A stretch of 64,000 nucleotides of DNA from Luteolibacter pohnpeiensis (GTDB lineage Bacteria > Verrucomicrobiota > Verrucomicrobiia > Verrucomicrobiales > Akkermansiaceae): the NCBI RefSeq assembly GCF_016595435.1, contig NZ_JAENIJ010000002.1, positions 1 to 64,000 on the forward strand, given 5' to 3'. The first letter of the stretch is position 1, and every line of letters begins with the position of its first letter. The notes beneath the pieces were generated by a model. It searched no databases, was not told the DNA's origin, and saw only the letters and a list, made by a program, of their open reading frames with translations. Positions 1 through 64,000 of this stretch are shown piece by piece. The translations under genes were made by a program, and so were the position numbers.

Positions 1-157
1 TCGCCCTCCGTCGTGGCGACGGGCGGACCCTAGACCAAACCCGCCCCCATCGTCAATCCGTTTCTTCATGTTTTTTGAAAAATTTTCAGAGAAACTCCGC
101 AAATCGCTGAAAAAGAAAGAATTGCAGTTCCGAAAATCTAACAGCTAGCGCGATTTA

Positions 158-1309
158 CTATGATCTTCCCTCGGAATGGCGAGTCCCTCCGGAGCCGATA
201 ATGACGATTTTGACAGTTACCCATCCATCCGTTGAGCTGATCTCAAATTCATGCGCCCCGGGATAGAGAAGCTCCAGTCGACTCCGCACGTTCGCCAGGC
301 CAATGCCGCCGACGTCATTCCGGTCATCCGCATGGCGCTCAAACCAAGTTCCCGTATTGGAAATTTCTAGAGTCAATCGATTTTCAGCTAGACTCGATTT
401 TATCCGAACGAGAAGCGTCTGGCCTGAGGACATCCGACCATATTTCACCGCATTCTCAAGGAGAGGCTGAATCAGGACTGCGGGTATCTCGATCCCCAGG
501 CTCGCTGGATCGATATCCAGCTGTAGACGCAACTCATCACCAAACCGGATTTTCTCGATCTCAAAATATTCGCGGGAAGCCCCAATTTCTTCGCTCAAAG
601 GGACCAGTGAATTTAGCTGAGTGCCCCAATTTCGGCTCACATAGCTTGAAATGGCATCAAGTAAGTGATCTAATTTTTGGTTTCCCGCCGATTCATTTCG
701 AATCAACTCCAGTGCTTCCGACACAAAACGATGTGGTATCTGTGATCGCAGTAAATGAATTTCCGCCTCTTGCTGCCGCCTCAGCATTTCATCTAGTCCA
801 ATCTGCTCTTCTCGCCGATCGAGGGAGCGCTTTGCCATGAGCCAAAACATGCTCCAACCGGTAAAAAGCAGGAAAAAATAGGTCAGTACCCCAAAGTGAA
901 ATACCGGGGAATCCGAGGGGGAGCACTTCGCAAATCGGCCAAGATTAGAGTAGAGTGGCACAAAAAGATCCGGAACGATGCCAAAATGCCAAATCAGCGT
1001 GACACAAACGGAGACGATCACCGCTAGCAGTGCCTGAATCGACAACTTTAAGGATAGAAAAAGCCTGCACTCATAGAACCATCCCATCAAAGAACTTACA
1101 ATCAACGACATCAAGGCATCCACAGCCTTGACCCATATAAAGCTGACTGCGGGGGCGCTCCACTTCATTCCGTACCGTAATCCTACGTAATAAATTGGAA
1201 ATGAAGCCAGAGCATACCCGCCCCAGATCATGGTTTGGAATCTCCAAAAAAAAGGAATCCTACGCCATGCCGAGCCGAGTTTGATGGAAATTGAAGATGG
1301 CATTATCAA
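158..1309 (-). CDS. LytS/YehU-family sensor histidine kinase with an altered H-box
   Basis: A 383-residue membrane kinase of the His_kinase/HATPase_c type that pairs with LytTR regulators. Several hydrophobic segments lie in residues 25-160, followed by a short coiled linker and the dimerisation box. The phospho-acceptor motif reads SQIPHRFVSEA instead of the family's SQI-N-PHFLFNA: His193 is kept, one residue is lost before it and the FLFN part is gone. The ATP-binding half is intact: N-box LLENAVKYG, then ISNTG, then the G-box GGIGLANVRSRLELLY. It lies 27 bp downstream of a second kinase on the same strand, so the two are probably co-transcribed. The neighbour shows the opposite pattern of decay (good H-box, poor ATPase). 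Family call is firm; whether it autophosphorylates is open. Confidence 0.85.
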   Translation of the reverse strand: MIMPSSISIKLGSAWRRIPFFWRFQTMIWGGYALASFPIYYVGLRYGMKWSAPAVSFIWVKAVDALMSLIVSSLMGWFYECRLFLSLKLSIQALLAVIVSVCVTLIWHFGIVPDLFVPLYSNLGRFAKCSPSDSPVFHFGVLTYFFLLFTGWSMFWLMAKRSLDRREEQIGLDEMLRRQQEAEIHLLRSQIPHRFVSEALELIRNESAGNQKLDHLLDAISSYVSRNWGTQLNSLVPLSEEIGASREYFEIEKIRFGDELRLQLDIDPASLGIEIPAVLIQPLLENAVKYGRMSSGQTLLVRIKSSLAENRLTLEISNTGTWFERHADDRNDVGGIGLANVRSRLELLYPGAHEFEISSTDGWVTVKIVIIGSGGTRHSEGRS

Positions 1310-1336
1310 ACGGATGAATGGATAAGTAAAACAGGA

Positions 1337-2491
1337 TCAGGATATTAAGACCATCGGTGGATTGCGAATTTTGATCTGGAGTGCTGATTGGCTATGAGAA
1401 AGCTCCACGGTGCACCGATGCTGGTTGGCCAGCAATTGATCAAGCCGCTCGCGTATTTGATAAAGGTCTGGTTTCGCCAAAACTTCGACTCCTACCCCGC
1501 CCCATACACCTTCGATTTTCGCCCCCAACTCGATCAATAACACTTCGTTCCGAAAACTTGAACGGAACACGATCACTTGCTGATGAGGAATCCTTTCTCG
1601 AGCCAGCATCAAAGCCTTCTCGATCAAAAGTCGAACGATGACACCGGGGACCAACACCCCGGCACCTTGTAGCTGATTAACTATGGTAACATGTAAGGAA
1701 TCCGAGAACCAGCGTTGCTCGATTGAGATAAAACATTGGAGTGCTTGCATCTCCTGATCTAGCGGCACCCAAATTTGCTCGCGATACATCAAGCAGTGAT
1801 GCAAATACACGCACAAATTTTCAATAACCTGCTCCGCTTTACCATTCTCACTCACTTCGTTTAGAAGCGAATTCATGACATTAAATAAGAAATGTGGTCT
1901 GATCTGGGAGCGAAGCATCAACAATTCGGCCTGTTGAAGACGCAATTGTGAGTCCCTGAGCGCTTGGTCCTTCTTTCTAGAATCCTTGAGGTAGGCGATC
2001 AGCAAATAAATGGCGCACCAGCCTGTATGCAGGAGGAACAAATAGGATTCCGCCGCCAAATGTAAGGCAAGTTTATTACCCGGGTCCCAAAGCCTCGGTT
2101 TTTGATAATGGTGGGCAATCGGCATAATCACCAAAACCCTCACTATAAAATGGATAAAAATAACAGCACTTGCGGCCAATAAACTGATCAATCCGATCGA
2201 TTTTATAAATCCAATATTTCTCTCTCGAGATCGTTTGAGCATCCCAGACCATCCAGTTGTCAAAACAATCGACGCGAAAGTATCAATGATACGAATTAAT
2301 ACAAAAATATGGACTGGCCCTCGCCATTTGACGACATAATACATTCCAATCAAATGAACTGGGAATGAGAAGAACGTGTAAATCAGCCAAAAGAGAATCT
2401 GATATCTACAGACAAACGGAAGCCGAGCCCATCGACCTTGAGCCTGAAATCCCCTTTGATTTGAAATAGCTATTGGAGAATTCGCACTCAA
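1337..2491 (-). CDS. LytS/YehU-family sensor kinase with a degenerate ATPase
   Basis: A 384-residue paralogue of the adjacent kinase and first gene of the pair. N-terminal hydrophobic segments (about residues 25-170) are followed by a textbook H-box, LRSQIRPHFLFNVMNSLL, with His200. The catalytic domain is eroded: the N-box reads LLIEKALMLARER, with Lys where the Mg/ATP-binding Asn should be; the next box reads LGAKIEG; and the G-box Gly-Leu-x-Asn is replaced by KPDLYQIRERL. It therefore probably cannot bind ATP normally but could still be phosphorylated in trans. The reading frame is intact over full family length, so this looks like maintained specialisation rather than a pseudogene. Confidence 0.82.
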   Translation of the reverse strand: MSANSPIAISNQRGFQAQGRWARLPFVCRYQILFWLIYTFFSFPVHLIGMYYVVKWRGPVHIFVLIRIIDTFASIVLTTGWSGMLKRSRERNIGFIKSIGLISLLAASAVIFIHFIVRVLVIMPIAHHYQKPRLWDPGNKLALHLAAESYLFLLHTGWCAIYLLIAYLKDSRKKDQALRDSQLRLQQAELLMLRSQIRPHFLFNVMNSLLNEVSENGKAEQVIENLCVYLHHCLMYREQIWVPLDQEMQALQCFISIEQRWFSDSLHVTIVNQLQGAGVLVPGVIVRLLIEKALMLARERIPHQQVIVFRSSFRNEVLLIELGAKIEGVWGGVGVEVLAKPDLYQIRERLDQLLANQHRCTVELSHSQSALQIKIRNPPMVLIS

Positions 2492-2831
2492 CTCGGTGCT
2501 CCAGCTATTTCAGACCTATAGAAGATGCAATTCCATATTTTCTGAAATCTTCAAAATGGCTCCTACACAAGACACAATAATCCAGCAAGCCACTAATCTT
2601 ACGGGAAAAACTTAGGCATTTTGTCAATACACCATTATCGATATCATATTTGATCGACGATTTTCCAAATATACCATGAATCTAACATTCATCATCGCTG
2701 CTGCCATTTCGCAACCAAACCTAGAGATTACAAATAATTGCCCATAATCATCATAATTCCGTTTTACAAAAATCTCACAATTCTTAATAGCAGGAGATAC
2801 TTTTTGAGATTCGCTTTGTTCCATCCGCCCC
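2492..2831. promoter_or_regulatory. AT-rich divergent control region
   Basis: 340 bp between the divergent kinase pair and the LytTR regulator. It is clearly more AT-rich than the flanking genes and should hold both promoters. I see no convincing gene. The minus-strand open frame through 2624-2854 has no family resemblance and overlaps the regulator start. No consensus sigma-70 hexamer pair stands out, and I could not resolve a clear pair of LytTR direct repeats by eye. Confidence 0.5.
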
Positions 2832-3632
2832 ATGCCGCGCCAGCCAAATACCATGCATCAGCCGAATGCGAATTCGGACGAAGCTAAGGACAGCCATACC
2901 GAACGTGTTTGGCGCACGATGATCGTTGAAGACGAACCAGCAGCGCGGGAACGCCTCAAGCGATTACTGGAGAAACGGCCTGAAATTTATCTGATCGCGT
3001 CTACTGGCAACCCAGAAGAAGCCATCAGGCTATTCACTCAGCATTCACCTGAGCTCGTGTTCTTGGATATCGAACTCAAAAAAACCAATGGCTTTGATAT
3101 TCTGTCCCATCTGACTCCAATGCCAAAGGTTGTCTTTGTCACCGCGCACACGGGTTATGCCGTAAAAGCATTCGAGGCCAATGCCATTGATTACTTGGTA
3201 AAGCCAGTCTTTCCCTCCCGGTTGACGGCAACGCTTGATCGATTGATTTCGCCTGGTTTGCAGAAAAATGATTCTACGAGCTGTAGATTCCCCATCCAGG
3301 ACTCGATCGTTCTTCGTCATAACTCCTCTCCCCGGCAAATTGCGGTGGAGGAAATCAATTATATCGAGGCAAACGGCAATTACTCGAAAATTTCTACCCC
3401 ATACAGCACCAAGACCATCGCCTATCGCACCCTCAGTCACTGGGAAGAACGTTTGCCACCGAAGCGATTCCGGCGCGTGGATCGTTCCATGATCATCAAT
3501 GTTTCACGCATTAAAGATCTGGTAGTTACCGAAAGAAACAGAACGAAAGTCTACTTCCACGATACCCAAAACCCGCTCCTGATCGGGCGGACAGCTCTCC
3601 TACGGCTGCAGTCGTGGTTGAAAAAAGTGTGA
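2832..3632 (+). CDS. LytTR-family response regulator
   Basis: A 266-residue two-component output regulator. The receiver domain (about residues 30-145) shows the acidic pocket IVEDEPAARERL, the phospho-Asp in FLDIEL and the conserved Lys in YLVKPV. The C-terminal LytTR DNA-binding domain covers about residues 160-265 with IEANGNYSKI and RVDRSMIINVSRI. The ATG at 2832 is the longest start; ATG 2853 is equally plausible, because the first 25 or so residues precede the receiver fold and neither site has a clear ribosome-binding sequence. It is divergent from the two kinases, which are the obvious partners. Confidence 0.9.
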   Translation: MPRQPNTMHQPNANSDEAKDSHTERVWRTMIVEDEPAARERLKRLLEKRPEIYLIASTGNPEEAIRLFTQHSPELVFLDIELKKTNGFDILSHLTPMPKVVFVTAHTGYAVKAFEANAIDYLVKPVFPSRLTATLDRLISPGLQKNDSTSCRFPIQDSIVLRHNSSPRQIAVEEINYIEANGNYSKISTPYSTKTIAYRTLSHWEERLPPKRFRRVDRSMIINVSRIKDLVVTERNRTKVYFHDTQNPLLIGRTALLRLQSWLKKV

Positions 3633-3731
3633 TCGAATTGCAGTTTCCCAGCCTCGGGGACCAAATATTGGGCACCATTTATGGAAAAATCACTATAGAA
3701 CCGGCAAAGACCTATACGGTAGACTCATCGT

Positions 3732-4979
3732 ATGAAAAAGAGCCGGGTGGTCGTAGTAGGTGGTGGGGTGATCGGGCTCTGTACCGCCTACTACGCACTC
3801 CGCAAGGGAATGGAAGTCACCTTGGTCGATCGCGGCAAGCCCGGGATCGACAATTGCTCGGCAAGAAATGCCGGTATGATCGTTCCCAGCCATTTCATTC
3901 CACTGGCGGCCCCGGGCATGGTCGCCAAAGGCCTTCGCTGGATACTGAACCCGAAAAGCCCGTTTTATGTCCGCCCTAGCCTGAATCCGGATCTGATGCG
4001 CTGGGGCTGGCTCTTTCTACGCTATGCCAATGCGCGCCACGTTGAGCACAGTGTCGAGTTGCTGCGTGATTTGAATCTGGAAAGCCGCCGGTTATTCGAG
4101 GAACTCACGGCGGACGAAGATTTTGGCCTGGTGAAGCGAGGTTTGCTGATGCTTTGCAAATCCGGCAAGGGATTGGAGGCGGAGGCCGAAGTCGCCGATA
4201 TGGCCAGGCTACTTGGCATCCAGGCTGAAGTGTTGGACGCCAAACAAACGGCAATGGTGGACCCATCCGTCACCATGAACATCGCCGGGGCCGTGCATTT
4301 TCCTCAAGATTGCCATTTAGATCCTCAACGATTTCTCGAGTCCATCACCCGTCGCGTCTTGAGCATGGGTGGAACCATTCATCAGGAAATTGAAATCGAC
4401 CGGATCATCCGGACCCCGGACAAGATCACTGCCGTGGAAGGATCCGGCCAGCGATTTGAGGGCGATCAATTCGTCATTTGCGGCGGCTCCTGGACTTCGA
4501 AACTGCTAAGAAATGTCGGACTGCGCTTACCGCTACAGCCCGGGAAAGGCTATTCATTGACCATTGATTCCCCACCGCAGCTTCCTCAATTGTGTTCCAT
4601 TTTGAGTGAAGCGAAAGTCGCGGTAACTCCCATGGACGGGCGTCTGCGGATTGCCGGCACGATGGAAGTGGGCAGCATGGGCACTCATGTGAATCGCAAC
4701 CGGGTTGAAGGCATCATCCATTCCATCGTCGACTATTTCCCAGTGTTTGACGGAGTCGATTTTTCATCCATCGAACCATGGGCTGGTCTTCGGCCCGTCT
4801 CACCAGATGGAATCCCCTATCTGGGGAACGCGCCCCATATCGAAAATCTCTTCATCTCCACGGGCCACGCCATGATGGGCTTGAGCCTCGGCCCTGTCAG
4901 TGGTCGCGCAATGGCGGATCTGTTGACCGGCGAAACACCATTCCGGGATTTGGCCGGAATGGCGGTCAATCGATTCTAA
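3732..4979 (+). CDS. FAD-dependent D-hydroxyproline / D-amino-acid dehydrogenase (DadA family)
   Basis: A 415-residue flavoprotein of the DAO family. The N-terminal dinucleotide site is VVVGGGVIGLCTAYYA (residues 6-21) followed by the acidic strand end VTLVDRG. The C-terminal FAD motif GLRPVSPDGIPYLG is followed by STGHAMMGLSLGP. In this cluster it most likely oxidises cis-4-hydroxy-D-proline, made by the epimerase, to 1-pyrroline-4-hydroxy-2-carboxylate, passing electrons to the membrane. It is a single polypeptide, unlike the multi-subunit LhpBEF enzyme of pseudomonads. Its stop overlaps by 3 bp with the stop of the convergent AraC-type gene. No clear ribosome-binding site precedes the ATG. 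The family is firm; the substrate is inferred from neighbours. Confidence 0.85.
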   Translation: MKKSRVVVVGGGVIGLCTAYYALRKGMEVTLVDRGKPGIDNCSARNAGMIVPSHFIPLAAPGMVAKGLRWILNPKSPFYVRPSLNPDLMRWGWLFLRYANARHVEHSVELLRDLNLESRRLFEELTADEDFGLVKRGLLMLCKSGKGLEAEAEVADMARLLGIQAEVLDAKQTAMVDPSVTMNIAGAVHFPQDCHLDPQRFLESITRRVLSMGGTIHQEIEIDRIIRTPDKITAVEGSGQRFEGDQFVICGGSWTSKLLRNVGLRLPLQPGKGYSLTIDSPPQLPQLCSILSEAKVAVTPMDGRLRIAGTMEVGSMGTHVNRNRVEGIIHSIVDYFPVFDGVDFSSIEPWAGLRPVSPDGIPYLGNAPHIENLFISTGHAMMGLSLGPVSGRAMADLLTGETPFRDLAGMAVNRF

Positions 4980-5707
4980 CGAAACTTCCTGCGGTAAGCC
5001 AGCGGTGGCATGCCCGTCGCCTGCTTGAATTGGCGTGAAAATGCCGACTGATCCGAATACCCGCAATCCAGGGCGATATCAGCAATTGCCTGGTCACTAT
5101 TGCGCAACTTGGTGCATGCCGCATCGATTCTGACTTTCACCAAATACTGCCCCGCTGAAAGATGGAACAATGTGCGGATGCGTTGATCAAATTGATAGAC
5201 CGATAGCCCGGCCATTTCGGCGAGTGCCGGCAGCCGCAGAGGTTCATCAAAATGTCGATGAATGTAGTCGATCGAGACCGATAAAGCCGCAAATTGATCA
5301 CCCAGTTCGGCCGGCATTTGGATGTCGCGGGAAATCCCGCAAATGCCGGTAACAATGCCATCAGCCCCTGTAATGGGCTCTTTATAAGTGAGGCACCAGC
5401 CGCTGCCGCCTCCCGGATACAAGTGCAATTCCAAATGATCCCGGATCGGGCTACCGCCTTGTAACAGGGTTCGATCCTGATCGGCGAAGGCCGAGCCAAG
5501 CGGAGCAGGGAAAAGTTCTTCGGTCGTCCGCCCGATCACATCTCGCTTCGAAGGCAATCCACAACGCGTAGCCAGTGTATCATTCACTGCCAAATATTTG
5601 CCGCCAGCATCCTTGATAAAAAACACAATGTCCGAGACACCGTCAAAAAGTCGGTCAACCGGCAACATGGATGGATCAAAACCCATCGGACGGGGAGAAT
5701 TATTCAT
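4976..5707 (-). CDS. PAS-domain AraC-family regulator of the hydroxyproline cluster
   Basis: A 243-residue regulator. Residues about 15-130 form a PAS-fold sensor: FDGVSDIVFFIKDAGGKYLAVN, with the RTTEELFP and GICGISRDIQ elements. Residues about 145-243 form an AraC double helix-turn-helix, with IADIALDCGYSDQSAFSRQF and the closing GMPPLAYRRKFR. It is transcribed away from the epimerase gene and converges on the dehydrogenase. This is typical of a local activator that senses a pathway substrate or intermediate. The PAS sensor, rather than an AraC cupin, is the less common arrangement. Confidence 0.88.
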   Translation of the reverse strand: MNNSPRPMGFDPSMLPVDRLFDGVSDIVFFIKDAGGKYLAVNDTLATRCGLPSKRDVIGRTTEELFPAPLGSAFADQDRTLLQGGSPIRDHLELHLYPGGGSGWCLTYKEPITGADGIVTGICGISRDIQMPAELGDQFAALSVSIDYIHRHFDEPLRLPALAEMAGLSVYQFDQRIRTLFHLSAGQYLVKVRIDAACTKLRNSDQAIADIALDCGYSDQSAFSRQFKQATGMPPLAYRRKFR

Positions 5708-5790
5708 ATAAGGGCAATTGGGTTTTCTATACGATTTCGGAAGCCATAGCTAGACCTTACGCCAAGACCCCGATTAGTAATGTGGTCGAA
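5708..5790. promoter_or_regulatory. Divergent promoter region of the epimerase operon and its regulator
   Basis: 83 bp between the regulator start (minus strand) and the epimerase start (plus strand). This is the likely site of activator binding and of both promoters. A TATACG element (5731-5736) could be a plus-strand -10 box, but I see no good -35 at the right distance, which fits an activator-dependent promoter. Confidence 0.4.
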
Positions 5791-6744
5791 ATGTCTACCA
5801 TCGCCCTTAAGGTCATTGATTCCCACGCTGAAGGAGAACCCACGAGGGTTGTAGTGGAAGGTGGACCGGACTTGGGCAACGGCCCCATGTCTGAACGAGC
5901 TGCACTTCTTCAGCGAGACCATGATTGGCTTCGTAGTTCGGTTTGTAATGAGCCGCGTGGACATGAGGCAATGGTTGGTGCGTTGCTATGTGAAGCTTAT
6001 GAAGCGGATTGTATCTGCGGCGTGATTTTCTTCAATAACGTATCTAACCTAAACATGTGTATACACGGAACGATCGGGCTCACCGTGACACTAGCTCATT
6101 TGGGCAAGATACAAATCGGCTCCCATCGGATTGATACACCGGTTGGAGTGGTTACCGCGACTCTGCATCCAGACGGAAGCGTCGAGGTCGCCAATGTTCC
6201 CAGTCGTAGAAAAGCGAAGGACGTGAGCGTGGAAGTTCCCACCTGGGGTGTGGTGACCGGGGACATCGCCTGGGGCGGCAATTGGTTTTTCCTGATTCAA
6301 GGCCAGGGCCCTGAAATCAAATTTAAAAATCTGGATGATCTAACCGACTTCACCTGGAAAGTCCGGCTCGCACTCGAAGCCTCCGGTATCACCGGAGACG
6401 ATGGCATGTGCATCGACCACATCGAAACCTTTGGGCCGCCCGTTGATCCAGCGCTTGCAGAGAGCCGGAATTTCGTACTTTGCCCGGGGCGTGCCTATGA
6501 TCGTTCACCATGCGGAACCGGAACGAGCGCCAAACTGGCATGCTTAGCCGCTGATGGAGATCTGGCTCCAGGGCAAATTTGGCGGCAGGCTGGAATACTC
6601 AACTCTGTTTTCTCGGGAACCTATTCGGAACTGCCAGATGGCTGGATCCTGCCACGCGTCACAGGTCGCGCATGGGTCACCGGCGAATCCACATATTACT
6701 TCCATCCCGAAGACCCCTTCCGGTTCGGCATCCCGATGGACTGA
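5791..6744 (+). CDS. lhpA: 4-hydroxyproline 2-epimerase (proline racemase family)
   Basis: A 317-residue enzyme converting trans-4-hydroxy-L-proline to cis-4-hydroxy-D-proline, the first catabolic step. The start chosen is ATG 5791 (MSTIALKVIDSHAEGEP), because family members begin with this strand; the frame is open upstream to 5671 but that part runs into the regulator gene. The two catalytic cysteines are present: Cys90 in NMCIHGTIG and Cys241 in SPCGTGTSA. A Cys at the second site, rather than Thr, argues for an epimerase and against trans-3-hydroxyproline dehydratase. Ile replaces the usual Gly in the MCGHG motif. The next three genes supply the rest of the pathway. Confidence 0.9.
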   Translation: MSTIALKVIDSHAEGEPTRVVVEGGPDLGNGPMSERAALLQRDHDWLRSSVCNEPRGHEAMVGALLCEAYEADCICGVIFFNNVSNLNMCIHGTIGLTVTLAHLGKIQIGSHRIDTPVGVVTATLHPDGSVEVANVPSRRKAKDVSVEVPTWGVVTGDIAWGGNWFFLIQGQGPEIKFKNLDDLTDFTWKVRLALEASGITGDDGMCIDHIETFGPPVDPALAESRNFVLCPGRAYDRSPCGTGTSAKLACLAADGDLAPGQIWRQAGILNSVFSGTYSELPDGWILPRVTGRAWVTGESTYYFHPEDPFRFGIPMD

Positions 6745-6779
6745 AACCGGAACGAATCGATTTTTTTACAACAAGCTTT

Positions 6780-7685
6780 ATGAAGATCCAATGGAAGGGC
6801 GTGATGCCCGCAACTGTCACTCAATTTAACGCAGATCAATCCATCGACCATGCGCTCATGGCAGAACATGGACGCTGGCTGGTCGAAAATGGCTGTAGCG
6901 CCATTGTGCCACATGGCTCGCTCGGTGAAGGCGCGACGTTGAGCTTCGAGGAAAAGGTTGCGCTCCAAAAAACCTATACCACCGCCCTGCCCGGCACACC
7001 TATCATTCCAGGTATCGCAGCCCTGACTACGAAAGAAGCCGTAGATCTTGCCAAAGCGGCTAAAGACAACGGATGCAGCGGCCTGATGGTGCTTCCACCT
7101 TATCTCTACGCCTCGGATTGGCGGGAAATGAAAGCGCATACGAAAGCTGTCATTTCCGCCACCGATCTGCCCTGCATCATTTATAACAATCCGGTAGCTT
7201 ATAAAACCGACTTCACTCCTGCCCATATCAAGGAATTGGCGGATGAGCTTCCCAATGTCGAATCGGTTAAGGAATCCTCGACTGATGTCCGCCGCATCGC
7301 CGGCATCCGTGAGCTGTGCGGTGACCGCCTTGCGATCGGAGTCGGGGTCGATGATTGCGCCTTGGAAGGGTTCGCCATGGGAGCCAGCTTCTGGATTACC
7401 GGTGTCGGTGGTGCATTTCCAAAACACAACGTGAAGTTATTCGATCTCGCAACAAGCGGCCGGATCGAAGAAGCGATGCCCATCTATCTCTGGATGCTGG
7501 AAATGCTTCGCATGGACACCGTGGTCAAGTTCGTCCAGCTGATCAAACTGCAGCAGACCCTGGCGACCGAGGGCAAAATGGGTAATAATCGAGTACGGGC
7601 TCCCCGACTGGAACTGGAAGGAGCCGAACTCGCTGCCGCGACTGCAATCATCGAGAAAGCAATTGCGACTGCTCCTGCAATCTAA
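6780..7685 (+). CDS. lhpC: 1-Pyrroline-4-hydroxy-2-carboxylate deaminase (DHDPS/NAL family)
   Basis: A 301-residue TIM-barrel lyase. The Schiff-base Lys164 lies in ESVKESSTD, the catalytic Tyr135 in IIYNNPV, and the ketoacid loop reads HGSLGEGATLS in place of the GTTGE of dihydrodipicolinate synthase. Between an epimerase and an oxoglutarate-semialdehyde dehydrogenase it should convert 1-pyrroline-4-hydroxy-2-carboxylate to 2-oxoglutarate semialdehyde with loss of ammonia. ATG 6780 (MKIQWKGVMPATVTQF) is chosen because the homologous region begins here; the longer frame back to 6579 overlaps the epimerase. The gene lies 35 bp after the epimerase stop, so same operon. Confidence 0.88.
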   Translation: MKIQWKGVMPATVTQFNADQSIDHALMAEHGRWLVENGCSAIVPHGSLGEGATLSFEEKVALQKTYTTALPGTPIIPGIAALTTKEAVDLAKAAKDNGCSGLMVLPPYLYASDWREMKAHTKAVISATDLPCIIYNNPVAYKTDFTPAHIKELADELPNVESVKESSTDVRRIAGIRELCGDRLAIGVGVDDCALEGFAMGASFWITGVGGAFPKHNVKLFDLATSGRIEEAMPIYLWMLEMLRMDTVVKFVQLIKLQQTLATEGKMGNNRVRAPRLELEGAELAAATAIIEKAIATAPAI

Positions 7686-7721
7686 CCGATTGCGGAAAAC
7701 GAACCACCCCGCCCCAAACTC

Positions 7722-9287
7722 ATGTCACTCGATCTACTAGGAACTTCATTCATCGGCTATTCACGCGGCACTGGCCACAACTCATGCGGCAAGGCGATCA
7801 ATCCTGCGACTTCCGAAGAACTGGAGCCGACCTTTCGGTCCGCTACGCCGGATGAAGTGGAAAAAGCCATGGCTCTCGCGAAGTCGGCATTTCCAATCTA
7901 CTCCAAACTTCCCGGTAGCGTGCGGGCCAAATTCCTCCGCACCATCGCCGAGAAAATTGGCGCCCGAGTGGAGCTTCTCGCCAAACGAGCCCCGCTCGAA
8001 ACCGCGCTCCCGGAAGCACGGATCCGCGGCGAAGCGGCTAGAACCATGGGGCAGTTTCAGCTATTTGCGGATTTGATCGAAGAAGGTTCCTGGGTCGATG
8101 CCCGGATCGAACGAGCGATTCCGGATCGCCAACCGTTAGCCAAACCCGACTTGCGATCGATGCAGGTCCCACTCGGCCCAGTCGCGGTATTTTGCGCCAG
8201 CAACTTCCCGCTCGCCTACTCGGTTGCAGGCGTGGATACCTCGTCCGCTTTGGCGGCTGGTTGTCCGGTTGTTGCGATCGTTCATGAATCTCACATGGGA
8301 ACAGCCGAACTGGTGGCAGGTGCCGTGATCGAAGCCGCCCGTGAGTGTGAGATGCCCGAAGGAGTTTTTTCATCCCTTTGTGGTGGAGGAAGAACGGTCG
8401 GCGTCGCCGTCGTGAAACATCCCATCACCTCTGCCGTGGGCTTCACCGGTTCACGTTCAGGTGGAACCGCCCTGATGGAAATTGCCGCATCCCGCCCGTG
8501 CCCGATCCCTGTTTATGCGGAAATGAGCGCCATCAATCCGCTGGTGATCTTGCCAAGTGCCATTGCCACGGAACCACAAGCCACCGCATTGGCAGAAGCC
8601 TACTTCGCTTCGCTCACACTCGGCTGTGGACAATTTTGCACGAACCCCGGACTGGTTTTCCTACCTGACACAGGAGCCGAACCTTTTGTGGAAAAACTCC
8701 GATCATTGATCGCTGCGGCCCCGGCAGCCGTGATGTTGAACGAAGGCATCGCACGCGCCTATCAAACCTCCACCAACACCGTTGCCGACCAACCAGAGAT
8801 TGATCTGCTGGCAAAATCAGAAGCACGGGGTTTAAATACGGCACCTCCCGTAGTATTCACCACCACTGCGGCAAAATTCCTGGAGAATCCGAAGCTGCAG
8901 GCGGAAATGTTCGGCCCGGCATCAATTCTCGTTTTCGGCAGCAGCAGCGAAATCGAAACAGCGCTTGCCAAGCTGGAAGGCCAGCTTACCGCCTCCATTT
9001 TTGGCAGCGGGGATGAAATTTCGTGGAATACTGGCATCGTCGATCAACTGCGGAAAAAATCGGGCCGATTCATTTTCAATGGTTTCCCAACCGGAGTCGA
9101 AGTCTGCTCCAGCATGGTTCATGGCGGGCCATTTCCAGCGACCTCCGATGGTCGCAGTAGTTCGGTCGGCACCATGGCAATTTTCCGATTCTGCCGTCCG
9201 GCCGCCTGGCAAAACGCCCCGCAAGATGCCCTGCCACCAGAGCTGCGGGATGAAAACCCTCTGGGAATTTCCCAACACATTCATTGA
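7722..9287 (+). CDS. 2-Oxoglutarate semialdehyde dehydrogenase (2,5-dioxovalerate dehydrogenase)
   Basis: A 521-residue NAD(P)-dependent aldehyde dehydrogenase that completes hydroxyproline catabolism by oxidising 2-oxoglutarate semialdehyde to 2-oxoglutarate. The nucleophile is Cys306 in LGCGQFCTNPG and the general base Glu267 in YAEMSAINP. The cofactor loop is FTGSRSGG. A length near 520 and the FCTNPG context match the hydroxyproline-linked subgroup. It starts 36 bp after the deaminase stop and its own stop lies 8 bp before the likely start of the peptidase gene, so all are probably one transcript. Confidence 0.9.
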   Translation: MSLDLLGTSFIGYSRGTGHNSCGKAINPATSEELEPTFRSATPDEVEKAMALAKSAFPIYSKLPGSVRAKFLRTIAEKIGARVELLAKRAPLETALPEARIRGEAARTMGQFQLFADLIEEGSWVDARIERAIPDRQPLAKPDLRSMQVPLGPVAVFCASNFPLAYSVAGVDTSSALAAGCPVVAIVHESHMGTAELVAGAVIEAARECEMPEGVFSSLCGGGRTVGVAVVKHPITSAVGFTGSRSGGTALMEIAASRPCPIPVYAEMSAINPLVILPSAIATEPQATALAEAYFASLTLGCGQFCTNPGLVFLPDTGAEPFVEKLRSLIAAAPAAVMLNEGIARAYQTSTNTVADQPEIDLLAKSEARGLNTAPPVVFTTTAAKFLENPKLQAEMFGPASILVFGSSSEIETALAKLEGQLTASIFGSGDEISWNTGIVDQLRKKSGRFIFNGFPTGVEVCSSMVHGGPFPATSDGRSSSVGTMAIFRFCRPAAWQNAPQDALPPELRDENPLGISQHIH

Positions 9288-9295
9288 TCCCATTC

Positions 9296-11782
9296 ATGTT
9301 CCGTATCCTGATTCTCGGCCTTTGTCTCATCATTCCACTCCAGGCTTCATCGGACGACTTGCAAGTCCGGAACGCAATGAAGAAAGCGGACTCCTTAGGC
9401 CGGGAATACAGGCGACTTTTGGATAAATCCAACTTCCGCGCCCACTGGGCGGATGATGACTCGCGGCTGATCTATCAGATAGATGAATCGGCAAATGGAA
9501 CCCGGTATTACGAAGTGGATCTGAAATCCGGGAAAGCCACAGCGGCATTTGATCAGGAACTGTTAGCGAAAGCTCTGGGACAAAATTCCCATCAAAACGT
9601 CCGAGCTGGCAATTTGCCATTGATAAGTTTAAAGCCAGTCACGGGTTCCCCAAGCATTCGTTTCTTTGCTCTGGGAAAAAGATGGCAATGGGATACCACC
9701 TCAAACTCACTGCAGGCTGATAACACCCCAGCCAAAAGCATCGCCCCGTCAGCGCCAAACGCGAACCCGCGCAGCACCAGCAGCAACATTCCCACGGTGG
9801 TCTTGATCCAGAACTCGACTGCACAAGATCTGGTCGTGCAATGGGTCAATGAATCAGGAGTTGCAAAAAACTATGGGACCATCCCGCCAAGCGAAACTCG
9901 GGAATTTCAGACCTATGCCGGCCATGTTTGGCTGTTTTCCAATCCGGCGGGCAGTCGCTTGGCATCCGTCCGCGCAGCTGCTGATCCAGTGAGTGTGACC
10001 ATCACTGGTAAAGTCCGATCCGCTCGCCCAGCGGACCCCGGCATCTCACCGGATGGTAAATGGAGCGCCAGGATTCAAAATAACAATCTGTATCTCCAGA
10101 ATCGAGAATCCAATGCCACCATCCCATTAACCAAAGACGGCTCACGCTCGCATCCATACGCTGGTGAATTGTCGTGGTCACCCGATTCCAAAAGTCTCGT
10201 CGCCTGGCGAGTCACCGTGGTGCCTGAGAGGCAGATCAACATCGTCCAAAGCACCCCACCGGACCAGCTGCAGCCAAAACTCCTCACCTTCAACTATGCC
10301 AAACCGGGCGATGAAATCACACGCCGCCGCCCGGTTCTCTTCGACCTGAGCGAAGCCACTCCGAAGCTCGTCCAGCTGGATGACGGGCTTTACCACAACC
10401 CATGGAAAATCGACCGACTGGAATGGCTGAACGATTCATCGGAATTTCAGTTCCTTTTCAATGCCCGGGGACATCAAACCATGCGGGTGATCGGGATTGC
10501 GCCGAAAACGGGCGTTACCCGCATCGTGCTTGAGGAAACCAGCGACACCTTCATCGATTATTCCCAGAAAACCTGGATGCATCGATTGGCTGGCTCCGCG
10601 GACTTCCTCTGGGCATCCGAACGCGACGGCTACAACCACCTTTATCTCATCGATGGCAGAGCCGGTAAAATCCGCAAACAGATCACCAGCGGCGATTGGA
10701 ATATCCATCAGGTCGACGATATTCAGGAAGCCAACGGTTCGGTCGAAATGTTGGTGGAAACCCTCGGCATGGATCCCACCCAGCCGTATCATCGCCAATA
10801 CGCCCGCATCGTTTTGAATTCGGAGGATGACGTGAAAATAACGCGTCTGACGGAATCGCACGGGAATCACACGATCGAGTTTTCTCCTGGAAAAACCTGG
10901 GAAATCGCAACCTGGTCGCGCCCAGATCAGGCCCCCGTGACTGAACTGCGCCGGGGAGGTGACGGGAGTTTGGTTGCCGAACTCGTCAGAGCGGATACCT
11001 CAGCGATGGAGCAACGTGGTTGGAAAGCCCCGGAATCCTTCGTTGCCAAGGGGCGTGACGGCAAAACCGACATATACGGCCTCATTTTCCGGCCCAGCAA
11101 TTTCGACCCGAACAAAAAATATCCGGTCCTGGAAAATATCTACGCGGGCCCGCATGACTTCTTCACCCCACAGAACTTCAGCTCGTGGAGCAGTCTGAAT
11201 GCGATGGCTGAGCTTGGTTTCATTGTGGTGAAATTGGATGGCATGGGCACCAATTGGCGTTCGAAAGCATTTCATGATGTCGCCTGGAAGAATCTGAAGG
11301 ATTCCGGATTTCCTGATCGGATCCCGTGGATCAAGGCGGCGGCTGAATCCCGCCCGTGGATGGACCTGTCTCGGGTCGGCATCTACGGCGGTAGCGCGGG
11401 GGGACAAAGCGCGCTTTCTGCCCTGCTTCATTTCGGCGATTTCTATCAAGTCGCTGTCGCGGATTGCGGCTGCCACGACAACCGCATGGATAAAATCTGG
11501 TGGAATGAGGCCTGGATGGGTTGGCCCGTCGATGAAAGCTACGCGGAAAATTCCAATGCGAATTACGCTGCAAACTTAAAAGGCGACCTGATGCTTTTCG
11601 TCGGTGAACTCGACCACAATGTCGATCCCGCCTCAACGGCACAGGTCGTGGCCGCTTTGCAGGAGGCTGGCAAGGTGTTCGATTTTGTCCCGGTGATGAA
11701 TGCCGGTCACGGTGCCGCCGAGACGCCCTACGGAAATTTTCGCAGAGCTACGTTTTTGGTTCACCATCTCAACTCACTCTAA
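9296..11782 (+). CDS. Secreted DPP IV-type S9 prolyl peptidase with an inserted VHL-beta-like domain
   Basis: An 828-residue exported serine peptidase. Signal peptide MFRILILGLCLIIPLQASS (start ATG 9296; an in-frame TTG at 9284 is less likely). Residues about 20-150 resemble the short N-terminal module seen on other S9 enzymes, 165-223 form the VHL-like insert (separate entry), 235-600 the DPP IV beta-propeller, and 600-828 the alpha/beta-hydrolase domain. The triad is Ser700 (YGGSAGGQS), Asp773 (GELDHNVDP) and His805 (NAGHGAAE). The family removes X-Pro dipeptides. Placed last in a hydroxyproline catabolic operon, it probably releases (hydroxy)proline peptides, as from collagen-like substrates. 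The substrate is inference; family and catalytic residues are clear. Confidence 0.88.
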   Translation: MFRILILGLCLIIPLQASSDDLQVRNAMKKADSLGREYRRLLDKSNFRAHWADDDSRLIYQIDESANGTRYYEVDLKSGKATAAFDQELLAKALGQNSHQNVRAGNLPLISLKPVTGSPSIRFFALGKRWQWDTTSNSLQADNTPAKSIAPSAPNANPRSTSSNIPTVVLIQNSTAQDLVVQWVNESGVAKNYGTIPPSETREFQTYAGHVWLFSNPAGSRLASVRAAADPVSVTITGKVRSARPADPGISPDGKWSARIQNNNLYLQNRESNATIPLTKDGSRSHPYAGELSWSPDSKSLVAWRVTVVPERQINIVQSTPPDQLQPKLLTFNYAKPGDEITRRRPVLFDLSEATPKLVQLDDGLYHNPWKIDRLEWLNDSSEFQFLFNARGHQTMRVIGIAPKTGVTRIVLEETSDTFIDYSQKTWMHRLAGSADFLWASERDGYNHLYLIDGRAGKIRKQITSGDWNIHQVDDIQEANGSVEMLVETLGMDPTQPYHRQYARIVLNSEDDVKITRLTESHGNHTIEFSPGKTWEIATWSRPDQAPVTELRRGGDGSLVAELVRADTSAMEQRGWKAPESFVAKGRDGKTDIYGLIFRPSNFDPNKKYPVLENIYAGPHDFFTPQNFSSWSSLNAMAELGFIVVKLDGMGTNWRSKAFHDVAWKNLKDSGFPDRIPWIKAAAESRPWMDLSRVGIYGGSAGGQSALSALLHFGDFYQVAVADCGCHDNRMDKIWWNEAWMGWPVDESYAENSNANYAANLKGDLMLFVGELDHNVDPASTAQVVAALQEAGKVFDFVPVMNAGHGAAETPYGNFRRATFLVHHLNSL
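9790..9965 (+). other. VHL beta-domain-like insert with a conserved hydroxyproline pocket
   Basis: Residues about 166-223 of the peptidase. Against human pVHL (recalled from memory) the stretch aligns without a gap, offset 95: Trp183=W88, Asn185=N90, Tyr193=Y98, Thr206=S111, Tyr207=Y112, Gly209=G114, His210=H115, Trp212=W117, then Leu-Phe. About 16 of 46 positions are identical by eye, including IPP for LPP and YAGHVWLF for YRGHLWLF. W88, Y98, S111, H115 and W117 line the hydroxyproline pocket of pVHL; all are kept, with Ser to Thr as the one conservative change. The pVHL alpha domain (Elongin-binding) is absent. Confidence 0.8.
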
Positions 11783-11823
11783 TCAAGCCTGGGCCAGCGA
11801 TCGATTGGGAACCAGAAAAGGCA

Positions 11824-11881
11824 GGTTCATCTGCTTTGCCGATGGACTAAACCCATGAAATCCACGGACCGCAGATGAACC
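11824..11881. repeat. 11-bp perfect inverted repeat downstream of the peptidase gene
   Basis: GGTTCATCTGC (11824-11834) and GCAGATGAACC (11871-11881) are perfect reverse complements separated by 36 bp. Three more outer base pairs form if one base is bulged, and an inner ATGG/CCAT pair could form in the loop. No T-run follows, so it is not a classic intrinsic terminator. It may fold as the 3' end of the operon mRNA. The surrounding 11783-11995 holds no supportable gene. Confidence 0.5.
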
Positions 11882-11958
11882 GCCTATCGTTTCCTGACCG
11901 GTAAACACAACCCAGTCTGTGACATAAAATCGAGCTAATTCTTTGATTTTGTTGGTTA

Positions 11959-11974
11959 AACTGGGATCCCAGTT
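11959..11974. repeat. 16-bp perfect palindrome
   Basis: AACTGGGATCCCAGTT is a perfect 16-bp palindrome lying between the inverted repeat above and the minus-strand terminator. It could be a dimeric regulator site, but no promoter can be tied to it. Confidence 0.4.
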
Positions 11975-11995
11975 CTCCATGCCTGTCCCAGGAAC

Positions 11996-12028
11996 AAAAA
12001 AACCTTCTCCCTCCGAAGAGAGAGAAGG
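11996..12028 (-). terminator. Intrinsic terminator on the minus strand
   Basis: On the minus strand 12028-12003 forms an 11-bp stem closed by a TTCG tetraloop, followed by seven or more Ts (11996-12002 are all A on the plus strand). On the plus strand the stem has a C-A mismatch that becomes a G-U pair on the minus strand, so the minus strand is the functional one. No minus-strand protein gene lies upstream of it, which points to a small RNA. Confidence 0.75.
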
Positions 12029-12110
12029 CTAAGGGTGAATCAGCACTGGCAGACCGTTTTCCTCAGCGCCTCCCCCCGGATGCACGGAGAATCACGACCT
12101 CAGCCGCATA
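11996..12110 (-). ncRNA. Candidate small RNA, copy A (shares a core with 42222-42345)
   Basis: Minus strand, ending in the terminator above. The core is a 16-base identical block (12068-12083, plus-strand sequence GCCTCCCCCCGGATGC) and, 11 bases away, CGACCTC (12095-12101). The same two blocks in the same order, 12 bases apart, occur at 42308-42342, also upstream of a minus-strand terminator. Sequence between core and terminator (39 nt here) is not conserved. I do not recognise a known RNA family. The 5' end is a guess; an AT-rich stretch lies at 12105-12180. Confidence 0.45.
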
Positions 12111-12240
12111 ATTCTGGGACCTTTATGGAACATAATTTTGATCAAAGCAATTTGAAATTAAGTATTTCGGGAATTTAATTGCCGACTGGCCTTGCGAAGG
12201 CTTGCTGGGCTGAGATTATAAATTGTGATCCGGCAAAATT

Positions 12241-12360
12241 CCCGCTTGCGGGTGCTTGTTTCAGGCCCATTTCGCTTGCCAGCTTTCCAGGCAAGCGCCA
12301 CAAAAGCCGTCCGCCCGACCGGGGTGCGCAAAATCAGTTGCTTTGTCCGGTCGGCCGGGC
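12241..12360 (+). promoter_or_regulatory. Structured leader of the aminotransferase gene
   Basis: Three successive inverted repeats lie upstream of the ATG at 12386: CCCGC/GCGGG (12241-12252), a perfect 8-bp CGCTTGCC/GGCAAGCG (12273-12280 / 12290-12297), and GCCCGACCGG (12313-12322) pairing with CCGGTCGG-GGGC (12347-12360, two bases bulged). This is more pairing than expected by chance for a 5' UTR. No riboswitch class is recognised. The wider gap 12029-12385 holds no supportable protein gene. Confidence 0.4.
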
Positions 12361-12385
12361 AATCCATTTTAACCGCGTCGCTCCC

Positions 12386-13552
12386 ATGGACACACTTTCA
12401 TCACGAATCGCCAAAGTCTCACCCTCGCTCACTCTGGCTGTCACCGCCCAAGCCAAGGCGATGATCGCACGGGGCGAAGAAGTTTACGCCCTTGCCGGTG
12501 GTGAGCCGGAAGTCGATACCCCTGCCTTCATCAAGGAAGCCGCCATCGAAGCGATCCAGAACGGCAAGACGAAATACACCCCTGCCAGCGGGATTCCTGA
12601 ATTGCGCCAAGCGCTTTCAGAAAAGTTCCTGGCTGATAACAATCTGACCTACGCACCTAGCCAAATCTGCGTCACCTCTGGTGCCAAAATGGCTTGTTTC
12701 AATGCCATTCTCGCAGTGGTTGAAGAAGGCGATGAGGTCATCATCCCGACTCCTTACTGGGTTTCCTACCCAGAGATGGTGCGCCTGGCTGGCGGTATCC
12801 CGGTTTTGGTTGAGACGAAAGAGTCCACCGGCTGGAAGATGACTCCAGAGCAATTTGAGGATGCGATGACCCCTGCGACCAAAATGGTCATCATCAACTC
12901 CCCGGGCAACCCGACCGGAGCCGTTTATAGCGAAGAGGAGCTTCTCGCCCTTGGTGAAATTGCCATTGGCGAGGACATCATGATTCTTTCCGACGAGATT
13001 TACGAAAAGCTCATCTACGGTGAGGCCAAACACGTTTCCATCGCATCTCTGAGCGAAGAGCTCTACAATCTCACCATCACGGTGAACGGCTTTTCCAAGG
13101 CTTATTCGATGACTGGCTGGCGCCTCGGCTACACTGCGGCACCGAAGGAAGTCGCGGAAGCCATTGAAAAGATTCAGAACCACACGGTCTCGAACGCCAC
13201 GACCTTCGCCCAGTTCGGCGCTTTGGCTGCGTTGAAGGGTGATCAAAGCTTTATCGAAGATCTTCGCGGTGAATACGACGTGAAGCGCCAATTCATGCTG
13301 GCTCGCCTGAAGGCGATCCCGAATGTCCGCGTGGTCGAACCTCAAGGCGCATTCTACTTCTTCGTCTACACAGGCAGCACCGGACTCAAATCCACCAACC
13401 TGTGCGACAAGCTGCTTTCCCGCTACAAGGTCGCGGCAGTTCCCGGCATCGCATTCGGCTATGACGAAGGCATCCGCCTCAGCTACTGCACCACTCTGGA
13501 CATTCTCAATGAAGGGCTGACTCGCTTCGAGCAGTTCTGCAAGGAGCATTGA
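12386..13552 (+). CDS. PLP-dependent aspartate aminotransferase (class I)
   Basis: A 388-residue fold-type I aminotransferase moving amino groups between aspartate (or a related amino acid) and 2-oxoglutarate. Lys238 in NGFSKAYSMTGWRLGY binds PLP. Other family marks are the N-terminal LAGGEPEVDTP, the NSPGNPTGAVYS loop and the SDEIYEKL segment. ATG 12386 begins the conserved MDTLSSRIAKVSPS; the frame is open back to a TTG at 12179 but that part has no homology and overlaps the hairpin-rich leader. A strong terminator follows, so it is transcribed alone. Substrate range within the subfamily cannot be read from sequence. Confidence 0.9.
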   Translation: MDTLSSRIAKVSPSLTLAVTAQAKAMIARGEEVYALAGGEPEVDTPAFIKEAAIEAIQNGKTKYTPASGIPELRQALSEKFLADNNLTYAPSQICVTSGAKMACFNAILAVVEEGDEVIIPTPYWVSYPEMVRLAGGIPVLVETKESTGWKMTPEQFEDAMTPATKMVIINSPGNPTGAVYSEEELLALGEIAIGEDIMILSDEIYEKLIYGEAKHVSIASLSEELYNLTITVNGFSKAYSMTGWRLGYTAAPKEVAEAIEKIQNHTVSNATTFAQFGALAALKGDQSFIEDLRGEYDVKRQFMLARLKAIPNVRVVEPQGAFYFFVYTGSTGLKSTNLCDKLLSRYKVAAVPGIAFGYDEGIRLSYCTTLDILNEGLTRFEQFCKEH

Positions 13553-13571
13553 TCCTAGCTGATTCTACCAA

Positions 13572-13609
13572 ACCGCCATCGGCTATTTCCCGCCGGTGGC
13601 GGTTTTTTT
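13572..13609 (+). terminator. Intrinsic terminator of the aminotransferase gene
   Basis: ACCGCCATCGGC (13572-13583) pairs over 12 bp with GCCGGTGGCGGT (13592-13603), including one U-G pair valid only on the plus strand; seven Ts follow at 13603-13609. Confidence 0.85.
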
Positions 13610-13629
13610 ATGGCTCGAATCGATCCGTT

Positions 13630-15378
13630 TTAACGGTAAAACCGCGCTGCGCCCCGACGCAGCATCGGGTCGGCGTAGGAGGCATCATCCAGCACATCCG
13701 GAGCTCCCTTTCCTCGCCGCCAGCCATGATAACTGGCCAGCGCCTCAAATGCGGCATTTAACGAACCCTGCATCGGGTTGTTCAAGACCAAGCCCACCTC
13801 AACGTTTTCCGGCAAACCAACCGGGTAAAGCAGGCCCGCTTGGGACAAACGCCGGATTCCTTCGCCAAACTCTTTGCCGCCACTCAAGGCCAGGCTCATC
13901 ACCATTTCATGCGGATAAAGCCAGCGCAGCCCCACCACATCGACTCCGTTTGCGGCATATCCATCCCCGGGCAAACCAATTTCACCGGCTGAAAGTCCGA
14001 AAATCCCCGCACGGGCCGCCGGCGAATCTGGCCACTGTTCCTGCACGTAAGACATCTGGCGCAGCAGCAAGTTCCGCCGTGCCTCCGGCCACACCGTGCC
14101 AGTGATCAAATCCGGCTCAGGTCGATCGAAGTCCGGATAAAACAAACTCTGAAGTTCGACGATAAAGCCCACCCCCCGAAAAACCTGGCCGCCACCCTCC
14201 ATACGACCTCTCGGTTCGCGATCCGGCACCATTCCTTCCAGCGCCAGAACCATTGCCGTCTCTCCGCCCCAGTCACGCCATTGTGCAGTCAGTGCCGTTT
14301 CCCGATCTTCCCTGAAACCGTGACCGATCCATCCGTTTTCGTCCGTCAGGGCATCAAAGTCCAATCCCTCAATCGCTTTGCCGACCTCTGCGGAAACGTC
14401 TTCCAAGTTCAACACATCAGCGGCCAATCGTAGCCCGTGCAAGGCGATCGCCGTGTCCACGGTGCTGAATTCCGTGCCCGGGTGAATCACCAATCGGCCA
14501 TCCTCACTGCGCTGCACGAAGTGGGGCAAAAATCCCGCAGCTCGGGGAAGATCCAACACCACTTGCGCCGTGTGCCGGACTTCCTTTTCCACCTCGGGCC
14601 GATCCAGAATGCCTTCCGCCGCCGCCACGGCACTTGCCATGGCAAACATTCCAGTCGAAGCAACCGAATCAAAAACACCAGGAGGCACATGGGCACGGTC
14701 ACGAGTCAGACCGCTGATCGGATCGTGACAACGCCGCAATTTCCCGAGCGAAACCCGGAACATCCACTCCTCCGGTTCCATCTTTGGGCGTTCGACTTCG
14801 AAGCCAATCGATGAAACGTTTGCACTGCAGCCGGGCTCCACCACCCAGTTGAAAAATTTGAGTTCCCCCAATCCGGATGGCTCGACATCAAACCGATTCC
14901 GCGTGCGCTCACCGGGTGTCAGCTCCAGCGAACGCGTCCACCGCACCTCCCCCGCCGAATTCACCAATTCGATCTTCAAGGTCCCCTTTCCCTGCACATC
15001 AATCGTTACTCCGCGGATCGGCGCACGCCATTGCTCCGGCCCGCCAAGTCCGAGGACATCGGTGGGATCGAGCTGCCGGTTCACCTCAGTCGCCAACCCA
15101 GCAAGTGAATGCCAAACGCCGGTCCACTCGCCTGCGGCCTTGACCCGGATCACTCCCGCATTGGCATCGATCCGCTTTTGCCCTGGTCCCATCCAGCCAA
15201 AGTCGGTGCCGAAATTGGTGAAATTCTCGAACGGATTGATCCGCGGCGCCGCATCCAGACGCTCACCCGGGAAGGAAATCGAATAGTTCGTCACTGGTTG
15301 CCACACCGTCTCGCCGAGCGCCAGCCCCTGAAGCAAAACTAAGATGATCCACCAGCGAAACCCCCGCATTTTGTTCAT
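13630..15378 (-). CDS. Secreted glycoamylase-like (alpha/alpha-barrel) protein
   Basis: About 582 residues from the preferred ATG at 15378 (MNKMRGFRWWIILVLLQGLALG, a signal peptide); the frame extends to 15405. The N-terminal third looks like a beta-sandwich (QWRAPIRGVTIDVQGKGTLK). The rest resembles the (alpha/alpha)6 glycoamylase/DUF3131-type fold found in GH144-like beta-glucan enzymes: ASTGMFAMASAVAA, WIGHGFREDRE, FGLSAGEIGLPGDGYAANGVD and the closing SLNAAFEALASYHG. The exact substrate and catalytic acid are not assignable by eye. It converges on the aminotransferase terminator and has no operon partner. Confidence 0.6.
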   Translation of the reverse strand: MNKMRGFRWWIILVLLQGLALGETVWQPVTNYSISFPGERLDAAPRINPFENFTNFGTDFGWMGPGQKRIDANAGVIRVKAAGEWTGVWHSLAGLATEVNRQLDPTDVLGLGGPEQWRAPIRGVTIDVQGKGTLKIELVNSAGEVRWTRSLELTPGERTRNRFDVEPSGLGELKFFNWVVEPGCSANVSSIGFEVERPKMEPEEWMFRVSLGKLRRCHDPISGLTRDRAHVPPGVFDSVASTGMFAMASAVAAAEGILDRPEVEKEVRHTAQVVLDLPRAAGFLPHFVQRSEDGRLVIHPGTEFSTVDTAIALHGLRLAADVLNLEDVSAEVGKAIEGLDFDALTDENGWIGHGFREDRETALTAQWRDWGGETAMVLALEGMVPDREPRGRMEGGGQVFRGVGFIVELQSLFYPDFDRPEPDLITGTVWPEARRNLLLRQMSYVQEQWPDSPAARAGIFGLSAGEIGLPGDGYAANGVDVVGLRWLYPHEMVMSLALSGGKEFGEGIRRLSQAGLLYPVGLPENVEVGLVLNNPMQGSLNAAFEALASYHGWRRGKGAPDVLDDASYADPMLRRGAARFYR

Positions 15379-15478
15379 ACTGTTCTGGGACCTCCAACCT
15401 TGCAAGCTCCCTTGCTTAAGTACTCCGTAAAATCAATACTTTCTAAAATCTTTCCGTCCCGTCGCCGGTCCGGGGTTG

Positions 15479-15508
15479 CCAACTTGCGAAGCATCCCCCA
15501 ACTTGCGA
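15479..15508. repeat. Direct repeat upstream of the FGase-like gene
   Basis: CCAACTTGCGA occurs twice (15479-15489 and 15498-15508), 19 bp start to start, 36 bp before the ATG at 15544. Spacing near two helical turns suits a regulator binding in tandem on one DNA face. Confidence 0.4.
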
Positions 15509-15543
15509 TCAACCACCCAGAATCTCAACAGGTTCGATAACGA

Positions 15544-16221
15544 ATGATCTCTTTTCTTTTCAGCTGCGAGCATGCCACCTGCGCCATTCCGGAAGCGTAT
15601 CGCCAGCTATTTCGTGGCTCGGAGGACCTTGTCACCTCTCCCAAAGGTTGGGACCCTGGCGCCTTGAATCTGGCCCAAGGATTTTCGATGAAATTCCGAA
15701 CCCCCTTGATCCACGGCGACATGACGCGCTTGCTCATCGATCTGGATGAAAACGGAGACGAGCGCTGGAGTCAGATTTCCAGGAATTTGCCGGAGGCCAC
15801 CCAGGCAAAACTGATTGACCGGCACGAGCGGACTTATCGCGCCCAGCTTCAACTGAGGATCTCGGACGACTTGATCCGCAACGATTGGGTCGCGCACCTG
15901 ATGACCCACACGGTGGATTCGGAAGTTGGAAAAATTGAACTGCTCACCCCACCCCATTGCGAAAACGCCGAGCAATTTGCAGGTCGGTGGTCGTCCCTGA
16001 TTCGCCAGGCTGGATTGGAAGTTTCATTCCGGCGCGCCGCCCCGCTCAACGGACTGGTCAACGAACTCATGCAACAGTTCCCGCCATCGCAGTATGCCCC
16101 GGTGCGGCTGGAAGTATCTCAATCGTTCTTCCTAACAGGAACGCCGTGGCGTTGGGAAACTCTGAAACGGACGCTGATCACGACGTTGAAATCCGCAGCG
16201 GACGCCGTGCAAAGCAACTGA
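15544..16221 (+). CDS. N-formylglutamate amidohydrolase-family hydrolase
   Basis: A 225-residue member of the FGase family, zinc-dependent hydrolases that cleave N-formyl amino acids. The diagnostic opening FSCEHATCAIPEAYR is followed by HGDMTRLLIDLDENGD (the metal-site HxDxTR region) and HLMTHTVDSE. No histidine-degradation genes are nearby, so the natural substrate is uncertain. It starts at ATG 15544, 36 bp after a tandem repeat that may control it. Confidence 0.8.
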   Translation: MISFLFSCEHATCAIPEAYRQLFRGSEDLVTSPKGWDPGALNLAQGFSMKFRTPLIHGDMTRLLIDLDENGDERWSQISRNLPEATQAKLIDRHERTYRAQLQLRISDDLIRNDWVAHLMTHTVDSEVGKIELLTPPHCENAEQFAGRWSSLIRQAGLEVSFRRAAPLNGLVNELMQQFPPSQYAPVRLEVSQSFFLTGTPWRWETLKRTLITTLKSAADAVQSN

Positions 16222-16223
16222 GC

Positions 16224-16808
16224 TTATTGATTCTTGAGGCGCCCGATCATGCCTGTGGTTTCTTCAACCGACATGTCCCGCTGCTCATCCCAATTCACCA
16301 CCTTGGGCTTGCCGTAAACCTTACGACGGAAGTCCGTTTCCGCATCGGATGGCTTGTCCAGATTTTTAGCTGATGCCTCATTCGCGGCATTCGTGCCGTA
16401 ATCGTTCGTGGCGAAGGCTTCCTGAACGACATTTTTACTGCCTTCGTCTGCAGACTTGTTCGCAAAGTTCGAAGCTTTGGCAAATTGCGAGCCATCGGTA
16501 TTTCCGTCATAAGATTTGAGGCTGTAATCTTTATTGCCCCAGAATGCCTTCTTTTTGAAATCCCCAGAGGCATATTCTTTCTTGGCGTAGTCACTGGTCG
16601 CCTCAGAAAGTTCGCCCTTGCTCTCAAACTCACTCCGCTTGCTTCCTGCCCCCCCCAATTCGCCGTTGCTATAGCTGTAGCGCTGTGCCCCATTGATTCT
16701 CTGACTCAGCGTTGGGGTGGAAACCTCACTGGAGGAACCAGAGCTGCTATTTGAAGCACATGAAGCCAGCAGGAACACCGCCGGACTTAAGATGAAGAGA
16801 GTTTTCAA
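16224..16808 (-). CDS. Lipoprotein of unknown function
   Basis: 194 residues with a TTG start at 16808; the frame is open far upstream (to 17129) only because it overlaps the preceding gene out of frame. The N-terminus KTLFILSPAVFLLASC is a clear lipobox with Cys at residue 16. The mature part is Ser/Asn/Lys-rich and low in hydrophobics (AGSKRSEFESKGELSE, SYDGNTDGSQFAKASNF), ending in MSVEETTGMIGRLKNQ. No family recognised. It lies 31 bp after the coiled-coil/TPR gene and is probably co-expressed with it in the envelope. Confidence 0.7.
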   Translation of the reverse strand: MKTLFILSPAVFLLASCASNSSSGSSSEVSTPTLSQRINGAQRYSYSNGELGGAGSKRSEFESKGELSEATSDYAKKEYASGDFKKKAFWGNKDYSLKSYDGNTDGSQFAKASNFANKSADEGSKNVVQEAFATNDYGTNAANEASAKNLDKPSDAETDFRRKVYGKPKVVNWDEQRDMSVEETTGMIGRLKNQ

Positions 16809-16839
16809 AGCAGTTGTGGGTTTAGTTTTTAAAGAGAGA

Positions 16840-19083
16840 TCAATTCGGCGAATTGGCGGGCTCCTGGGTAGCTGATGGCTTGATTTCGATTTTTTTCTCC
16901 AATGCCGGGTCTGGAACTTCTCCACGCTCCAAGGCTTTTTCGTAATACTCGCGCGCCTCATCCAGCCGACCATCCATCTGGTAAAGCAGGGCGAGGTTGT
17001 AATAGGGAGCGGAAGAGACCGGATCCGCATTGATGGCCGCTTTGAAGTAGGCGATGGAATCCTTTGGCTGGCCTTGTTGATAGCAAATCTGCGCAAGCAC
17101 CATGAAGGCCAACGAGTCGTCCGGGGCAAGCTCCGTTGCCCGTTTCGCGGCGGTTTCAGCAGACGCCAAATCGCCGATCTGCATCAGGGAAAGGCCAAGC
17201 ATGCGGAACGAGTAAGCATTTTTCGGATCCAGCTCAGTTGCACGGCGGAACACGTCCACGGCGGCTAGAAAATCTTTCAATTTAAGCTCAACAACCCCCA
17301 GCTTGCACAGCGCGGAAACATCACCTGGATTGCTCTCAACCATCGTCTCGAACAACACTTTGGCCGGGAAGAATCGCCCTTTTGCAAAGGCTTTGACCGC
17401 AGCTCTGTTGTAGCTTTGCTCTTCCTGCTCCAAGGCTGCGGTGGCACGTCCCACTGATTCGCGGTCCCTCGCCATTGGCGAAATGAAATGCCCATCCACA
17501 TTCCGGTCCGCGATCAGTTTTTGTTCTTCAGGAGACAAAACCAGTTCTTCGCCTTTCAGGAAATCGATAGCTTGGGCCAGACGCTCATCTTTAGAACCCA
17601 ATTCTTTTGCCGCCTCCTCAAGCACCTCGCGCGCCTGCTTGTGTCGTTCTTGGACGACCAACTGCCGCTTGATGAGGTTCCGCAGCACGTCCGCCTCTTC
17701 AGAACTCATTCCGGATGAACCGGTGGCCAGCGTGCCTTCTTCATGGCGTAGCCGTGCCTGGAGTTCATCCAGCCGTTGCGCCTGCTTGCGTTTTTCCTCC
17801 TGGAAACCATTAATTTGTGACTTGGCGATGGCCAAGTCGCGCAATGCCTCCGCTTGGTCATCCTTCGTGGCATTGTTATCCAGATTCAGACGATCGACCT
17901 TCTCATTCGCCTCGCGCAGCTGTTTGACCAGCCCCACATTTTGCTCGATCAACTCGTTGATCCGATCCGTTTCGTTCAGTTTGAGCAATGCCGCCATCTG
18001 GTCGCGCTCCTGCAGCAGATTATCCCGCTCATCGCGCAACTGATCGAAAGCATCCTTACTTTGCTGAAGTTCTACTTTAAGATCTGCGATCTGATCGTTC
18101 GCTTTCTTCAGCTCGCTGGTTTTCTGATCGAGCTGCTTTCCAAGCTCCTCCAATTGGCGACGCTGACCGGCCACCAAGTCATTCGCAACATCCTGCTGAA
18201 CCTGCAGATCGCGCGTTAAATCCGCTTCCTTTTGATTCATGTCCGCGACTTTTTTCTTCATCGCGTTGAGATCCGCTTCCAGGGTTTGTCGGCGTGTTTC
18301 AGCTTCCAAATTGGATTCACGACTCTGGTTCAAGGCTTTCCTGAGCGCCTCTCCCTCCATTTCCAAGCTTTGGATGCGGTCGTTCAGTTGATTGAATTCA
18401 TTGCGCATCGGCTGTGCTGCGAGTTTCGCACGCAACGCGCGTTCTCTGGCTTCTGCCTGGCTTAGCTGAGAATTCAATGCATCACGCTGGCGTTCCACAT
18501 CGTGCAATCGGGACGCATCTCTCGCCGCTTGATTCGAATTGGCCAGCAAACCTTTGAGTCGCTTCACTTCCGCCTCCGCCTCTTCCAGACGCCGGGTCGC
18601 TAGCGGATCAACTTCCAAAATTCCGGGCGAAGATAATGGGGCGACTCCATCCGATGGATCGATGAATTCACCGGATTTGACATCGCCTCCTTCGAGTTCT
18701 GCCAAACCACCGAGCTTTGCCCGTTCCTCTTGCGCTTGTTTCTCGGCCTTGGGCTTCAGCTCGCTAGCGGCTTCCTTGTTATTCTCGTATCGGCCTTCCA
18801 CCATCGATTTTTTCCAATCCGGATGATAATGCCTGATGGTCTCGATGAGTTCCTGAGCCTGGGACATTTTTTCCCACGCCTCACGATAATTTCCACTTTG
18901 CTGCAATTCATCCGCCGAACGACGCAACATATAAGCCTGTAGGAAAATATCGGAAGGGTCCAGTTGGGTAGGATGCACCGGCGCCGTCGTCTGCGCGCAC
19001 AGCAAATCGGGCGAACCGACGCCGAGCAAAGCGGCGAACACGATGGCCTTCGCAGGAAGTAGAATCGGGCGGCGATATCGCAT
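16840..19083 (-). CDS. Exported coiled-coil and TPR protein
   Basis: 747 residues from ATG 19083 (MRYRRPILLPAKAIVFAALLGVG, signal peptide ending near LLCAQ); an upstream in-frame ATG at 19122 is less likely. Residues about 120-520 are a long Glu/Lys/Gln-rich heptad coiled coil. The C-terminal part has four or more TPR units (YNRAAVKAFAKGRFFPAKVLF, NAYSFRMLGLSLMQIGDLASA, SAPYYNLALLYQMDGRLDEA). Such proteins act as periplasmic scaffolds; no specific role can be given. It is followed by a lipoprotein in the same operon. Confidence 0.8.
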   Translation of the reverse strand: MRYRRPILLPAKAIVFAALLGVGSPDLLCAQTTAPVHPTQLDPSDIFLQAYMLRRSADELQQSGNYREAWEKMSQAQELIETIRHYHPDWKKSMVEGRYENNKEAASELKPKAEKQAQEERAKLGGLAELEGGDVKSGEFIDPSDGVAPLSSPGILEVDPLATRRLEEAEAEVKRLKGLLANSNQAARDASRLHDVERQRDALNSQLSQAEARERALRAKLAAQPMRNEFNQLNDRIQSLEMEGEALRKALNQSRESNLEAETRRQTLEADLNAMKKKVADMNQKEADLTRDLQVQQDVANDLVAGQRRQLEELGKQLDQKTSELKKANDQIADLKVELQQSKDAFDQLRDERDNLLQERDQMAALLKLNETDRINELIEQNVGLVKQLREANEKVDRLNLDNNATKDDQAEALRDLAIAKSQINGFQEEKRKQAQRLDELQARLRHEEGTLATGSSGMSSEEADVLRNLIKRQLVVQERHKQAREVLEEAAKELGSKDERLAQAIDFLKGEELVLSPEEQKLIADRNVDGHFISPMARDRESVGRATAALEQEEQSYNRAAVKAFAKGRFFPAKVLFETMVESNPGDVSALCKLGVVELKLKDFLAAVDVFRRATELDPKNAYSFRMLGLSLMQIGDLASAETAAKRATELAPDDSLAFMVLAQICYQQGQPKDSIAYFKAAINADPVSSAPYYNLALLYQMDGRLDEAREYYEKALERGEVPDPALEKKIEIKPSATQEPANSPN

Positions 19084-19199
19084 AGGAACCCGCAAAATAA
19101 GGAGAAGCCACGCGCGCGGCAAGCCGGATTGTCAGGCAGATTTACGGCCTGCCTGACTTTTGAAATCGCGAAAATCGAAACGTCCCCCAGAAGAGACGT

Positions 19200-20258
19200 T
19201 CAAGCGCCTGCGAGAACCATCTTGCTGAACTCCTCCACCTCCTCATCGGTAGTGGAGAAGTTGGTCACCAAACGCGCAACGACTTCATGCTCTTCGACTT
19301 TGTCGGTGAGATCACCCGGAACCGGCCATTGGTGGAACATCACGCCAGCAGCGCGCCAGCGATCCGCCTCCGTTTCCGGCATGATCGGGAAAAGCTCGTT
19401 GGATTCGACACTCCAGGCCAACCGGCAATGCTTGCTCTGCTGGATCGCCGCCGCCATCCGAGTCGCTTTATCATTCGCCGCTTTGGCGAGATCGAGCCAG
19501 AGATCATCCTTCAAATAAGCATCGAACTGCGCCGCGATGAAGCGGGTCTTTGAGAACAACTGAGCAGCACGCTTGCGGATGTAGGGCAGATCCTTCGCCT
19601 TTTCCGGATTGAAAAAGACCAATGCCTCCGCGCACCAGCAGCCGTTTTTGGTTCCGCCGAACGAAAGCACATCCACCCCTTGCTTCCAGGTCATCTCCGC
19701 TGGCGACACCCCAAGCGTGACCAGCGCGTTGGCAAATCTTGCGCCGTCCATGTGCAACGGGATGCCCTTTTCCTTACAAATCCCGGCAATGGTGGAAATT
19801 TCTTCAGGCTGATAAATCGTGCCGACCTCGGTTGCCTGAGTGATCGTCACCGCCATCGGCTGGCCGGCGTGGATGAAATCGGGGCGGAAGCTTTTGAGCT
19901 CTCTCCGCAGCTCACCCGGCTTCATTTTTCCGGAAGGACCATCGACCGTTTGCAACCGCGAGCCGCCAGTGAAGTATTCCGGGGCACCGCACTCGTCTTT
20001 CACGACGTGGGCTTCCCGATGGCAGAATGCCACACCGCCCGGGCGGTTGACCGCGGCAAGTGCCAGGGAATTCGCAGCCGTGCCAGTGCCGACGAAATAA
20101 ACCGCCACTTCGCGCTCGAAGATTTCGTTGAACCGCTGCTCCACCTGCTTGTCGAGGGCGCTGGTGCCGTAAGCCGAAGCCATGCCCGATGAGTGACGAG
20201 CGAGATTTTCTGAAATCGCGGGATGCACGCCCGCCCAGTTGTCCGAGGTGAAATACAT
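19200..20258 (-). CDS. Low-specificity L-threonine aldolase
   Basis: A 352-residue PLP enzyme cleaving L-threonine to glycine and acetaldehyde. Lys204 in LSFGGTKNGCW binds PLP; other marks are SDNWAGVHPAISENLARH at the N-terminus, FVGTGTAANSLAL and LHMDGARFANALV. ATG 20258 is chosen because homologues begin at MYFTSDNW; the frame continues to 20375 without homology. The 217-bp gap to the next minus-strand gene start suggests its own promoter. Confidence 0.9.
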   Translation of the reverse strand: MYFTSDNWAGVHPAISENLARHSSGMASAYGTSALDKQVEQRFNEIFEREVAVYFVGTGTAANSLALAAVNRPGGVAFCHREAHVVKDECGAPEYFTGGSRLQTVDGPSGKMKPGELRRELKSFRPDFIHAGQPMAVTITQATEVGTIYQPEEISTIAGICKEKGIPLHMDGARFANALVTLGVSPAEMTWKQGVDVLSFGGTKNGCWCAEALVFFNPEKAKDLPYIRKRAAQLFSKTRFIAAQFDAYLKDDLWLDLAKAANDKATRMAAAIQQSKHCRLAWSVESNELFPIMPETEADRWRAAGVMFHQWPVPGDLTDKVEEHEVVARLVTNFSTTDEEVEEFSKMVLAGA

Positions 20259-20475
20259 GATCGTTGTGTCCGGTGATGTGAGACGAAACCGACCGGATTT
20301 TCGGGGCCGGTCAGGCTGCAAACGCGGTGCTTGTTGCGCGATCGCGGGCGCTTGTAAATCATGATTCCCCGCCAATTCCTTGACAGAATGCCCCCGGAGA
20401 ACTCACGAATTTCACAGGTCGTTCATTCTACTGGTGATAGATCACTGATGTGCCAAAAATCTAACAATTCAGCAA

Positions 20476-21975
20476 TCAGCACCACCCGGCATGACGCAGC
20501 ACCTGGATCGACTCCCGGATGTTCATCGCCCCCTCGGCTGCGGCACCGATTTCATCGCGCCGCCGCTTCCATCGGGCTGCTTCCTCTGGGCTTGGACGAT
20601 ACGGTTTGCCATGCGGCACACATTGGCCGACCAGCATCGCCAGATAGCCATCGAAGCCAAATGAGTTTTGCGGTGGCAGGATGATCCCGTTGAGCAATGT
20701 GCTCGGACCGTTTTCCAAGTAGGAGTCGACCATTTGCTGCGCGCCCCCCAGTCGAGTATCTGCCCGGCAGGTTTGCCAAAATGGCGTATCCAGCCTGGTG
20801 TTGAACTTGTAATGCACCGCCAGGAAGTCGCGGGTATCATCCCACTGGCCGGCGTTGTATCGATTGTAAAAATCGACCAAGCTCGGCGTCGGCTCGCACA
20901 GACTGTCCATCAAAACATCGGCCAGGGTGCTGGTTTGGACGCAGATGATTTGCAAGGCCGTCGCTTCGAGTGGCTCGACGAATCCGCTGGCGTTGCCGAT
21001 GCCTACCACATTTCCGGACCACATTTTTTCGCAGCGATACGATCGGAATTTCACCACGCGCGGCTCGGTGCTCAGTTGGGGATTCTTGCGGCGGAATTCC
21101 TCCAAAGCCGCATCGTCGCTCACAAAGTTCGACGCGTAGACATAGCCCCGATTGATGAAATTTTCGTGTTCAATCTGCCAAGCCCAACCGTGATCCATCG
21201 TTTCCGCGGTAGTATAAGGAAGGATCGGCTCGTTGGTGCGCGACCAGCCCGCGATCACCGCACGATCGCAAAACAAGGAGTCCGAATACGTCACTTGGGG
21301 GACAGCCAATGCTTTACCTAACAACTCTGAGCGGAATCCGGAGGCATCGACAAATAAATCCGCCGTCACACTTTCGCCCGATTCCAGGATCAAGCGCTTC
21401 ACCCCCAATTCCGAGCCACCATTCGTGTTCACCGGGCCGGTTTCGACCTGATCCACTTTGCCATCGGTGATGGTCACCCCAACCGCACGCGCCACCTGTT
21501 CCAAGTAGCTGACGAGCTTCTCATTTTCGATGTGATAGGCATGGGGCGGACGGATTTGCGGCGTGCCATCCGGTTTTCTCGGAAACACCGTTCCCTTCGC
21601 CATCAGGGCCGAAATCGGGCCAAGCCACGTGGTTTCTTCATCGTGGTAAAATCCGGGCCGCCTGCTGAATCCTTCGATTTCCTGAGTGTATTCCTTCGCG
21701 AAGGTGTAATAAAATTCCTCCCTGGGCCCCCACAAAAAGCGGATGCCCAGTTTCCAAGTCGGCTGCACCCCTTGATAAAACGGCTTCACCGGCATTTTCA
21801 GATAATCGAAGAAATGTCGCGGGAACGCAGCGGTTGTCCCCTCACCCACCCCGATGACCCCGATGTCCAAACTCCGGATCAATCTCAACTTCAGATGCGG
21901 CAGTTGTTTTGCCAAAGTGATCGCTGCTAACAGTCCAGCACTCCCTCCCCCTAAAATGACGACTTCCTGAATCAT
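20476..21975 (-). CDS. Flavin-dependent tryptophan halogenase-family protein
   Basis: A 499-residue FAD protein of the PrnA/RebH family. The FAD site is VVILGGGSAGLLAA (residues 4-17), followed by the family's IGVGEGTTAAF. Trp-Lys in PTWKLGIRF is the position of the catalytic halogenase lysine. The signature usually read as WxWxIP is WAWQIEHEN here, so Pro is not kept. GNASGFVEPLEAT is conserved near the C-terminus. ATG 21975 (MIQEVVILGG) gives the usual N-terminus; ATGs at 21996 and 22005 are possible. No flavin reductase or biosynthetic gene cluster is adjacent. The divergent PEP-CTERM gene is unlikely to be related. Confidence 0.82.
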   Translation of the reverse strand: MIQEVVILGGGSAGLLAAITLAKQLPHLKLRLIRSLDIGVIGVGEGTTAAFPRHFFDYLKMPVKPFYQGVQPTWKLGIRFLWGPREEFYYTFAKEYTQEIEGFSRRPGFYHDEETTWLGPISALMAKGTVFPRKPDGTPQIRPPHAYHIENEKLVSYLEQVARAVGVTITDGKVDQVETGPVNTNGGSELGVKRLILESGESVTADLFVDASGFRSELLGKALAVPQVTYSDSLFCDRAVIAGWSRTNEPILPYTTAETMDHGWAWQIEHENFINRGYVYASNFVSDDAALEEFRRKNPQLSTEPRVVKFRSYRCEKMWSGNVVGIGNASGFVEPLEATALQIICVQTSTLADVLMDSLCEPTPSLVDFYNRYNAGQWDDTRDFLAVHYKFNTRLDTPFWQTCRADTRLGGAQQMVDSYLENGPSTLLNGIILPPQNSFGFDGYLAMLVGQCVPHGKPYRPSPEEAARWKRRRDEIGAAAEGAMNIRESIQVLRHAGWC

Positions 21976-22109
21976 ATCGTGTTCAATCGAAACCATTAGA
22001 ACCACAATTCAGAACAATACCAGATAACTATTTCACACTATCAGTTATTCCAAAACCACCAAGACATTAAGAATCAGTCAAACTAACCCAACACCAACCA
22101 ATTCACGCA

Positions 22110-22138
22110 TTGACGGTATCTAGTTTTTTTGCATTCTA
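22110..22138 (+). promoter_or_regulatory. Sigma-70-like promoter of the LamG PEP-CTERM gene
   Basis: TTGACG (22110-22115), a 17-bp spacer and ATTCTA (22133-22138) sit about 50 bp before the ATG at 22187. The -35 is near consensus; the -10 is weaker. Confidence 0.45.
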
Positions 22139-22186
22139 GGGAACTGGCTAACTAAACCCACTTGGCCACATTGATAGACTCCCGTT

Positions 22187-23068
22187 ATGAAAAACCCGAA
22201 TAACCGCAATAAATTCCTGTTGGCATCAGCCGCCATGGCTTTGTCGCTACCGCTTGCTGTCCAAAATGCCGGCGCATCTGTTGTTAACCTTTATACCTTC
22301 AACGACGGCACCGCGAATGATAGTGTTGGTGGCCAGAACGCAGTAGCCATCAATAGCCCGGTCATCTCCGGCGGTAGTGTTACTTTAGCCAACAGCGGAT
22401 TGAATAACGCTAACGGCTCAACACAATACATTGATCTACCAAACGGCCTGATTAGCACCGCATCCTCCGGCGGTACGAGCGGCGCATTCAGCTTCTCAAT
22501 CTGGTTCATCGCTACCGAAAGCCGGAACTGGGCTACACCGCTTTCTTTCGGTACCACAGACGGTGGGGAAAACGCCGCTTCCGGTGCAGGTAGCTCCGAC
22601 TACATCCAACTCATTCCAGATACAGACGGCGGCAGCCCTTCCAACACCTTCCGGCTCACGGCTCACTCCGCAGCGGGTTCAGAACTCGGAGTATCACAGG
22701 CTCAGGACCAAACCGCCCCACTCAATACGCTGATCAACGTGGTCGGCGTGTATGATCTCTCTGCTGCAGCTGGCTCGCAGCAATCCTTCTATGTCAACGG
22801 CGTGCTGGTTGGTTCAAGTGATCTCCCGGCAGGACTCGATATCAACACCTTCACCAACAACAACAACTGGCTCGGTCGCGGCCAGTGGGATGGTGATGGC
22901 GCATGGGTCGGCTCGATCGATGAGCTCGCCATTTACGACAATGCTGTGGATGCCACGGATGCAGCGAACATTTACGCAGCCGGCCCGGTCGCGGTTCCAG
23001 AACCAAGCGCTGCGGCACTGATGTTGGGTGCAGCGGCTGCAGCCAGCCTGCGCCGACGCCGCGCCTGA
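22187..23068 (+). CDS. Secreted LamG-domain protein with PEP-CTERM sorting signal
   Basis: 293 residues. Signal peptide in residues 1-31, ending near VQNAGA. Residues about 32-265 form a LamG/concanavalin A-like domain: NLYTFNDGTANDSVGGQNA at the start, FSFSIWFIA in the core, YVNGVLVGSS and WVGSIDELAIYDNAV at the end. The C-terminus is a PEP-CTERM tail: VPEPSAAALM, a hydrophobic stretch, then RRRRA. Such proteins are cleaved by exosortase and displayed or released, often into an exopolysaccharide matrix. It has its own promoter and terminator. Confidence 0.88.
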   Translation: MKNPNNRNKFLLASAAMALSLPLAVQNAGASVVNLYTFNDGTANDSVGGQNAVAINSPVISGGSVTLANSGLNNANGSTQYIDLPNGLISTASSGGTSGAFSFSIWFIATESRNWATPLSFGTTDGGENAASGAGSSDYIQLIPDTDGGSPSNTFRLTAHSAAGSELGVSQAQDQTAPLNTLINVVGVYDLSAAAGSQQSFYVNGVLVGSSDLPAGLDINTFTNNNNWLGRGQWDGDGAWVGSIDELAIYDNAVDATDAANIYAAGPVAVPEPSAAALMLGAAAAASLRRRRA

Positions 23069-23105
23069 TCGATCTTTCTTTGTTGATGATTCGTTCGGTA
23101 ACAAC

Positions 23106-23139
23106 GCCCTCTCCGGCATCGCTGGGGAGGGCGCTTTTC
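23106..23139 (+). terminator. Intrinsic terminator after the LamG PEP-CTERM gene
   Basis: GCCCTCTCC (23106-23114) pairs with GGGGAGGGC (23124-23132), nine pairs including one T-G valid on the plus strand, then GCTTTTCTT. Confidence 0.75.
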
Positions 23140-23169
23140 TTATACGCGTTTCAGAAAAAGCGCTGAGAT

Positions 23170-23994
23170 TTAAGATCGGATCCAGCGTCCGGTGGCAAAT
23201 CCACCGATCACCCCACAACTCCAACCGGCAAAGTGGCCACCGATGTCGGTATTTTCACCGGAAATCCCGAACCATCCCAGCATGATCAATCCCACCATCA
23301 CAGGGACCATCAACGGCCTTAGTTGGAGAAACGACCGCCCCCTCCAAGACCGGAACGCGGCAACCCCAACCAAGACTCCCAAGGCAGCGAAGGTCATGGT
23401 CGATGCACCAATCGACTGGAATGCCGCCGGATAGCGGAGCCAGGCATTCAACGCATTTCCGAGCGTCCCCGCCAACAGGATCAACGGCCAACCTCGCCAT
23501 GCCCCTAATGTTTGCGCCACCATGACGCAAAATACGCCTCCGATGCAGAGATTTCCGAGCAAGTGCCCCACTCCGCCATGCAGAAACAGCGCGGTGAACG
23601 GACGCCACCATTCGTGCTGATCGATCATCCCCAGACTGGAGTTGCTGAACCTGCCAGTCACCGCCGGATCGTTGAGCTGCCAGATGAAAACCGATACCAA
23701 TGCCGCTAGCCAAACCGAGAACCAGGCAAAGCCAGGTGGGAAAACCGGCAACTCGACCGGCTCGATTCGCTGCGACTCTTCGTCCTCATAAAGTTCCAGC
23801 TCCTGACGAATCGCCAGCTCATCTTCCGGTTCTGCATGCAGGGCGAAACTTCCCGGTCTTTCCTCCTCAACCCAGCAAGACCGGCGCATCGCCAGGATCA
23901 CCAAAGCCCGCTCGCACGCGGCCTGCAGTGACGGCCAGATTCCGACCACCACTTCCTTACGCTCCAGCTCTTGTTGGGCTTCCTCCATCGCCAT
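23170..23994 (-). CDS. Rhomboid-family intramembrane serine protease
   Basis: 274 residues. A soluble N-terminal region (about 1-95, acidic, with AERALVILAMRRSCWVEEE-like content) is followed by six or so membrane segments. The catalytic dyad is visible: Ser198 in SIGASTMTFAALG and His254 in GGHFAGWSCG. The HGGVGHLLGN loop preceding the third helix is also conserved. Rhomboids cut single-pass membrane proteins within the bilayer. Transcribed toward the upstream terminator and divergent from the phosphatase gene. Confidence 0.9.
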   Translation of the reverse strand: MAMEEAQQELERKEVVVGIWPSLQAACERALVILAMRRSCWVEEERPGSFALHAEPEDELAIRQELELYEDEESQRIEPVELPVFPPGFAWFSVWLAALVSVFIWQLNDPAVTGRFSNSSLGMIDQHEWWRPFTALFLHGGVGHLLGNLCIGGVFCVMVAQTLGAWRGWPLILLAGTLGNALNAWLRYPAAFQSIGASTMTFAALGVLVGVAAFRSWRGRSFLQLRPLMVPVMVGLIMLGWFGISGENTDIGGHFAGWSCGVIGGFATGRWIRS

Positions 23995-24106
23995 CCATCA
24001 TGGCCGATCTTCCAGCTCCGCGCAACCGGTCAAACACCGTTCTTGCCCGCGAAACATTTCTCCTCCCCTTACCACGCATTTGGGTGTTAGTTGCAAATCC
24101 AGAGAG

Positions 24107-24784
24107 ATGCCAATCACACGAATTTTCTTAATCCGCCACGGTGCCACCGAGTTGACCGATGAGGATCGCTTTGCAGGCTCCACCAACGTTCAGCTTTCCG
24201 AGATGGGACGCGAGCAGGTCCGCCGACTCGCCATGCGGCTGAGCCACATCGATGTTGCCGCCGTTTACGCTTCGCCGCTCGATCGAACCATGGAAACCGC
24301 ATCGATTCTCGCCGAACCGCACGGACTGGAAGTTCACCCCGTCGACGGATTGCGGGAAATATCCCACGGTCACTGGGAAACGCTGACCCGGGATGAGGTT
24401 GAAGAAAAATTCCCGGACGAAGCCGCCGCCTGGGACGAGGATCCCTACACGCACGCGCCAGAAGGTGGTGAAACCGGCCTCGCCGTGACCGCGCGTTCTC
24501 TGCCTGCTCTGCTGGAAATCGTGACACGCCACCAAGGCAAAACCGTGATTGTCGCATCTCATAAAGCAACGATTCGCCTGCTGCTCAGCTCATTGCTCGG
24601 CTTCGATCCTCGCCGCTTCCGCGACAATTTGGATCAGGATCCCGCTGCACTGAACATCCTCGATTTCAAGGATTCGGTGCGTTCACGGCTGATGCTTTTC
24701 AACGACACTTCCCACTATTCCGAGACCGGCATGGCCCTGCCGGAATCTGCTCAGACTTGCCTCTCCAAATGGTGGGCGAAGTGA
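24107..24784 (+). CDS. Histidine phosphatase family protein
   Basis: A 225-residue branch-1 histidine phosphatase (phosphoglycerate mutase/CobC-like). The phospho-His motif is LIRHGATELTDEDRF (RHG, residues 9-11); the second His is in VASHKATIRLLL; the acid residue lies in LREISHGHWE. ATG 24107, with an AGAGAG stretch just upstream, gives the normal N-terminus MPITRIFLIRHG. The substrate cannot be told from sequence. Confidence 0.88.
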   Translation: MPITRIFLIRHGATELTDEDRFAGSTNVQLSEMGREQVRRLAMRLSHIDVAAVYASPLDRTMETASILAEPHGLEVHPVDGLREISHGHWETLTRDEVEEKFPDEAAAWDEDPYTHAPEGGETGLAVTARSLPALLEIVTRHQGKTVIVASHKATIRLLLSSLLGFDPRRFRDNLDQDPAALNILDFKDSVRSRLMLFNDTSHYSETGMALPESAQTCLSKWWAK

Positions 24785-24884
24785 CCCGATGAAACCGCCA
24801 TCCATTCCCCAAAATATGCGCATCCGCTTACTCCGCCCAATACCGAGACAGCGCCGTCGGGCTACCGTAGAGGAAATATCCGAA

Positions 24885-25169
24885 ATGAAGATCCAGCTCC
24901 TTCCAATTTGGTTTCGTCGGGGGCTCGCCGTCATTGGCGTGTTGATGATTCTGCTAGGTTATTGGGATTGGTTCGACTGGCCAGCGATCGTCTTGAACCT
25001 AATGGGGATTTTGGGAGTAATCATGATTCTATTTTCAATAGCTGGCCTGCGGACCACGATGGATAAAATTCTAGATCCATATCAGCCTCAAAAACCAGCT
25101 CGGTTTGGCCCCGCAATCCTCGATGGAATCTGGAACGCATTCGGCAGCATTTGCTCGTCGTTTTGGTGA
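24885..25169 (+). CDS. Small membrane protein of unknown function
   Basis: 94 residues from ATG 24885. That start is set by an AGAGGA ribosome-binding sequence nine bases upstream; an ATG at 24789 in the same frame lacks one and adds an Arg-rich non-conserved stretch. Two hydrophobic segments (VIGVLMILLGYWDW and IVLNLMGILGVIMILF) suggest an inner-membrane hairpin. No family recognised. It lies 100 bp after the phosphatase. Confidence 0.55.
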   Translation: MKIQLLPIWFRRGLAVIGVLMILLGYWDWFDWPAIVLNLMGILGVIMILFSIAGLRTTMDKILDPYQPQKPARFGPAILDGIWNAFGSICSSFW

Positions 25170-25242
25170 CAACACGACACCCGCCATAAGTTCTCATTTT
25201 CTCCTCGTCAGTCCGAAGTCGTAGGGCAACAGTCGTTTTTTC

Positions 25243-25917
25243 ATGAAAAAAGCCCCCGCCATCATCCCGGCCTTCTGGCTGCTTCTCATCAGCAAGGCGT
25301 CGGCTGGCATGACGACGATCACGCTGACCGATATCGCGCGGGCGCGGATCGATGCGATTTCGTTTTTCATCGTCGGCTATCTGCTCATTTGCTGGTTCGT
25401 AAAGTTGATCTGGAACCAATTGGTCAAATCGTTTCCGGCAATTACGCGCCTGAATTACAAGCAAGCGCTCGGCTTCGTTTTTGTCGTCTCGCTGTTGTTT
25501 TACGTCGTCCTCACGATGATCTCCGGAGCTCGCGAATTGCTCACTCCTGGAGCATGGGAAAAGCAAGGCGCTCGATACCGACTGCGCGAAGGCGAGGCTC
25601 CGTTTCCTGAAAAAGAACAACGTCGAACTTCACTTCGTAGCCTGCAGAAAGCGATTTGGAGTTACGCGGAAAACCATGAAGGTCGCGCTCCAACCAGTCC
25701 GCTGAATTCTGAAATCGACCTGAACCTGTGGCAATTCCCGGGCGGTGGCCTCTACGTGTTGATGCCGGATGTGCTGCCAGGAGTCGGACGAAAAATCCTG
25801 GCCTATGAACCTGCGTCTGCTGGCGGACGGCGCTTCATTCTGCTCTCTGATGGCAGCATCGAGGATCGCTCGGAAAATGTCCTGGCAACCGAAATTCAAG
25901 ATCAGTCAAAGCGATGA
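25243..25917 (+). CDS. Membrane protein with pseudopilin-like C-terminal region
   Basis: 224 residues: an N-terminal hydrophobic segment or signal (IIPAFWLLLISKASAG), two more membrane segments (FFIVGYLLICWFV, ALGFVFVVSLLFYVVL), then a soluble domain. The soluble part starts with RSLQKAIWSYAENHEGRAPTSP and ends with FILLSDGSIEDRSE, a layout resembling the C-terminal half of type II secretion pseudopilins but without the pilin cleavage motif. No family is certain. The next gene overlaps by 4 bp and has the same layout, so they are probably diverged paralogues. Confidence 0.55.
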   Translation: MKKAPAIIPAFWLLLISKASAGMTTITLTDIARARIDAISFFIVGYLLICWFVKLIWNQLVKSFPAITRLNYKQALGFVFVVSLLFYVVLTMISGARELLTPGAWEKQGARYRLREGEAPFPEKEQRRTSLRSLQKAIWSYAENHEGRAPTSPLNSEIDLNLWQFPGGGLYVLMPDVLPGVGRKILAYEPASAGGRRFILLSDGSIEDRSENVLATEIQDQSKR

Positions 25918-26684
25918 AATCGAAAGGAAGTTTGGGCGCCTTGGGAGTTATCGTGATTGTTAAGCTGATTCTTGCTTCCCCGTTGCTTCCACGAAACATC
26001 TACATCTTCGAGCCACCACTGCGTCTGCTCGGTGGCTGGATTGTCCACTCATTCATCGTCCTTCCAATCGCAGCTGCAAAATGGCGGACCATGCTTTTAC
26101 CGGCCTCTTGCCTGATTGTCGCGACTCTCTTTGGCCACGCTGTAGTCCGATCCATTTTACGAAAGAGCTTCACTCCGATTCAGTGGAACTTTCGACAAAC
26201 CACGTCAGTTGTTGCACTGCTTTTGTTCACTAGTAGTGCAGCTATCGCCATTAGCGCGGTCGCCCATCAACTCGTATGGTTGAGCACTCAGGATAAGATC
26301 ACCCAACGATCAGGAAATTCCGAGACTACCGCAGCCCTCAGCATCGCCAAAAACCTTTCCATCGGGATCGATTCGTTTCAGCAAGAAACCGGGCGCCCCC
26401 CAACAACTCTGGAGGAAGTGATCGAATATCTCCAAATGCCCGATGAGCAGTTTCGTATTCGTTTTGATAGTGGACCGAAGGAAGGTTTTTTGATCCTTCC
26501 ACCAGCGAGCACCACCGCCCTAACCACAGAAGCCACTCCTGTGGTCATCTCCCCCGTCCTACCTGAAAGCGGAAAATTCATTGTCGGTTACTCGGACGGC
26601 TCGGCGAATAGTTGGCCTGCTCGGCGTTTTGTGAAATTCCTCCAATCCCGCAAAGCCGCAGCGGCACCACCGGCAAATGACTGA
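25914..26684 (+). CDS. Membrane protein, probable paralogue of its upstream neighbour
   Basis: 256 residues starting within the ATGA overlap of the previous stop. Three or four hydrophobic segments in the first 130 residues are followed by a soluble region with IDSFQQETGRPPTTLEEVIEYL and, near the end, GKFIVGYSDGSANSW. This matches the upstream gene's Gly-Arg-x-Pro and SDGS pattern. Function unknown; translational coupling suggests the two work together. Confidence 0.55.
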   Translation: MKSKGSLGALGVIVIVKLILASPLLPRNIYIFEPPLRLLGGWIVHSFIVLPIAAAKWRTMLLPASCLIVATLFGHAVVRSILRKSFTPIQWNFRQTTSVVALLLFTSSAAIAISAVAHQLVWLSTQDKITQRSGNSETTAALSIAKNLSIGIDSFQQETGRPPTTLEEVIEYLQMPDEQFRIRFDSGPKEGFLILPPASTTALTTEATPVVISPVLPESGKFIVGYSDGSANSWPARRFVKFLQSRKAAAAPPAND

Positions 26685-26970
26685 GCCCCTCGTCAGCTTC
26701 GTGATCCACCTCCTGTTCGGCTTCGCGTTTTTTCTGCGAAGAAATCTGGCCGATATTTCCTGGGATTTTTCCACCTGTGGCGGTGGCTTGATCGCACTGG
26801 CCTTGGCGACCTTTCTAATCCACCGATTTTTCACCCGCGTTGCCGCAAAAGTCCGGCGTTACTGGTGTTTTCGCAGCACCGTCTGCCTGATGATGCTGCT
26901 GCCAGTTTTCTTCGGCATGGCCTTTCTCATTCCAGGCATTCTGCTTCAGTGGAGCCTGTTAGATTGCTGA
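26677..26970 (+). CDS. Small membrane protein
   Basis: 97 residues overlapping the previous gene by 8 bp. Three hydrophobic segments (VSFVIHLLFGFAFFL, GGGLIALALATFLIH, MMLLPVFFGMAFLIPGILL). No family recognised. Third member of the overlapping membrane-protein operon. Confidence 0.45.
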   Translation: MTEPLVSFVIHLLFGFAFFLRRNLADISWDFSTCGGGLIALALATFLIHRFFTRVAAKVRRYWCFRSTVCLMMLLPVFFGMAFLIPGILLQWSLLDC

Positions 26971-27048
26971 AACCTCAGCCGAATTTGCAAGTTTATGTCC
27001 TGATTCCCGCTCGCCGAACGTCGTGATTTCGAACTAACTTCGAAATTG

Positions 27049-27441
27049 ATGAGCGAGCCCGAACCTAAATCCGATTACCTTCTGCTGTTTCGCAACACCG
27101 CCTGGCACCGCGACCTTTCAGCCGAAGAAATCCAGAAAGTCATGACCGATTGGATGGCGTGGTTCGACGGGCTCGTCGCAGACGGCCGCTGCCTCGGTGG
27201 ACAATCACTGGAGCCCGGCGGCCTGGTCTTGAGCGGTGCCAATCGGAGCATCACGGACGGTGCCTACGCGGAATCGAAAGAAGCCGTCGCCGGTTATTTC
27301 ATGCTTCGGGTCAAGGACATCGAGGAAGCCCGCGAAATCGCCGCCAATTGCCCCGGCCTGCCCTACGGATCGATTGTGGAAGTCCGTAAATTGATGGATC
27401 GCTGCACCGCCAGCAAACTCGCCGAAAACCCAAACCGCTAA
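27049..27441 (+). CDS. YCII-related domain protein
   Basis: 130 residues, ATG 27049 (a TTG directly before it is not needed). DYLLLFRNTAWHRDLSAEE opens a YCII/DGPF-type dimeric alpha-beta barrel; GGQSLEPGG and GYFMLRVKDIEEAREIAANCPGL are typical. Family members are found beside AHSA1/SRPBCC genes and sigma factors; here the AHSA1 gene follows after 11 bp. Biochemical function of the family is poorly known. Confidence 0.85.
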   Translation: MSEPEPKSDYLLLFRNTAWHRDLSAEEIQKVMTDWMAWFDGLVADGRCLGGQSLEPGGLVLSGANRSITDGAYAESKEAVAGYFMLRVKDIEEAREIAANCPGLPYGSIVEVRKLMDRCTASKLAENPNR

Positions 27442-27452
27442 CTGACCTCACC

Positions 27453-27917
27453 ATGTCCACCGAATCCGATCGCGAACTGACCCTCACCCGCATCATTGAG
27501 GCTCCACCTGCCAAGCTCTTCCGTTGCTGGACTGAGCCGGAATTGCTCAAACAATGGTTCACGCCCCCGCCATTCAAAACCATCCACGCCGAAGTCGACC
27601 TGCGGCCCGGCGGCTCCAGTCTGATCGTGATGCAGGGCCCCGATGGCGGAAAAATCGAATGCCCGGGCATTTATCTCGAAGTCATCCCGAATGAAAAACT
27701 CGTTTTCACCGATGCCTACCTCTCCGCCTGGGAGCCATCGGCCAAGCCGTTCATGACCGCCATTCTCACCTTCGATGACTTGGGAGATCGGACAAAATAC
27801 ACGGCCCGCGTGCTTCACTGGACTGCCGAAGACCGCAAAGCTCACGAAGAAATGGGCTTTCACCAAGGCTGGGGAGTCGCGACCGATCAATTGGCGGAAC
27901 TTGCCGCCAAACTCTGA
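27453..27917 (+). CDS. AHSA1/SRPBCC-domain protein
   Basis: 154 residues of the Activator of Hsp90 ATPase homologue 1-like family (START/Bet v1 fold with a hydrophobic cavity). Marks: LTRIIEAPPAKLFRCWTEPE, LLKQWFTPPPF, the LRPGGSSLIVM strand and GFHQGWGVATDQLAELA at the end. Co-transcribed with the YCII gene. The ligand is unknown. Confidence 0.87.
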   Translation: MSTESDRELTLTRIIEAPPAKLFRCWTEPELLKQWFTPPPFKTIHAEVDLRPGGSSLIVMQGPDGGKIECPGIYLEVIPNEKLVFTDAYLSAWEPSAKPFMTAILTFDDLGDRTKYTARVLHWTAEDRKAHEEMGFHQGWGVATDQLAELAAKL

Positions 27918-28009
27918 TTTTTCGCGGCTGAATGGATTCCCGGTGAATTCCTTGTGACAAATGCGACTCCGCTTGCACTCCCCGCCGGTCTGCCATACCA
28001 AGTTGCTCC

Positions 28010-28612
28010 ATGAAACGCCGTCTCGCTCTCATCTCCCTGCTCTTGATCCCGCTTTTCGCGTCTTGCGAACCTGCCGCTGAGAAAGAAGCCGCCACCGATG
28101 CACCGGCAAAAGCCAAGGTCCTCATGAAAACCAACATGGGAGACATCGAAATCCAGCTCGACGGCAAGAATGCGCCGATCTCTACCGCAAACTTCCTGAA
28201 GTACGTCGAGAAGAAGCAATACGACGGCACCGTGTTTCACCGCGTGATCGAAAATTTCATGATTCAAGGCGGCGGCTACATCATCAAGGACGGGCGATTT
28301 GCTGAAAAAGCGACGGATGCTCCGATCAAAAATGAAAGCAACAATGGCCTGAAAAACGAGCGCGGCACCATCGCGATGGCCCGCACCAGTGATCCGAACA
28401 GCGCGACTTCGCAGTTTTTCATCAATGTGAAAGACAACCCAAGCCTCAACTATCCCAACAACGGCGGCGGTTACGCAGTTTTCGGCAAGGTCACCAAAGG
28501 CATGAACGTGGTCGATAAAATCCGCGAAGTGGAAACCGGCTCCTTCCCTCCCTTCCCGACCGACGCGCCGCAAAAGCCCGTCATCATCGAGTCGGTTACA
28601 GTGATTAAGTAA
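28010..28612 (+). CDS. Cyclophilin-type peptidyl-prolyl isomerase, lipoprotein
   Basis: 200 residues. A lipobox LLIPLFASC anchors it in the envelope (Cys19); the cyclophilin domain begins at KVLMKTNMGDIEIQL. FHRVIENFMIQGGG and MARTSDPNSATSQFFIN carry the active-site Arg, Phe, Met, Gln and the later Gln-Phe-Phe segment. GGGYAVFGKVTKGMNVVDKI completes the fold. Expected role is folding of exported proteins by isomerising X-Pro bonds. Confidence 0.92.
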   Translation: MKRRLALISLLLIPLFASCEPAAEKEAATDAPAKAKVLMKTNMGDIEIQLDGKNAPISTANFLKYVEKKQYDGTVFHRVIENFMIQGGGYIIKDGRFAEKATDAPIKNESNNGLKNERGTIAMARTSDPNSATSQFFINVKDNPSLNYPNNGGGYAVFGKVTKGMNVVDKIREVETGSFPPFPTDAPQKPVIIESVTVIK

Positions 28613-28653
28613 GGCGTGCTCCGTTTTCCGGCGATTTTTCATCGATCTATCCC

Positions 28654-29400
28654 ATGCAACTCTGGCTCTGTCCCCTCATCGCATTCCTCGCGGGTTCCAT
28701 CCCCTTCGGCCTGCTCATCGCCAAGCTGAAAGGCGTCGACATCCGCCAGCATGGCTCCGGTAACATCGGCGCAACCAACGTGCTGCGGGTCATCGGCAAG
28801 AAATACGGCATCACCTGCCTGATTCTTGATGCGCTGAAGGGATTCATCCCCGTGATGATCGCGATGAACCTGATCCGGATCGAAGGAAAGCATCCGGCGC
28901 TCGTGTTTGATTTTCTGAATCAATTCGCCCTCCACCTTTCTGCGGCGGATCAATTCAAAGGGCAGCTCGTGCACGTGCTCACCGCACTGGCAGCGGTGCT
29001 CGGCCACAATTATTCGCCATGGGTCGGATTCAAAGGCGGCAAAGGCATCGCCACCTCGGCCGGAGTCCTGATCGGTCTCATGCCCCCATTCGGTGTAGTC
29101 CTTCTGTTAATAATCTGGCTGTTGGTTTTCGCCAGTACCCGCTATGTTTCGGTCGCCAGCATCACTGCTGCGGTGGCGCTGCCGGTGATGACCCACCTCG
29201 GTGCCAGATTCCACCACATCGACAACGACAAGAGCCTACCAACCCTCTGGGAAGCAGGAACTTGGAACAAGCCACTGTTTGTATTCACCCTAATCATCGC
29301 CATTCTGGCCGTGTGGAAGCATCGCTCCAACTTGCGCCGCCTGCGCGAAGGCACCGAGAACCGCTTTGAGCCAAAAAAGAAGCAGTCTGCCAATGTCTGA
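28654..29400 (+). CDS. plsY: Glycerol-3-phosphate acyltransferase PlsY
   Basis: A 248-residue integral membrane acyltransferase that transfers acyl from acyl-phosphate to glycerol-3-phosphate, making lysophosphatidic acid. The three family motifs are visible: AGSIPFGLLIAKLKGVDIRQHGSGNIGATNVLR, split over residues 10-45; the cytosolic GHNYSPWVGFKGGKGIATSAG; and later membrane segments. At 248 residues it is longer than the usual 200, owing to an extra loop near residues 70-105. It overlaps gpsA by 8 bp, coupling synthesis of the substrate with its use. Confidence 0.93.
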   Translation: MQLWLCPLIAFLAGSIPFGLLIAKLKGVDIRQHGSGNIGATNVLRVIGKKYGITCLILDALKGFIPVMIAMNLIRIEGKHPALVFDFLNQFALHLSAADQFKGQLVHVLTALAAVLGHNYSPWVGFKGGKGIATSAGVLIGLMPPFGVVLLLIIWLLVFASTRYVSVASITAAVALPVMTHLGARFHHIDNDKSLPTLWEAGTWNKPLFVFTLIIAILAVWKHRSNLRRLREGTENRFEPKKKQSANV

Positions 29401-30403
29401 CGCGCCGTTTTCCTCCGCTGCCATCATCGGTTCCGGCTCTTTCGGCACTGCACTCGCCCTCCTCCTCGCTCCCAAACTGGAGCAGGTTCTGCTCATCGGC
29501 CGCGATGCCGACGTGGCCGAAACCATCAACCGTGAACATCGCAATCCGCGCTATCTCGGCGATATTCCGCTGCCGGAAAATATTCTCGCAGGCACGGAAA
29601 ACCCGGCAGCGATCGGGCATCCTCTGATCGTTTTCGCAGTCCCCACCTCCGTGACCCGGGCGGTAGCGGAAGAACTGGCAAAAGCTGGACTGCCCGAGCA
29701 TGCGATTTTGCTTTCCTGCGCGAAGGGCATCGAACGCTCCACCGGCGAACGCATGTCGGAAATTCTGCGGGAAATCTTTCCCAACAACCCGATTGCGGCA
29801 CTTTCCGGACCGAATCATGCCGAGGAACTCGCCCGTGGCCTCGCTTCCTGCGCAGTCATTGGCTCCGACGATTTCGACCTTGCGGTGCGCCTGCAGGAAG
29901 CCATTACGCTCCCGCATTTCCGCATCTACACCAGTGATGACCTGGCGGGCATGGAGCTCGGCGGAGCGGTGAAAAACGTTTTCGCCATCGCTGCCGGCAT
30001 CGCCCACGGGTTAGGGCTTGGCGACAACGCCGTGGCAGCACTGGTTACCCGCGCCCTTGCGGAAATGACCCGTCTCGGCACCGAGCTGGGCGGGCGCGCG
30101 GAGACTTTCAACGGCCTGTCCGGCATGGGCGACCTGCTGGTCACCTGCTATTCGAATCATTCGCGCAACCACCGCGTCGGCTTTGCGCTCGGCGAAGGCA
30201 AATCACTCGACGAAGCGGTGTCTGTCCTCGGCATGGTTGCGGAAGGCGTGCCCAACACGCTGTCGATCTACGACGCAGCCCGCAAAGCGCATGTCCGCAC
30301 GCCAATCATTGATGCCGTGCATTCCATTCTCTATGGTGGCAAGCCAGCTGCTCAAGCCATGCAAGAACTCCTGACGCGCGATCCGCGCCCGGAACCCGAA
30401 TAA
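29393..30403 (+). CDS. gpsA: NAD(P)H glycerol-3-phosphate dehydrogenase GpsA
   Basis: A 336-residue soluble enzyme reducing dihydroxyacetone phosphate to sn-glycerol-3-phosphate for phospholipid synthesis. Rossmann motif AAIIGSGSFGTALALLLA near the start; ALSGPNHAEELARG; the catalytic Lys in ELGGAVKNVFAIAAGIAHGLGLGDNA; and TFNGLSGMGDLLVTCYS. ATG 29393 overlaps the plsY stop by 8 bp and gives the normal N-terminus. Confidence 0.94.
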   Translation: MSDAPFSSAAIIGSGSFGTALALLLAPKLEQVLLIGRDADVAETINREHRNPRYLGDIPLPENILAGTENPAAIGHPLIVFAVPTSVTRAVAEELAKAGLPEHAILLSCAKGIERSTGERMSEILREIFPNNPIAALSGPNHAEELARGLASCAVIGSDDFDLAVRLQEAITLPHFRIYTSDDLAGMELGGAVKNVFAIAAGIAHGLGLGDNAVAALVTRALAEMTRLGTELGGRAETFNGLSGMGDLLVTCYSNHSRNHRVGFALGEGKSLDEAVSVLGMVAEGVPNTLSIYDAARKAHVRTPIIDAVHSILYGGKPAAQAMQELLTRDPRPEPE

Positions 30404-30412
30404 CAAGCTCCC

Positions 30413-31024
30413 ATGACCACCGCTGTTGCCTCCAATCCCGGCCCCATCCGCCGCCTTTACAACTGGACCATTTCCTGGGCGGATCACCCCGCCGGAACCT
30501 GGGCTTTGTTTCTGATTGCCTTTGCTGAGTCTTCGTTTTTCCCGATTCCTCCAGATGTGCTACTGATCGCACTGTGCTTCGGCGCTCGTCAGAAATGGAT
30601 GAAATACGCCACCGTCTGCACCATCGGCTCGGTGCTTGGAGCAGCTGCCGGTTGGTTCATCGGCTGGGGATTCTGGGCAACGGTCCACCATTGGTTCATC
30701 CCCCATCTCTTCACCCAAGCCCAGTTCGACAAAGTCGGCGGGATGTATGCCAGCAACGCATTTCTCGCGGTGTTCGCAGCTGCCTTCACCCCGATTCCGT
30801 TCAAGGTGTTCACAATCGCCGCCGGGGTTTTCCATGTCAGCATCCCAGTGCTTTTGCTCGGTTCCCTCGTCGGTAGAGCAGGACGGTTTTTCATCGTCGC
30901 TGGCTTGATCCGAATCTTCGGACCTACCGTGAAACCGTTCATTGAAAAGCACCTTGAGTGGTGTTTCCTGATCGGTGGCCTGTTACTGATCGCCGGATTT
31001 GTTTTGATCAAATTCCTCCACTAA
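30413..31024 (+). CDS. YqaA/DedA-type VTT-domain membrane protein
   Basis: 203 residues, membrane-embedded. The re-entrant VTT region is marked by FAESSFFPIPPDVLLIALCFG and later by AAAFTPIPFKVFTIAAGVFHV, the two Pro-rich half-loops typical of DedA/YqaA lipid scramblase-like proteins. It starts 9 bp after gpsA, in a phospholipid operon, which suits a role in lipid transport. Confidence 0.85.
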   Translation: MTTAVASNPGPIRRLYNWTISWADHPAGTWALFLIAFAESSFFPIPPDVLLIALCFGARQKWMKYATVCTIGSVLGAAAGWFIGWGFWATVHHWFIPHLFTQAQFDKVGGMYASNAFLAVFAAAFTPIPFKVFTIAAGVFHVSIPVLLLGSLVGRAGRFFIVAGLIRIFGPTVKPFIEKHLEWCFLIGGLLLIAGFVLIKFLH

Positions 31025-31032
31025 GATTCCTC

Positions 31033-31656
31033 ATGCGCAGCCTGCTTTGTTCCATCGTCCTGATCGCCTCCGCCCATGCCCAGGATGCGGTGCTGCAAAG
31101 TTGGCTGGAACATCAGGCCGAGGTGAAATCGCTGGATGCGACATTCACCCAGGAACGCAAGCTGCCCGCACTGAAAAACCCGGTCGTCACGCCAGGGCGA
31201 ATCAGTTTCCAAAAACCGGACAAGATCCGTTGGCAACTGGGTGAGCCGACCGAAACCCTCGCCGTCTCCGATGGCAAAACGCTGACGATGATCGAGGAAG
31301 CGGACAAAACCGCGCGCCAGATTCCAGCGGATTCGCCACGCGCCGCTCGTTTCACCGCTTTGACTGGCAGTGCCTTCGCCAATCCCACCGCATTCACCGA
31401 TGCCTTCGAAATTGTCGAAAAGCGGGTCACGCTCGGCATTCATCAATACACCTTGAAGCCGAAGGACCGGAAATTCCGCTCGCAGGTTCCGTGGGTTTTT
31501 ATCGACATCGATCCCGAAAAAAACGAGCTGCGCGCTTTCGAACTGGAGCTGAAGGACAAGTCCCGCCTCCGCACCGTTTTTCACAATCCGAAGTTCAATC
31601 AAGTGCTCCCCGATTCGCTCTTCACGCCGGATCTAACCGGCTATTCGGTGAAGTAA
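31033..31656 (+). CDS. lolA: LolA-like outer-membrane lipoprotein carrier
   Basis: 207 residues from ATG 31033 (MRSLLCSIVLIASAHA, signal peptide); the frame extends to 30958 inside the previous gene. The mature part has the LolA/LolB half-barrel pattern: VKSLDATFTQERKLPALKNPV, GRISFQKPDKIRWQL, TLAVSDGKTLTMI. Periplasmic shuttle for lipoproteins, or the related LolA-like carrier of glycolipid loci. Last gene of the plsY operon, 8 bp after the VTT protein. Confidence 0.85.
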   Translation: MRSLLCSIVLIASAHAQDAVLQSWLEHQAEVKSLDATFTQERKLPALKNPVVTPGRISFQKPDKIRWQLGEPTETLAVSDGKTLTMIEEADKTARQIPADSPRAARFTALTGSAFANPTAFTDAFEIVEKRVTLGIHQYTLKPKDRKFRSQVPWVFIDIDPEKNELRAFELELKDKSRLRTVFHNPKFNQVLPDSLFTPDLTGYSVK

Positions 31657-31674
31657 TTTAAAATTACGGGAAAC

Positions 31675-31708
31675 AAAAAAGGGCGCGGATCGTTTCCAAC
31701 CCGCACCC
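31675..31708 (-). terminator. Intrinsic terminator of the GH2 gene
   Basis: On the minus strand 31708-31681 forms a stem of about 10 bp including two G-U pairs that would be mismatches on the plus strand, then six Ts (31675-31680). The hairpin sequence and 8-nt loop are nearly the same as the terminator at 42222-42258. Confidence 0.75.
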
Positions 31709-31735
31709 ATTTTATGGCTTAGAATCGAATTTATC

Positions 31736-34700
31736 TCAGTCCTGATCAGGCGCGCGAAGTCGGAAGAATTGAGCGTTCTGTTGAATCGGCAAGGTGAGTT
31801 CAAACCGATCGCCCACCGTGCTGGCGGCGTCCTCAACCTCTTGCCACGATGAATCGAGGTCGTCATTCTGTTCCAAAATCCAATCCGCTGCCCAAACCGG
31901 CCAGCTGAGGGTGACCGAGGTCGTGTCAGAAACCACGGTCAAATCAGCCATTGGCGCAGAGACACTCGCGACTGCCGAGGGCGATCCTGGCCCCGCCTCG
32001 CTGACTGCCGTGATGCGATAGAACCAAGCCGATCCCGGACTCACGGCTGGGTCGGTAAAACTGGTGCCGATCAAGTCGCTCGCCACCGTGGTGAAAGGTC
32101 CATCCGCACTGGTCGATCTCTCGATCGTATAAGTCAGCGCCTCCACCACTGGGGTCCAGGTAAGTGTCGTGGAATCGTCGCCCATCGAGATCGCCAGATT
32201 CGTGGGAACGCGCGGTGCGACGGCTGGTCCCATGCCCCATTTGTAGGCCAGGGCCGAGTTGAGTGCGGAGCGGTTCGCTTCATCCACCACACCTTCGAAA
32301 ATACGCACTTCCGCGATGTCTCCTGTGAAAAAATTCTCCAAAGTTGGATGAGCTCCCAATGTCAGCATGGAAGGCGAACTCAGCAGCTGTCGCCCAGCCG
32401 TCCCGCTATCCTGCAGAACGCCATCGACATAAAGTTCAATCAATCCCGTGTCGCGAGTCCGTTGAAAGATCGCGATGTGAGGTTGTCCGTCGTTGAAGCC
32501 TTTGGCTGAGGTGAGCGTAACGTCAGGTCTGCCCGTTCCAGCGAGCAAAGTTCCGTCGGCGCGCAGGCTCATGCCAAAATCATCCACCGAATTCGGCATC
32601 TCACCGCTGACCAATCCCGCTCCCGTCCAATACCCGCTGCCAGTTCCGATGCCCTGATTGCTACGGAAAACACAGTAGATTGTGAAATCCTCACTAACGG
32701 GTGACTCGAACTCCAGGTAGTCCGACTCGCTGGCATTGAAATGCACCACGGGCAGCCCGTTGATTTGACTGGTCGCCAAGCTCGGTTGTCGGCCTGCGTT
32801 TGCCTGCACTGCATCCCGACCAAAGCCGGAAAGATCCGTCCAGGATTCCAATTCGCTGCCGTCTGCCAGATCACTGAATTCGTCCGCGCGGAACCAGGTG
32901 ACCAACTCAGGCACCGGACCTTGCGGAATGGATACCATTACCGCGATTTCTTCAGAATCGGCACTGGTTGCATCCGCATTCGCAGCTGCGACACGATAGT
33001 AATACGTTTCCCCATCCACCACTTCAGGGTCGACGACTGCGTTCACCGGCGTGGTAAAATCGAGGTCCTCGTATGGACCACCCGGTGTGCTGGCGCGCTT
33101 GATCAGGTAATGCGTTGCCCCCGGTGAGCTGGCCCATCCGAGCGTTGCGCCGTCCACCCCGCTTGCGGTCACAAAATCTTGTGGGGCGGTCGGAGTTGGA
33201 CGCTGCGGCACGACAAGATCAGTTTGAACCCGAGCAAGGCCGACATCGACGAACTGTCCGCCACTGAGCTGCTGGCAATGCACCGCCAGAACATTATCTC
33301 CATTGGGAATGATCGCCGCACGTGCTTCCGGACTGATTTCTAACAATCCGTAGTCCACCAGGAACCCATCGACATCGGCAGCGAGAACACCATTGATGTA
33401 GATTTCGACATTGTCGTCGAAAAACGCTGTGAATTGAAGCTCGGCGATTTCTTCTTCCGCTAGATCGCCCGGGTTGAAGTGGGTTCGCATCCAAATGTCG
33501 GAAGTCGACCAGGTGGTGCGGGTGTAATCCTCGAGGTTGTAAGGATCACCGGCACCGAATCCTCCAGGTCCGCTATTCCAAGTGGAATCGTCGAAGCCGG
33601 TCTGCGTCCAGGATGCCTGCGGTTGCGACGTCGAATATTGCCAGGTAACGCCGGAGTTCCGTGAGTTTGGCACGACGTCTGTAATGGTTCGTGTCGCGCT
33701 GGCACCCAGCACCGCAGCGCGAATTCGATCCGCGTCCACCTTCCGAACCTTGCGGTCATAGGTCAGGAATCCATTCAGTTCGATTTCGACATCGGTAATC
33801 TCGGTGTAGACCGCGCCGCTCAATCCATGATCGCTGACAAATCCGGTGATGTGGGAACTCATGCGCTCGAAAATGGATGCGAGTTCATCGCCATCGGCAG
33901 CGTCCACGTAGCCCCAGCCATCTGCCCAGGTATGCCCCTCAACTCCAAGGCCAACACCGCCGAATTCACCGCAAACCACGGCCTGCGTTTCGCTAACCGG
34001 GAAGCCAGGATTCGGATAGGTATGCCAGTCTTTGATACTACCGGAGCCGTAGAGGTTCCATCCGCTCGCCTCGTTGACCAGGCGTGATGGATCCAGATCC
34101 TCAACCATCGATACCAGTTCCGGAGTGTTGTGCTGTCCCTGCCCCTCGTTGAATACCACCCAGCTCACGATCGACGGATGATTCCAGTGATTCTCAACCA
34201 TCGTCGTCAGCTCGGATTCGAACTGAGGCTCATCCACCGGTACGGAAACGGTCGTATACGAATTGGCGCTTGGCATGTCCTGCCAGACCATGATGCCTAG
34301 CTTGTCCGCCCAATAATACCAGCGATCCGGCTCGACCTTGATGTGCTTGCGGATCATGTTGAAACCAAGAATCTTCGATTGCTCGATATCCGCCTTGAGC
34401 GCCAGATCCGTGGGTGCGGTGTAGTTTCCATCCGGCCAATACCCTTGGTCGAGCGGGCCATACTGAAAGACAAACTCGTCGTTGAGCAGCATCTTTTGAA
34501 AACCGTCCGATTCGCCCAAACTGATCTTCCTCATGCCGAAATAGCTGCCCACCGAGTCAATCTCACCGCTTCCGTCATGAAGGCTGACCTGCAATTCGTA
34601 GAGAAACGGATCATCCGGTGACCAGAGGTGCGGATCAGTGATCGGAAGATCAATTACGGTGTTCGCCGTACCCGTGGCGCTTGCGACAGAAACACCATCG

Positions 34701-35482
34701 ACCCATGCGGTGACCGTCACTTCCATTCCTTCGACAGCAGCCGGGACATTTGCAGTGACCTGAAGCCGGCTTTGGTCGACATCCGGCACAAGCTTCAGAT
34801 CTTCAATGTGGGTTTCTGGAACCGGTTCCAACCAGACAGTCTGCCAAATTCCACTGGCGGACGTATACATGATCCCGCCGGGACTGGTCGTTTGTTTGCC
34901 ACGGGGTTGTCCGTAGTTATCGGTTGGATCATAAACACGGACAATCAACTCCTGCGGCCCATCGCCATTGAGATATGGAGTGATGTCGTATGTCGTCCGA
35001 TCATAGCCGCCTCGGTGGACTCCCAAGCTAACGCCATTAACGAACACCTCCGACTCCCAATCCACGGCGTCGAGGTGCAGTTGAATCCGTTGACCTTCCC
35101 AATTTTGAGGAACCTCAAACGTGCGGCGATACCAGGATCTCGGAAAACTTTCCTGCACGCCTGACAGAGCCGACTCAATGGGAAATGGCACCAGAATTTG
35201 CCCATCCAGGGTTTGCCCGGTGGGTGTGGCATCTCCTGCAGCTCCACTTTCGAATTGCCAGATTCCATTGAGATTTAGCCAGTCACTTCGCTCCAATTGA
35301 GGTCGCGGATATTCCGGCAAAGGAGAGGCGGGATCGACGAGTTGTGCCCACGGCGACATGATCGTCGCATGCCCCGGCTGCCAATTGGATGAAGTTTGCG
35401 CGAATGCCAATAACGGGAGAAGCGGAAGGACTCCTCCAACCGTGCGGGCCATGTATTGCATGAGATGGGTTATTCTATTCAT
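31736..35482 (-). CDS. Secreted multidomain glycoside hydrolase family 2 enzyme
   Basis: 1248 residues. Signal peptide near residues 8-30 (TVGGVLPLLPLLAFAQ). GH2 sugar-binding sandwich about 50-220 (WYRRTFEVPQNWEG, VFVNGVSLGVHRGGY), Ig-like linker to 310, TIM barrel 310-590. Acid/base Glu446 lies in WVVFNEGQGQHN and the nucleophile Glu506 in VVCGEFGGVG. C-terminal to these are a beta-sandwich, a first Fn3 (about 765-850), a LamG module (about 860-1080), a second Fn3 and a short tail. It is a beta-glycosidase of unknown sugar specificity, third gene of a minus-strand glycan cluster, 69 bp after the esterase, with its own terminator. Confidence 0.88.
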   Translation of the reverse strand: MNRITHLMQYMARTVGGVLPLLPLLAFAQTSSNWQPGHATIMSPWAQLVDPASPLPEYPRPQLERSDWLNLNGIWQFESGAAGDATPTGQTLDGQILVPFPIESALSGVQESFPRSWYRRTFEVPQNWEGQRIQLHLDAVDWESEVFVNGVSLGVHRGGYDRTTYDITPYLNGDGPQELIVRVYDPTDNYGQPRGKQTTSPGGIMYTSASGIWQTVWLEPVPETHIEDLKLVPDVDQSRLQVTANVPAAVEGMEVTVTAWVDGVSVASATGTANTVIDLPITDPHLWSPDDPFLYELQVSLHDGSGEIDSVGSYFGMRKISLGESDGFQKMLLNDEFVFQYGPLDQGYWPDGNYTAPTDLALKADIEQSKILGFNMIRKHIKVEPDRWYYWADKLGIMVWQDMPSANSYTTVSVPVDEPQFESELTTMVENHWNHPSIVSWVVFNEGQGQHNTPELVSMVEDLDPSRLVNEASGWNLYGSGSIKDWHTYPNPGFPVSETQAVVCGEFGGVGLGVEGHTWADGWGYVDAADGDELASIFERMSSHITGFVSDHGLSGAVYTEITDVEIELNGFLTYDRKVRKVDADRIRAAVLGASATRTITDVVPNSRNSGVTWQYSTSQPQASWTQTGFDDSTWNSGPGGFGAGDPYNLEDYTRTTWSTSDIWMRTHFNPGDLAEEEIAELQFTAFFDDNVEIYINGVLAADVDGFLVDYGLLEISPEARAAIIPNGDNVLAVHCQQLSGGQFVDVGLARVQTDLVVPQRPTPTAPQDFVTASGVDGATLGWASSPGATHYLIKRASTPGGPYEDLDFTTPVNAVVDPEVVDGETYYYRVAAANADATSADSEEIAVMVSIPQGPVPELVTWFRADEFSDLADGSELESWTDLSGFGRDAVQANAGRQPSLATSQINGLPVVHFNASESDYLEFESPVSEDFTIYCVFRSNQGIGTGSGYWTGAGLVSGEMPNSVDDFGMSLRADGTLLAGTGRPDVTLTSAKGFNDGQPHIAIFQRTRDTGLIELYVDGVLQDSGTAGRQLLSSPSMLTLGAHPTLENFFTGDIAEVRIFEGVVDEANRSALNSALAYKWGMGPAVAPRVPTNLAISMGDDSTTLTWTPVVEALTYTIERSTSADGPFTTVASDLIGTSFTDPAVSPGSAWFYRITAVSEAGPGSPSAVASVSAPMADLTVVSDTTSVTLSWPVWAADWILEQNDDLDSSWQEVEDAASTVGDRFELTLPIQQNAQFFRLRAPDQD

Positions 35483-35551
35483 GATTGTTAGATAAAATTA
35501 ATTGAATGATTGGCACTGGCCGAACCGGGCCATGGTGCCAGGGTTGGTGGG

Positions 35552-38500
35552 TTACGGAACCTCCGCTACAAGGCGGAAAAACACCTTGGGATGATCTTCG
35601 ACGGCAACTTCGATCCCATACGAGTCCGTCTGTTTGCTGACAACCAGGCTGCCATCGCTGAGCGTATCCGCCGCGAACCAGCTTTCCAAATCGAACGAAT
35701 ACTGCAACTCCAGTAGGGAATTGTCTATCTGTTCATTGAGTGGCAATGCCCATTCCACCCACGATTTTCCGTCACGGACGACAGGACCATTGAGTGCAAG
35801 TTCATCGCGAGTTGTTGGGTTGGTTCCCAAGTAGTATTCGATTCCATTGGCATATCCATCCCCGTCAGGGTCGGCTTCCCACGTGGCAGCCGGATCATCC
35901 GAAGCCGCAAAATATTGCTGCTGCCACGATCCATAGGAGTTGTCTTCGACCACGAAACGCACGTGATCAAAATCAACGTAGGTGTCTGAACTGCCATCGA
36001 GTTTGGCGATACGAATCGAAAGCGCTTGATCCCCGCCGAGAGTGGTAGGTGCCCGATAAGTCAGCTCGACTTCGGTGAATTTGCCTGCAGCGTCTCCAGC
36101 ATTCAGCGCGTCCAGTTCATCACGCTGAATCGTCCGCGACGCCAGAACCTCCGAGCCGCCACGGATTTCAAGGATGGCGCCAGCGAAAGACTCTTCACCT
36201 GCCCGAATTCCAAGTGCGGCACTCAGTGTGTAATTTTTCCCCGCCTCTAACAACGCGCTGCGGGTTTGTAGAAATCCAGTCCCAGCGGGTGAGCCGGAGA
36301 TGAATCCAACATGCGGACCGTCCATCCCTGGCACCGTTCCGCCGGATGAAGTGCTTGCACCGGGATAGGACGAGTCGTCCGGATTGTAGTAGCCGCATGA
36401 ACCTTCGGCGACTCCATCAAGTTCCGGGTTCAAGGCACGCCACCCGATCACCGAAGGACTTGATGTCGCCGAGGTATCGATCGTGTGAGAACTTCCATCC
36501 GCAAGTGCGAGGTTCGATTCAAAGTCCCCATTTTTCAGCGCGACAGGAGCTGATCCGCTCAAAATTTCAAGCCATTGGGAGGCGTGGGCCGTGAGTCCGG
36601 TTTCATTGAAATGAACCGTATCGCTGAGCTTCCCCTCAAGATGGAAATCATCGGTTGCCGAGCCAGGGTAGGTATTGGAAACCGAATGGATAACAGCTCG
36701 TTGTCCGGCAACGACCGGCTCTTCCTGCGACAAGGTTGTGTTGTCGATGTAGCTGGCCTCTGCAATATACCAGCGGAAATCCCAGCCTGCGTCCTCACGA
36801 CTCTGCTCGATGATGCTTTCCAATCGAGCCGCGTAAACCGAGGTAGTGGTATTGATTTGCGAGTCAAACTCGCCCTGATGCCAAAGCATCGCGCGGAATC
36901 CACCCGCAGGAAAGGCCTTCACCGCACTTTGAATCCGCGGATAAAGCTCTGCCCCTGGAACCCACTGATCGACACGAGTTCCGCCAATGCCGACGGTCCC
37001 GAATGCCACCGGCACCTGATTGCGTTCAACCAACATCGGCCCCAAGCGGGTCCACGGTGAGCCGCCGTTTCCATTCGAACCAGGCATGGGATCGGAAGCG
37101 AGCGTCCAGGAGTGCGACGCAAAATCCCAGGCACTGACCCGATCGTCCGATGAAACAATCGGCGGCCAACCGAAGTTCGCGGAATTCGATTGGCCGGAAA
37201 CCAGATAAACATCCCCCACGCCGACTTTTTGGATGATGGCGAAGGCACCCGGCTCCTCGTCAAAGATCGCCCGAAGCTCCAACTGATACCATCCGCCCGC
37301 TTCAACATTCGCGACCATGCCGCTGAAAGTTCCGGCTGATGGCGACTCATCAAGGGTGGTCCAATCCACGCCAGTTCCATCGTAACCATCCATTACGATC
37401 AACCGAGCCTCGATCCGATCGGGGGAACAGGTAAACGTTCCGGAAATTTCGAGGTCCGACTTGTTAGATTCATCCCGCTGGATCACTTGGCGTGACACGG
37501 GCGAGGCCACTGAAAGTGTTCCCGGTGCGGTGGATGGAGAAGCGAGCAGGCGCACATCGTCGACTGCCCAGTCATTATCGATCGCCCCCGACTCATCAAT
37601 CGTGCTGATCAATCGAATGCCGATGGGTTGGCCAAACCACGCGTCTGTCGCCTGCACTTCCGACAGACTTGCAGTCAAGATGGTGAGTGCGTCCTGGCTA
37701 TCCTGAACTTCCTCGGCAAGGACAGCAGCGGAAGCGATGACCTGAAAATCGCCGTAGTAAAGCTGGAGCTGAAATTCATTTCCATCGGTTGATCCTGTCC
37801 ATGCAGGCGATGCCTTCGCCACCGCAACCGAGAGATCATAGGACCGGCCCAGCTCGAACACCGTGGGAAGCGTTCGGAAAAACCCATTTCCCACGTCTGA
37901 GTTGAACCATGCCGCCTGAGTGCCATCGAGATTGCTGAGGTTGATTGCTCCCCCACCCCATCCGTTGGCGACGTATCCCCGAGTCGCAACTCCGGTCCAC
38001 GACCACCCGGTCGGCTCGCCGACAGCTGCATTTCCCGCCTCAAGGCCAGGAAGCTCGAACGATGCATTCGGGATCGCGATCAGCTCCTGGCCGCTCGTTG
38101 ATTCCAGGCGAACATCATCGATGGCCCAATCATTGCCACCATTTGAAAAATCGGCGCTGCTGACCAGTCGAATGCCAATCGACTGACCCGCCCATGCATC
38201 GTCGGCAGCGACTACCGGCAGGACCACTTCCAAATCGATGAGTGCTCCACGGCTATCCTGAAGTTCGGTTGCCGTCACCGATGCGGATGCGACAACTTCA
38301 AAATCACCGTAGTAAAGCTCGATGGACAACGTGTTGCCAGCTGTCGAACCGGTCCAGGCAGGTGAAGCTTTCACCGCGCCGACGGTCAGTCGATAGCTGT
38401 TTCCCTCAGCAAACGCTTCGGAGAGGACCTGATGGAATCCACTGCCAGCCCGGGTGTTGAACCAAGCCGCTTGATTGCCATCCAGATTCGAAATCTCGAT

Positions 38501-38713
38501 GGCGCCGGAATTCCAGCCATTGTCCACATAGCCATAGTCTCCGACACCGTTCCAGGTCCAGTTTTCCGGTTCGGTCAACGACGCACTGTCTGCAGCCAGA
38601 ACCGGCAGTTCAAATGAGCCATTCGGCACTTCGATCACTTCTCCATCCGCTTGGCTCAGCGCACCACCAAGGCACGCTGCTGCGAGCGGAACAACGATAA
38701 CTCGTTTCCACAT
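35552..38713 (-). CDS. Secreted sialate O-acetylesterase-like SGNH hydrolase with two N-terminal beta-sandwich repeats
   Basis: 1053 residues. Signal peptide in the first 22. Two copies of a roughly 190-residue domain follow (about 27-210 and 212-390), sharing NGSFELP, NGWNSGAI, DGTQAAWFN, YYGDF and NDWAVDDVRL motifs. An Ig-like linker leads to the SASA esterase (about 500-720): Ser509 in VSGQSNSANFG, the block WHQGEFDSQ, and His701 in VHFNETGL. A further beta-sandwich (730-920) and a Ca-binding-like DPDGDGYANGIEYYLGTNP near residue 955 precede the C-terminal tail. Probably removes acetyl or similar esters from a polysaccharide later cut by the GH2 enzyme. It starts 25 bp after the gene for a stand-alone copy of the repeat domain. 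Confidence 0.83.
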   Translation of the reverse strand: MWKRVIVVPLAAACLGGALSQADGEVIEVPNGSFELPVLAADSASLTEPENWTWNGVGDYGYVDNGWNSGAIEISNLDGNQAAWFNTRAGSGFHQVLSEAFAEGNSYRLTVGAVKASPAWTGSTAGNTLSIELYYGDFEVVASASVTATELQDSRGALIDLEVVLPVVAADDAWAGQSIGIRLVSSADFSNGGNDWAIDDVRLESTSGQELIAIPNASFELPGLEAGNAAVGEPTGWSWTGVATRGYVANGWGGGAINLSNLDGTQAAWFNSDVGNGFFRTLPTVFELGRSYDLSVAVAKASPAWTGSTDGNEFQLQLYYGDFQVIASAAVLAEEVQDSQDALTILTASLSEVQATDAWFGQPIGIRLISTIDESGAIDNDWAVDDVRLLASPSTAPGTLSVASPVSRQVIQRDESNKSDLEISGTFTCSPDRIEARLIVMDGYDGTGVDWTTLDESPSAGTFSGMVANVEAGGWYQLELRAIFDEEPGAFAIIQKVGVGDVYLVSGQSNSANFGWPPIVSSDDRVSAWDFASHSWTLASDPMPGSNGNGGSPWTRLGPMLVERNQVPVAFGTVGIGGTRVDQWVPGAELYPRIQSAVKAFPAGGFRAMLWHQGEFDSQINTTTSVYAARLESIIEQSREDAGWDFRWYIAEASYIDNTTLSQEEPVVAGQRAVIHSVSNTYPGSATDDFHLEGKLSDTVHFNETGLTAHASQWLEILSGSAPVALKNGDFESNLALADGSSHTIDTSATSSPSVIGWRALNPELDGVAEGSCGYYNPDDSSYPGASTSSGGTVPGMDGPHVGFISGSPAGTGFLQTRSALLEAGKNYTLSAALGIRAGEESFAGAILEIRGGSEVLASRTIQRDELDALNAGDAAGKFTEVELTYRAPTTLGGDQALSIRIAKLDGSSDTYVDFDHVRFVVEDNSYGSWQQQYFAASDDPAATWEADPDGDGYANGIEYYLGTNPTTRDELALNGPVVRDGKSWVEWALPLNEQIDNSLLELQYSFDLESWFAADTLSDGSLVVSKQTDSYGIEVAVEDHPKVFFRLVAEVP

Positions 38714-38738
38714 ATCGATCTGATGGTGGCAAAATGAA

Positions 38739-39431
38739 TTAAGCCCGGCGACGACGGATCAGAAGAAGCGCCGACAGCCCGGCAAGCGCCATCGATCCTG
38801 GCTCGGGAACCGCATTGAGGGTGACATTGTCGACCGCCCAGTCATTGGCGCCCCCGGAATTATCGACGGTGCTGACCAGCCGAATTCCGATCGATTGGTT
38901 TGCCCATGCATCGCCCGCCTCAACCGTGGAAAGACTTGCTGTAAAGTAGGTCAATGCACCTTGGCTGTCATTGAGCGAATCCGAAAGCACGGATGCGGAT
39001 GCGATCACGTTGAAATCTCCGTAGTAGAGCTCAATCGTAACTTCATTGCCAGAAGTCCAGTTGGTCCATGCGGAAGATGCTTTCACTATACCGACAGTCA
39101 ATTCATACGACTGCCCAGTAGTGTAGGTATCAGGTAATACTTGATACAGCCCGTTGCCAACCGTGACGTTAAACCAGCCCGCTTGAACTCCGTCCAAATT
39201 GGAAATGTTGACGGCACCGCCATTCCAACCATTTCCAACACCTCCGACTTCAGCAACTCCGGTCGAGTTCCAGCCTGTGGGAACTGCTAGGGTTGCACCA
39301 CCCGCTCCCAAGTCAGGTTGCTCAAAGGAATAGTTATCGATACTAACCAGAGTAGCATCAGATTGGGAAACGGAGAGGAAAGAAATGACCACGGGGGTCA
39401 ACAGCGCTTTGGTAATGGGAGCAAGTTTCAA
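38739..39431 (-). CDS. PEP-CTERM protein, stand-alone copy of the repeat domain
   Basis: 230 residues with a TTG start at 39431; an in-frame stop lies five codons upstream and no ATG is available near the signal peptide. After the signal peptide (about 1-26) comes one domain closely matching the two repeats of the next gene: NYSFEQPDLGAGGATL, NGWNGGAVNISNLDG, ELYYGDFNVIASASV, AGDAWANQSIGIRLVS, NDWAVDNVTL. The tail VPEPGSMALAGLSALLL-IRRRRA is an exosortase signal. The domain resembles secreted DUF642-type galactose-binding folds, but I would not name it. First gene of the glycan operon, so perhaps a surface sugar-binding protein. Confidence 0.82.
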   Translation of the reverse strand: MKLAPITKALLTPVVISFLSVSQSDATLVSIDNYSFEQPDLGAGGATLAVPTGWNSTGVAEVGGVGNGWNGGAVNISNLDGVQAGWFNVTVGNGLYQVLPDTYTTGQSYELTVGIVKASSAWTNWTSGNEVTIELYYGDFNVIASASVLSDSLNDSQGALTYFTASLSTVEAGDAWANQSIGIRLVSTVDNSGGANDWAVDNVTLNAVPEPGSMALAGLSALLLIRRRRA

Positions 39432-39874
39432 GTTAGTATCGGGTTATTGGTTCGAAAACTCCCCTTGATATGCCCTCAGAGAGGAAAACGTGTACCGATT
39501 CATGGGAGAATTCTAAATATTTCGCATATCTCGTGACACCGCCCTTTCAAAACCCACAGCCACTTATTCAAATTCACCACTTTTACCATAAAAGTAATTA
39601 TACACATTAGCGCAGATCGCATTCATTTCATATTTTGATTTTCTGCTATTTTTCGCATTAAACAAATGAGACTTCACCCCCATCATCAATTTGTTAGAAA
39701 TATCGAGAATTCCAAATACTTATCACCAAACGTTTAACTTCATCCAAATTACTGATTCCGCCACAGCAGCAACATAGATCAAAATATACAAAAGACACCA
39801 CCGCCCGATGATTCACAGCCCTATCAATGGCTTAGCATCTGCTGGATTTCATTGATCATCACCACCCGATTATC
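39432..39874. promoter_or_regulatory. AT-rich intergenic region between the glycan operon and the sigma factor
   Basis: 443 bp, notably AT-rich. Holds the divergent promoters of the PEP-CTERM operon (minus) and the ECF sigma gene (plus). I see no gene, no RNA gene and no strong inverted repeat in it. Confidence 0.5.
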
Positions 39875-40462
39875 ATGAGCACACCCACCTCCCCCAAAGA
39901 CAATGATGATAAAAATACTATCTTCAGCAATGAACTAATCATACATCAAAAATCATTGGCTGCATTTCTAAAATCTATACTTCCAATCTGCGTTGACCCG
40001 CTGGATGTGCTACAAGAAGTTAATATTACTTTATGGAAAAAGAAAGACGACTACGTTCCTGGAACCAATTTCAGGGCTTGGTCTTTCAAGGTTGCACGCC
40101 TTCATACTCTCAAACATTTGAGAATGCTCAAAAAATGCCGGGAAGTTCGATTCGATCACGATTTTTTCGATAATCTTCCAATTGAACGATCTCATTGCGA
40201 GAAAGCGGAGTCAGCGAAATGGAAAGCCCGCCGAGAAGCTCTGAAAAGCTGCCTAGAGAACTTACCTCCAGAGTATCGCGAACTGATTGAAATCCGTTAT
40301 AGGCAAAAACTTTCGATAGAAGAATTTGCTGCCCTTACAGGTCGCAATCCGGGAACTGTTCGAGCGACGTTGCGTCGTATCCGCCACAAATTGCACGATT
40401 GTATCTCCCGAAAGACTGCCCTGGCCAACGACTCAGCTCTAGCTCAATTCGGTGAATTCTGA
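39875..40462 (+). CDS. ECF-type RNA polymerase sigma factor
   Basis: 195 residues. Region 2 covers about 25-95 (DPLDVLQEVNITLWKKKDDYVPGTNFRAWSFKVAR, split by a short loop) with the FRAWSFKVA core helix. Region 4 covers about 130-185 (LPPEYRELIEIRYRQKLSIEEFAALTG then GTVRATLRRIRHKL). The long LWKK-type region 2 matches the Planctomycetes/Verrucomicrobia sigma group. These usually sit beside a FecR-like or ASD-type anti-sigma gene; none is present here. Divergent from the PEP-CTERM glycan operon, which it may control. Confidence 0.9.
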   Translation: MSTPTSPKDNDDKNTIFSNELIIHQKSLAAFLKSILPICVDPLDVLQEVNITLWKKKDDYVPGTNFRAWSFKVARLHTLKHLRMLKKCREVRFDHDFFDNLPIERSHCEKAESAKWKARREALKSCLENLPPEYRELIEIRYRQKLSIEEFAALTGRNPGTVRATLRRIRHKLHDCISRKTALANDSALAQFGEF

Positions 40463-40613
40463 ACGCGTTCGCGGCGAGCCGTAGCCGCGTTGCGGATAGC
40501 ATCTTCCGGCAGAGCTAGATTCTGGAATAACCCAACTGCAGATTGGTTCGGAAATTTTCTCGCCGTGGTGACCGTTTGCCATATGATTCACTTTGCTTGA
40601 ATCATCCACTCCC

Positions 40614-42167
40614 ATGAACCGATTCCATCGCCAGCAGAAGCGCAAGCACTCCCACTTATATTGGATCACGTGCCTGTTATTGGTATCGGTTCCAACCGCA
40701 TATTGCCAATCCAATGAGTCGTTTCGTTTAACGCCAGGCCCGATCAGTGGTGGAGAAATCACTTTGAGCTGGGACACCCATTCCGGCGTCACCTACACCT
40801 TGCAACACAGTGCTGACCTGAACGATTGGCTACCGCTTTCACTACCTGAAATTCCTTCGATCACCACGGGCAGTGAGCGACTTTCGATCGCGGCGCCGCT
40901 CATTGGAAACCGTCATTTTTACCGTGTTGAGGAAACCGCAAGACCCTTCGATCCCTCTTGGGCATCGGTGACTCCGTTGCGCACGATCACGCTTGGTGCC
41001 AGTGTAGATTTCAGCACACTCCAGGCAACCATCCAGGCGTTGATTCCCGGAGATCGGCTGCTTTTAAGTGCAGGCAATTACCCTCTAACTGGAAGGCTTG
41101 CCATCGATCTCCAAGGCACAGCCAATGCCCCCATTTGGATCGAAGCGGAATCTGGTGCTGAAGTCATTTTCCAACGAACCGGAGCCAGTCAAAATCTGGT
41201 CGATATGGGAGAGGGCGCTGCGAGCTTTATCGCGATCCGTAGGATTGAATTCACTGGAGGTGCCGCCGGGCTTCGCCTTCGGAATTGCGACGACATTTGG
41301 ATAGATCGCTGCATCATTCATGCGACAGAAGGCCCAGCCATCACAGCCAATACCAACAACACGAGTCATCTCCACATCACCCGCAACGAAATCTTCGACA
41401 CCGGAGACAGCGCAGAAGGTATCTATCTGGGGTCGCCAAGTGGCAATGGAGTCACGACTGGCTCCATCATCGCCCTGAACCACATCCATGACCTCCCGCT
41501 TCCGACTGGCGGCACAGGAGCGGGCATCTCGGTTCGCCAAGGTTGCTCGAACAATTGGATCGCTGCCAATCTCGTGCACCACACTGGCGGTCCTTCGCTT
41601 TTTATTGCGGGCACTGGTGGTTTGCCAAGCAACACCATTGAAGGGAACACCTGCCACCACAGCAGTGATGACGGGATATTTGTCCTCGCCGATTGTGTCG
41701 TCCGCAACAATTTGGTCAGCGTAGGCAGCAGTGGATTTGATGCCTTCCGCAGCGCCTCCAATTCATCTGGAAACCCCAACCAGTTAACGGTGGTGAACAA
41801 TACATTCATTGCCGATAGCGCCAACGCAGCCCGTATTGGCAACTGGGAGATTGGAACCAGCATGACCTTCGCCAACAACGCCTGTTACAGCCAATCCGGA
41901 ATGGCCATTCGATCGAATTCCACTCCCACCGGTGTGACATTTGCCGGGAATATCGTCTTCGGTGCTGTATCAACCGGAATCAGCGGCACTCAAGCCGGCA
42001 CCGGCTTCAGTGATTTCCTCAACATCACATCTGATGCCGAACAACTGGATGCTCATCCGAGTGAAAGCTCCTCACTGCGAGCCGCTGCCAGCGCGACCTT
42101 TGCACCGACGGTCGATCTCGACTACATTTCCCGTAGCACCCCACACACCACCGGATGCTATCGATAA
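40614..42167 (+). CDS. Exported right-handed beta-helix protein
   Basis: 517 residues from ATG 40614. Hydrophobic signal YWITCLLLVSVPTAYC, with the Cys possibly lipidated although the box is not canonical. Residues about 35-115 form a beta-sandwich of the kind common in Verrucomicrobia (SGVTYTLQHSADLNDWLPL, FYRVEE). From about 130 the chain is a parallel beta-helix of Asn-rich PbH1 turns: IWIEAESGAEVIF, IAIRRIEFTGGAAGLRLRNC, LHITRNEIFDTGD, NTIEGNTCHHSSDDGIFVL. This fold is used by pectate-lyase-like and alginate-type enzymes or binding proteins; the catalytic site is not identifiable. Downstream of the sigma factor by 151 bp. Confidence 0.78.
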   Translation: MNRFHRQQKRKHSHLYWITCLLLVSVPTAYCQSNESFRLTPGPISGGEITLSWDTHSGVTYTLQHSADLNDWLPLSLPEIPSITTGSERLSIAAPLIGNRHFYRVEETARPFDPSWASVTPLRTITLGASVDFSTLQATIQALIPGDRLLLSAGNYPLTGRLAIDLQGTANAPIWIEAESGAEVIFQRTGASQNLVDMGEGAASFIAIRRIEFTGGAAGLRLRNCDDIWIDRCIIHATEGPAITANTNNTSHLHITRNEIFDTGDSAEGIYLGSPSGNGVTTGSIIALNHIHDLPLPTGGTGAGISVRQGCSNNWIAANLVHHTGGPSLFIAGTGGLPSNTIEGNTCHHSSDDGIFVLADCVVRNNLVSVGSSGFDAFRSASNSSGNPNQLTVVNNTFIADSANAARIGNWEIGTSMTFANNACYSQSGMAIRSNSTPTGVTFAGNIVFGAVSTGISGTQAGTGFSDFLNITSDAEQLDAHPSESSSLRAAASATFAPTVDLDYISRSTPHTTGCYR

Positions 42168-42221
42168 GCGTCTGATGGGAAAAGGTCGCTGCGATCTTCA
42201 AGCCGGATCTCATCTCCAGAT

Positions 42222-42258
42222 AAAAAAACGGGCACGGATCGTTGCCAATCCGCGCCCG
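42222..42258 (-). terminator. Intrinsic terminator on the minus strand
   Basis: An 11-bp stem (42229-42239 with 42248-42258), perfect on the minus strand with one G-U pair, then seven Ts. On the plus strand it has an A-C mismatch and no T-run. Almost the same hairpin and loop as 31675-31708. Confidence 0.75.
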
Positions 42259-42345
42259 AATGAGCACATTGTTCCCAATTGCTCACGAGTCTCGCCCGTG
42301 GCAACAAGCCTCCCCCCGGATGCGTGCCGACACAGCGACCTCTCG
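42222..42345 (-). ncRNA. Candidate small RNA, copy B
   Basis: Minus strand. It carries the same two blocks as copy A: GCCTCCCCCCGGATGC at 42308-42323 and CGACCTC at 42336-42342 (plus-strand sequence), 12 bases apart, 49 nt before the terminator. Here the second block sits in a small hairpin (AGCGA-GAGG-TCGCT on the minus strand), and another hairpin lies at 42263-42284. If transcription starts at the TATAAT near 42426 the RNA would be about 200 nt. Alternatively this is the 3' UTR of the transglutaminase gene. Confidence 0.45.
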
Positions 42346-42425
42346 CTGAAATTGAGAATATGTCAGAAAGGTTTCCAGTCTGCCGAAGCGGACTTTCGCC
42401 AATCGCGAATAACTAATGCCCCTAT

Positions 42426-42431
42426 ATTATA
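42426..42431 (-). promoter_or_regulatory. Minus-strand -10 box (TATAAT)
   Basis: A perfect TATAAT on the minus strand just upstream of the candidate small RNA. The -35 position falls in the 20-bp tandem repeat and does not match TTGACA, so promoter assignment is tentative. Confidence 0.35.
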
Positions 42432-42448
42432 CTGAGGAAAAGTCTGAT

Positions 42449-42488
42449 GTGATCCCAAAAGCGGCCAAGTGATCCCAAAAGCGGCCAC
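42449..42488. repeat. Two tandem 20-bp repeats, IS21-end-like
   Basis: GTGATCCCAAAAGCGGCCAA (42449-42468) is followed directly by GTGATCCCAAAAGCGGCCAC (42469-42488). Read on the minus strand the block begins TGTGGCCGCTTTTGGGATCAC. Multiple terminal copies of a roughly 20-bp repeat starting with TG are characteristic of IS21-family ends. No transposase gene is nearby, so it would be a solo remnant; a tandem regulator site is the alternative. The rest of 42168-42502 holds the candidate small RNA. Confidence 0.5.
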
Positions 42489-42502
42489 AGATTTGCGATC
42501 AT

Positions 42503-43384
42503 TCAATCTCCTACCGGAATCACGTCCACAGCCACCCGCAGAGTCTGTCCACCAGCGCCTAAAGTGACCCCACGCAATGGGCTGACGTCCGAAAAATCCC
42601 GCCCCCACGCGACGGTGATGTGACGTTCGCCCGGCAAAACGTTGTTGGTCGGGTCGGCATCGATCCAGCCTGCTTTTTCTCCGCAATAGACCGAGACCCA
42701 GGCGTGAGAAGCATCCGCCCCGGTCAATCGCTTCTGGCCAGGTGGCGGCGCAGTCTCCAGGTATCCGCTGACGTATCGGGCGGAGAGTCCCAAGGAGCGC
42801 AGACAAGCAAGCATCAGGTGCGCGAAGTCCTGACAAACGCCAGCTTTGTTTCTAAGAACATCCGCTACTGGTGTCGCGACATCCGTGGCGACGGTATCGA
42901 ATTTGAACTCCCGATGGATGCGCCCCATCAACGCGTTCACCGCTTCCAAAACCGGCCTACCGGCGGGAAAATCCGGCAGCGCATAATGAGAAAAATCCTT
43001 TCCGAGCGGAACCATCGGCGAGGCAAAACGGAACGCTCCGGCTTCTGCACAGGGAGTCAATTTCTGCGCATGGCAGGCATCGCGCACCGCTTCCCATGGT
43101 GGAGTATCGGCGGGTGCCGGATGATCCATTTTGGAAACTTCCACCAAGCTTCGAGCAATCACTTCCAGCTCTTCATGACTTCCTTCGATTTCGAAATAGG
43201 TCGTGATGTTGCCAAATGCATCCGCATGGACACCCCGGCCAACCGGCACCGGATGGATCTCGAGCTCATGCCATGGACAACGTTGCCCGGGTAAGTGACG
43301 AGGCGCCAGCCGTGCGAGATGATGCGACACCGTGACCGAACCTTCATAGAGGTAGCGGGTGCGGTGGATCAGCTCGTATTTCAT
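42503..43384 (-). CDS. Transglutaminase-like cysteine protease family protein
   Basis: 293 residues. N-terminal beta-sandwich with the family opening ELIHRTRYLYEGSVTVSHHLARLAPR, then the papain-like core: Cys184 in KAGVCQDFAHLML, His227 in DASHAWVSVY, Asp244 in WIDADPTNN. GRDFSDVSPLRGV closes the domain. Bacterial members often sit with alpha-E and ATP-grasp genes of a peptide-modifying system; those are absent here. Cytoplasmic, no signal peptide. Function not established. Confidence 0.87.
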   Translation of the reverse strand: MKYELIHRTRYLYEGSVTVSHHLARLAPRHLPGQRCPWHELEIHPVPVGRGVHADAFGNITTYFEIEGSHEELEVIARSLVEVSKMDHPAPADTPPWEAVRDACHAQKLTPCAEAGAFRFASPMVPLGKDFSHYALPDFPAGRPVLEAVNALMGRIHREFKFDTVATDVATPVADVLRNKAGVCQDFAHLMLACLRSLGLSARYVSGYLETAPPPGQKRLTGADASHAWVSVYCGEKAGWIDADPTNNVLPGERHITVAWGRDFSDVSPLRGVTLGAGGQTLRVAVDVIPVGD

Positions 43385-43456
43385 GGGAGGGAGAAGGAAA
43401 ATTCCATACGGAACGGCAATTGCAAAGCAGGATCGCGGGCAAGGTGCCTGACATCA

Positions 43457-44185
43457 CTAGCCAATCCAGGCGAGAAACTCCTGATTGCCATCGGTGCCGG
43501 TAATGGGCGAAGGGATCAGCCCCTTCCATTCCCTGCCGTGTTCCGTGGTGACAAACTCACGGATTTTTTCCACCGCTCGCTCGTGCAATGCCGGATCACG
43601 AACGATCCCGCCTTTGCCAATGTCATCGCGTTCCAGCTCGAATTGCGGTTTGATCAAGCAAACCACAGCACCCTTTTCATCCAGAACCGAGAAAACCGCG
43701 GGAAGAACCTTGGTCAGCGAAATGAATGACAAATCCATCACCGCCAGCCGCACCGTCTCGCCAATGTCATCCGGCTGCATGTGGCGGGCATTGAACTGCT
43801 CTTTCACGACCACTCGTGGATCATTGCGGAGTTTCCAAACCAGTTGATTGGTCCCCACATCGATCGCGTGCACCCGCTCGGCTCCCCGCTGAAGCAAGCA
43901 GTCGGTAAAACCACCGGTGGAAGCCCCGACATCCATGCAGATCCAACCTTGGGGATCGATTCCGAATGCATCCAGCGCTCCTTCCAGCTTCAAACCGCCC
44001 CGGCCGACATAGCGCAATTTTTGCTTCACCTCCAGGGGAGCATCCTCCGCAAGTTTGGTGCTGGGCTTATCCACGGTATGATCCCCGCTTTTCACTTCCC
44101 CGGCCAGCACGAGGCGTTTCGCCTGTTCGCGGGAATCACACAACCCGCGCTGCACCAAAAGCGCGTCTACTCGTTCTTTTTTCAT
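43457..44185 (-). CDS. tlyA: TlyA-family S4-domain rRNA 2'-O-methyltransferase
   Basis: 242 residues from ATG 44185 (MKKERVDALLVQRGL); the frame extends to 44272 without homology. An S4 RNA-binding domain (residues 1-60) is followed by an FtsJ-like methyltransferase with the SAM loop CMDVGASTGGFTDCLLQRGA, the catalytic Lys in KLRYVGRGGLKLEGAL and LVWKLRNDPRV. MDLSFISL and the catalytic-site IKPQFE follow. Homologues methylate 16S and 23S rRNA ribose; some are hemolysin-annotated. Divergent from the DAHP synthase pair. Confidence 0.9.
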   Translation of the reverse strand: MKKERVDALLVQRGLCDSREQAKRLVLAGEVKSGDHTVDKPSTKLAEDAPLEVKQKLRYVGRGGLKLEGALDAFGIDPQGWICMDVGASTGGFTDCLLQRGAERVHAIDVGTNQLVWKLRNDPRVVVKEQFNARHMQPDDIGETVRLAVMDLSFISLTKVLPAVFSVLDEKGAVVCLIKPQFELERDDIGKGGIVRDPALHERAVEKIREFVTTEHGREWKGLIPSPITGTDGNQEFLAWIG

Positions 44186-44291
44186 CCAAATCGGCGGGCC
44201 ATCCCGTCTGGGAAAAGTGATGGAATCCGCACAACAATCCAAGTGCGAACCTCCACTTGTTCCTTGAACCAATCACGCTCGGGCAGTCACG

Positions 44292-45365
44292 ATGCGCCCC
44301 GTGACTCAACACCGCACTGACGACCTCCGCATTTCCGGCATCAATCCACTGATTTCACCGGCAGTCCTGGGCTATTATTTGCCAATCAACGAAAGCTCAT
44401 CGGAATTGGTCTCCAGTGCTCGCAGCCAGGCAGAAGCCATTCTCAACGGGGAAGACGATCGCCTGCTGGCCATCGTGGGTCCATGCTCGATTCACGACCC
44501 GGAGGCAGCGTTGGAATATGCGACGAAGCTAAAAGCCGAAGCCGCACGGTTGAAAAATGACATTTTCATCATCATGCGGGTCTATTTCGAGAAACCCCGC
44601 ACCACCGTTGGCTGGAAGGGGCTCATCAATGATCCACACCTCGATAACTCTTTCGATATCAATCACGGACTACGGATTGCCCGTGGCCTGCTCTTGGAAC
44701 TGGCGCAAATGGGAGTTCCGGCAGGCACCGAATTCCTCGATACCATTTCACCCCAATACATCGCGGATTTGATCGCCTGGGGAGCCATCGGCGCCCGAAC
44801 CACTGAGTCGCAAATCCACCGCGAGCTCGCATCCGGCCTTTCCATGCCGGTCGGTTTCAAGAATGGCACGGGTGGTTCCATTCAAATCGCCCTGGATGCG
44901 ATCCAGTCCAGCTCGCGCCCCCACCATTTTCTGGGAGTGACCAAGCAAGGGATTTCCGCAATCGTGTCCACCACGGGCAATGAATCCTGTCACCTGATTT
45001 TACGCGGAGGCAAAACCGGCCCGAATTATTCCCCGGAAGATATTGCAGCAGCTGCGGAAAGCCTGACAGCCCATGGCCTTCCAGCCCACGTGATGGTGGA
45101 TTGCTCGCACGGCAATTCCCTCAAGGATTTCCGCAACCAACCGGTAGTCGCTGAGTCGCTTGCGCAGCAAATTTCGCAAGGTTCCCGAGTCATCACCTCG
45201 GTCATGATCGAGTCGAATCTGGTGGAGGGCAATCAGCCGCTTTCGCCGAATTTAGCCGATCTCACGCGTGGACAATCGGTGACGGATGCCTGCCTTGGTT
45301 GGGATGATACCGTCCGGGTGCTGGACCGACTTGCCGAAGGGGTTCGCGAAAGGCGCCGAATCTAA
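44292..45365 (+). CDS. 3-Deoxy-7-phosphoheptulonate (DAHP) synthase, first tandem copy
   Basis: A 357-residue class I (AroFGH-type) enzyme condensing phosphoenolpyruvate and erythrose-4-phosphate, the entry step of the shikimate pathway. Conserved elements: VGPCSIHDPEAALEYA, MRVYFEKPRTTVGWKGL, GARTTESQIHRELASGLSMPVGFKNG (in two parts), the metal-ligand VDCSHGNS and SVMIESNLVEGNQ. A second copy follows 50 bp later. The N-terminal 50 residues and the last third differ most between copies, which is where feedback-control differences would lie. Confidence 0.93.
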   Translation: MRPVTQHRTDDLRISGINPLISPAVLGYYLPINESSSELVSSARSQAEAILNGEDDRLLAIVGPCSIHDPEAALEYATKLKAEAARLKNDIFIIMRVYFEKPRTTVGWKGLINDPHLDNSFDINHGLRIARGLLLELAQMGVPAGTEFLDTISPQYIADLIAWGAIGARTTESQIHRELASGLSMPVGFKNGTGGSIQIALDAIQSSSRPHHFLGVTKQGISAIVSTTGNESCHLILRGGKTGPNYSPEDIAAAAESLTAHGLPAHVMVDCSHGNSLKDFRNQPVVAESLAQQISQGSRVITSVMIESNLVEGNQPLSPNLADLTRGQSVTDACLGWDDTVRVLDRLAEGVRERRRI

Positions 45366-45415
45366 GGTCGGATTCCCACTTGCTTCCCAATGCATCACGC
45401 GGCAACGATTCCCGC

Positions 45416-46480
45416 GTGACGCGACACCGCACAGACGACCTCCGCATTGCTGGCATCAATCCGCTGATTTCTCCAGCGGTGCTGGCCTATTACCTGCCAC
45501 TTGAGGAAAAAGCCTCCGAATTGGTTGCCGATACCCGCAATCAAGCTGATGCCATTCTGCGTGGCAGCGACGATCGGCTCCTGGCCGTTGTCGGACCATG
45601 CTCCATCCATGACCCGGAAGCAGCATTGGAATATGCCGAAAAGCTCAAAAAAGAAGCTGACCGGCTTTCTGATGACATTTTGGTGATCATGCGGGTCTAC
45701 TTTGAAAAGCCACGGACCACTGTCGGCTGGAAAGGTCTGATCAACGATCCGCACATGGACGGCTCATTTGACATCAACCACGGACTACGCATCGCACGTG
45801 GCTTGTTGTTGCAGCTCGCCAACATGGGAGTGCCATCCGGAACGGAATTCCTGGACACGATTTCCCCTCAATACATCGCGGATCTGATCACTTGGGGTGC
45901 CATCGGAGCACGGACCACCGAGTCACAAATTCACCGTGAACTCGCCTCCGGACTTTCCATGCCGGTCGGCTTCAAGAATGGAACAGGCGGCTCGATTCAG
46001 ATCGCACTGGATGCCATTCAATCCAGTTCACGGCCGCATTATTTTCTCTCCGTCACCAAACAGGGAGTCTCAGCCATTGTTTCAACGACCGGAAACGAAT
46101 CGTGCCACCTCATCCTGCGAGGAGGCAAATCCGGACCGAATTACGATAAAGCCAGTATTGCCGCAGCAGAAGCCATGTTGCGTGAACAAAACCTGACTCC
46201 GACCGTGATGGTCGATTGCTCCCATGGCAATTCGTTGAAGGATTATCGCAACCAACCCAAGGTGGCGGCTGATTTAGCAGAACAAATTGCAACGGGATCC
46301 AAGTCCATCACCTCAGTTATGATTGAGTCCAATCTGGTAGAAGGAAACCAGAAGATTCCCAATGATTTGACCAAACTTACCCGAGGCCAGTCTGTGACCG
46401 ATGGATGCATCAATTGGGATGATACGGTTAAAGTATTGGACAGTTTGGCAACAGCTGTTCGCGAGCGACGGAAACTCTAA
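45416..46480 (+). CDS. DAHP synthase, second tandem copy
   Basis: 354 residues with a GTG start at 45416, chosen because the protein then begins VTRHRTDDLRIAGINP, matching the first copy's VTQHRTDDLRISGINP; a TTG at 45380 is the alternative. All catalytic motifs are present (VGPCSIHDP, KPRTTVGWKGL, VDCSHGNS). By eye about 80% identical to the first copy in protein, while the DNA differs at many third positions, so this is an old tandem duplication. Likely isoenzymes with different aromatic amino acid feedback. Confidence 0.92.
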   Translation: MTRHRTDDLRIAGINPLISPAVLAYYLPLEEKASELVADTRNQADAILRGSDDRLLAVVGPCSIHDPEAALEYAEKLKKEADRLSDDILVIMRVYFEKPRTTVGWKGLINDPHMDGSFDINHGLRIARGLLLQLANMGVPSGTEFLDTISPQYIADLITWGAIGARTTESQIHRELASGLSMPVGFKNGTGGSIQIALDAIQSSSRPHYFLSVTKQGVSAIVSTTGNESCHLILRGGKSGPNYDKASIAAAEAMLREQNLTPTVMVDCSHGNSLKDYRNQPKVAADLAEQIATGSKSITSVMIESNLVEGNQKIPNDLTKLTRGQSVTDGCINWDDTVKVLDSLATAVRERRKL

Positions 46481-46510
46481 TAGCATCGCTCAAGTTGCTT
46501 CAAATGGTTA

Positions 46511-46541
46511 GATTAGAAGCCCATCAGGGCTTCATCTAATC
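46511..46541 (+). terminator. Probable terminator after the DAHP synthase pair
   Basis: GATTAGA-AGCCC (46511-46522) pairs with GGGCT-TCTAATC (46527-46541) with a three-base bulge and an ATCA loop. The following T-tract is broken (CTTTCACTCTCATTT), so strength is uncertain. Confidence 0.45.
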
Positions 46542-46565
46542 CTTTCACTCTCATTTCGTTAAAAC

Positions 46566-46599
46566 ATCCTCACAAATGACTCAATTTGAGGATATTTGT
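46566..46599. promoter_or_regulatory. Interleaved dyads upstream of the PhcB-like gene
   Basis: ATCCTCA (46566-46572) with TGAGGAT (46587-46593), and ACAAAT (46572-46577) with ATTTGT (46594-46599), lie about 80 bp before the start of the signalling operon. A plausible operator for a dimeric regulator. The rest of 46542-46679 is AT-rich promoter DNA. Confidence 0.4.
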
Positions 46600-46679
46600 C
46601 AGATTTTAATGATCAAATAAACACTTCTAAACAACATTTTCAATAATTTGTTCATACCGGCTTGCGGGGAGGAATAGAA

Positions 46680-48155
46680 TTGGCAGTATTGGGACGTCAG
46701 TTCCCAATTTTGCTAATGGATCTTACCCGCGAATCATCTCAGAGTGTCATCACATGCCGCAACAGCCAAGGCACGGAATTGACGGCAAATTTGCTAAGAA
46801 TCAAAAGATACTCCGTCGTATTCGAGGTCTACAACCCATATAGTATTCTTCAGCTTTCAGAGGTTCTTTCGGACTTCCGCATCATGGCATCCCGCCGGTT
46901 GTTGTATCATGGCAAGGCAGTTGTTAGCAACTTGCTCAATACCGGCATCGTGTTGGTTTGTGAGGCGATGTTGGATGAAGGTTGGGTCGAGGTCGATGTC
47001 CTCTCAAGCGTTGCCGGTTCTCATTCCAGCAAGAGTGATAAACCGGACGATCTGGCAAGCCAGTTCGCCAGTTTCATGGGTGAATGGAAATCAGCCAATA
47101 AGGTGCAAAATCCCTTCAAGTTGGTGGTTTCGGACATGGGAAGCATGCTATCCGGCGTTCAGCATTGGCTTACGGGCGTAGATGTAGGAATCCGCACCAC
47201 CGTCACCCGTCGCCGGGATGAGCTCGAAAACGAAATTTTCTCCAGCATTCAACAGCGCGTGGTGGAGGAAGTGCTTCCTGCCATGCAACGCTTTGAGGAG
47301 GTGGTGAACGAAGTCGAGGAAGGTGAAGTCGCCGTTCATAAGTCTTACGCACGGCGCGAGCTGCATCCCATCATGCTATGCTCGCCGTTTCTTTACCGAA
47401 CTTATACCAAGCCACTCGGCTACGCTGGTGACTATGAGATGGTGAACATGATGCTTCGCAATCCATACGAAGGATCTTCCGCCTTCGCTAAATTGTTAAA
47501 CTTCGCCCTGCTCAATACGGCACCTGTCGTAGCACACCGGAATCGGATTGATTACCTTGTCACCAAGTTAAGTTCCGAATGCGCTCGCAGAGTCTCCAAA
47601 GGAAAAACGCGGGTATTCAACTTGGCATGCGGCCCTGCGGTGGAAATTCAGCGCTTCCTGCGTGATTTCGAGGAATCTGAACTCGCTGAAATTGACCTGC
47701 TGGATTTCAACGCGGAAACACTGGATTATACGCGCGAAAGGATCCAGGAAGCCCGCATGAGCGGTGGTCGGCAAACTCCCGTTCGCTATTTCCAGCGGTC
47801 CGTTCATCAGCTTCTTCGAGCTGCGACACAAGGTGGCGAAGACGAATTCACCGGCTATGACATCGTTTATTGCGCGGGACTTTTCGATTACTTGTCCCAG
47901 CGTGTTTGCAAGCGCTTGGTCGAGCTTTTCTGCACCATGGTCAAACCCGGTGGCCTCGTGATCGTCACCAACGTTTCCGACAGCAATCCGAGTAAGGCTT
48001 GGATGGAATATTTGGTGGAGTGGAACCTGATCTACCGCGGACGTCCCGAGATGGACGATCTCGTGCCAGATACCGTTCCGGTGAAATCCACCAACATTCT
48101 TGAAGATGAAACCGGAGTGAACTTGTTCCTCGAAATCGAACTCTCAAATGGCTGA
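46680..48155 (+). CDS. PhcB-like SAM-dependent methyltransferase (candidate autoinducer synthase)
   Basis: 491 residues. The start is TTG 46680, fixed by a strong ribosome-binding sequence GGGGAGGA (46667-46674) six bases upstream; an in-frame TTG at 46662 lies before it. Residues about 10-115 look like a PilZ-type beta-barrel, 140-240 are helical, and the C-terminal domain is a class I methyltransferase with motif I FNLACGPAVEIQRFL near residue 315. The block YRTYTKPLGYAGDYEMVNMM is typical of proteins annotated as 3-hydroxypalmitate methyl ester synthesis factors (PhcB of Ralstonia). The next gene overlaps by 8 bp and encodes kinase-receiver parts as in phcSR. Signal chemistry is inferred, not shown. 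Confidence 0.75.
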   Translation: MAVLGRQFPILLMDLTRESSQSVITCRNSQGTELTANLLRIKRYSVVFEVYNPYSILQLSEVLSDFRIMASRRLLYHGKAVVSNLLNTGIVLVCEAMLDEGWVEVDVLSSVAGSHSSKSDKPDDLASQFASFMGEWKSANKVQNPFKLVVSDMGSMLSGVQHWLTGVDVGIRTTVTRRRDELENEIFSSIQQRVVEEVLPAMQRFEEVVNEVEEGEVAVHKSYARRELHPIMLCSPFLYRTYTKPLGYAGDYEMVNMMLRNPYEGSSAFAKLLNFALLNTAPVVAHRNRIDYLVTKLSSECARRVSKGKTRVFNLACGPAVEIQRFLRDFEESELAEIDLLDFNAETLDYTRERIQEARMSGGRQTPVRYFQRSVHQLLRAATQGGEDEFTGYDIVYCAGLFDYLSQRVCKRLVELFCTMVKPGGLVIVTNVSDSNPSKAWMEYLVEWNLIYRGRPEMDDLVPDTVPVKSTNILEDETGVNLFLEIELSNG

Positions 48156-50856
48156 AGCGCCCGTCAACATTCGGAGTGACAATCCAGAAGTCCTCCAAGC
48201 ATTCAGAGAGTATGAAGCTCACATCGCCATCGCGAATGTGCGGCGGGCACTTCTGCTCGGGGGTGGCTTCATGGTCTTCGGTTGGTCTCTCGACTGGATG
48301 GTTTTTCCGGACAAAATCTGGATCTTCCTGCTGATTCGGCTGATCTGCGCGGCACTGATTGCCATCATCGGTCTCGCCATTGGCAAAACCCCGAGCCAAA
48401 AGGTTTGCTTTGTCGCTTCCCTCTGGGCGGCGCTTTTACCGATCATCTCCATTTGCGCGATGATCGCACAGACAGGCGGTGGAGACTCTGTTTATTATGC
48501 CGGGCTCAATCTAACACTCGTCGGGCTCTGTTTGGTTCTCCGATGGACCTTCTGGAACTCCCTGCTCATCATCGGCTCTTGCTTCATATTCTATGGAATC
48601 AGCGTCGCCATTTCCAAAGAAAAGCCGGATGCATCATTCATCCTATTTAATAACAGTTACTTCCTTTTCGTAACATCCGTGTTCGTTTTGGCAGGATGTT
48701 ATTTTTATGAGAAACTGCGATTGAACGAATTTATCCTGCGAGCCGAAGTTGAAAGATCGAAGGAACAACTGGCGAGACAGAATGAGCAATTGTCGAAACT
48801 CGATGAGGCCAAAACCCGATTTTTTGCGAACATCAGTCACGAGTTACGCACTCCGCTGACCATCATGCTGGGTATTACGGAGCGGCTGAAAACCGTTGTG
48901 ACTCCGTCCTCAACTAACCCAATGACCGGCGAAATGATCGGCATGCTGGAGCAAAACGGCCTCCGCCTGCTCAAGCTGATCGATGACCTTTTGGACCTGG
49001 TCAGATTTGATACGGGCCATGCTGATGTAAACCGCCAGCCGACTGCGATCGCTCCGCACCTGGAAGGACTACTGCGCTCGCTGCGGCACCTTGCGGAACA
49101 AGATCGGGTGACCCTCCTATGGTCCTGCAGTTCACAGCATGATTCCATTCAGCTTGATCGCGACAAGTTTGATAAGATCCTGCTGAACCTCGTCATCAAC
49201 GCCATCAAATTCACTCCATCTGGCGGGACGATCGAAGTTCTAACAAAAGTCGAAAATGACACCCTCGTCATGACGGTGGAAGACACGGGTGTGGGCATTT
49301 CCAAAGAAGTCGTGCCGAAAATTTTCGACCGTTTCTGGCAGGTTGATACCTCCTCCACTCGTAAATTCCAAGGTGCCGGGATCGGCCTAGCTCTGGTCCG
49401 CAGCCTGACCGAAGCCATGGAGGGCACGGTGCAGGTCGATAGTGAGATTAACCAAGGAACCAAATTCACGATCACGCTACCGGCGGTAGCAGCCATCGAA
49501 TCCCGCAAAGCATCGGAAGATGAAGATCCATTGGGAGCAGGCGGCAACATCGCGGAACTTCACCGGCGCGCGGCACTTGCCGTTCCCGGAAAAATCCAGC
49601 CTCGCCCACCCCAGCAGCAGCAACCTCATATCTCAATCGGCTCACCCAGTATCGGTGGCCGCCCGAGTGGTGCCAGACCTCTGGTTCTCATCGCCGATGA
49701 TGAACCTGACATTCGACGTTTCCTGCGCATGCAGCTGGATGACGTCGATGTGATTGAAGCATCTGACGGGGCGGAAGCCATGGAACTCACCCGCCTGCGC
49801 CGCCCGCAGCTGGCATTGCTTGACTACATGATGCCCGAGCTCAATGGCGTGGAGGTCTGCCGCAGTATCCGTGAAAACCACACCACCCGCTCGACTGCAA
49901 TCATCATTCTAACAGCTCGGGCCGATGAACAAACCAAGCTGGCCGCACTTGAGGCTGGCGCCAACGATTTCCTAACAAAACCGTTCTCGACTGCCGAGCT
50001 CGGGCTGCGATTGCAAAACCAGATTGCCATGGCCCGGGTCCGCCGCGAAATGGTCGACCTCAACGCCGAGCTCAATTCCGCACTGGAACAAATCAAGGAA
50101 AACGAAGTCCTCATGGTGCGGAACGAGAAACTTTCCGCTCTCGGCCGGATGAGCGCAGGCATCATCCACGAAATCAACAATCCGCTGAACTATGCGAGCG
50201 CCGGTCTGCACGCACTCGAAACATTCGTGCGGGTTCTCCCAGAGGAAGAACGTGAAGATTTCCAAGACATCCTCAAGGATATCCGCGAAGGTGTTGAACG
50301 GGTTTCTCAAATCGTCATCGACCTCCGCCAGTTCACCCGTGACGAATCCGGAACGACTGGCGATGCCGATCTATCAGAAGTGATGGGAAGAGCGAGCCGG
50401 ATGGTCGGCCACCAGCTCGGCAAGGATATCCAGTTCCATCTAACAGCTCCTCCCAACGCGATGATCCGCGGCAATGCGAACCAGCTGGTCCAGGTCTTTA
50501 TCAATCTTTTACAAAACAGCATCGATGCCATTCATCAGCGCGTTGCGGCGCATGGCGGGAAGGCCGGGGTCATTGATGCCTTGATCGAACCCGCTGGTGG
50601 AGGTTGGCAAATCACCATTCAGGACAATGGCATCGGCATTCCACCGGAAGATATTCAAAAGATCTTCGATCCGTTTTTCACCTCAAAGGATGTCGGCAAG
50701 GGAATGGGCCTTGGTCTTTCGATTTCACACCAAATCTTGCAAAGCCACCGAGCTATCACAGATGTGGAAAGCAGACCGGGAGATTTCACCCGTTTCAGAA
50801 TTTCATTTCCCAGTGCAAATCAAGTAACCGATTCCGTTCTCGACCAAACCGCCTGA
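48148..50856 (+). CDS. Kinase-receiver-kinase membrane protein (PhcS-PhcR-like fusion)
   Basis: 902 residues. About six membrane segments in residues 35-190, then a first kinase with His231 in FFANISHELRTPLTIML and a full ATPase (NLVINAIKFTPSGG, VEDTGVGISK, GAGIGLALVRSL). A linker rich in Pro/Gln leads to a receiver with Asp559 in LALLDYMMPELNGV. A second kinase follows, with His674 in SAGIIHEINNPLNYASAG and GLGLSISHQI. In Ralstonia the membrane kinase PhcS and the receiver-kinase PhcR are separate proteins encoded next to phcB; here the same parts are in one chain. Translationally coupled to the methyltransferase gene. Confidence 0.85.
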   Translation: MAEAPVNIRSDNPEVLQAFREYEAHIAIANVRRALLLGGGFMVFGWSLDWMVFPDKIWIFLLIRLICAALIAIIGLAIGKTPSQKVCFVASLWAALLPIISICAMIAQTGGGDSVYYAGLNLTLVGLCLVLRWTFWNSLLIIGSCFIFYGISVAISKEKPDASFILFNNSYFLFVTSVFVLAGCYFYEKLRLNEFILRAEVERSKEQLARQNEQLSKLDEAKTRFFANISHELRTPLTIMLGITERLKTVVTPSSTNPMTGEMIGMLEQNGLRLLKLIDDLLDLVRFDTGHADVNRQPTAIAPHLEGLLRSLRHLAEQDRVTLLWSCSSQHDSIQLDRDKFDKILLNLVINAIKFTPSGGTIEVLTKVENDTLVMTVEDTGVGISKEVVPKIFDRFWQVDTSSTRKFQGAGIGLALVRSLTEAMEGTVQVDSEINQGTKFTITLPAVAAIESRKASEDEDPLGAGGNIAELHRRAALAVPGKIQPRPPQQQQPHISIGSPSIGGRPSGARPLVLIADDEPDIRRFLRMQLDDVDVIEASDGAEAMELTRLRRPQLALLDYMMPELNGVEVCRSIRENHTTRSTAIIILTARADEQTKLAALEAGANDFLTKPFSTAELGLRLQNQIAMARVRREMVDLNAELNSALEQIKENEVLMVRNEKLSALGRMSAGIIHEINNPLNYASAGLHALETFVRVLPEEEREDFQDILKDIREGVERVSQIVIDLRQFTRDESGTTGDADLSEVMGRASRMVGHQLGKDIQFHLTAPPNAMIRGNANQLVQVFINLLQNSIDAIHQRVAAHGGKAGVIDALIEPAGGGWQITIQDNGIGIPPEDIQKIFDPFFTSKDVGKGMGLGLSISHQILQSHRAITDVESRPGDFTRFRISFPSANQVTDSVLDQTA

Positions 50857-50898
50857 TCTAACCCATCTTCGTTTCACCTCCGCCTTTCACCCATCGAT

Positions 50899-51957
50899 AT
50901 GAGCACAGAAATCGACGCCTACGATTACAAGAAATATGCCATCCTCTTCGTAGACGACGAGGCAACTACCCGTAAGTATTTCCGCAGATTGTTCGGTGAG
51001 AAATTTAGAATTCTTGAGGCCGAGGACGGCATTCAGGCGATGGCTGTTTTCCGTGAAAACGCCGACGAAATCGGCATTGTCGTAACGGACCAACGCATGC
51101 CGAATGAAACGGGGGTCGGCTTTCTCTCGAAAATCGCAGGCGATTATCCCGATGTGATTAAAATTCTTTCCACGGCCTATTCCGATATTGATGCCGCAAT
51201 CGGCTCGGTGAACCAAGGTGGTATTTTCCGCTACATGACCAAACCGTGGGATATTCCACAGCTTGAGGTCACTTTGCGCCGAGCCATGGAATTCTTTACC
51301 GTTAAGCGCGAGCGTGACGCCCTGCTCGGGGCGAAGATGCAAGCCATGGGCAATGTTCTGCTCTCCAGCCGCCTCGCCGCATTTGCATTGGTTCCCGTGT
51401 GCGCCGGGATTCCATCCGAGGGGGCTGCCGAAGCGGTCGCCTCATTCGTGCAAGCCTGTGTCGCCGGACGAAGAACCGGCGCCGAGGGTGACTCCGCTCT
51501 CCGTTCACCGGATTGGTCACGCCTCCATGAACGCCAAGTTGCGCTCGCCAGCGCCCTTGAGTCCGAGTTGCCAAAAGCACTCGCCACTCCATCCGACATC
51601 CCTGCACGCATTCAATTCCTCGCATCCGCTCTACAAGCAGCTGGGGCTGCGTCTGCTACCTTCAATCCTGAGGAAAGCCGAATTGCTGCAACATCAGATC
51701 CAATGCCTGAGTTGTTAGATTCTTTGCTAGGGCGCACGGATGATCCGCAAATCACCAAGTCCTCGATCTCCGTGATCGCGGCATACATGGCACTTTATGA
51801 TGCTGGCGCCATCATCCGGCGGGTTCGTGGGGAAGGACTGACCCTCAGCATCACCACTTCGCCGAATCCGACCAAGGCAGGCAATCCCGGCACCCAAACC
51901 GCCAAATGGCTGTTTGACGACGATATGCTGATTTCTGCAGCGCTTGGACTCCTTTAA
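50899..51957 (+). CDS. PhcQ-like response regulator
   Basis: 352 residues. N-terminal receiver (about 10-135): ILFVDDEATTRKYFRRLF, phospho-Asp64 in VVTDQRMPNETGVGFL, and YMTKPWDIPQLEVTLRRAMEFF, a linker typical of PhcQ/RpfG-like receivers. The C-terminal 200 residues, with Ala-rich helical segments, show no DNA-binding motif and are not recognised. It starts 42 bp after the hybrid kinase and is the natural phosphate acceptor of the second kinase module. Confidence 0.82.
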   Translation: MSTEIDAYDYKKYAILFVDDEATTRKYFRRLFGEKFRILEAEDGIQAMAVFRENADEIGIVVTDQRMPNETGVGFLSKIAGDYPDVIKILSTAYSDIDAAIGSVNQGGIFRYMTKPWDIPQLEVTLRRAMEFFTVKRERDALLGAKMQAMGNVLLSSRLAAFALVPVCAGIPSEGAAEAVASFVQACVAGRRTGAEGDSALRSPDWSRLHERQVALASALESELPKALATPSDIPARIQFLASALQAAGAASATFNPEESRIAATSDPMPELLDSLLGRTDDPQITKSSISVIAAYMALYDAGAIIRRVRGEGLTLSITTSPNPTKAGNPGTQTAKWLFDDDMLISAALGLL

Positions 51958-52121
51958 AATACGATTCGAAAAATCTAACAGACGCTTTGCTCATTGGAAC
52001 AACCGTTGGTTCGATGGACTTCATTTAAAGCGAATAAAAGCGAAGTTCGCGTCTCCAATCCTATCATCTGGGATTTGACAGCAGCTGCGATGTGGCATTT
52101 ACTGCGCCCATCAGTTCCTCG

Positions 52122-52526
52122 ATGAAACGCCGTGATGTAGAAATAGCTCTTAAAGACGGGCTCCTTCTCGCTACGTTAGCCAGGGAGCCTGCTCCGATCC
52201 CCCTTTCCAAGGTGGCACGGGAAAGCGGCTTCCAGTTGTCGCTTGTCTGTGCCAGAATTGGTATTTCAGAACGCCATTTCCGCCGCTTGTTTGATAGCGG
52301 TGTGGGGATCAACCCAAAGGAGTGGCTACGAAATGAGCGGATGGTAGCCGCCCGTGCTCTCCTGCGCGAAGGCGGTCCGGTCAAAGAGGTGGCTCACACG
52401 CTCGGATTTGCGACTCCGCGGATGATGTCTCGCGAGTTCCAGCTTTTTCACGGGGTCACCCCAACCAGCTTCCAACGTCGCGAGCACTCTTACGCACAGG
52501 AAGCCAGGATGGCCGCTGCCCAATAA
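52122..52526 (+). CDS. AraC-type stand-alone DNA-binding protein
   Basis: 134 residues from ATG 52122; a GTG at 52092 in frame is an alternative. It is essentially only the AraC double helix-turn-helix: VARESGFQLSLVCARIGISERHFRRLFDSGVGINPKEWLRNERM (in two parts), then VKEVAHTLGFATPRMMSREFQLFHGVTPTSF. No ligand-binding domain. It lies 164 bp after the receiver gene and converges on the SDR operon, so it may be the transcriptional output of the signalling locus. Confidence 0.85.
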   Translation: MKRRDVEIALKDGLLLATLAREPAPIPLSKVARESGFQLSLVCARIGISERHFRRLFDSGVGINPKEWLRNERMVAARALLREGGPVKEVAHTLGFATPRMMSREFQLFHGVTPTSFQRREHSYAQEARMAAAQ

Positions 52527-52561
52527 GTGGCACGATGCGCCAATCTCTGATGGCCGACCGA

Positions 52562-53386
52562 TCAGTTTTTCTCGGCATGGAAAACGCGAATCAAGCGTCG
52601 ATGCAGCGGAGTCAACGCGGATGGAAACCACTGCGATAAGGTCCAAAGAATCTTTGAGCTAAGCGGATAGACCACCAGTCCCGAATTGCTCCGCAAGACC
52701 CCGTTCAGCAGTCCCGCAGCAGCAACATCAGGCGACATCATTTTGACCGGTAGGTCATTGATCACCACCTCGCGGTCTGCTCCTACGATGCGCTCCTGGC
52801 TGAAAATCGAGCTATCGACATAGCCCGGACACATCACTGTGACTTTTACTCCGTAGGCTTTTGCTTCAGATCTTAGGGAACGACTCAACTCAAGAACCGC
52901 GGCTTTCGACGCGGTATAAGCCGCAGACGTTGCGTAGCCAGTCCCCCCGGCGACGGAGGCCGTATTCACGATGTGCCCTCTCCCCTGCTCGATCATCAGC
53001 GGATAGACGAGTTCGATACCGTGAATGACACCCATCAGGTTGATGTCTGAAAGCCAGCGCCAACGCTCGAAGGGGATCTGTTCCGCCAGTCCTAACAAGG
53101 TCACTCCGGCATTGTTGAACAAATAATCAATCGATCCTGCACGTTGCAGAATTTCCCGAATCACCACTCGGTAGGCCTCCAGATCCGCCACATTGAGAGT
53201 CATGGGGTGAATTTGCCCCGGGCCGGTGAGTTCATCCGCCAGATCACGCAACCCCGCCGCGTTCATATCCAGGGCATACAGAGTTGCACCAGATGCCATC
53301 AAGATTTTGGACATCGCCTTGCCGATACCCGAAGCGGCACCAGTGATGATGACGGTCTTGCCGTGAAGTTCTGGAAAAGTCCTCAT
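52562..53386 (-). CDS. Short-chain dehydrogenase/reductase
   Basis: 274 residues, classical SDR. NAD(P) motif VIITGAASGIGKAMSKIL near the start, NNAGVTLLG, and the catalytic Ser-Tyr-Lys in NTASVAGG and SAAYTASKAAVLEL. Last gene of a three-gene operon after a FadL-type channel and another SDR; the gap to the preceding SDR is 13 bp. Substrate unknown; lipid or acyl substrates are suggested by the channel. Confidence 0.88.
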   Translation of the reverse strand: MRTFPELHGKTVIITGAASGIGKAMSKILMASGATLYALDMNAAGLRDLADELTGPGQIHPMTLNVADLEAYRVVIREILQRAGSIDYLFNNAGVTLLGLAEQIPFERWRWLSDINLMGVIHGIELVYPLMIEQGRGHIVNTASVAGGTGYATSAAYTASKAAVLELSRSLRSEAKAYGVKVTVMCPGYVDSSIFSQERIVGADREVVINDLPVKMMSPDVAAAGLLNGVLRSNSGLVVYPLSSKILWTLSQWFPSALTPLHRRLIRVFHAEKN

Positions 53387-53399
53387 GGATGGAAGTCGA

Positions 53400-54218
53400 T
53401 CATGATATCCGGAAGCGCTTCATGAGCTGACGATGGATGATCCCGATGGCAAATGGAAAGCGTGGAGCAATCCACTTTACTGCCTTGGCATAGAGAGGCA
53501 GGGCAAATTCCTGTTTTCCCTGGTTCACACCGCGCAAAATCAATCGCGCAACTTTCTCCGCTGGCTCGATCGGAAAGCGGGTAGCTTTGATTTCACGCAG
53601 CGTCTTTTCGTATCCAGTTCCCCGGTAAATTGCCTTTTTGAAAATCGATGTGTTTACAAATCCGGGAGAGACGAGGTGAATCGCCACCCCATTTGCCCGC
53701 CCTTCATGCAGCAAACTTCGGTAAAGCCCTAACAATCCGGCCTTCATCGTGGCATACACCGTTGAGGTCGGATATCCAGAGTATGCTGATAGAGAGGAAA
53801 TCAAAACGATTCGCCCGGATTTTCTCGTCACCATCTGGCTATAGAAATAGTGGCACCACTGGATCGGAGATAAATAATTGGTTTGATAGAGTTTCTGCCA
53901 ATCCTCCGGCTTGATGTCCTTCACTTCACCGAACATCGAAATCGCAGCTGCCAGATAGACTTGGTCCACTTGCTTATCCGGCGGAAAATGGCTCGATAAA
54001 AAGCGCGCTGCCTCGTCACCATTTTCAAGATCCGTAATGCCGATTTTTGCAACTGCGCCCTTCTCTGTGACGATCGCTGCGACTTGATCGAGCGCCTCAG
54101 AGTTGCGCCCGATCAGCCATACTTCGCAGCCAGGTGCTGCGAGCTGCTTGGCCAATTCACGGCCAATGCCCGAACTAGCACCTGTGACCACATAGGTTTT
54201 GGAGGCCTGGGTGGACAT
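53400..54218 (-). CDS. Short-chain dehydrogenase/reductase
   Basis: 272 residues from ATG 54218, which shares one base with the TGA stop of the FadL-type gene (TGATG), so translation is coupled. Classical SDR: VVTGASSGIGRELAKQLA, active-site Ser in LISSLSAYSG, Tyr and Lys in STVYATMKAGLLGLYR. Basic C-terminus (WIAPRFPFAIGIIHRQLMKRF) hints at membrane association, as in 3-ketodihydrosphingosine and other lipid reductases, but that is a weak inference. Confidence 0.88.
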   Translation of the reverse strand: MSTQASKTYVVTGASSGIGRELAKQLAAPGCEVWLIGRNSEALDQVAAIVTEKGAVAKIGITDLENGDEAARFLSSHFPPDKQVDQVYLAAAISMFGEVKDIKPEDWQKLYQTNYLSPIQWCHYFYSQMVTRKSGRIVLISSLSAYSGYPTSTVYATMKAGLLGLYRSLLHEGRANGVAIHLVSPGFVNTSIFKKAIYRGTGYEKTLREIKATRFPIEPAEKVARLILRGVNQGKQEFALPLYAKAVKWIAPRFPFAIGIIHRQLMKRFRIS

Positions 54219-55396
54219 CAGAAGCGATAATTCCAAGAAAACACCAGTGCATGGTGGCGTGCTTCATACCGACCATTCGCCTCCGGCACGCTGGAACCGG
54301 TTACGTCTCTGTTAGAATAACCGAATTGATAGGCGAGCATCCAATCCGAGCAGTCGCCACGGTGGCCGAATCCCGCATTGAACCAATGGCGATCAGCATC
54401 GGAAACACCTGGGTTAAAGTTTTGATCCGGTTGCGCGCTTTCATTGTAGTCGTAGCCAGCAGCAATGACATAACCGGAAGGGGTGGTATAAGAAACGCCA
54501 AGTTCGTAGATAAAGGAAGATTCCCACTCAAATGGCACCGCCACGGAATCTCCACCTGCAGAACTGGTTTTTAATTTGAGCGTATTGAGAGAATCCCAGT
54601 CGATCCACTCGACGTTAGCCTCCAAGTTCCAACCCGGTGCGGGCCGATACGAATAGCCTGCAGCTAGACGCGCGGGCGTGATGAAATTCATGTTGGACGA
54701 GCTATCGTCCGGCAACAGATTCGAATCGGTCCGGCCTCGCAGCGTGAAATCAGATTGAGTGGTAAAGTTGAAGCCGAATGCATGCTTTTCAAGCGGCTGC
54801 CAGCGCAAACCGATCGATGCAGCCGGAGCAAATCCATCTCCGGTAAATTTGAAGTAGCTTCCAGGGACCCCATAGATTCCCTGCGCCAATTTTAGATCCG
54901 CATAGTTTGCCGATAGGGATACCCCCACCGAAAGTTCATCGGTCAACTCGTAAGCCAGCGCCGCAGTTCCGCTCGCATAAAGCAAGCGAGCCTCGGTCAC
55001 CACTGAACGGAACGGCGTATTTTGACCCCAGTCAGTACCCAGACCAAATGGACTATTGAGTCCAAAACCATAACTGAGGCGATCGTTGATGGCCGCTCCA
55101 TAAAACAACTGCGGAGCGACCTGAATTTCACTGTCAGTTCCATAGGTAGAGCCATCGATTTTCGCGCGGTTCCCCAAAATGATGGAATAGAAACCAGCCT
55201 GGAATTCGGGCTGATCCAGTTGAGTCAAGCCCGCAGGGTTATAGAAAACAGCCGATGGATTATCAGCTGTTGCAACGAATGCATTCCCTTTGGCAGTCGC
55301 GAAAGCGTCCTGATTCGGGAGATAATATCCTGCCGCCGCCGAGCGTCCGCATGCGCATGCCAACCAAATTCCACCAAGTATCGTTTTCCTCATCAT
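54218..55396 (-). CDS. FadL/OmpP1-family outer-membrane channel
   Basis: 392 residues. Signal peptide in residues 1-22 (GIWLACACGRSAAAG). The N-terminal hatch has YYLPNQDAFATAKGNAFVATADNPSAVFYNPAGLTQLD (in two parts), diagnostic for FadL-type hydrophobic-compound channels. About 14 amphipathic strands follow, ending in ALVFSWNYRF with the C-terminal Phe of outer-membrane proteins. Transports long-chain fatty acids or similar hydrophobic molecules. First gene of the operon with two SDRs, facing the putative fatty-acyl signalling locus. Confidence 0.9.
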   Translation of the reverse strand: MMRKTILGGIWLACACGRSAAAGYYLPNQDAFATAKGNAFVATADNPSAVFYNPAGLTQLDQPEFQAGFYSIILGNRAKIDGSTYGTDSEIQVAPQLFYGAAINDRLSYGFGLNSPFGLGTDWGQNTPFRSVVTEARLLYASGTAALAYELTDELSVGVSLSANYADLKLAQGIYGVPGSYFKFTGDGFAPAASIGLRWQPLEKHAFGFNFTTQSDFTLRGRTDSNLLPDDSSSNMNFITPARLAAGYSYRPAPGWNLEANVEWIDWDSLNTLKLKTSSAGGDSVAVPFEWESSFIYELGVSYTTPSGYVIAAGYDYNESAQPDQNFNPGVSDADRHWFNAGFGHRGDCSDWMLAYQFGYSNRDVTGSSVPEANGRYEARHHALVFSWNYRF

Positions 55397-55498
55397 TTAG
55401 AAGTCTCTTTTTAATAAGATCTTCCTAGATGTCAGGAAAATTATGCAACTTGATGAAATTGGCTGATTTACATTTGGAAGATCGATTGTGATAACCGA

Positions 55499-56431
55499 TC
55501 AAGCATCGTGTTCACTTAGATACCTCTCAGCTTCCAGGGCTGCTGCACATCCTTGACCGGCAGCGGTAATCGCCTGGCGGTAGTAATGGTCGGCGACATC
55601 GCCCGCGGCAAAGAGTCCGGGAGTTTTCGTAGAAGTTCTGCCTGCTGGAGTTTGCAGGATGTAGCCGTTTTCATCCTTATCGACCAAATCCCCGAGGAAA
55701 GAGCTGTTTGGAATGTGGCCGATTGCCACGAACACGCAGGCAACTTCCAGTTCACTTTCCTCACCGTTGACCAAATTTTGCAGTCTAACCGCGCGCATCT
55801 CACCTTTTTCATCGGTAAGATACTCACTCACAGCCGAGTTCCAGACCGGCTCGATCTTCGGGTTGGCCAAGGCGCGGTCCGCCATGATTTTGGACGCGCG
55901 CAGTTCGTCACGACGGTGGATGAGATAAACCTTGCTCGCAAAACGGGTAAGAAACTCTGCCTCTTCACAAGCGCTGTCTCCGCCCCCGATCACACACACA
56001 GGCACATCGCGATAGAAGGCACCGTCACAGGTGGCACAAGATGTGAGACCACGACCAATGAGTGCTTTCTCGTTCGGTAGACCAAGGTGGCGTGGTGCCG
56101 CACCGGTGGATACGATCACGGTTTTGGCTTCGTAGCTTTCCTCACCGGCCTTGAGCAAAAACGTCCCATCGGCACGTTGCTCGATCGACTCGACGGTGGC
56201 CCATGCGATTCTGGCACCGAATTTTTCGGCTTGTGCCTGAAGCTTCATCATCAGCTCCGGGCCCATGATTCCGTCCGGAAATCCAGGGAAGTTTTCCACC
56301 TCGGTGGTGGTGGTCAATTGGCCGCCCGGCTGGGTGCCAGAGAGCAAAAGAGGTGAAAGATTCGCGCGGGCAGTGTAAATGGCAGCGGTGTAGCCGGAGC
56401 AACCGGTGCCGATAATGATGACTTGTTCCAT
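55499..56431 (-). CDS. trxB: Thioredoxin reductase
   Basis: 310 residues. FAD site [20 protein letters not shown] (the usual GSGPAG is GTGCSG), redox-active Cys132 and Cys135 in [16 protein letters not shown] site [15 protein letters not shown], and the C-terminal [23 protein letters not shown]. Transfers electrons from NADPH to thioredoxin. The Cys at residue 12 in the FAD loop is unusual. A thioredoxin-fold lipoprotein is encoded 97 bp upstream on the same strand. Confidence 0.94.
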
Positions 56432-56528
56432 GTTTTCGTAAGGACTTCGGTCCGGGAAGTATTCCTACGGCGATCCATCCGAGTCAACCGCCCGTAATGG
56501 AAAACCTCACCCCTCGCAAAAACGGCAA

Positions 56529-57488
56529 TTATTGGATCCCTCTTTTGCGTTTTAGCTCGTTAATCCAGTCCCGATCATCAGCCGACAAGTTGGTCTCCTT
56601 GGTTTTCAACATGTTGCCATCTGGCTCAATCAACACCAGCTGCCCTTTCGAGTATGCCTTCAGTTTCGCGAAGATCGTGCGGCCACGATGCCCGGTCCAA
56701 TCTCGGTAGCCATTTTTCTCCAAACCTTTTCTCCACTCCGCGTAAGTCTTGTTGGAAGCCACGACATTTTGCTTTAGCGAGCCCCAGAAATAGTCCGCAT
56801 CCCCTCGTTTGTATCCGCGGTAACGATTGATGACTTCACCGCTCGGGTTCAGCATCACAAACGAAGGATGGCCCATGATGTTGTACTGCTTCTCCAGGCG
56901 TTCCACGTAGTTACCCCGCCGAGTATAAAGACTTTCCCCCTCACTCATGGACTTCGCCTCTTTTCTAACCCCCTTCAGGTTGGCGTCGATTTTCAAACGC
57001 ACCATATTCTCATTGGCCCAATCTCCGAAATCAAACCGACTGAACAATTCTTCACTAATCGCTTTATCCATGGGGCTGGACGAATCAGAGAACCAAATCA
57101 AAAGCGGTTTGCCTTCACGCATTGCTTTGCTCTTCGCATCCGTCTCGCTCAATTCCCAGGGACTCTTCGGTCCCTCAGCCATCACCGAAGAGAGTTCAGG
57201 CAGTTCCGCATAAGGATTATAGGGGTCCGTAAACGCGATGTCCTTTTCGGGCGTGATGACGCTCGATAAATTCTTTAGATTGATCGCTGACCCGTCTGCC
57301 GCAACGGGATTTCCCATGATGTCGGTCTGCGATGAGGAAGGATCCTCCGCCTTGTACAGGGACTTGGGAACACCTGCCATCCCAAATGGCGCGGCGTCCT
57401 CGTCTTTCTTTTTCTCAGGATCTGGGGTGAGTTTCGCACAGGACCAAGTCCCGAGAGCGATAACGATAATCCATGTAAACCGAAGCAT
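56529..57488 (-). CDS. Thioredoxin-fold lipoprotein without CxxC, with C-terminal SHD1-like domain
   Basis: 319 residues. Lipobox IALGTWSC (Cys17). After a polar linker, residues about 110-250 form a thioredoxin-like fold (KPLLIWFSDSSSPMDKAISEEL, YNIMGHPSFVMLNPSGEVI). The active-site pair is missing: SDSSSPM takes the place of CxxC, but the cis-Pro segment GHPSF is kept. Residues about 258-317 match the SLA1-homology SHD1 pattern (YRDWTGHRGRTIFAKLKAY, QLVLIEPDG, LSADDRDWI), widespread in this phylum. Likely a binding or scaffold protein in the envelope rather than an oxidoreductase. Confidence 0.75.
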   Translation of the reverse strand: MLRFTWIIVIALGTWSCAKLTPDPEKKKDEDAAPFGMAGVPKSLYKAEDPSSSQTDIMGNPVAADGSAINLKNLSSVITPEKDIAFTDPYNPYAELPELSSVMAEGPKSPWELSETDAKSKAMREGKPLLIWFSDSSSPMDKAISEELFSRFDFGDWANENMVRLKIDANLKGVRKEAKSMSEGESLYTRRGNYVERLEKQYNIMGHPSFVMLNPSGEVINRYRGYKRGDADYFWGSLKQNVVASNKTYAEWRKGLEKNGYRDWTGHRGRTIFAKLKAYSKGQLVLIEPDGNMLKTKETNLSADDRDWINELKRKRGIQ

Positions 57489-57538
57489 TTGACGATCCTT
57501 TCCAAGATCGGAGCATCTGAAAACTCAAAAACTCCGCA

Positions 57539-58669
57539 CTATTTTTTCAAGCGAACCGGTGTGCCACAGAACGTGCACCGAAACCAACGGAACAAGATCA
57601 TGTGGATCGAAACGGGAATGATATGGCCCAAGCCTGGAATCCGGTGTGCTTTCGAATTCTTCAAACAATTTTTAGGGTAAAACAATCGCTGACCGCAAAT
57701 TCGGCAACGTCCGTTGAAGCCCCAAATCATGTAGGCAATCGCTATCACTGGGAGAGCAATCGGAAACGCCAGGATCCACTTGGGAACCCAGTAAAATTCA
57801 TCGTGCAGCTGATCGGACAAGAGAAGCAATGCTGCTGAAATGATAGCCAGCGGAAGAATGGCCATCAAAACCAGCGTGATAACCGCTCCGAAATAGAGGC
57901 CGATTGGATGGGAATGGAGAACTCCGCGGATGTAGCGTCTGGAGCTGGGTTTTTTCCCACGATTGGTCTTTTCACGCGGGGTCCGTAGCAAGGCGACCCG
58001 GTCTTCTTCGTGTCCCGCTTTCGAAGAGATAACCTTCTTAGGAGCTGGGCCGATTTCGTCGATGGATTTGATGCGTGAAACATCGATATCCAAGCGCGAT
58101 CCTGGAGCATCGAAAGTCGTCTGCACCGTGCCCGACCCGGTAACCGTGCGAATTTGTGGTTTCGCCTGAGGTTTCGGGGCCTCGGTCCGGTCTTCCACGC
58201 GGACTTCCAGATCTCCGGAATATCGGCTCAAGAGAATTGCCGGAGGAATTTCCGAAACCTTTAAATGGTTATCCATCAGCAGTTTCGCAGGCAATGGAAT
58301 CGCCAACGGTGCGGCATCCAGCATGGCGGCCACTTCCGTGTTTTCCTCGTAGTTGACCGGTTTCGCTGGATCAGCAACTGTCGATGAGTGAGCCTCTTCT
58401 TGCGGCGCAGAATCGACTGCCGGAGTCGCCACCGGACTAGGAGTATCCACGATTCCCTCCCGTTCACGCGCGCTTGCGATCCAGATTTCGACCTCACCGA
58501 GCGAAGGCGGGTTCTGGGTGATCTCCAAAACTTCGTTCGCCTTTGTCAGTTCTTTCGTCAGTAGATCGGCATTTGCCTTCGCGAGAACCTTGGTATCTAG
58601 AAATCCAGCTGCTTCAAGGAGTTCGAGCGAGGTTTCTCCGATACCGGGGATGTCATTGAGTTTCGCCAT
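57539..58669 (-). CDS. Membrane protein with N-terminal helix-hairpin-helix and C-terminal zinc ribbon
   Basis: 376 residues. N-terminus NDIPGIGETSLELLEAAGF is a DUF4332-like helix-hairpin-helix. A long Pro/Ala/Glu-rich linker (70-240) follows, then two membrane segments (FGAVITLVLMAILPLAIISAALLL, split, and ILAFPIALPVIAIAYMIW). The C-terminal part carries two Cys pairs, CRICGQ and CTFCGT, consistent with one zinc site. Function unknown. It precedes no obvious operon partner except valS, upstream by 50 bp on the same strand. Confidence 0.65.
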   Translation of the reverse strand: MAKLNDIPGIGETSLELLEAAGFLDTKVLAKANADLLTKELTKANEVLEITQNPPSLGEVEIWIASAREREGIVDTPSPVATPAVDSAPQEEAHSSTVADPAKPVNYEENTEVAAMLDAAPLAIPLPAKLLMDNHLKVSEIPPAILLSRYSGDLEVRVEDRTEAPKPQAKPQIRTVTGSGTVQTTFDAPGSRLDIDVSRIKSIDEIGPAPKKVISSKAGHEEDRVALLRTPREKTNRGKKPSSRRYIRGVLHSHPIGLYFGAVITLVLMAILPLAIISAALLLLSDQLHDEFYWVPKWILAFPIALPVIAIAYMIWGFNGRCRICGQRLFYPKNCLKNSKAHRIPGLGHIIPVSIHMILFRWFRCTFCGTPVRLKK

Positions 58670-58719
58670 GTGGGTTTTGCTGACGCGAAATTAGAGACTG
58701 TGGCCGGTCTGGCAAGCCG

Positions 58720-61407
58720 TCATGACAACGCAGCCAGCATCTCTTTGAGCTGAGCCAACTTAGTTTGCCAATCCTGCAATCGACTCTTCTCTTGCTCAAC
58801 GACTTCGGGCGGCGCCCGGTCGACAAAGCTCGCATTACCCAATTTGCCGGTGGATTTTTTGACTTCGAGTTCCGTCGCTGCAATTTCCTTGGTCAAACGG
58901 GACCGCTCAGCCTCGACATCGATAAGTCCGTCCAATGGCAGATAAACTTCGCCCACTCCAGTCACTACAGCGGGTGTGCCCTTGGGAGCGTCAAAAGTGG
59001 AATCGAGCGAGATTTCGGCAGCTCCGGCAAGCAATGCGAGCACACCGGTTTCTTCTGCCAACCAGTCTGGCGCTCCCTTGACGACAAATCGAACATCCTT
59101 GCGAGAGCCCAATTTGTATTCCGCCTTCAGATTGCGCAAACGCCCGGCAGCTTCGTAGATTTCAGCGGCGACAAACTGAGCATTGGTGATTTCATCCAAA
59201 TGCAGGTCCGCCAGCAACGGCAACTCAGGCAAGGTCTGTTGCATGAGGAATTCGCCTTCCGGCACGTAGCCCATCCGAGCGGAAAGTTCTTCGGTCACGT
59301 GCGGCATGTAGGGGCTCAGCAACTGCAAATAACGGCTCATCGCAGCATCAAACACTCCAAGGGCGGTGGCCCGCACCCACGGTTCAGCGGATTCGCGCAG
59401 CTCAAGCTTCACGGCCTCCAGGAACTTGTCGCAGAAATCATTCCAGAGGAACTCATACAAACGATAAGCAATTTCGCCAAAACGGTACTCGCCGAAAAGG
59501 CGCACCAAATCGGCTGAAAGTTCATCCAGTTTCGATAGAACATTGATGTGATAGGGCCGGAGTCCGTGCAGAGTTTCCAGCTTTTGGAATGGTTCACCAC
59601 CCATCTGCCGCAAACGGCAGGCATTGTAGAGCTTGTTGGCAAAATTGCGGCCCTCTTCAACCGATGATTCATCAAAGCGCAGGTCACTGCCGACAGGTGC
59701 GATCCGCATCAGCCCGAAACGCAAACCATCCGCGCCATATCTTTCCATCAGTTCCACCGGATCCGGTGAGTTACCCAATGATTTGGACATCTTGCGGCCT
59801 TTGAGGTCGCGAATGATCGCCGTGAAATAAACATTCCGGAATGGCAGAGCACCGGTGAATTCGAAGCCAGCCATGATCATCCGGGCGACCCAGAAGAAGA
59901 TGATATCCGGCCCGGTTACGAGGTCTTCCGTCGGATAGAATTTCTTCAAGGTTTCGGTTTTTTCACCGACGTTCGCCATGGTCGCAAACGGCCACAGCCA
60001 CGATGAAAACCAGGTATCCATCACGTCTTCGTCACGCACCCAGTTTTCCTCATCGTCTGGCGCTTCAACCCCCACGAGGATATCCCCAGCCGCCAAATTC
60101 GACATATCGAGGGACTCGGCGTTTTTCAGTTCCGCCAGTTTATCCTTCCGATACCAAACCGGAATTTGATGACCCCACCAGAGCTGGCGGCTGATGCACC
60201 AATCCTGCAGGTTTTCCATCCAGTGGGCATACGTTTTCGCCCAGCGCTCTGGCCGGAACTTGATATCCCCTTCAGCAACGGCTGCCGCCGCTTCATGAAC
60301 GCATGGATACTTCAGGAACCACTGCATGGAAATGCGCGGCTCGATCGGCACCCCGCCCCGCTCCGAAAATCCGACGTTATTGTCGTATTCCTCAACTTTA
60401 AGAAGCAAGCCCATCTCCTCAAGCATCGCACCCGCTTTCTTGCGTGCGACAAATCGGTCCAATCCATGCAACTCCGGGCATTCCGGACAGTTGATATGCC
60501 CGTCTGGAGTGAGTGTATCGATGATTTCGAGGTTGTGCTTGAGACCAATCTCAAAGTCGGCCTTGTCGTGCGCTGGGGTGATTTTCAGCGCGCCCGTGCC
60601 GAACTCGATATCCACATGCTCGTCCGCGATCACCGGGATTTCCGCATGCGGAAACGGCCGCTTCACCTTGCGTCCCACATATTTGGCAAAGCGTTCATCT
60701 TTCGGGTTCACTGCCACGGCGACGTCGCCCATCAGGGTTTCAGGCCGGGTGGTGGAAATTTCAAGGAACTCGCCCGGCGCATCCGCCAGCTCGTATTTCA
60801 TGAAGTACAGCTTCGATCGCTGCGGCGTCATGATCACCTCTTCGTCAGAAAGTGCGGTCAGGGAAACCGGGCACCAATTCACCATCCGCTTGCCGCGATA
60901 GATGAGCCCTTTTTGGAAAAGCTCCACGAAAACATAGCTCACCCACTCCGTGTAAGGGGTGTCCATGGTGAACCGCTCACGACTCCAATCGCAGGAGCAG
61001 CCAAGACGCTTCAGCTGGTTGATGATGATGTCACCATGCTTGTTTTTAAAGTCCCAGACACGCTGCAAAAATTCATCGCGACCCAGTTCACGGCGCGTCA
61101 CCCCTTCTTTTTCGCGGAGTTCGCGCTCCACTTTCGATTGGGTCGCAATGCCAGCGTGATCCGTCCCGGGCAGCCACAGGACTTCCTTGCCATTTTGGCG
61201 GGCGCGGCGGGCTAAAATATCTTGAAGCGTGTTGTTCAAGACATGCCCAAGGTGAAGAATGCCAGTTACATTCGGCGGTGGAATGACAATCGAATAGCCA
61301 TCCTTCTCCGAGGAAGGATCGGCTTCGAAGCATTTTCCATCGATCCAAGCGGCATACCATTTGGCTTCCACCGCTTGAGGTTCATAGGCTTTCGGCAACT
61401 CTGACAT
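58720..61407 (-). CDS. valS: Valyl-tRNA synthetase
   Basis: 895 residues from ATG 61407 (MSELPKAYEPQAVEAKWY); an upstream in-frame ATG at 61449 adds a non-conserved stretch. Class I signature HLGHVLNN (HIGH) near residue 45-55, editing-domain TTRPETLMGDVAVAV, KMSKS in GRKMSKSLGNSPDP near residue 540, anticodon-binding region, and a C-terminal coiled-coil arm (LPLDGLIDVEAERSRLTKEIAA). Essential housekeeping gene, charges tRNA-Val. Confidence 0.96.
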   Translation of the reverse strand: MSELPKAYEPQAVEAKWYAAWIDGKCFEADPSSEKDGYSIVIPPPNVTGILHLGHVLNNTLQDILARRARQNGKEVLWLPGTDHAGIATQSKVERELREKEGVTRRELGRDEFLQRVWDFKNKHGDIIINQLKRLGCSCDWSRERFTMDTPYTEWVSYVFVELFQKGLIYRGKRMVNWCPVSLTALSDEEVIMTPQRSKLYFMKYELADAPGEFLEISTTRPETLMGDVAVAVNPKDERFAKYVGRKVKRPFPHAEIPVIADEHVDIEFGTGALKITPAHDKADFEIGLKHNLEIIDTLTPDGHINCPECPELHGLDRFVARKKAGAMLEEMGLLLKVEEYDNNVGFSERGGVPIEPRISMQWFLKYPCVHEAAAAVAEGDIKFRPERWAKTYAHWMENLQDWCISRQLWWGHQIPVWYRKDKLAELKNAESLDMSNLAAGDILVGVEAPDDEENWVRDEDVMDTWFSSWLWPFATMANVGEKTETLKKFYPTEDLVTGPDIIFFWVARMIMAGFEFTGALPFRNVYFTAIIRDLKGRKMSKSLGNSPDPVELMERYGADGLRFGLMRIAPVGSDLRFDESSVEEGRNFANKLYNACRLRQMGGEPFQKLETLHGLRPYHINVLSKLDELSADLVRLFGEYRFGEIAYRLYEFLWNDFCDKFLEAVKLELRESAEPWVRATALGVFDAAMSRYLQLLSPYMPHVTEELSARMGYVPEGEFLMQQTLPELPLLADLHLDEITNAQFVAAEIYEAAGRLRNLKAEYKLGSRKDVRFVVKGAPDWLAEETGVLALLAGAAEISLDSTFDAPKGTPAVVTGVGEVYLPLDGLIDVEAERSRLTKEIAATELEVKKSTGKLGNASFVDRAPPEVVEQEKSRLQDWQTKLAQLKEMLAALS

Positions 61408-61461
61408 GAGGGCGGATGGATGCCAGACGTCAAGCGGTTTGTCCAGCATGGGAAATGCCCC

Positions 61462-62604
61462 TCACCGCGCAAAGAGCACACAAATCGGCTTCGGGCACGT
61501 CACCGACGATGCAATATCCCCTAAAAATCCCGTTTTCGGATCGATCGATCTTACCTCGATGGAATCCGAATCCTGATGAGCGCAAATGAGCCATTTGCCG
61601 CTAGGGTCGATCTTAAAATGACGAGGAGTCTTCCCGCCACATGCGAAGGTCTTCACCCATTCCAATTTCCCGGTTTGCTCATCGCGCTGAAATAATGCGA
61701 TCGAGTCATCACCCCGGTTTGAACCATAAACAAACTTCCCATTGGGATGAATTTCAATTTCAGCCGTCGTGTTAGATCCGCGATAACTCTCTGGTAATGT
61801 GTTAATCGACTGGATAGCATCATACTTCCCTGAATCCGGATTTTTTGTGAAAACCGAGACGCGGTTTGCCAGTTCATTGATGACATAGACGTTCTTTTCG
61901 TCTTTAGAAAATGCCAGATGACGAGGCCCATCTCCTGGCGAAAGGCGCAGATCCATCTCAGGATTTTCGACGACTGCCGAAGTTTCCGGGTTGAAATCGC
62001 ATACGAAAACTCGGTCCAATCCCAAATCCGGCATCCATAAGTGCCGATTATCTTTCGTGAAATAAACTCCATGCGCATGGGCACGGTCCTGCCGATTCGC
62101 GTTAGGCCCTTTTGCATCGTGGCCAATGGTCGATACCAATTTTTCAGGAATGCCCTCCTGATCTAACCGAATGGTAGAAAAACTACCGTCTGAATAATTT
62201 GCGACCGCCACAGTCCGCCCCAACCGGTCAACTGCCACATGGCATGCATTGATGCCGCCGGATGATATCTCTTTAATAAACTCGAGTTTCCGATTTTCTA
62301 AAATCCGAAACGCAGCCACTGAGCCCACCCCCTTGCCAAAGTCCCCCTTTGGAACCCCGCAGCAATATAAGATCGGCTTTACCGGGTTTTGCACCAGGAA
62401 CCCGGGATTTGTGTAGGTAGCAGCTAACTCAGGCTCACCGAGTTGCCCCGAACCGCTATCGAACTCCAAATGATAGATGCCTTTCGACTTTCCTCCTCCA
62501 GAGTCTGTTCCGATAAACAATGTGTCTGCTTTGGCAGTGCTCCAAGGTTGGATGCCACAGGTAAATAATAGACACGCGATCCAGCAGCTTGTTTTTCTCA
62601 TCAT
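61462..62604 (-). CDS. Secreted lactonase-family beta-propeller
   Basis: About 380 residues from ATG 62604; an ATG at 62622 is also in frame. Signal peptide TSCWIACLLFTCGIQPWSTAKA. The seven-bladed propeller matches the 6-phosphogluconolactonase/carboxymuconate-cyclase family: GIYHLEFDSGSGQLG, NACHVAVDRLGRTVAVANYSDGS (split), RAHAHGVYFTKDNRHLW, GPRHLAFSKDEKNVYVINEL, TPRHFKIDPSGKWLICAHQDSD. Export makes a role in central metabolism unlikely; an extracellular or periplasmic lactonase or sugar-binding role is more likely. Confidence 0.82.
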   Translation of the reverse strand: MMRKTSCWIACLLFTCGIQPWSTAKADTLFIGTDSGGGKSKGIYHLEFDSGSGQLGEPELAATYTNPGFLVQNPVKPILYCCGVPKGDFGKGVGSVAAFRILENRKLEFIKEISSGGINACHVAVDRLGRTVAVANYSDGSFSTIRLDQEGIPEKLVSTIGHDAKGPNANRQDRAHAHGVYFTKDNRHLWMPDLGLDRVFVCDFNPETSAVVENPEMDLRLSPGDGPRHLAFSKDEKNVYVINELANRVSVFTKNPDSGKYDAIQSINTLPESYRGSNTTAEIEIHPNGKFVYGSNRGDDSIALFQRDEQTGKLEWVKTFACGGKTPRHFKIDPSGKWLICAHQDSDSIEVRSIDPKTGFLGDIASSVTCPKPICVLFAR

Positions 62605-62736
62605 ATTGAATATTCGCATCATTTGGCGGATAGAATCTATCCCGATTATGTGCCAGGCACCCTCTGACCAACGAACATTGTTTAATCAAACCTCTATTCA
62701 ATCAAGTCACCTAATATGATACCCCTATAAAGAAAA

Positions 62737-62759
62737 GCCACTCCCGAGCTGGGAGTGGC
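62737..62759 (-). terminator. Intrinsic terminator of the HTH gene
   Basis: A perfect 9-bp stem GCCACTCCC/GGGAGTGGC with a five-base loop. On the minus strand it is followed by TTTTCTTTAT. It lies 27 bp after the stop of the HTH gene. Confidence 0.85.
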
Positions 62760-62786
62760 CATTCAAGGATTCTAAGATTGTATCGG

Positions 62787-63161
62787 TTAGAGAGAAGCTT
62801 TGATCGAATTGAACTTCGCCTTAAGAGCCTCAAGAGACTTCTCGGTTTTCTCGATTTCGTTACCGATAGAAAGCAGCTCGCTCAACTTAGCATTCATTGA
62901 ACCCTTGGTGGTAGCAGCAGCTTTACCAGCCTTACGGCCGCGTTTTGCAGGAGCAGCAGCAGCGGCAGGTGCCGCTTCACCAGATGATTTCAACCAGCTT
63001 GAAATAGTCAGTTGGGAAATACCAAACTTCTTAGAAGCAGCACTTTGACCACCACGACCATTCGTCGCATTGTATTCTTCCACGAAGGAAACGATATTTT
63101 GCTTTTCGGCGGGAGTGTAACGTTTACCTCTTACGCCTGCTTTTTTTGCATTAGTACTCAT
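62787..63161 (-). CDS. Small HTH protein with AT-hook/histone-H1-like linker
   Basis: 124 residues. An N-terminal transposase-type helix-turn-helix (RYTPAEKQNIVSFVEEYNA, then SAASKKFGISQLTISSWLK) is joined to an Ala/Lys/Arg linker with an AT-hook-like core (AKRGRKAGKAAATTKG) and a C-terminal coiled coil (LLSIGNEIEKTEKSLEALKAKF). Basic, small and with a strong own terminator. A nucleoid-associated or global DNA-binding role is more likely than transposition. I recognise no named family. Confidence 0.7.
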   Translation of the reverse strand: MSTNAKKAGVRGKRYTPAEKQNIVSFVEEYNATNGRGGQSAASKKFGISQLTISSWLKSSGEAAPAAAAAPAKRGRKAGKAAATTKGSMNAKLSELLSIGNEIEKTEKSLEALKAKFNSIKASL

Positions 63162-63237
63162 GACCCGGGCAAAGTAATACCGGCTATACTATAGACAAGT
63201 AAAATCCGCGATTTATTAATCAAAACTATCAGTTTGT

Positions 63238-63960
63238 TCATTCGATCGTATCGAGAACGCTAAAAATATTCTCATAATCGGTCATATTGGTAATCCAATG
63301 ATCTGCGGCTTGATGAACACGAGGTCTAGCTACAGCTCCACCATAACCTATGAAAAGATCCACATCGGGAGTCGTCTCTAGATCAGAGATACCATCTCCC
63401 ACCATGACTACCTTGCCGGGTAACATGGCTTCCTTCCATTCGCGAATTACCTGATTTTTACCTAGATTGCGTGTCGTCGGGTAATCTTCTCCGTAGCCGG
63501 CATAGCTGCCGTCTTCATTGAGAAATAAAGGAACCGCTTCGATATGGTCGATGCCCAACTCTTTTGCCAGTGGCCGGATCAGGGGCGCGAAACCGCCAGA
63601 AAGAATTACTGGAGTCCACCCATTAGCTTTTAGAAGAGCGATCAGTTGTTTGGCTCCAGGCGTAACATTGTTCAAATATTGTTGTGATACAGCATCACAT
63701 ATCGATTGATCAGGACGGATGATATCCATTCGTATTGCAAACACTTGATCGAGTGCCACTTCTCCATTCATCGCCGCGTGAGTGAGAGAAGACACTTTTT
63801 CGAAAACGGCGTCCCCCGAATGACGAGCTAACTCATCAATGCCCTCAATCGAGGCTAATGTGCAATCACAGTCAAAGAAGATCAGCTTGCCCTTCTTTTC
63901 TACGGGCGGAATGACCGTGAGTTCCGTGCCTTCCGCTACAAGATCATACAATTCCAACAT
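63238..63960 (-). CDS. HAD-superfamily phosphoserine phosphatase-like enzyme
   Basis: 240 residues. Motif I IFFDCDCTLASIEG (nucleophile Asp30, Asp32), motif II VILSGGFAPLI, motif III Lys in NLGKNQVIREW and motif IV VMVGDGISDLETTP, as in SerB-type phosphatases. The cap region and the AVARPRVHQAADHWI tail also fit. An N-terminal extension of about 20 residues precedes motif I. Likely dephosphorylates phosphoserine in serine synthesis, although other small phospho-substrates are possible. Upstream sequence (63961-64000) is cut by the window end. Confidence 0.82.
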   Translation of the reverse strand: MLELYDLVAEGTELTVIPPVEKKGKLIFFDCDCTLASIEGIDELARHSGDAVFEKVSSLTHAAMNGEVALDQVFAIRMDIIRPDQSICDAVSQQYLNNVTPGAKQLIALLKANGWTPVILSGGFAPLIRPLAKELGIDHIEAVPLFLNEDGSYAGYGEDYPTTRNLGKNQVIREWKEAMLPGKVVMVGDGISDLETTPDVDLFIGYGGAVARPRVHQAADHWITNMTDYENIFSVLDTIE

Positions 63961-64000
63961 TTCTTGATTTGTCAGACAAAAGCATCCGTGGCTGGTGGGA

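Follow-up and report, generated by a model that had tools for sequence, protein, structure and literature searches.

In the window, the 64,000-nucleotide stretch of Luteolibacter pohnpeiensis DNA analysed here, residues 161-243 of a serine peptidase form a genuine VHL beta domain in which the hydroxyproline pocket of human pVHL is intact, and the gene of this peptidase follows four adjoining genes whose products belong to the four enzyme families of 4-hydroxyproline breakdown. The pocket is strongly conserved on the VHL-bearing S9 peptidases (VHL-S9) of other genomes, and we consider it probable, if some way from assured, that the insert acts as a docking domain, reading hydroxyproline for an exported peptidase that would feed the adjacent operon. 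The best-known reader of 4-hydroxyproline is pVHL, on which a large class of degrader drugs is also built; if the docking reading is true, the domain gains a plausible older use, in feeding on collagen or on hydroxyproline-rich wall proteins, and small natural hydroxyproline-binding modules become available as reagents. The bacterial family, a widespread one, moreover opens the origin of the pVHL reader to direct test. The peptidase and its insert are laid out as follows:

9284..11782, forward strand: VHL-bearing S9 (DPP4-fold) serine peptidase; Pfam DPPIV_N at residues 246-550, Peptidase_S9 at 636-821

9764..10012, forward strand: VHL beta domain, residues 161-243; Pfam VHL at 163-220, fold match to pVHL 62-154

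11393..11395, forward strand: catalytic Ser704 (GGSAGG); Ser in 72 of 73 VHL-S9 proteins (one gap) and in 27 of 27 other rows

A preliminary description had recognized the VHL homology but placed it at 9790-9965, a segment that is out of frame and whose translation gives a stop; the domain spans 9764-10012. The homology itself is borne out by the Pfam VHL model (PF01847), which matches residues 163-220 (window 9770-9943) with an E value of 2e-9 and 37.8 bits (gathering score 21). The alignment to the pVHL beta domain, which had been called gap-free, is nearly so: a single-sequence phmmer search against PDB sequences recovered human pVHL at 3e-7 with one gap, at the far end only. A profile built solely from bacterial domains found pVHL at 6.6e-13, and each of the 62 domains in the alignment is matched by the Pfam model with an E value of at most 0.01. 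Structure prediction likewise agrees with a VHL fold, as the model of the domain (pLDDT 89.9) superposes on pVHL 62-154 (6gmn_C) with a Z score of 13.2 and 1.3 Å over 83 residues, reaches a Z score of 12.9 against 4awj_C (pVHL in its complex with capped hydroxyproline), and has 50 listed structure matches that are all pVHL, as judged by title and residue range. The window domain thus resembles the pVHL beta domain (PF01847; human residues 62-154) in predicted fold, in profile and in the five side chains around hydroxyproline, whereas it sits inside a bacterial peptidase and is without the elongin C-binding alpha domain: the S9 propeller comes right behind the VHL domain, with DPPIV_N starting at residue 246, and the VHL C-terminal family does not appear among the Pfam matches of the protein. 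The Pfam model, run at E values up to 10, gave this one match and no second VHL domain in the genome of the window; with regard to a mobile-element origin, the domain had no tblastn match in the plasmid or phage collections searched.

The accessible part of PMC9528729 describes the hydroxyproline site of pVHL as Trp88, Tyr98, His110, Ser111, His115 and Trp117, with the hydroxyl group bonded by Ser111 and His115, the carbonyl by Tyr98 and the amide by the backbone of His110. The five pocket side chains that the preliminary description had picked out are all present in the window protein, Ser111 as Thr:

9842..9844, forward strand: W187, equivalent to pVHL Trp88; Trp in 73 of 73 VHL-S9 proteins

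9872..9874, forward strand: Y197, equivalent to pVHL Tyr98; Tyr in 71 of 73, Phe in 2 of 73

9911..9913, forward strand: T210, equivalent to pVHL Ser111; Thr in 66 of 73, Ser in 7 of 73

9923..9925, forward strand: H214, equivalent to pVHL His115; His in 73 of 73

9929..9931, forward strand: W216, equivalent to pVHL Trp117; Trp in 71 of 73, Phe in 2 of 73

The 73 VHL-S9 proteins comprise that of the window, 18 from loci of its phylum that were located with a VHL profile and are therefore biased for pocket conservation, and 54 from genome_contigs loci, which are far less biased: 53 of the 54 have the catalytic motif used in the scan (MDKIWWNE), and the exact VHL-region pattern occurs in none. 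These 54 are the VHL-S9 members of the best 80 of 571 S9 loci ranked by whole-query similarity, a choice that may favour close copies, and among them Trp88 and His115 are kept without exception (54/54 each), Tyr98 in 52 (two Phe) and Trp117 in 53 (one Phe), while position 111 is Thr in 49 and Ser in five. All five pocket columns rank within the top seven of 80 by conservation across the same 54 proteins. The surroundings are less constant. At the position of pVHL His110 the window protein has Q209, whereas 48 of the 73 have His, and Asn67, Arg69 and Phe91, which lie beside the pocket and provide contacts in pVHL, are not conserved in the VHL-S9 proteins, a point that we counted against the docking reading; N177 of the window protein corresponds to pVHL Asn78.

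The genes upstream of the peptidase, together with a divergent regulator, are these:

3732..4979, forward strand: FAD-dependent D-amino-acid dehydrogenase/oxidase, expected to be cis-4-hydroxy-D-proline dehydrogenase; Pfam DAO, E 3.8e-68

4976..5707, reverse strand: PAS-AraC regulator, divergent; Pfam HTH_18 and PAS_4

5791..6744, forward strand: 4-hydroxyproline 2-epimerase (start inferred; listed ORF from 5671); Pfam Pro_racemase, E 5.1e-92

6780..7685, forward strand: DHDPS-superfamily enzyme, expected to be pyrroline-4-hydroxy-2-carboxylate deaminase (start inferred; listed ORF from 6579); Pfam DHDPS

7722..9287, forward strand: aldehyde dehydrogenase, expected to be alpha-ketoglutarate semialdehyde dehydrogenase; Pfam Aldedh

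As had been proposed from the sequence, the Pfam assignments of the four enzymes coincide with the families of the trans-4-hydroxyproline pathway (4HypE, DAAO, DHDPS and ALDH) given in the available part of PMC4113996, and all four adjoin one another upstream of the VHL-S9 gene. Against NCBIfam, the epimerase scores 421.8 bits with NF052296 (cut-off 450), well above the proline racemase (183.8) and t3Hyp dehydratase (155) models; none of the 25 matches listed for the aldehyde dehydrogenase passes the cut-off of its NCBIfam model. The adjacency of the four families is that of the catabolic clusters in the same part of PMC4113996, from which the window differs by the VHL-bearing, probably exported peptidase directly downstream.

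To see how far this arrangement extends, the neighbours of the best 80 of 571 S9 loci from genome_contigs were surveyed, with flanks of up to 8 kb and many shorter. By an alignment criterion 54 of the 80 carry the VHL domain, and an epimerase lies in the flanks of 17: 14 of the 54 VHL-S9 loci and three of the 26 others, although the latter group includes two loci that do match VHL (L079 and L086) and two that are clipped at contig ends (L038 and L078). The VHL labels of the S9 tree are rough in the same way, marking as VHL-less both clipped loci and L015, which has VHL by Pfam. In the remaining 40 VHL-S9 loci no epimerase falls within the flanks examined; of the 28 VHL-S9 loci whose flanks extend for at least 7 kb on both sides, eight have it and 20 do not. 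When neighbouring genes were clustered into families, the epimerase was the commonest besides the peptidase itself (14 loci of the best 80 of 571), followed by a family of about 520 amino acids at 10 loci; a PAS-regulator family, which by eye resembles the PAS-AraC regulator of the window, accompanies seven VHL loci. Viewed from the pathway, the phylum has 38 epimerase loci other than that of the window, of which two (L145 and L162) show a VHL-S9 gene within the stretch examined and 36 do not, and in G215, a genome of the same genus, the VHL-S9 and epimerase genes are on separate contigs. Of 387 genomes in the phylum, 20 have VHL (by the Pfam model), 39 the epimerase and six both, a weak co-occurrence (one-sided Fisher p 0.0095, ignoring kinship, with lists compared by eye).

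With 14 of 54 and two of 38 loci co-located, in Verrucomicrobiota and in records titled Armatimonadetes and Fimbriimonas, the linkage between VHL-S9 and hydroxyproline genes therefore recurs in distant groups and is obligatory in neither direction. The linkage that the preliminary description had anticipated thus holds as a recurrent association and fails as a general one, and the stricter notion that VHL occurs only in hydroxyproline operons is rejected on the same two fractions. All three epimerase-bearing loci scored as non-VHL are Bacteroidota by name; since VHL-less members of the peptidase family there are also accompanied by hydroxyproline genes, the association can exist without the VHL domain. 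The loci lacking a partner nearby, 40 of 54 and 36 of 38, were also counted against the docking reading, as were the separate contigs of G215 and these Bacteroidota loci.

Two starts are conceivable for the peptidase gene, TTG at 9284, which overlaps the stop of the upstream aldehyde dehydrogenase gene, and ATG at 9296, which is the likelier. Counted from the ATG, the N-terminus looks by eye like a signal peptide, and the protein is thus probably exported. The peptidase assignment rests on the Peptidase_S9 family (PF00326, E 1.3e-42) and on a full-length predicted model (mean pLDDT 91.6), for which the best PDB match among those listed is the DPP4 of P. gingivalis (5olj, Z 32.9). The VHL domain interrupts the propeller region instead of being attached to an end of the protein, and precedes the propeller part that begins at about residue 246-250; members of the family that have no VHL possess a short linker in its place. 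Topologically, the insert forms the link into the propeller blade before the loop that in DPP4 bears a Glu-Glu pair, which would probably put it on the active-site face of the peptidase.

In its propeller, its alpha/beta hydrolase fold and its Ser-Asp-His triad (Ser704, Asp777 and His809, all intact) the window protein is like DPP4 and prolyl tripeptidyl peptidase (S9B; 5olj, 2ecf, 2d5l). In addition to the VHL insert, it differs from DPP4 in two features of the active site. The Glu-Glu segment, which holds the substrate N-terminus in DPP4, is absent, the loop of this region being shorter than in 5olj, 5yp1 and 2ecf; the pair is missing in 60 of the 67 VHL-S9 rows that have the segment (seven have one, at scattered positions) and present in two of 25 non-VHL rows. 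The aromatic S1 pocket that accepts proline in DPP4 (Val656, Trp659, Tyr662 and Tyr666) is not retained: Cys, Asn, Asp and Trp stand there in every VHL row long enough to cover the positions (56 to 60 of 73), as they do in 26-27 of 27 non-VHL rows. Because neither the Glu-Glu segment nor the proline S1 pocket is kept, the X-Pro (DPP IV-type) specificity originally assigned to the enzyme is unsupported, and we rejected a DPP4-type X-Pro peptidase as a reading of it. One may speculate that an S1 pocket of this polar character might accommodate either hydroxyproline or a residue with a basic side chain.

Binding of hydroxyproline is the best, if unproven, explanation for the pocket of the window domain. 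According to the docking reading, the serine peptidase, once exported, would present the VHL beta domain inserted in its beta-propeller, and 4-hydroxyproline residues of collagen-like or of plant or algal wall peptides would be seated in the pVHL-type pocket. The domain would thereby concentrate or orient such peptides, the presumed targets of cleavage, at the peptidase; the freed hydroxyproline would be imported and then degraded by the epimerase, the D-hydroxyproline dehydrogenase, the DHDPS-type deaminase and the semialdehyde dehydrogenase of the adjacent operon.

The occurrence of VHL on proteins other than S9 peptidases bears on this reading and on its main rival, in our ranking, the general-module view. 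It holds that exported PVC-group proteins use VHL as a binding module of general purpose, directed at proline-rich peptides, glycans or surfaces, and that the ligand of the pocket is not hydroxyproline, or not hydroxyproline specifically. In the phylum of G498, a Sedimentisphaerales record, VHL was found in 51 of 294 genomes (profile A2), and at the loci examined beyond the S9 inserts, which took in part of these matches, the domain is carried by 10 metallopeptidase-like proteins with an HEF(A/G)H motif (of eight scanned, the Pfam ATLF model matches five at E 0.01 or better, one over its cut-off), by 12 sulfatase-like proteins (four scanned with Pfam, the others called by sequence resemblance), by a GH127, a SASA esterase and LRR proteins (nine domains, four scanned), and by a kinase-MORN protein, one S9 peptidase with a C-terminal VHL and stand-alone proteins. 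This breadth of carriers, along with the absence of the epimerase from the examined flanks of most VHL-S9 genes, speaks for a general module. His115 is present in all 10 metallopeptidase-like proteins, whose fold is unrelated to that of S9 and of which eight have Tyr98 and eight the full pocket, as well as in three stand-alone proteins and the kinase. Ala takes its place in 10 of the 12 sulfatase-like proteins and in the S9 peptidase whose VHL is C-terminal, and each of the nine GH127/SASA/LRR domains has Ala or Asn. At two hydroxyproline-linked loci, L026 and L074, metallopeptidase relatives that themselves have no VHL match adjoin the VHL-S9 gene, a point in favour of the docking reading; a search of the window's genome for the L026 protein of this kind, run without a positive control, found none. 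The form on both peptidase classes, the S9 inserts and the metallopeptidase-like proteins, thus always has His115 and nearly always the other contacts, and that on glycan enzymes does without it; this contrast, and the rank of the hydroxyproline epimerase as the top neighbour family, argue against the general module, which we regard as unlikely though a serious contender.

The 20 His115-less domains (Ala or Asn) retain Trp88, Tyr98, Ser or Thr at 111, and Trp117, and they form one group in the domain tree (SH-aLRT 93, from few columns), which implies a single loss event; the His115 contrast, amounting to one change on the tree, was accordingly entered against the docking reading. Entered there too was the weakness of this lineage in Pfam: of eight such domains scanned, five are over the VHL cut-off, two just under it and one is not listed. 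Since Ala or Asn stands at this position throughout a whole lineage, His115 seems dispensable for the fold, which suggests that the VHL fold tolerates its loss. This bears on a second alternative, in which the insert is mainly structural or gates the propeller, and conservation of the pocket residues reflects their place in the core of the domain. Its position within the propeller region instead of at an end, and the short linker of VHL-less members, would suit such a role. Other VHL lineages, however, have changes at His115, Tyr98 or Trp88 and are matched by the VHL profile all the same, and there is little reason why a purely structural core should coincide with the set of ligand contacts, which makes this alternative quite improbable. 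Finally, that the resemblance to pVHL arose by chance or convergence, as the shortness of the domain and an identity of 29% across the superposed region might be taken to indicate, is refuted by the 62 of 62 Pfam matches, the reciprocal profile match and a fold Z score of 13, and is almost certainly wrong.

Bacterial VHL domains as such are not new, which settles a question that the preliminary description had raised: Pfam VHL matches over the curated cut-off exist, and the available portion of PMC9002001 presents a VHL-domain protein of Litorilituus sediminis as a tumour suppressor. Like the probably exported peptidase of the window, this protein is bacterial and secreted and has a VHL beta domain; its Pfam match is given there as weak (1.3e-2), and the text contains the word peptidase nowhere and hydroxyproline once. 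Among the matches listed in the literature searched, mostly outside subscription journals, no description of VHL-S9 fusions or of hydroxyproline-linked bacterial VHL was found, and the accessible parts of that literature treat the pVHL pocket in connection with signalling in animals, the design of drugs and engineered plants. What may be novel is therefore the conservation of the pocket, its peptidase context and the linkage to hydroxyproline genes.

A broader conjecture, which we hold to be doubtful, is that VHL is a bacterial reader of hydroxyproline in eukaryotic matrix or cell-wall proteins, which two kinds of exported peptidase, unrelated in fold, carry and which was adapted, with loss of His115, to another task on sulfatases and glycan hydrolases, and that animal pVHL descends from this nutritional reader.

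The C-terminal domain of a set of AraC-family regulators was aligned with VHL by hhalign, the loci from other genomes (local coordinates) being:

L139:3362-4615, minus strand, AraC-family regulator with C-terminal VHL-like domain
L148:2812-4017, minus strand, AraC-family regulator with C-terminal VHL-like domain
L160:12363-13610, plus strand, AraC-family regulator with C-terminal VHL-like domain

The domain finds no match to Pfam VHL in a Pfam scan, and the profile alignment (probability 97, E 7e-11) identifies it as a distant relative of VHL. Relatives of these regulators occur at L182-L196, the hosts belonging to another genus of the family that includes the window's organism. Among 12 aligned rows, Trp117 is present in all and Trp88 in nine, while the remaining pocket residues are gone. 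Comparison of gene positions placed a hydroxyproline epimerase within about 9 kb of the VHL-like regulator in 8 of the 16 genomes checked.

Two further groups of ORFs were recorded in the window:

158-3632, two minus-strand ORFs judged by eye to resemble membrane histidine kinases, with a LytTR response regulator identified by Pfam
16224-19122, minus strand, large coiled-coil/TPR-like ORF and small lipoprotein-like ORF (by eye, ORF listing)

The first group lies immediately upstream of the hydroxyproline genes and could regulate them; the second is unrelated to the VHL-peptidase finding.

Members of the window peptidase's S9 family that lack VHL are located in hydroxyproline gene clusters of Bacteroidota (L090, L102 and L105), and the catalytic part by itself may therefore be tied to hydroxyproline peptides.

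At loci L237, L238 and L239, adjacent genes encode unrelated products (GH127, SASA esterase, LRR) whose C-termini are similar VHL domains lacking His115 and resemble a C-terminal module common to neighbouring proteins. Some genomes from the phylum to which the Sedimentisphaerales record belongs show this arrangement. GH127 enzymes are known to act on the hydroxyproline-linked arabinans of extensin. Elsewhere, a single protein (L024:1-1818, minus strand) carries several VHL-like repeats in tandem, the later copies having degenerate pockets.
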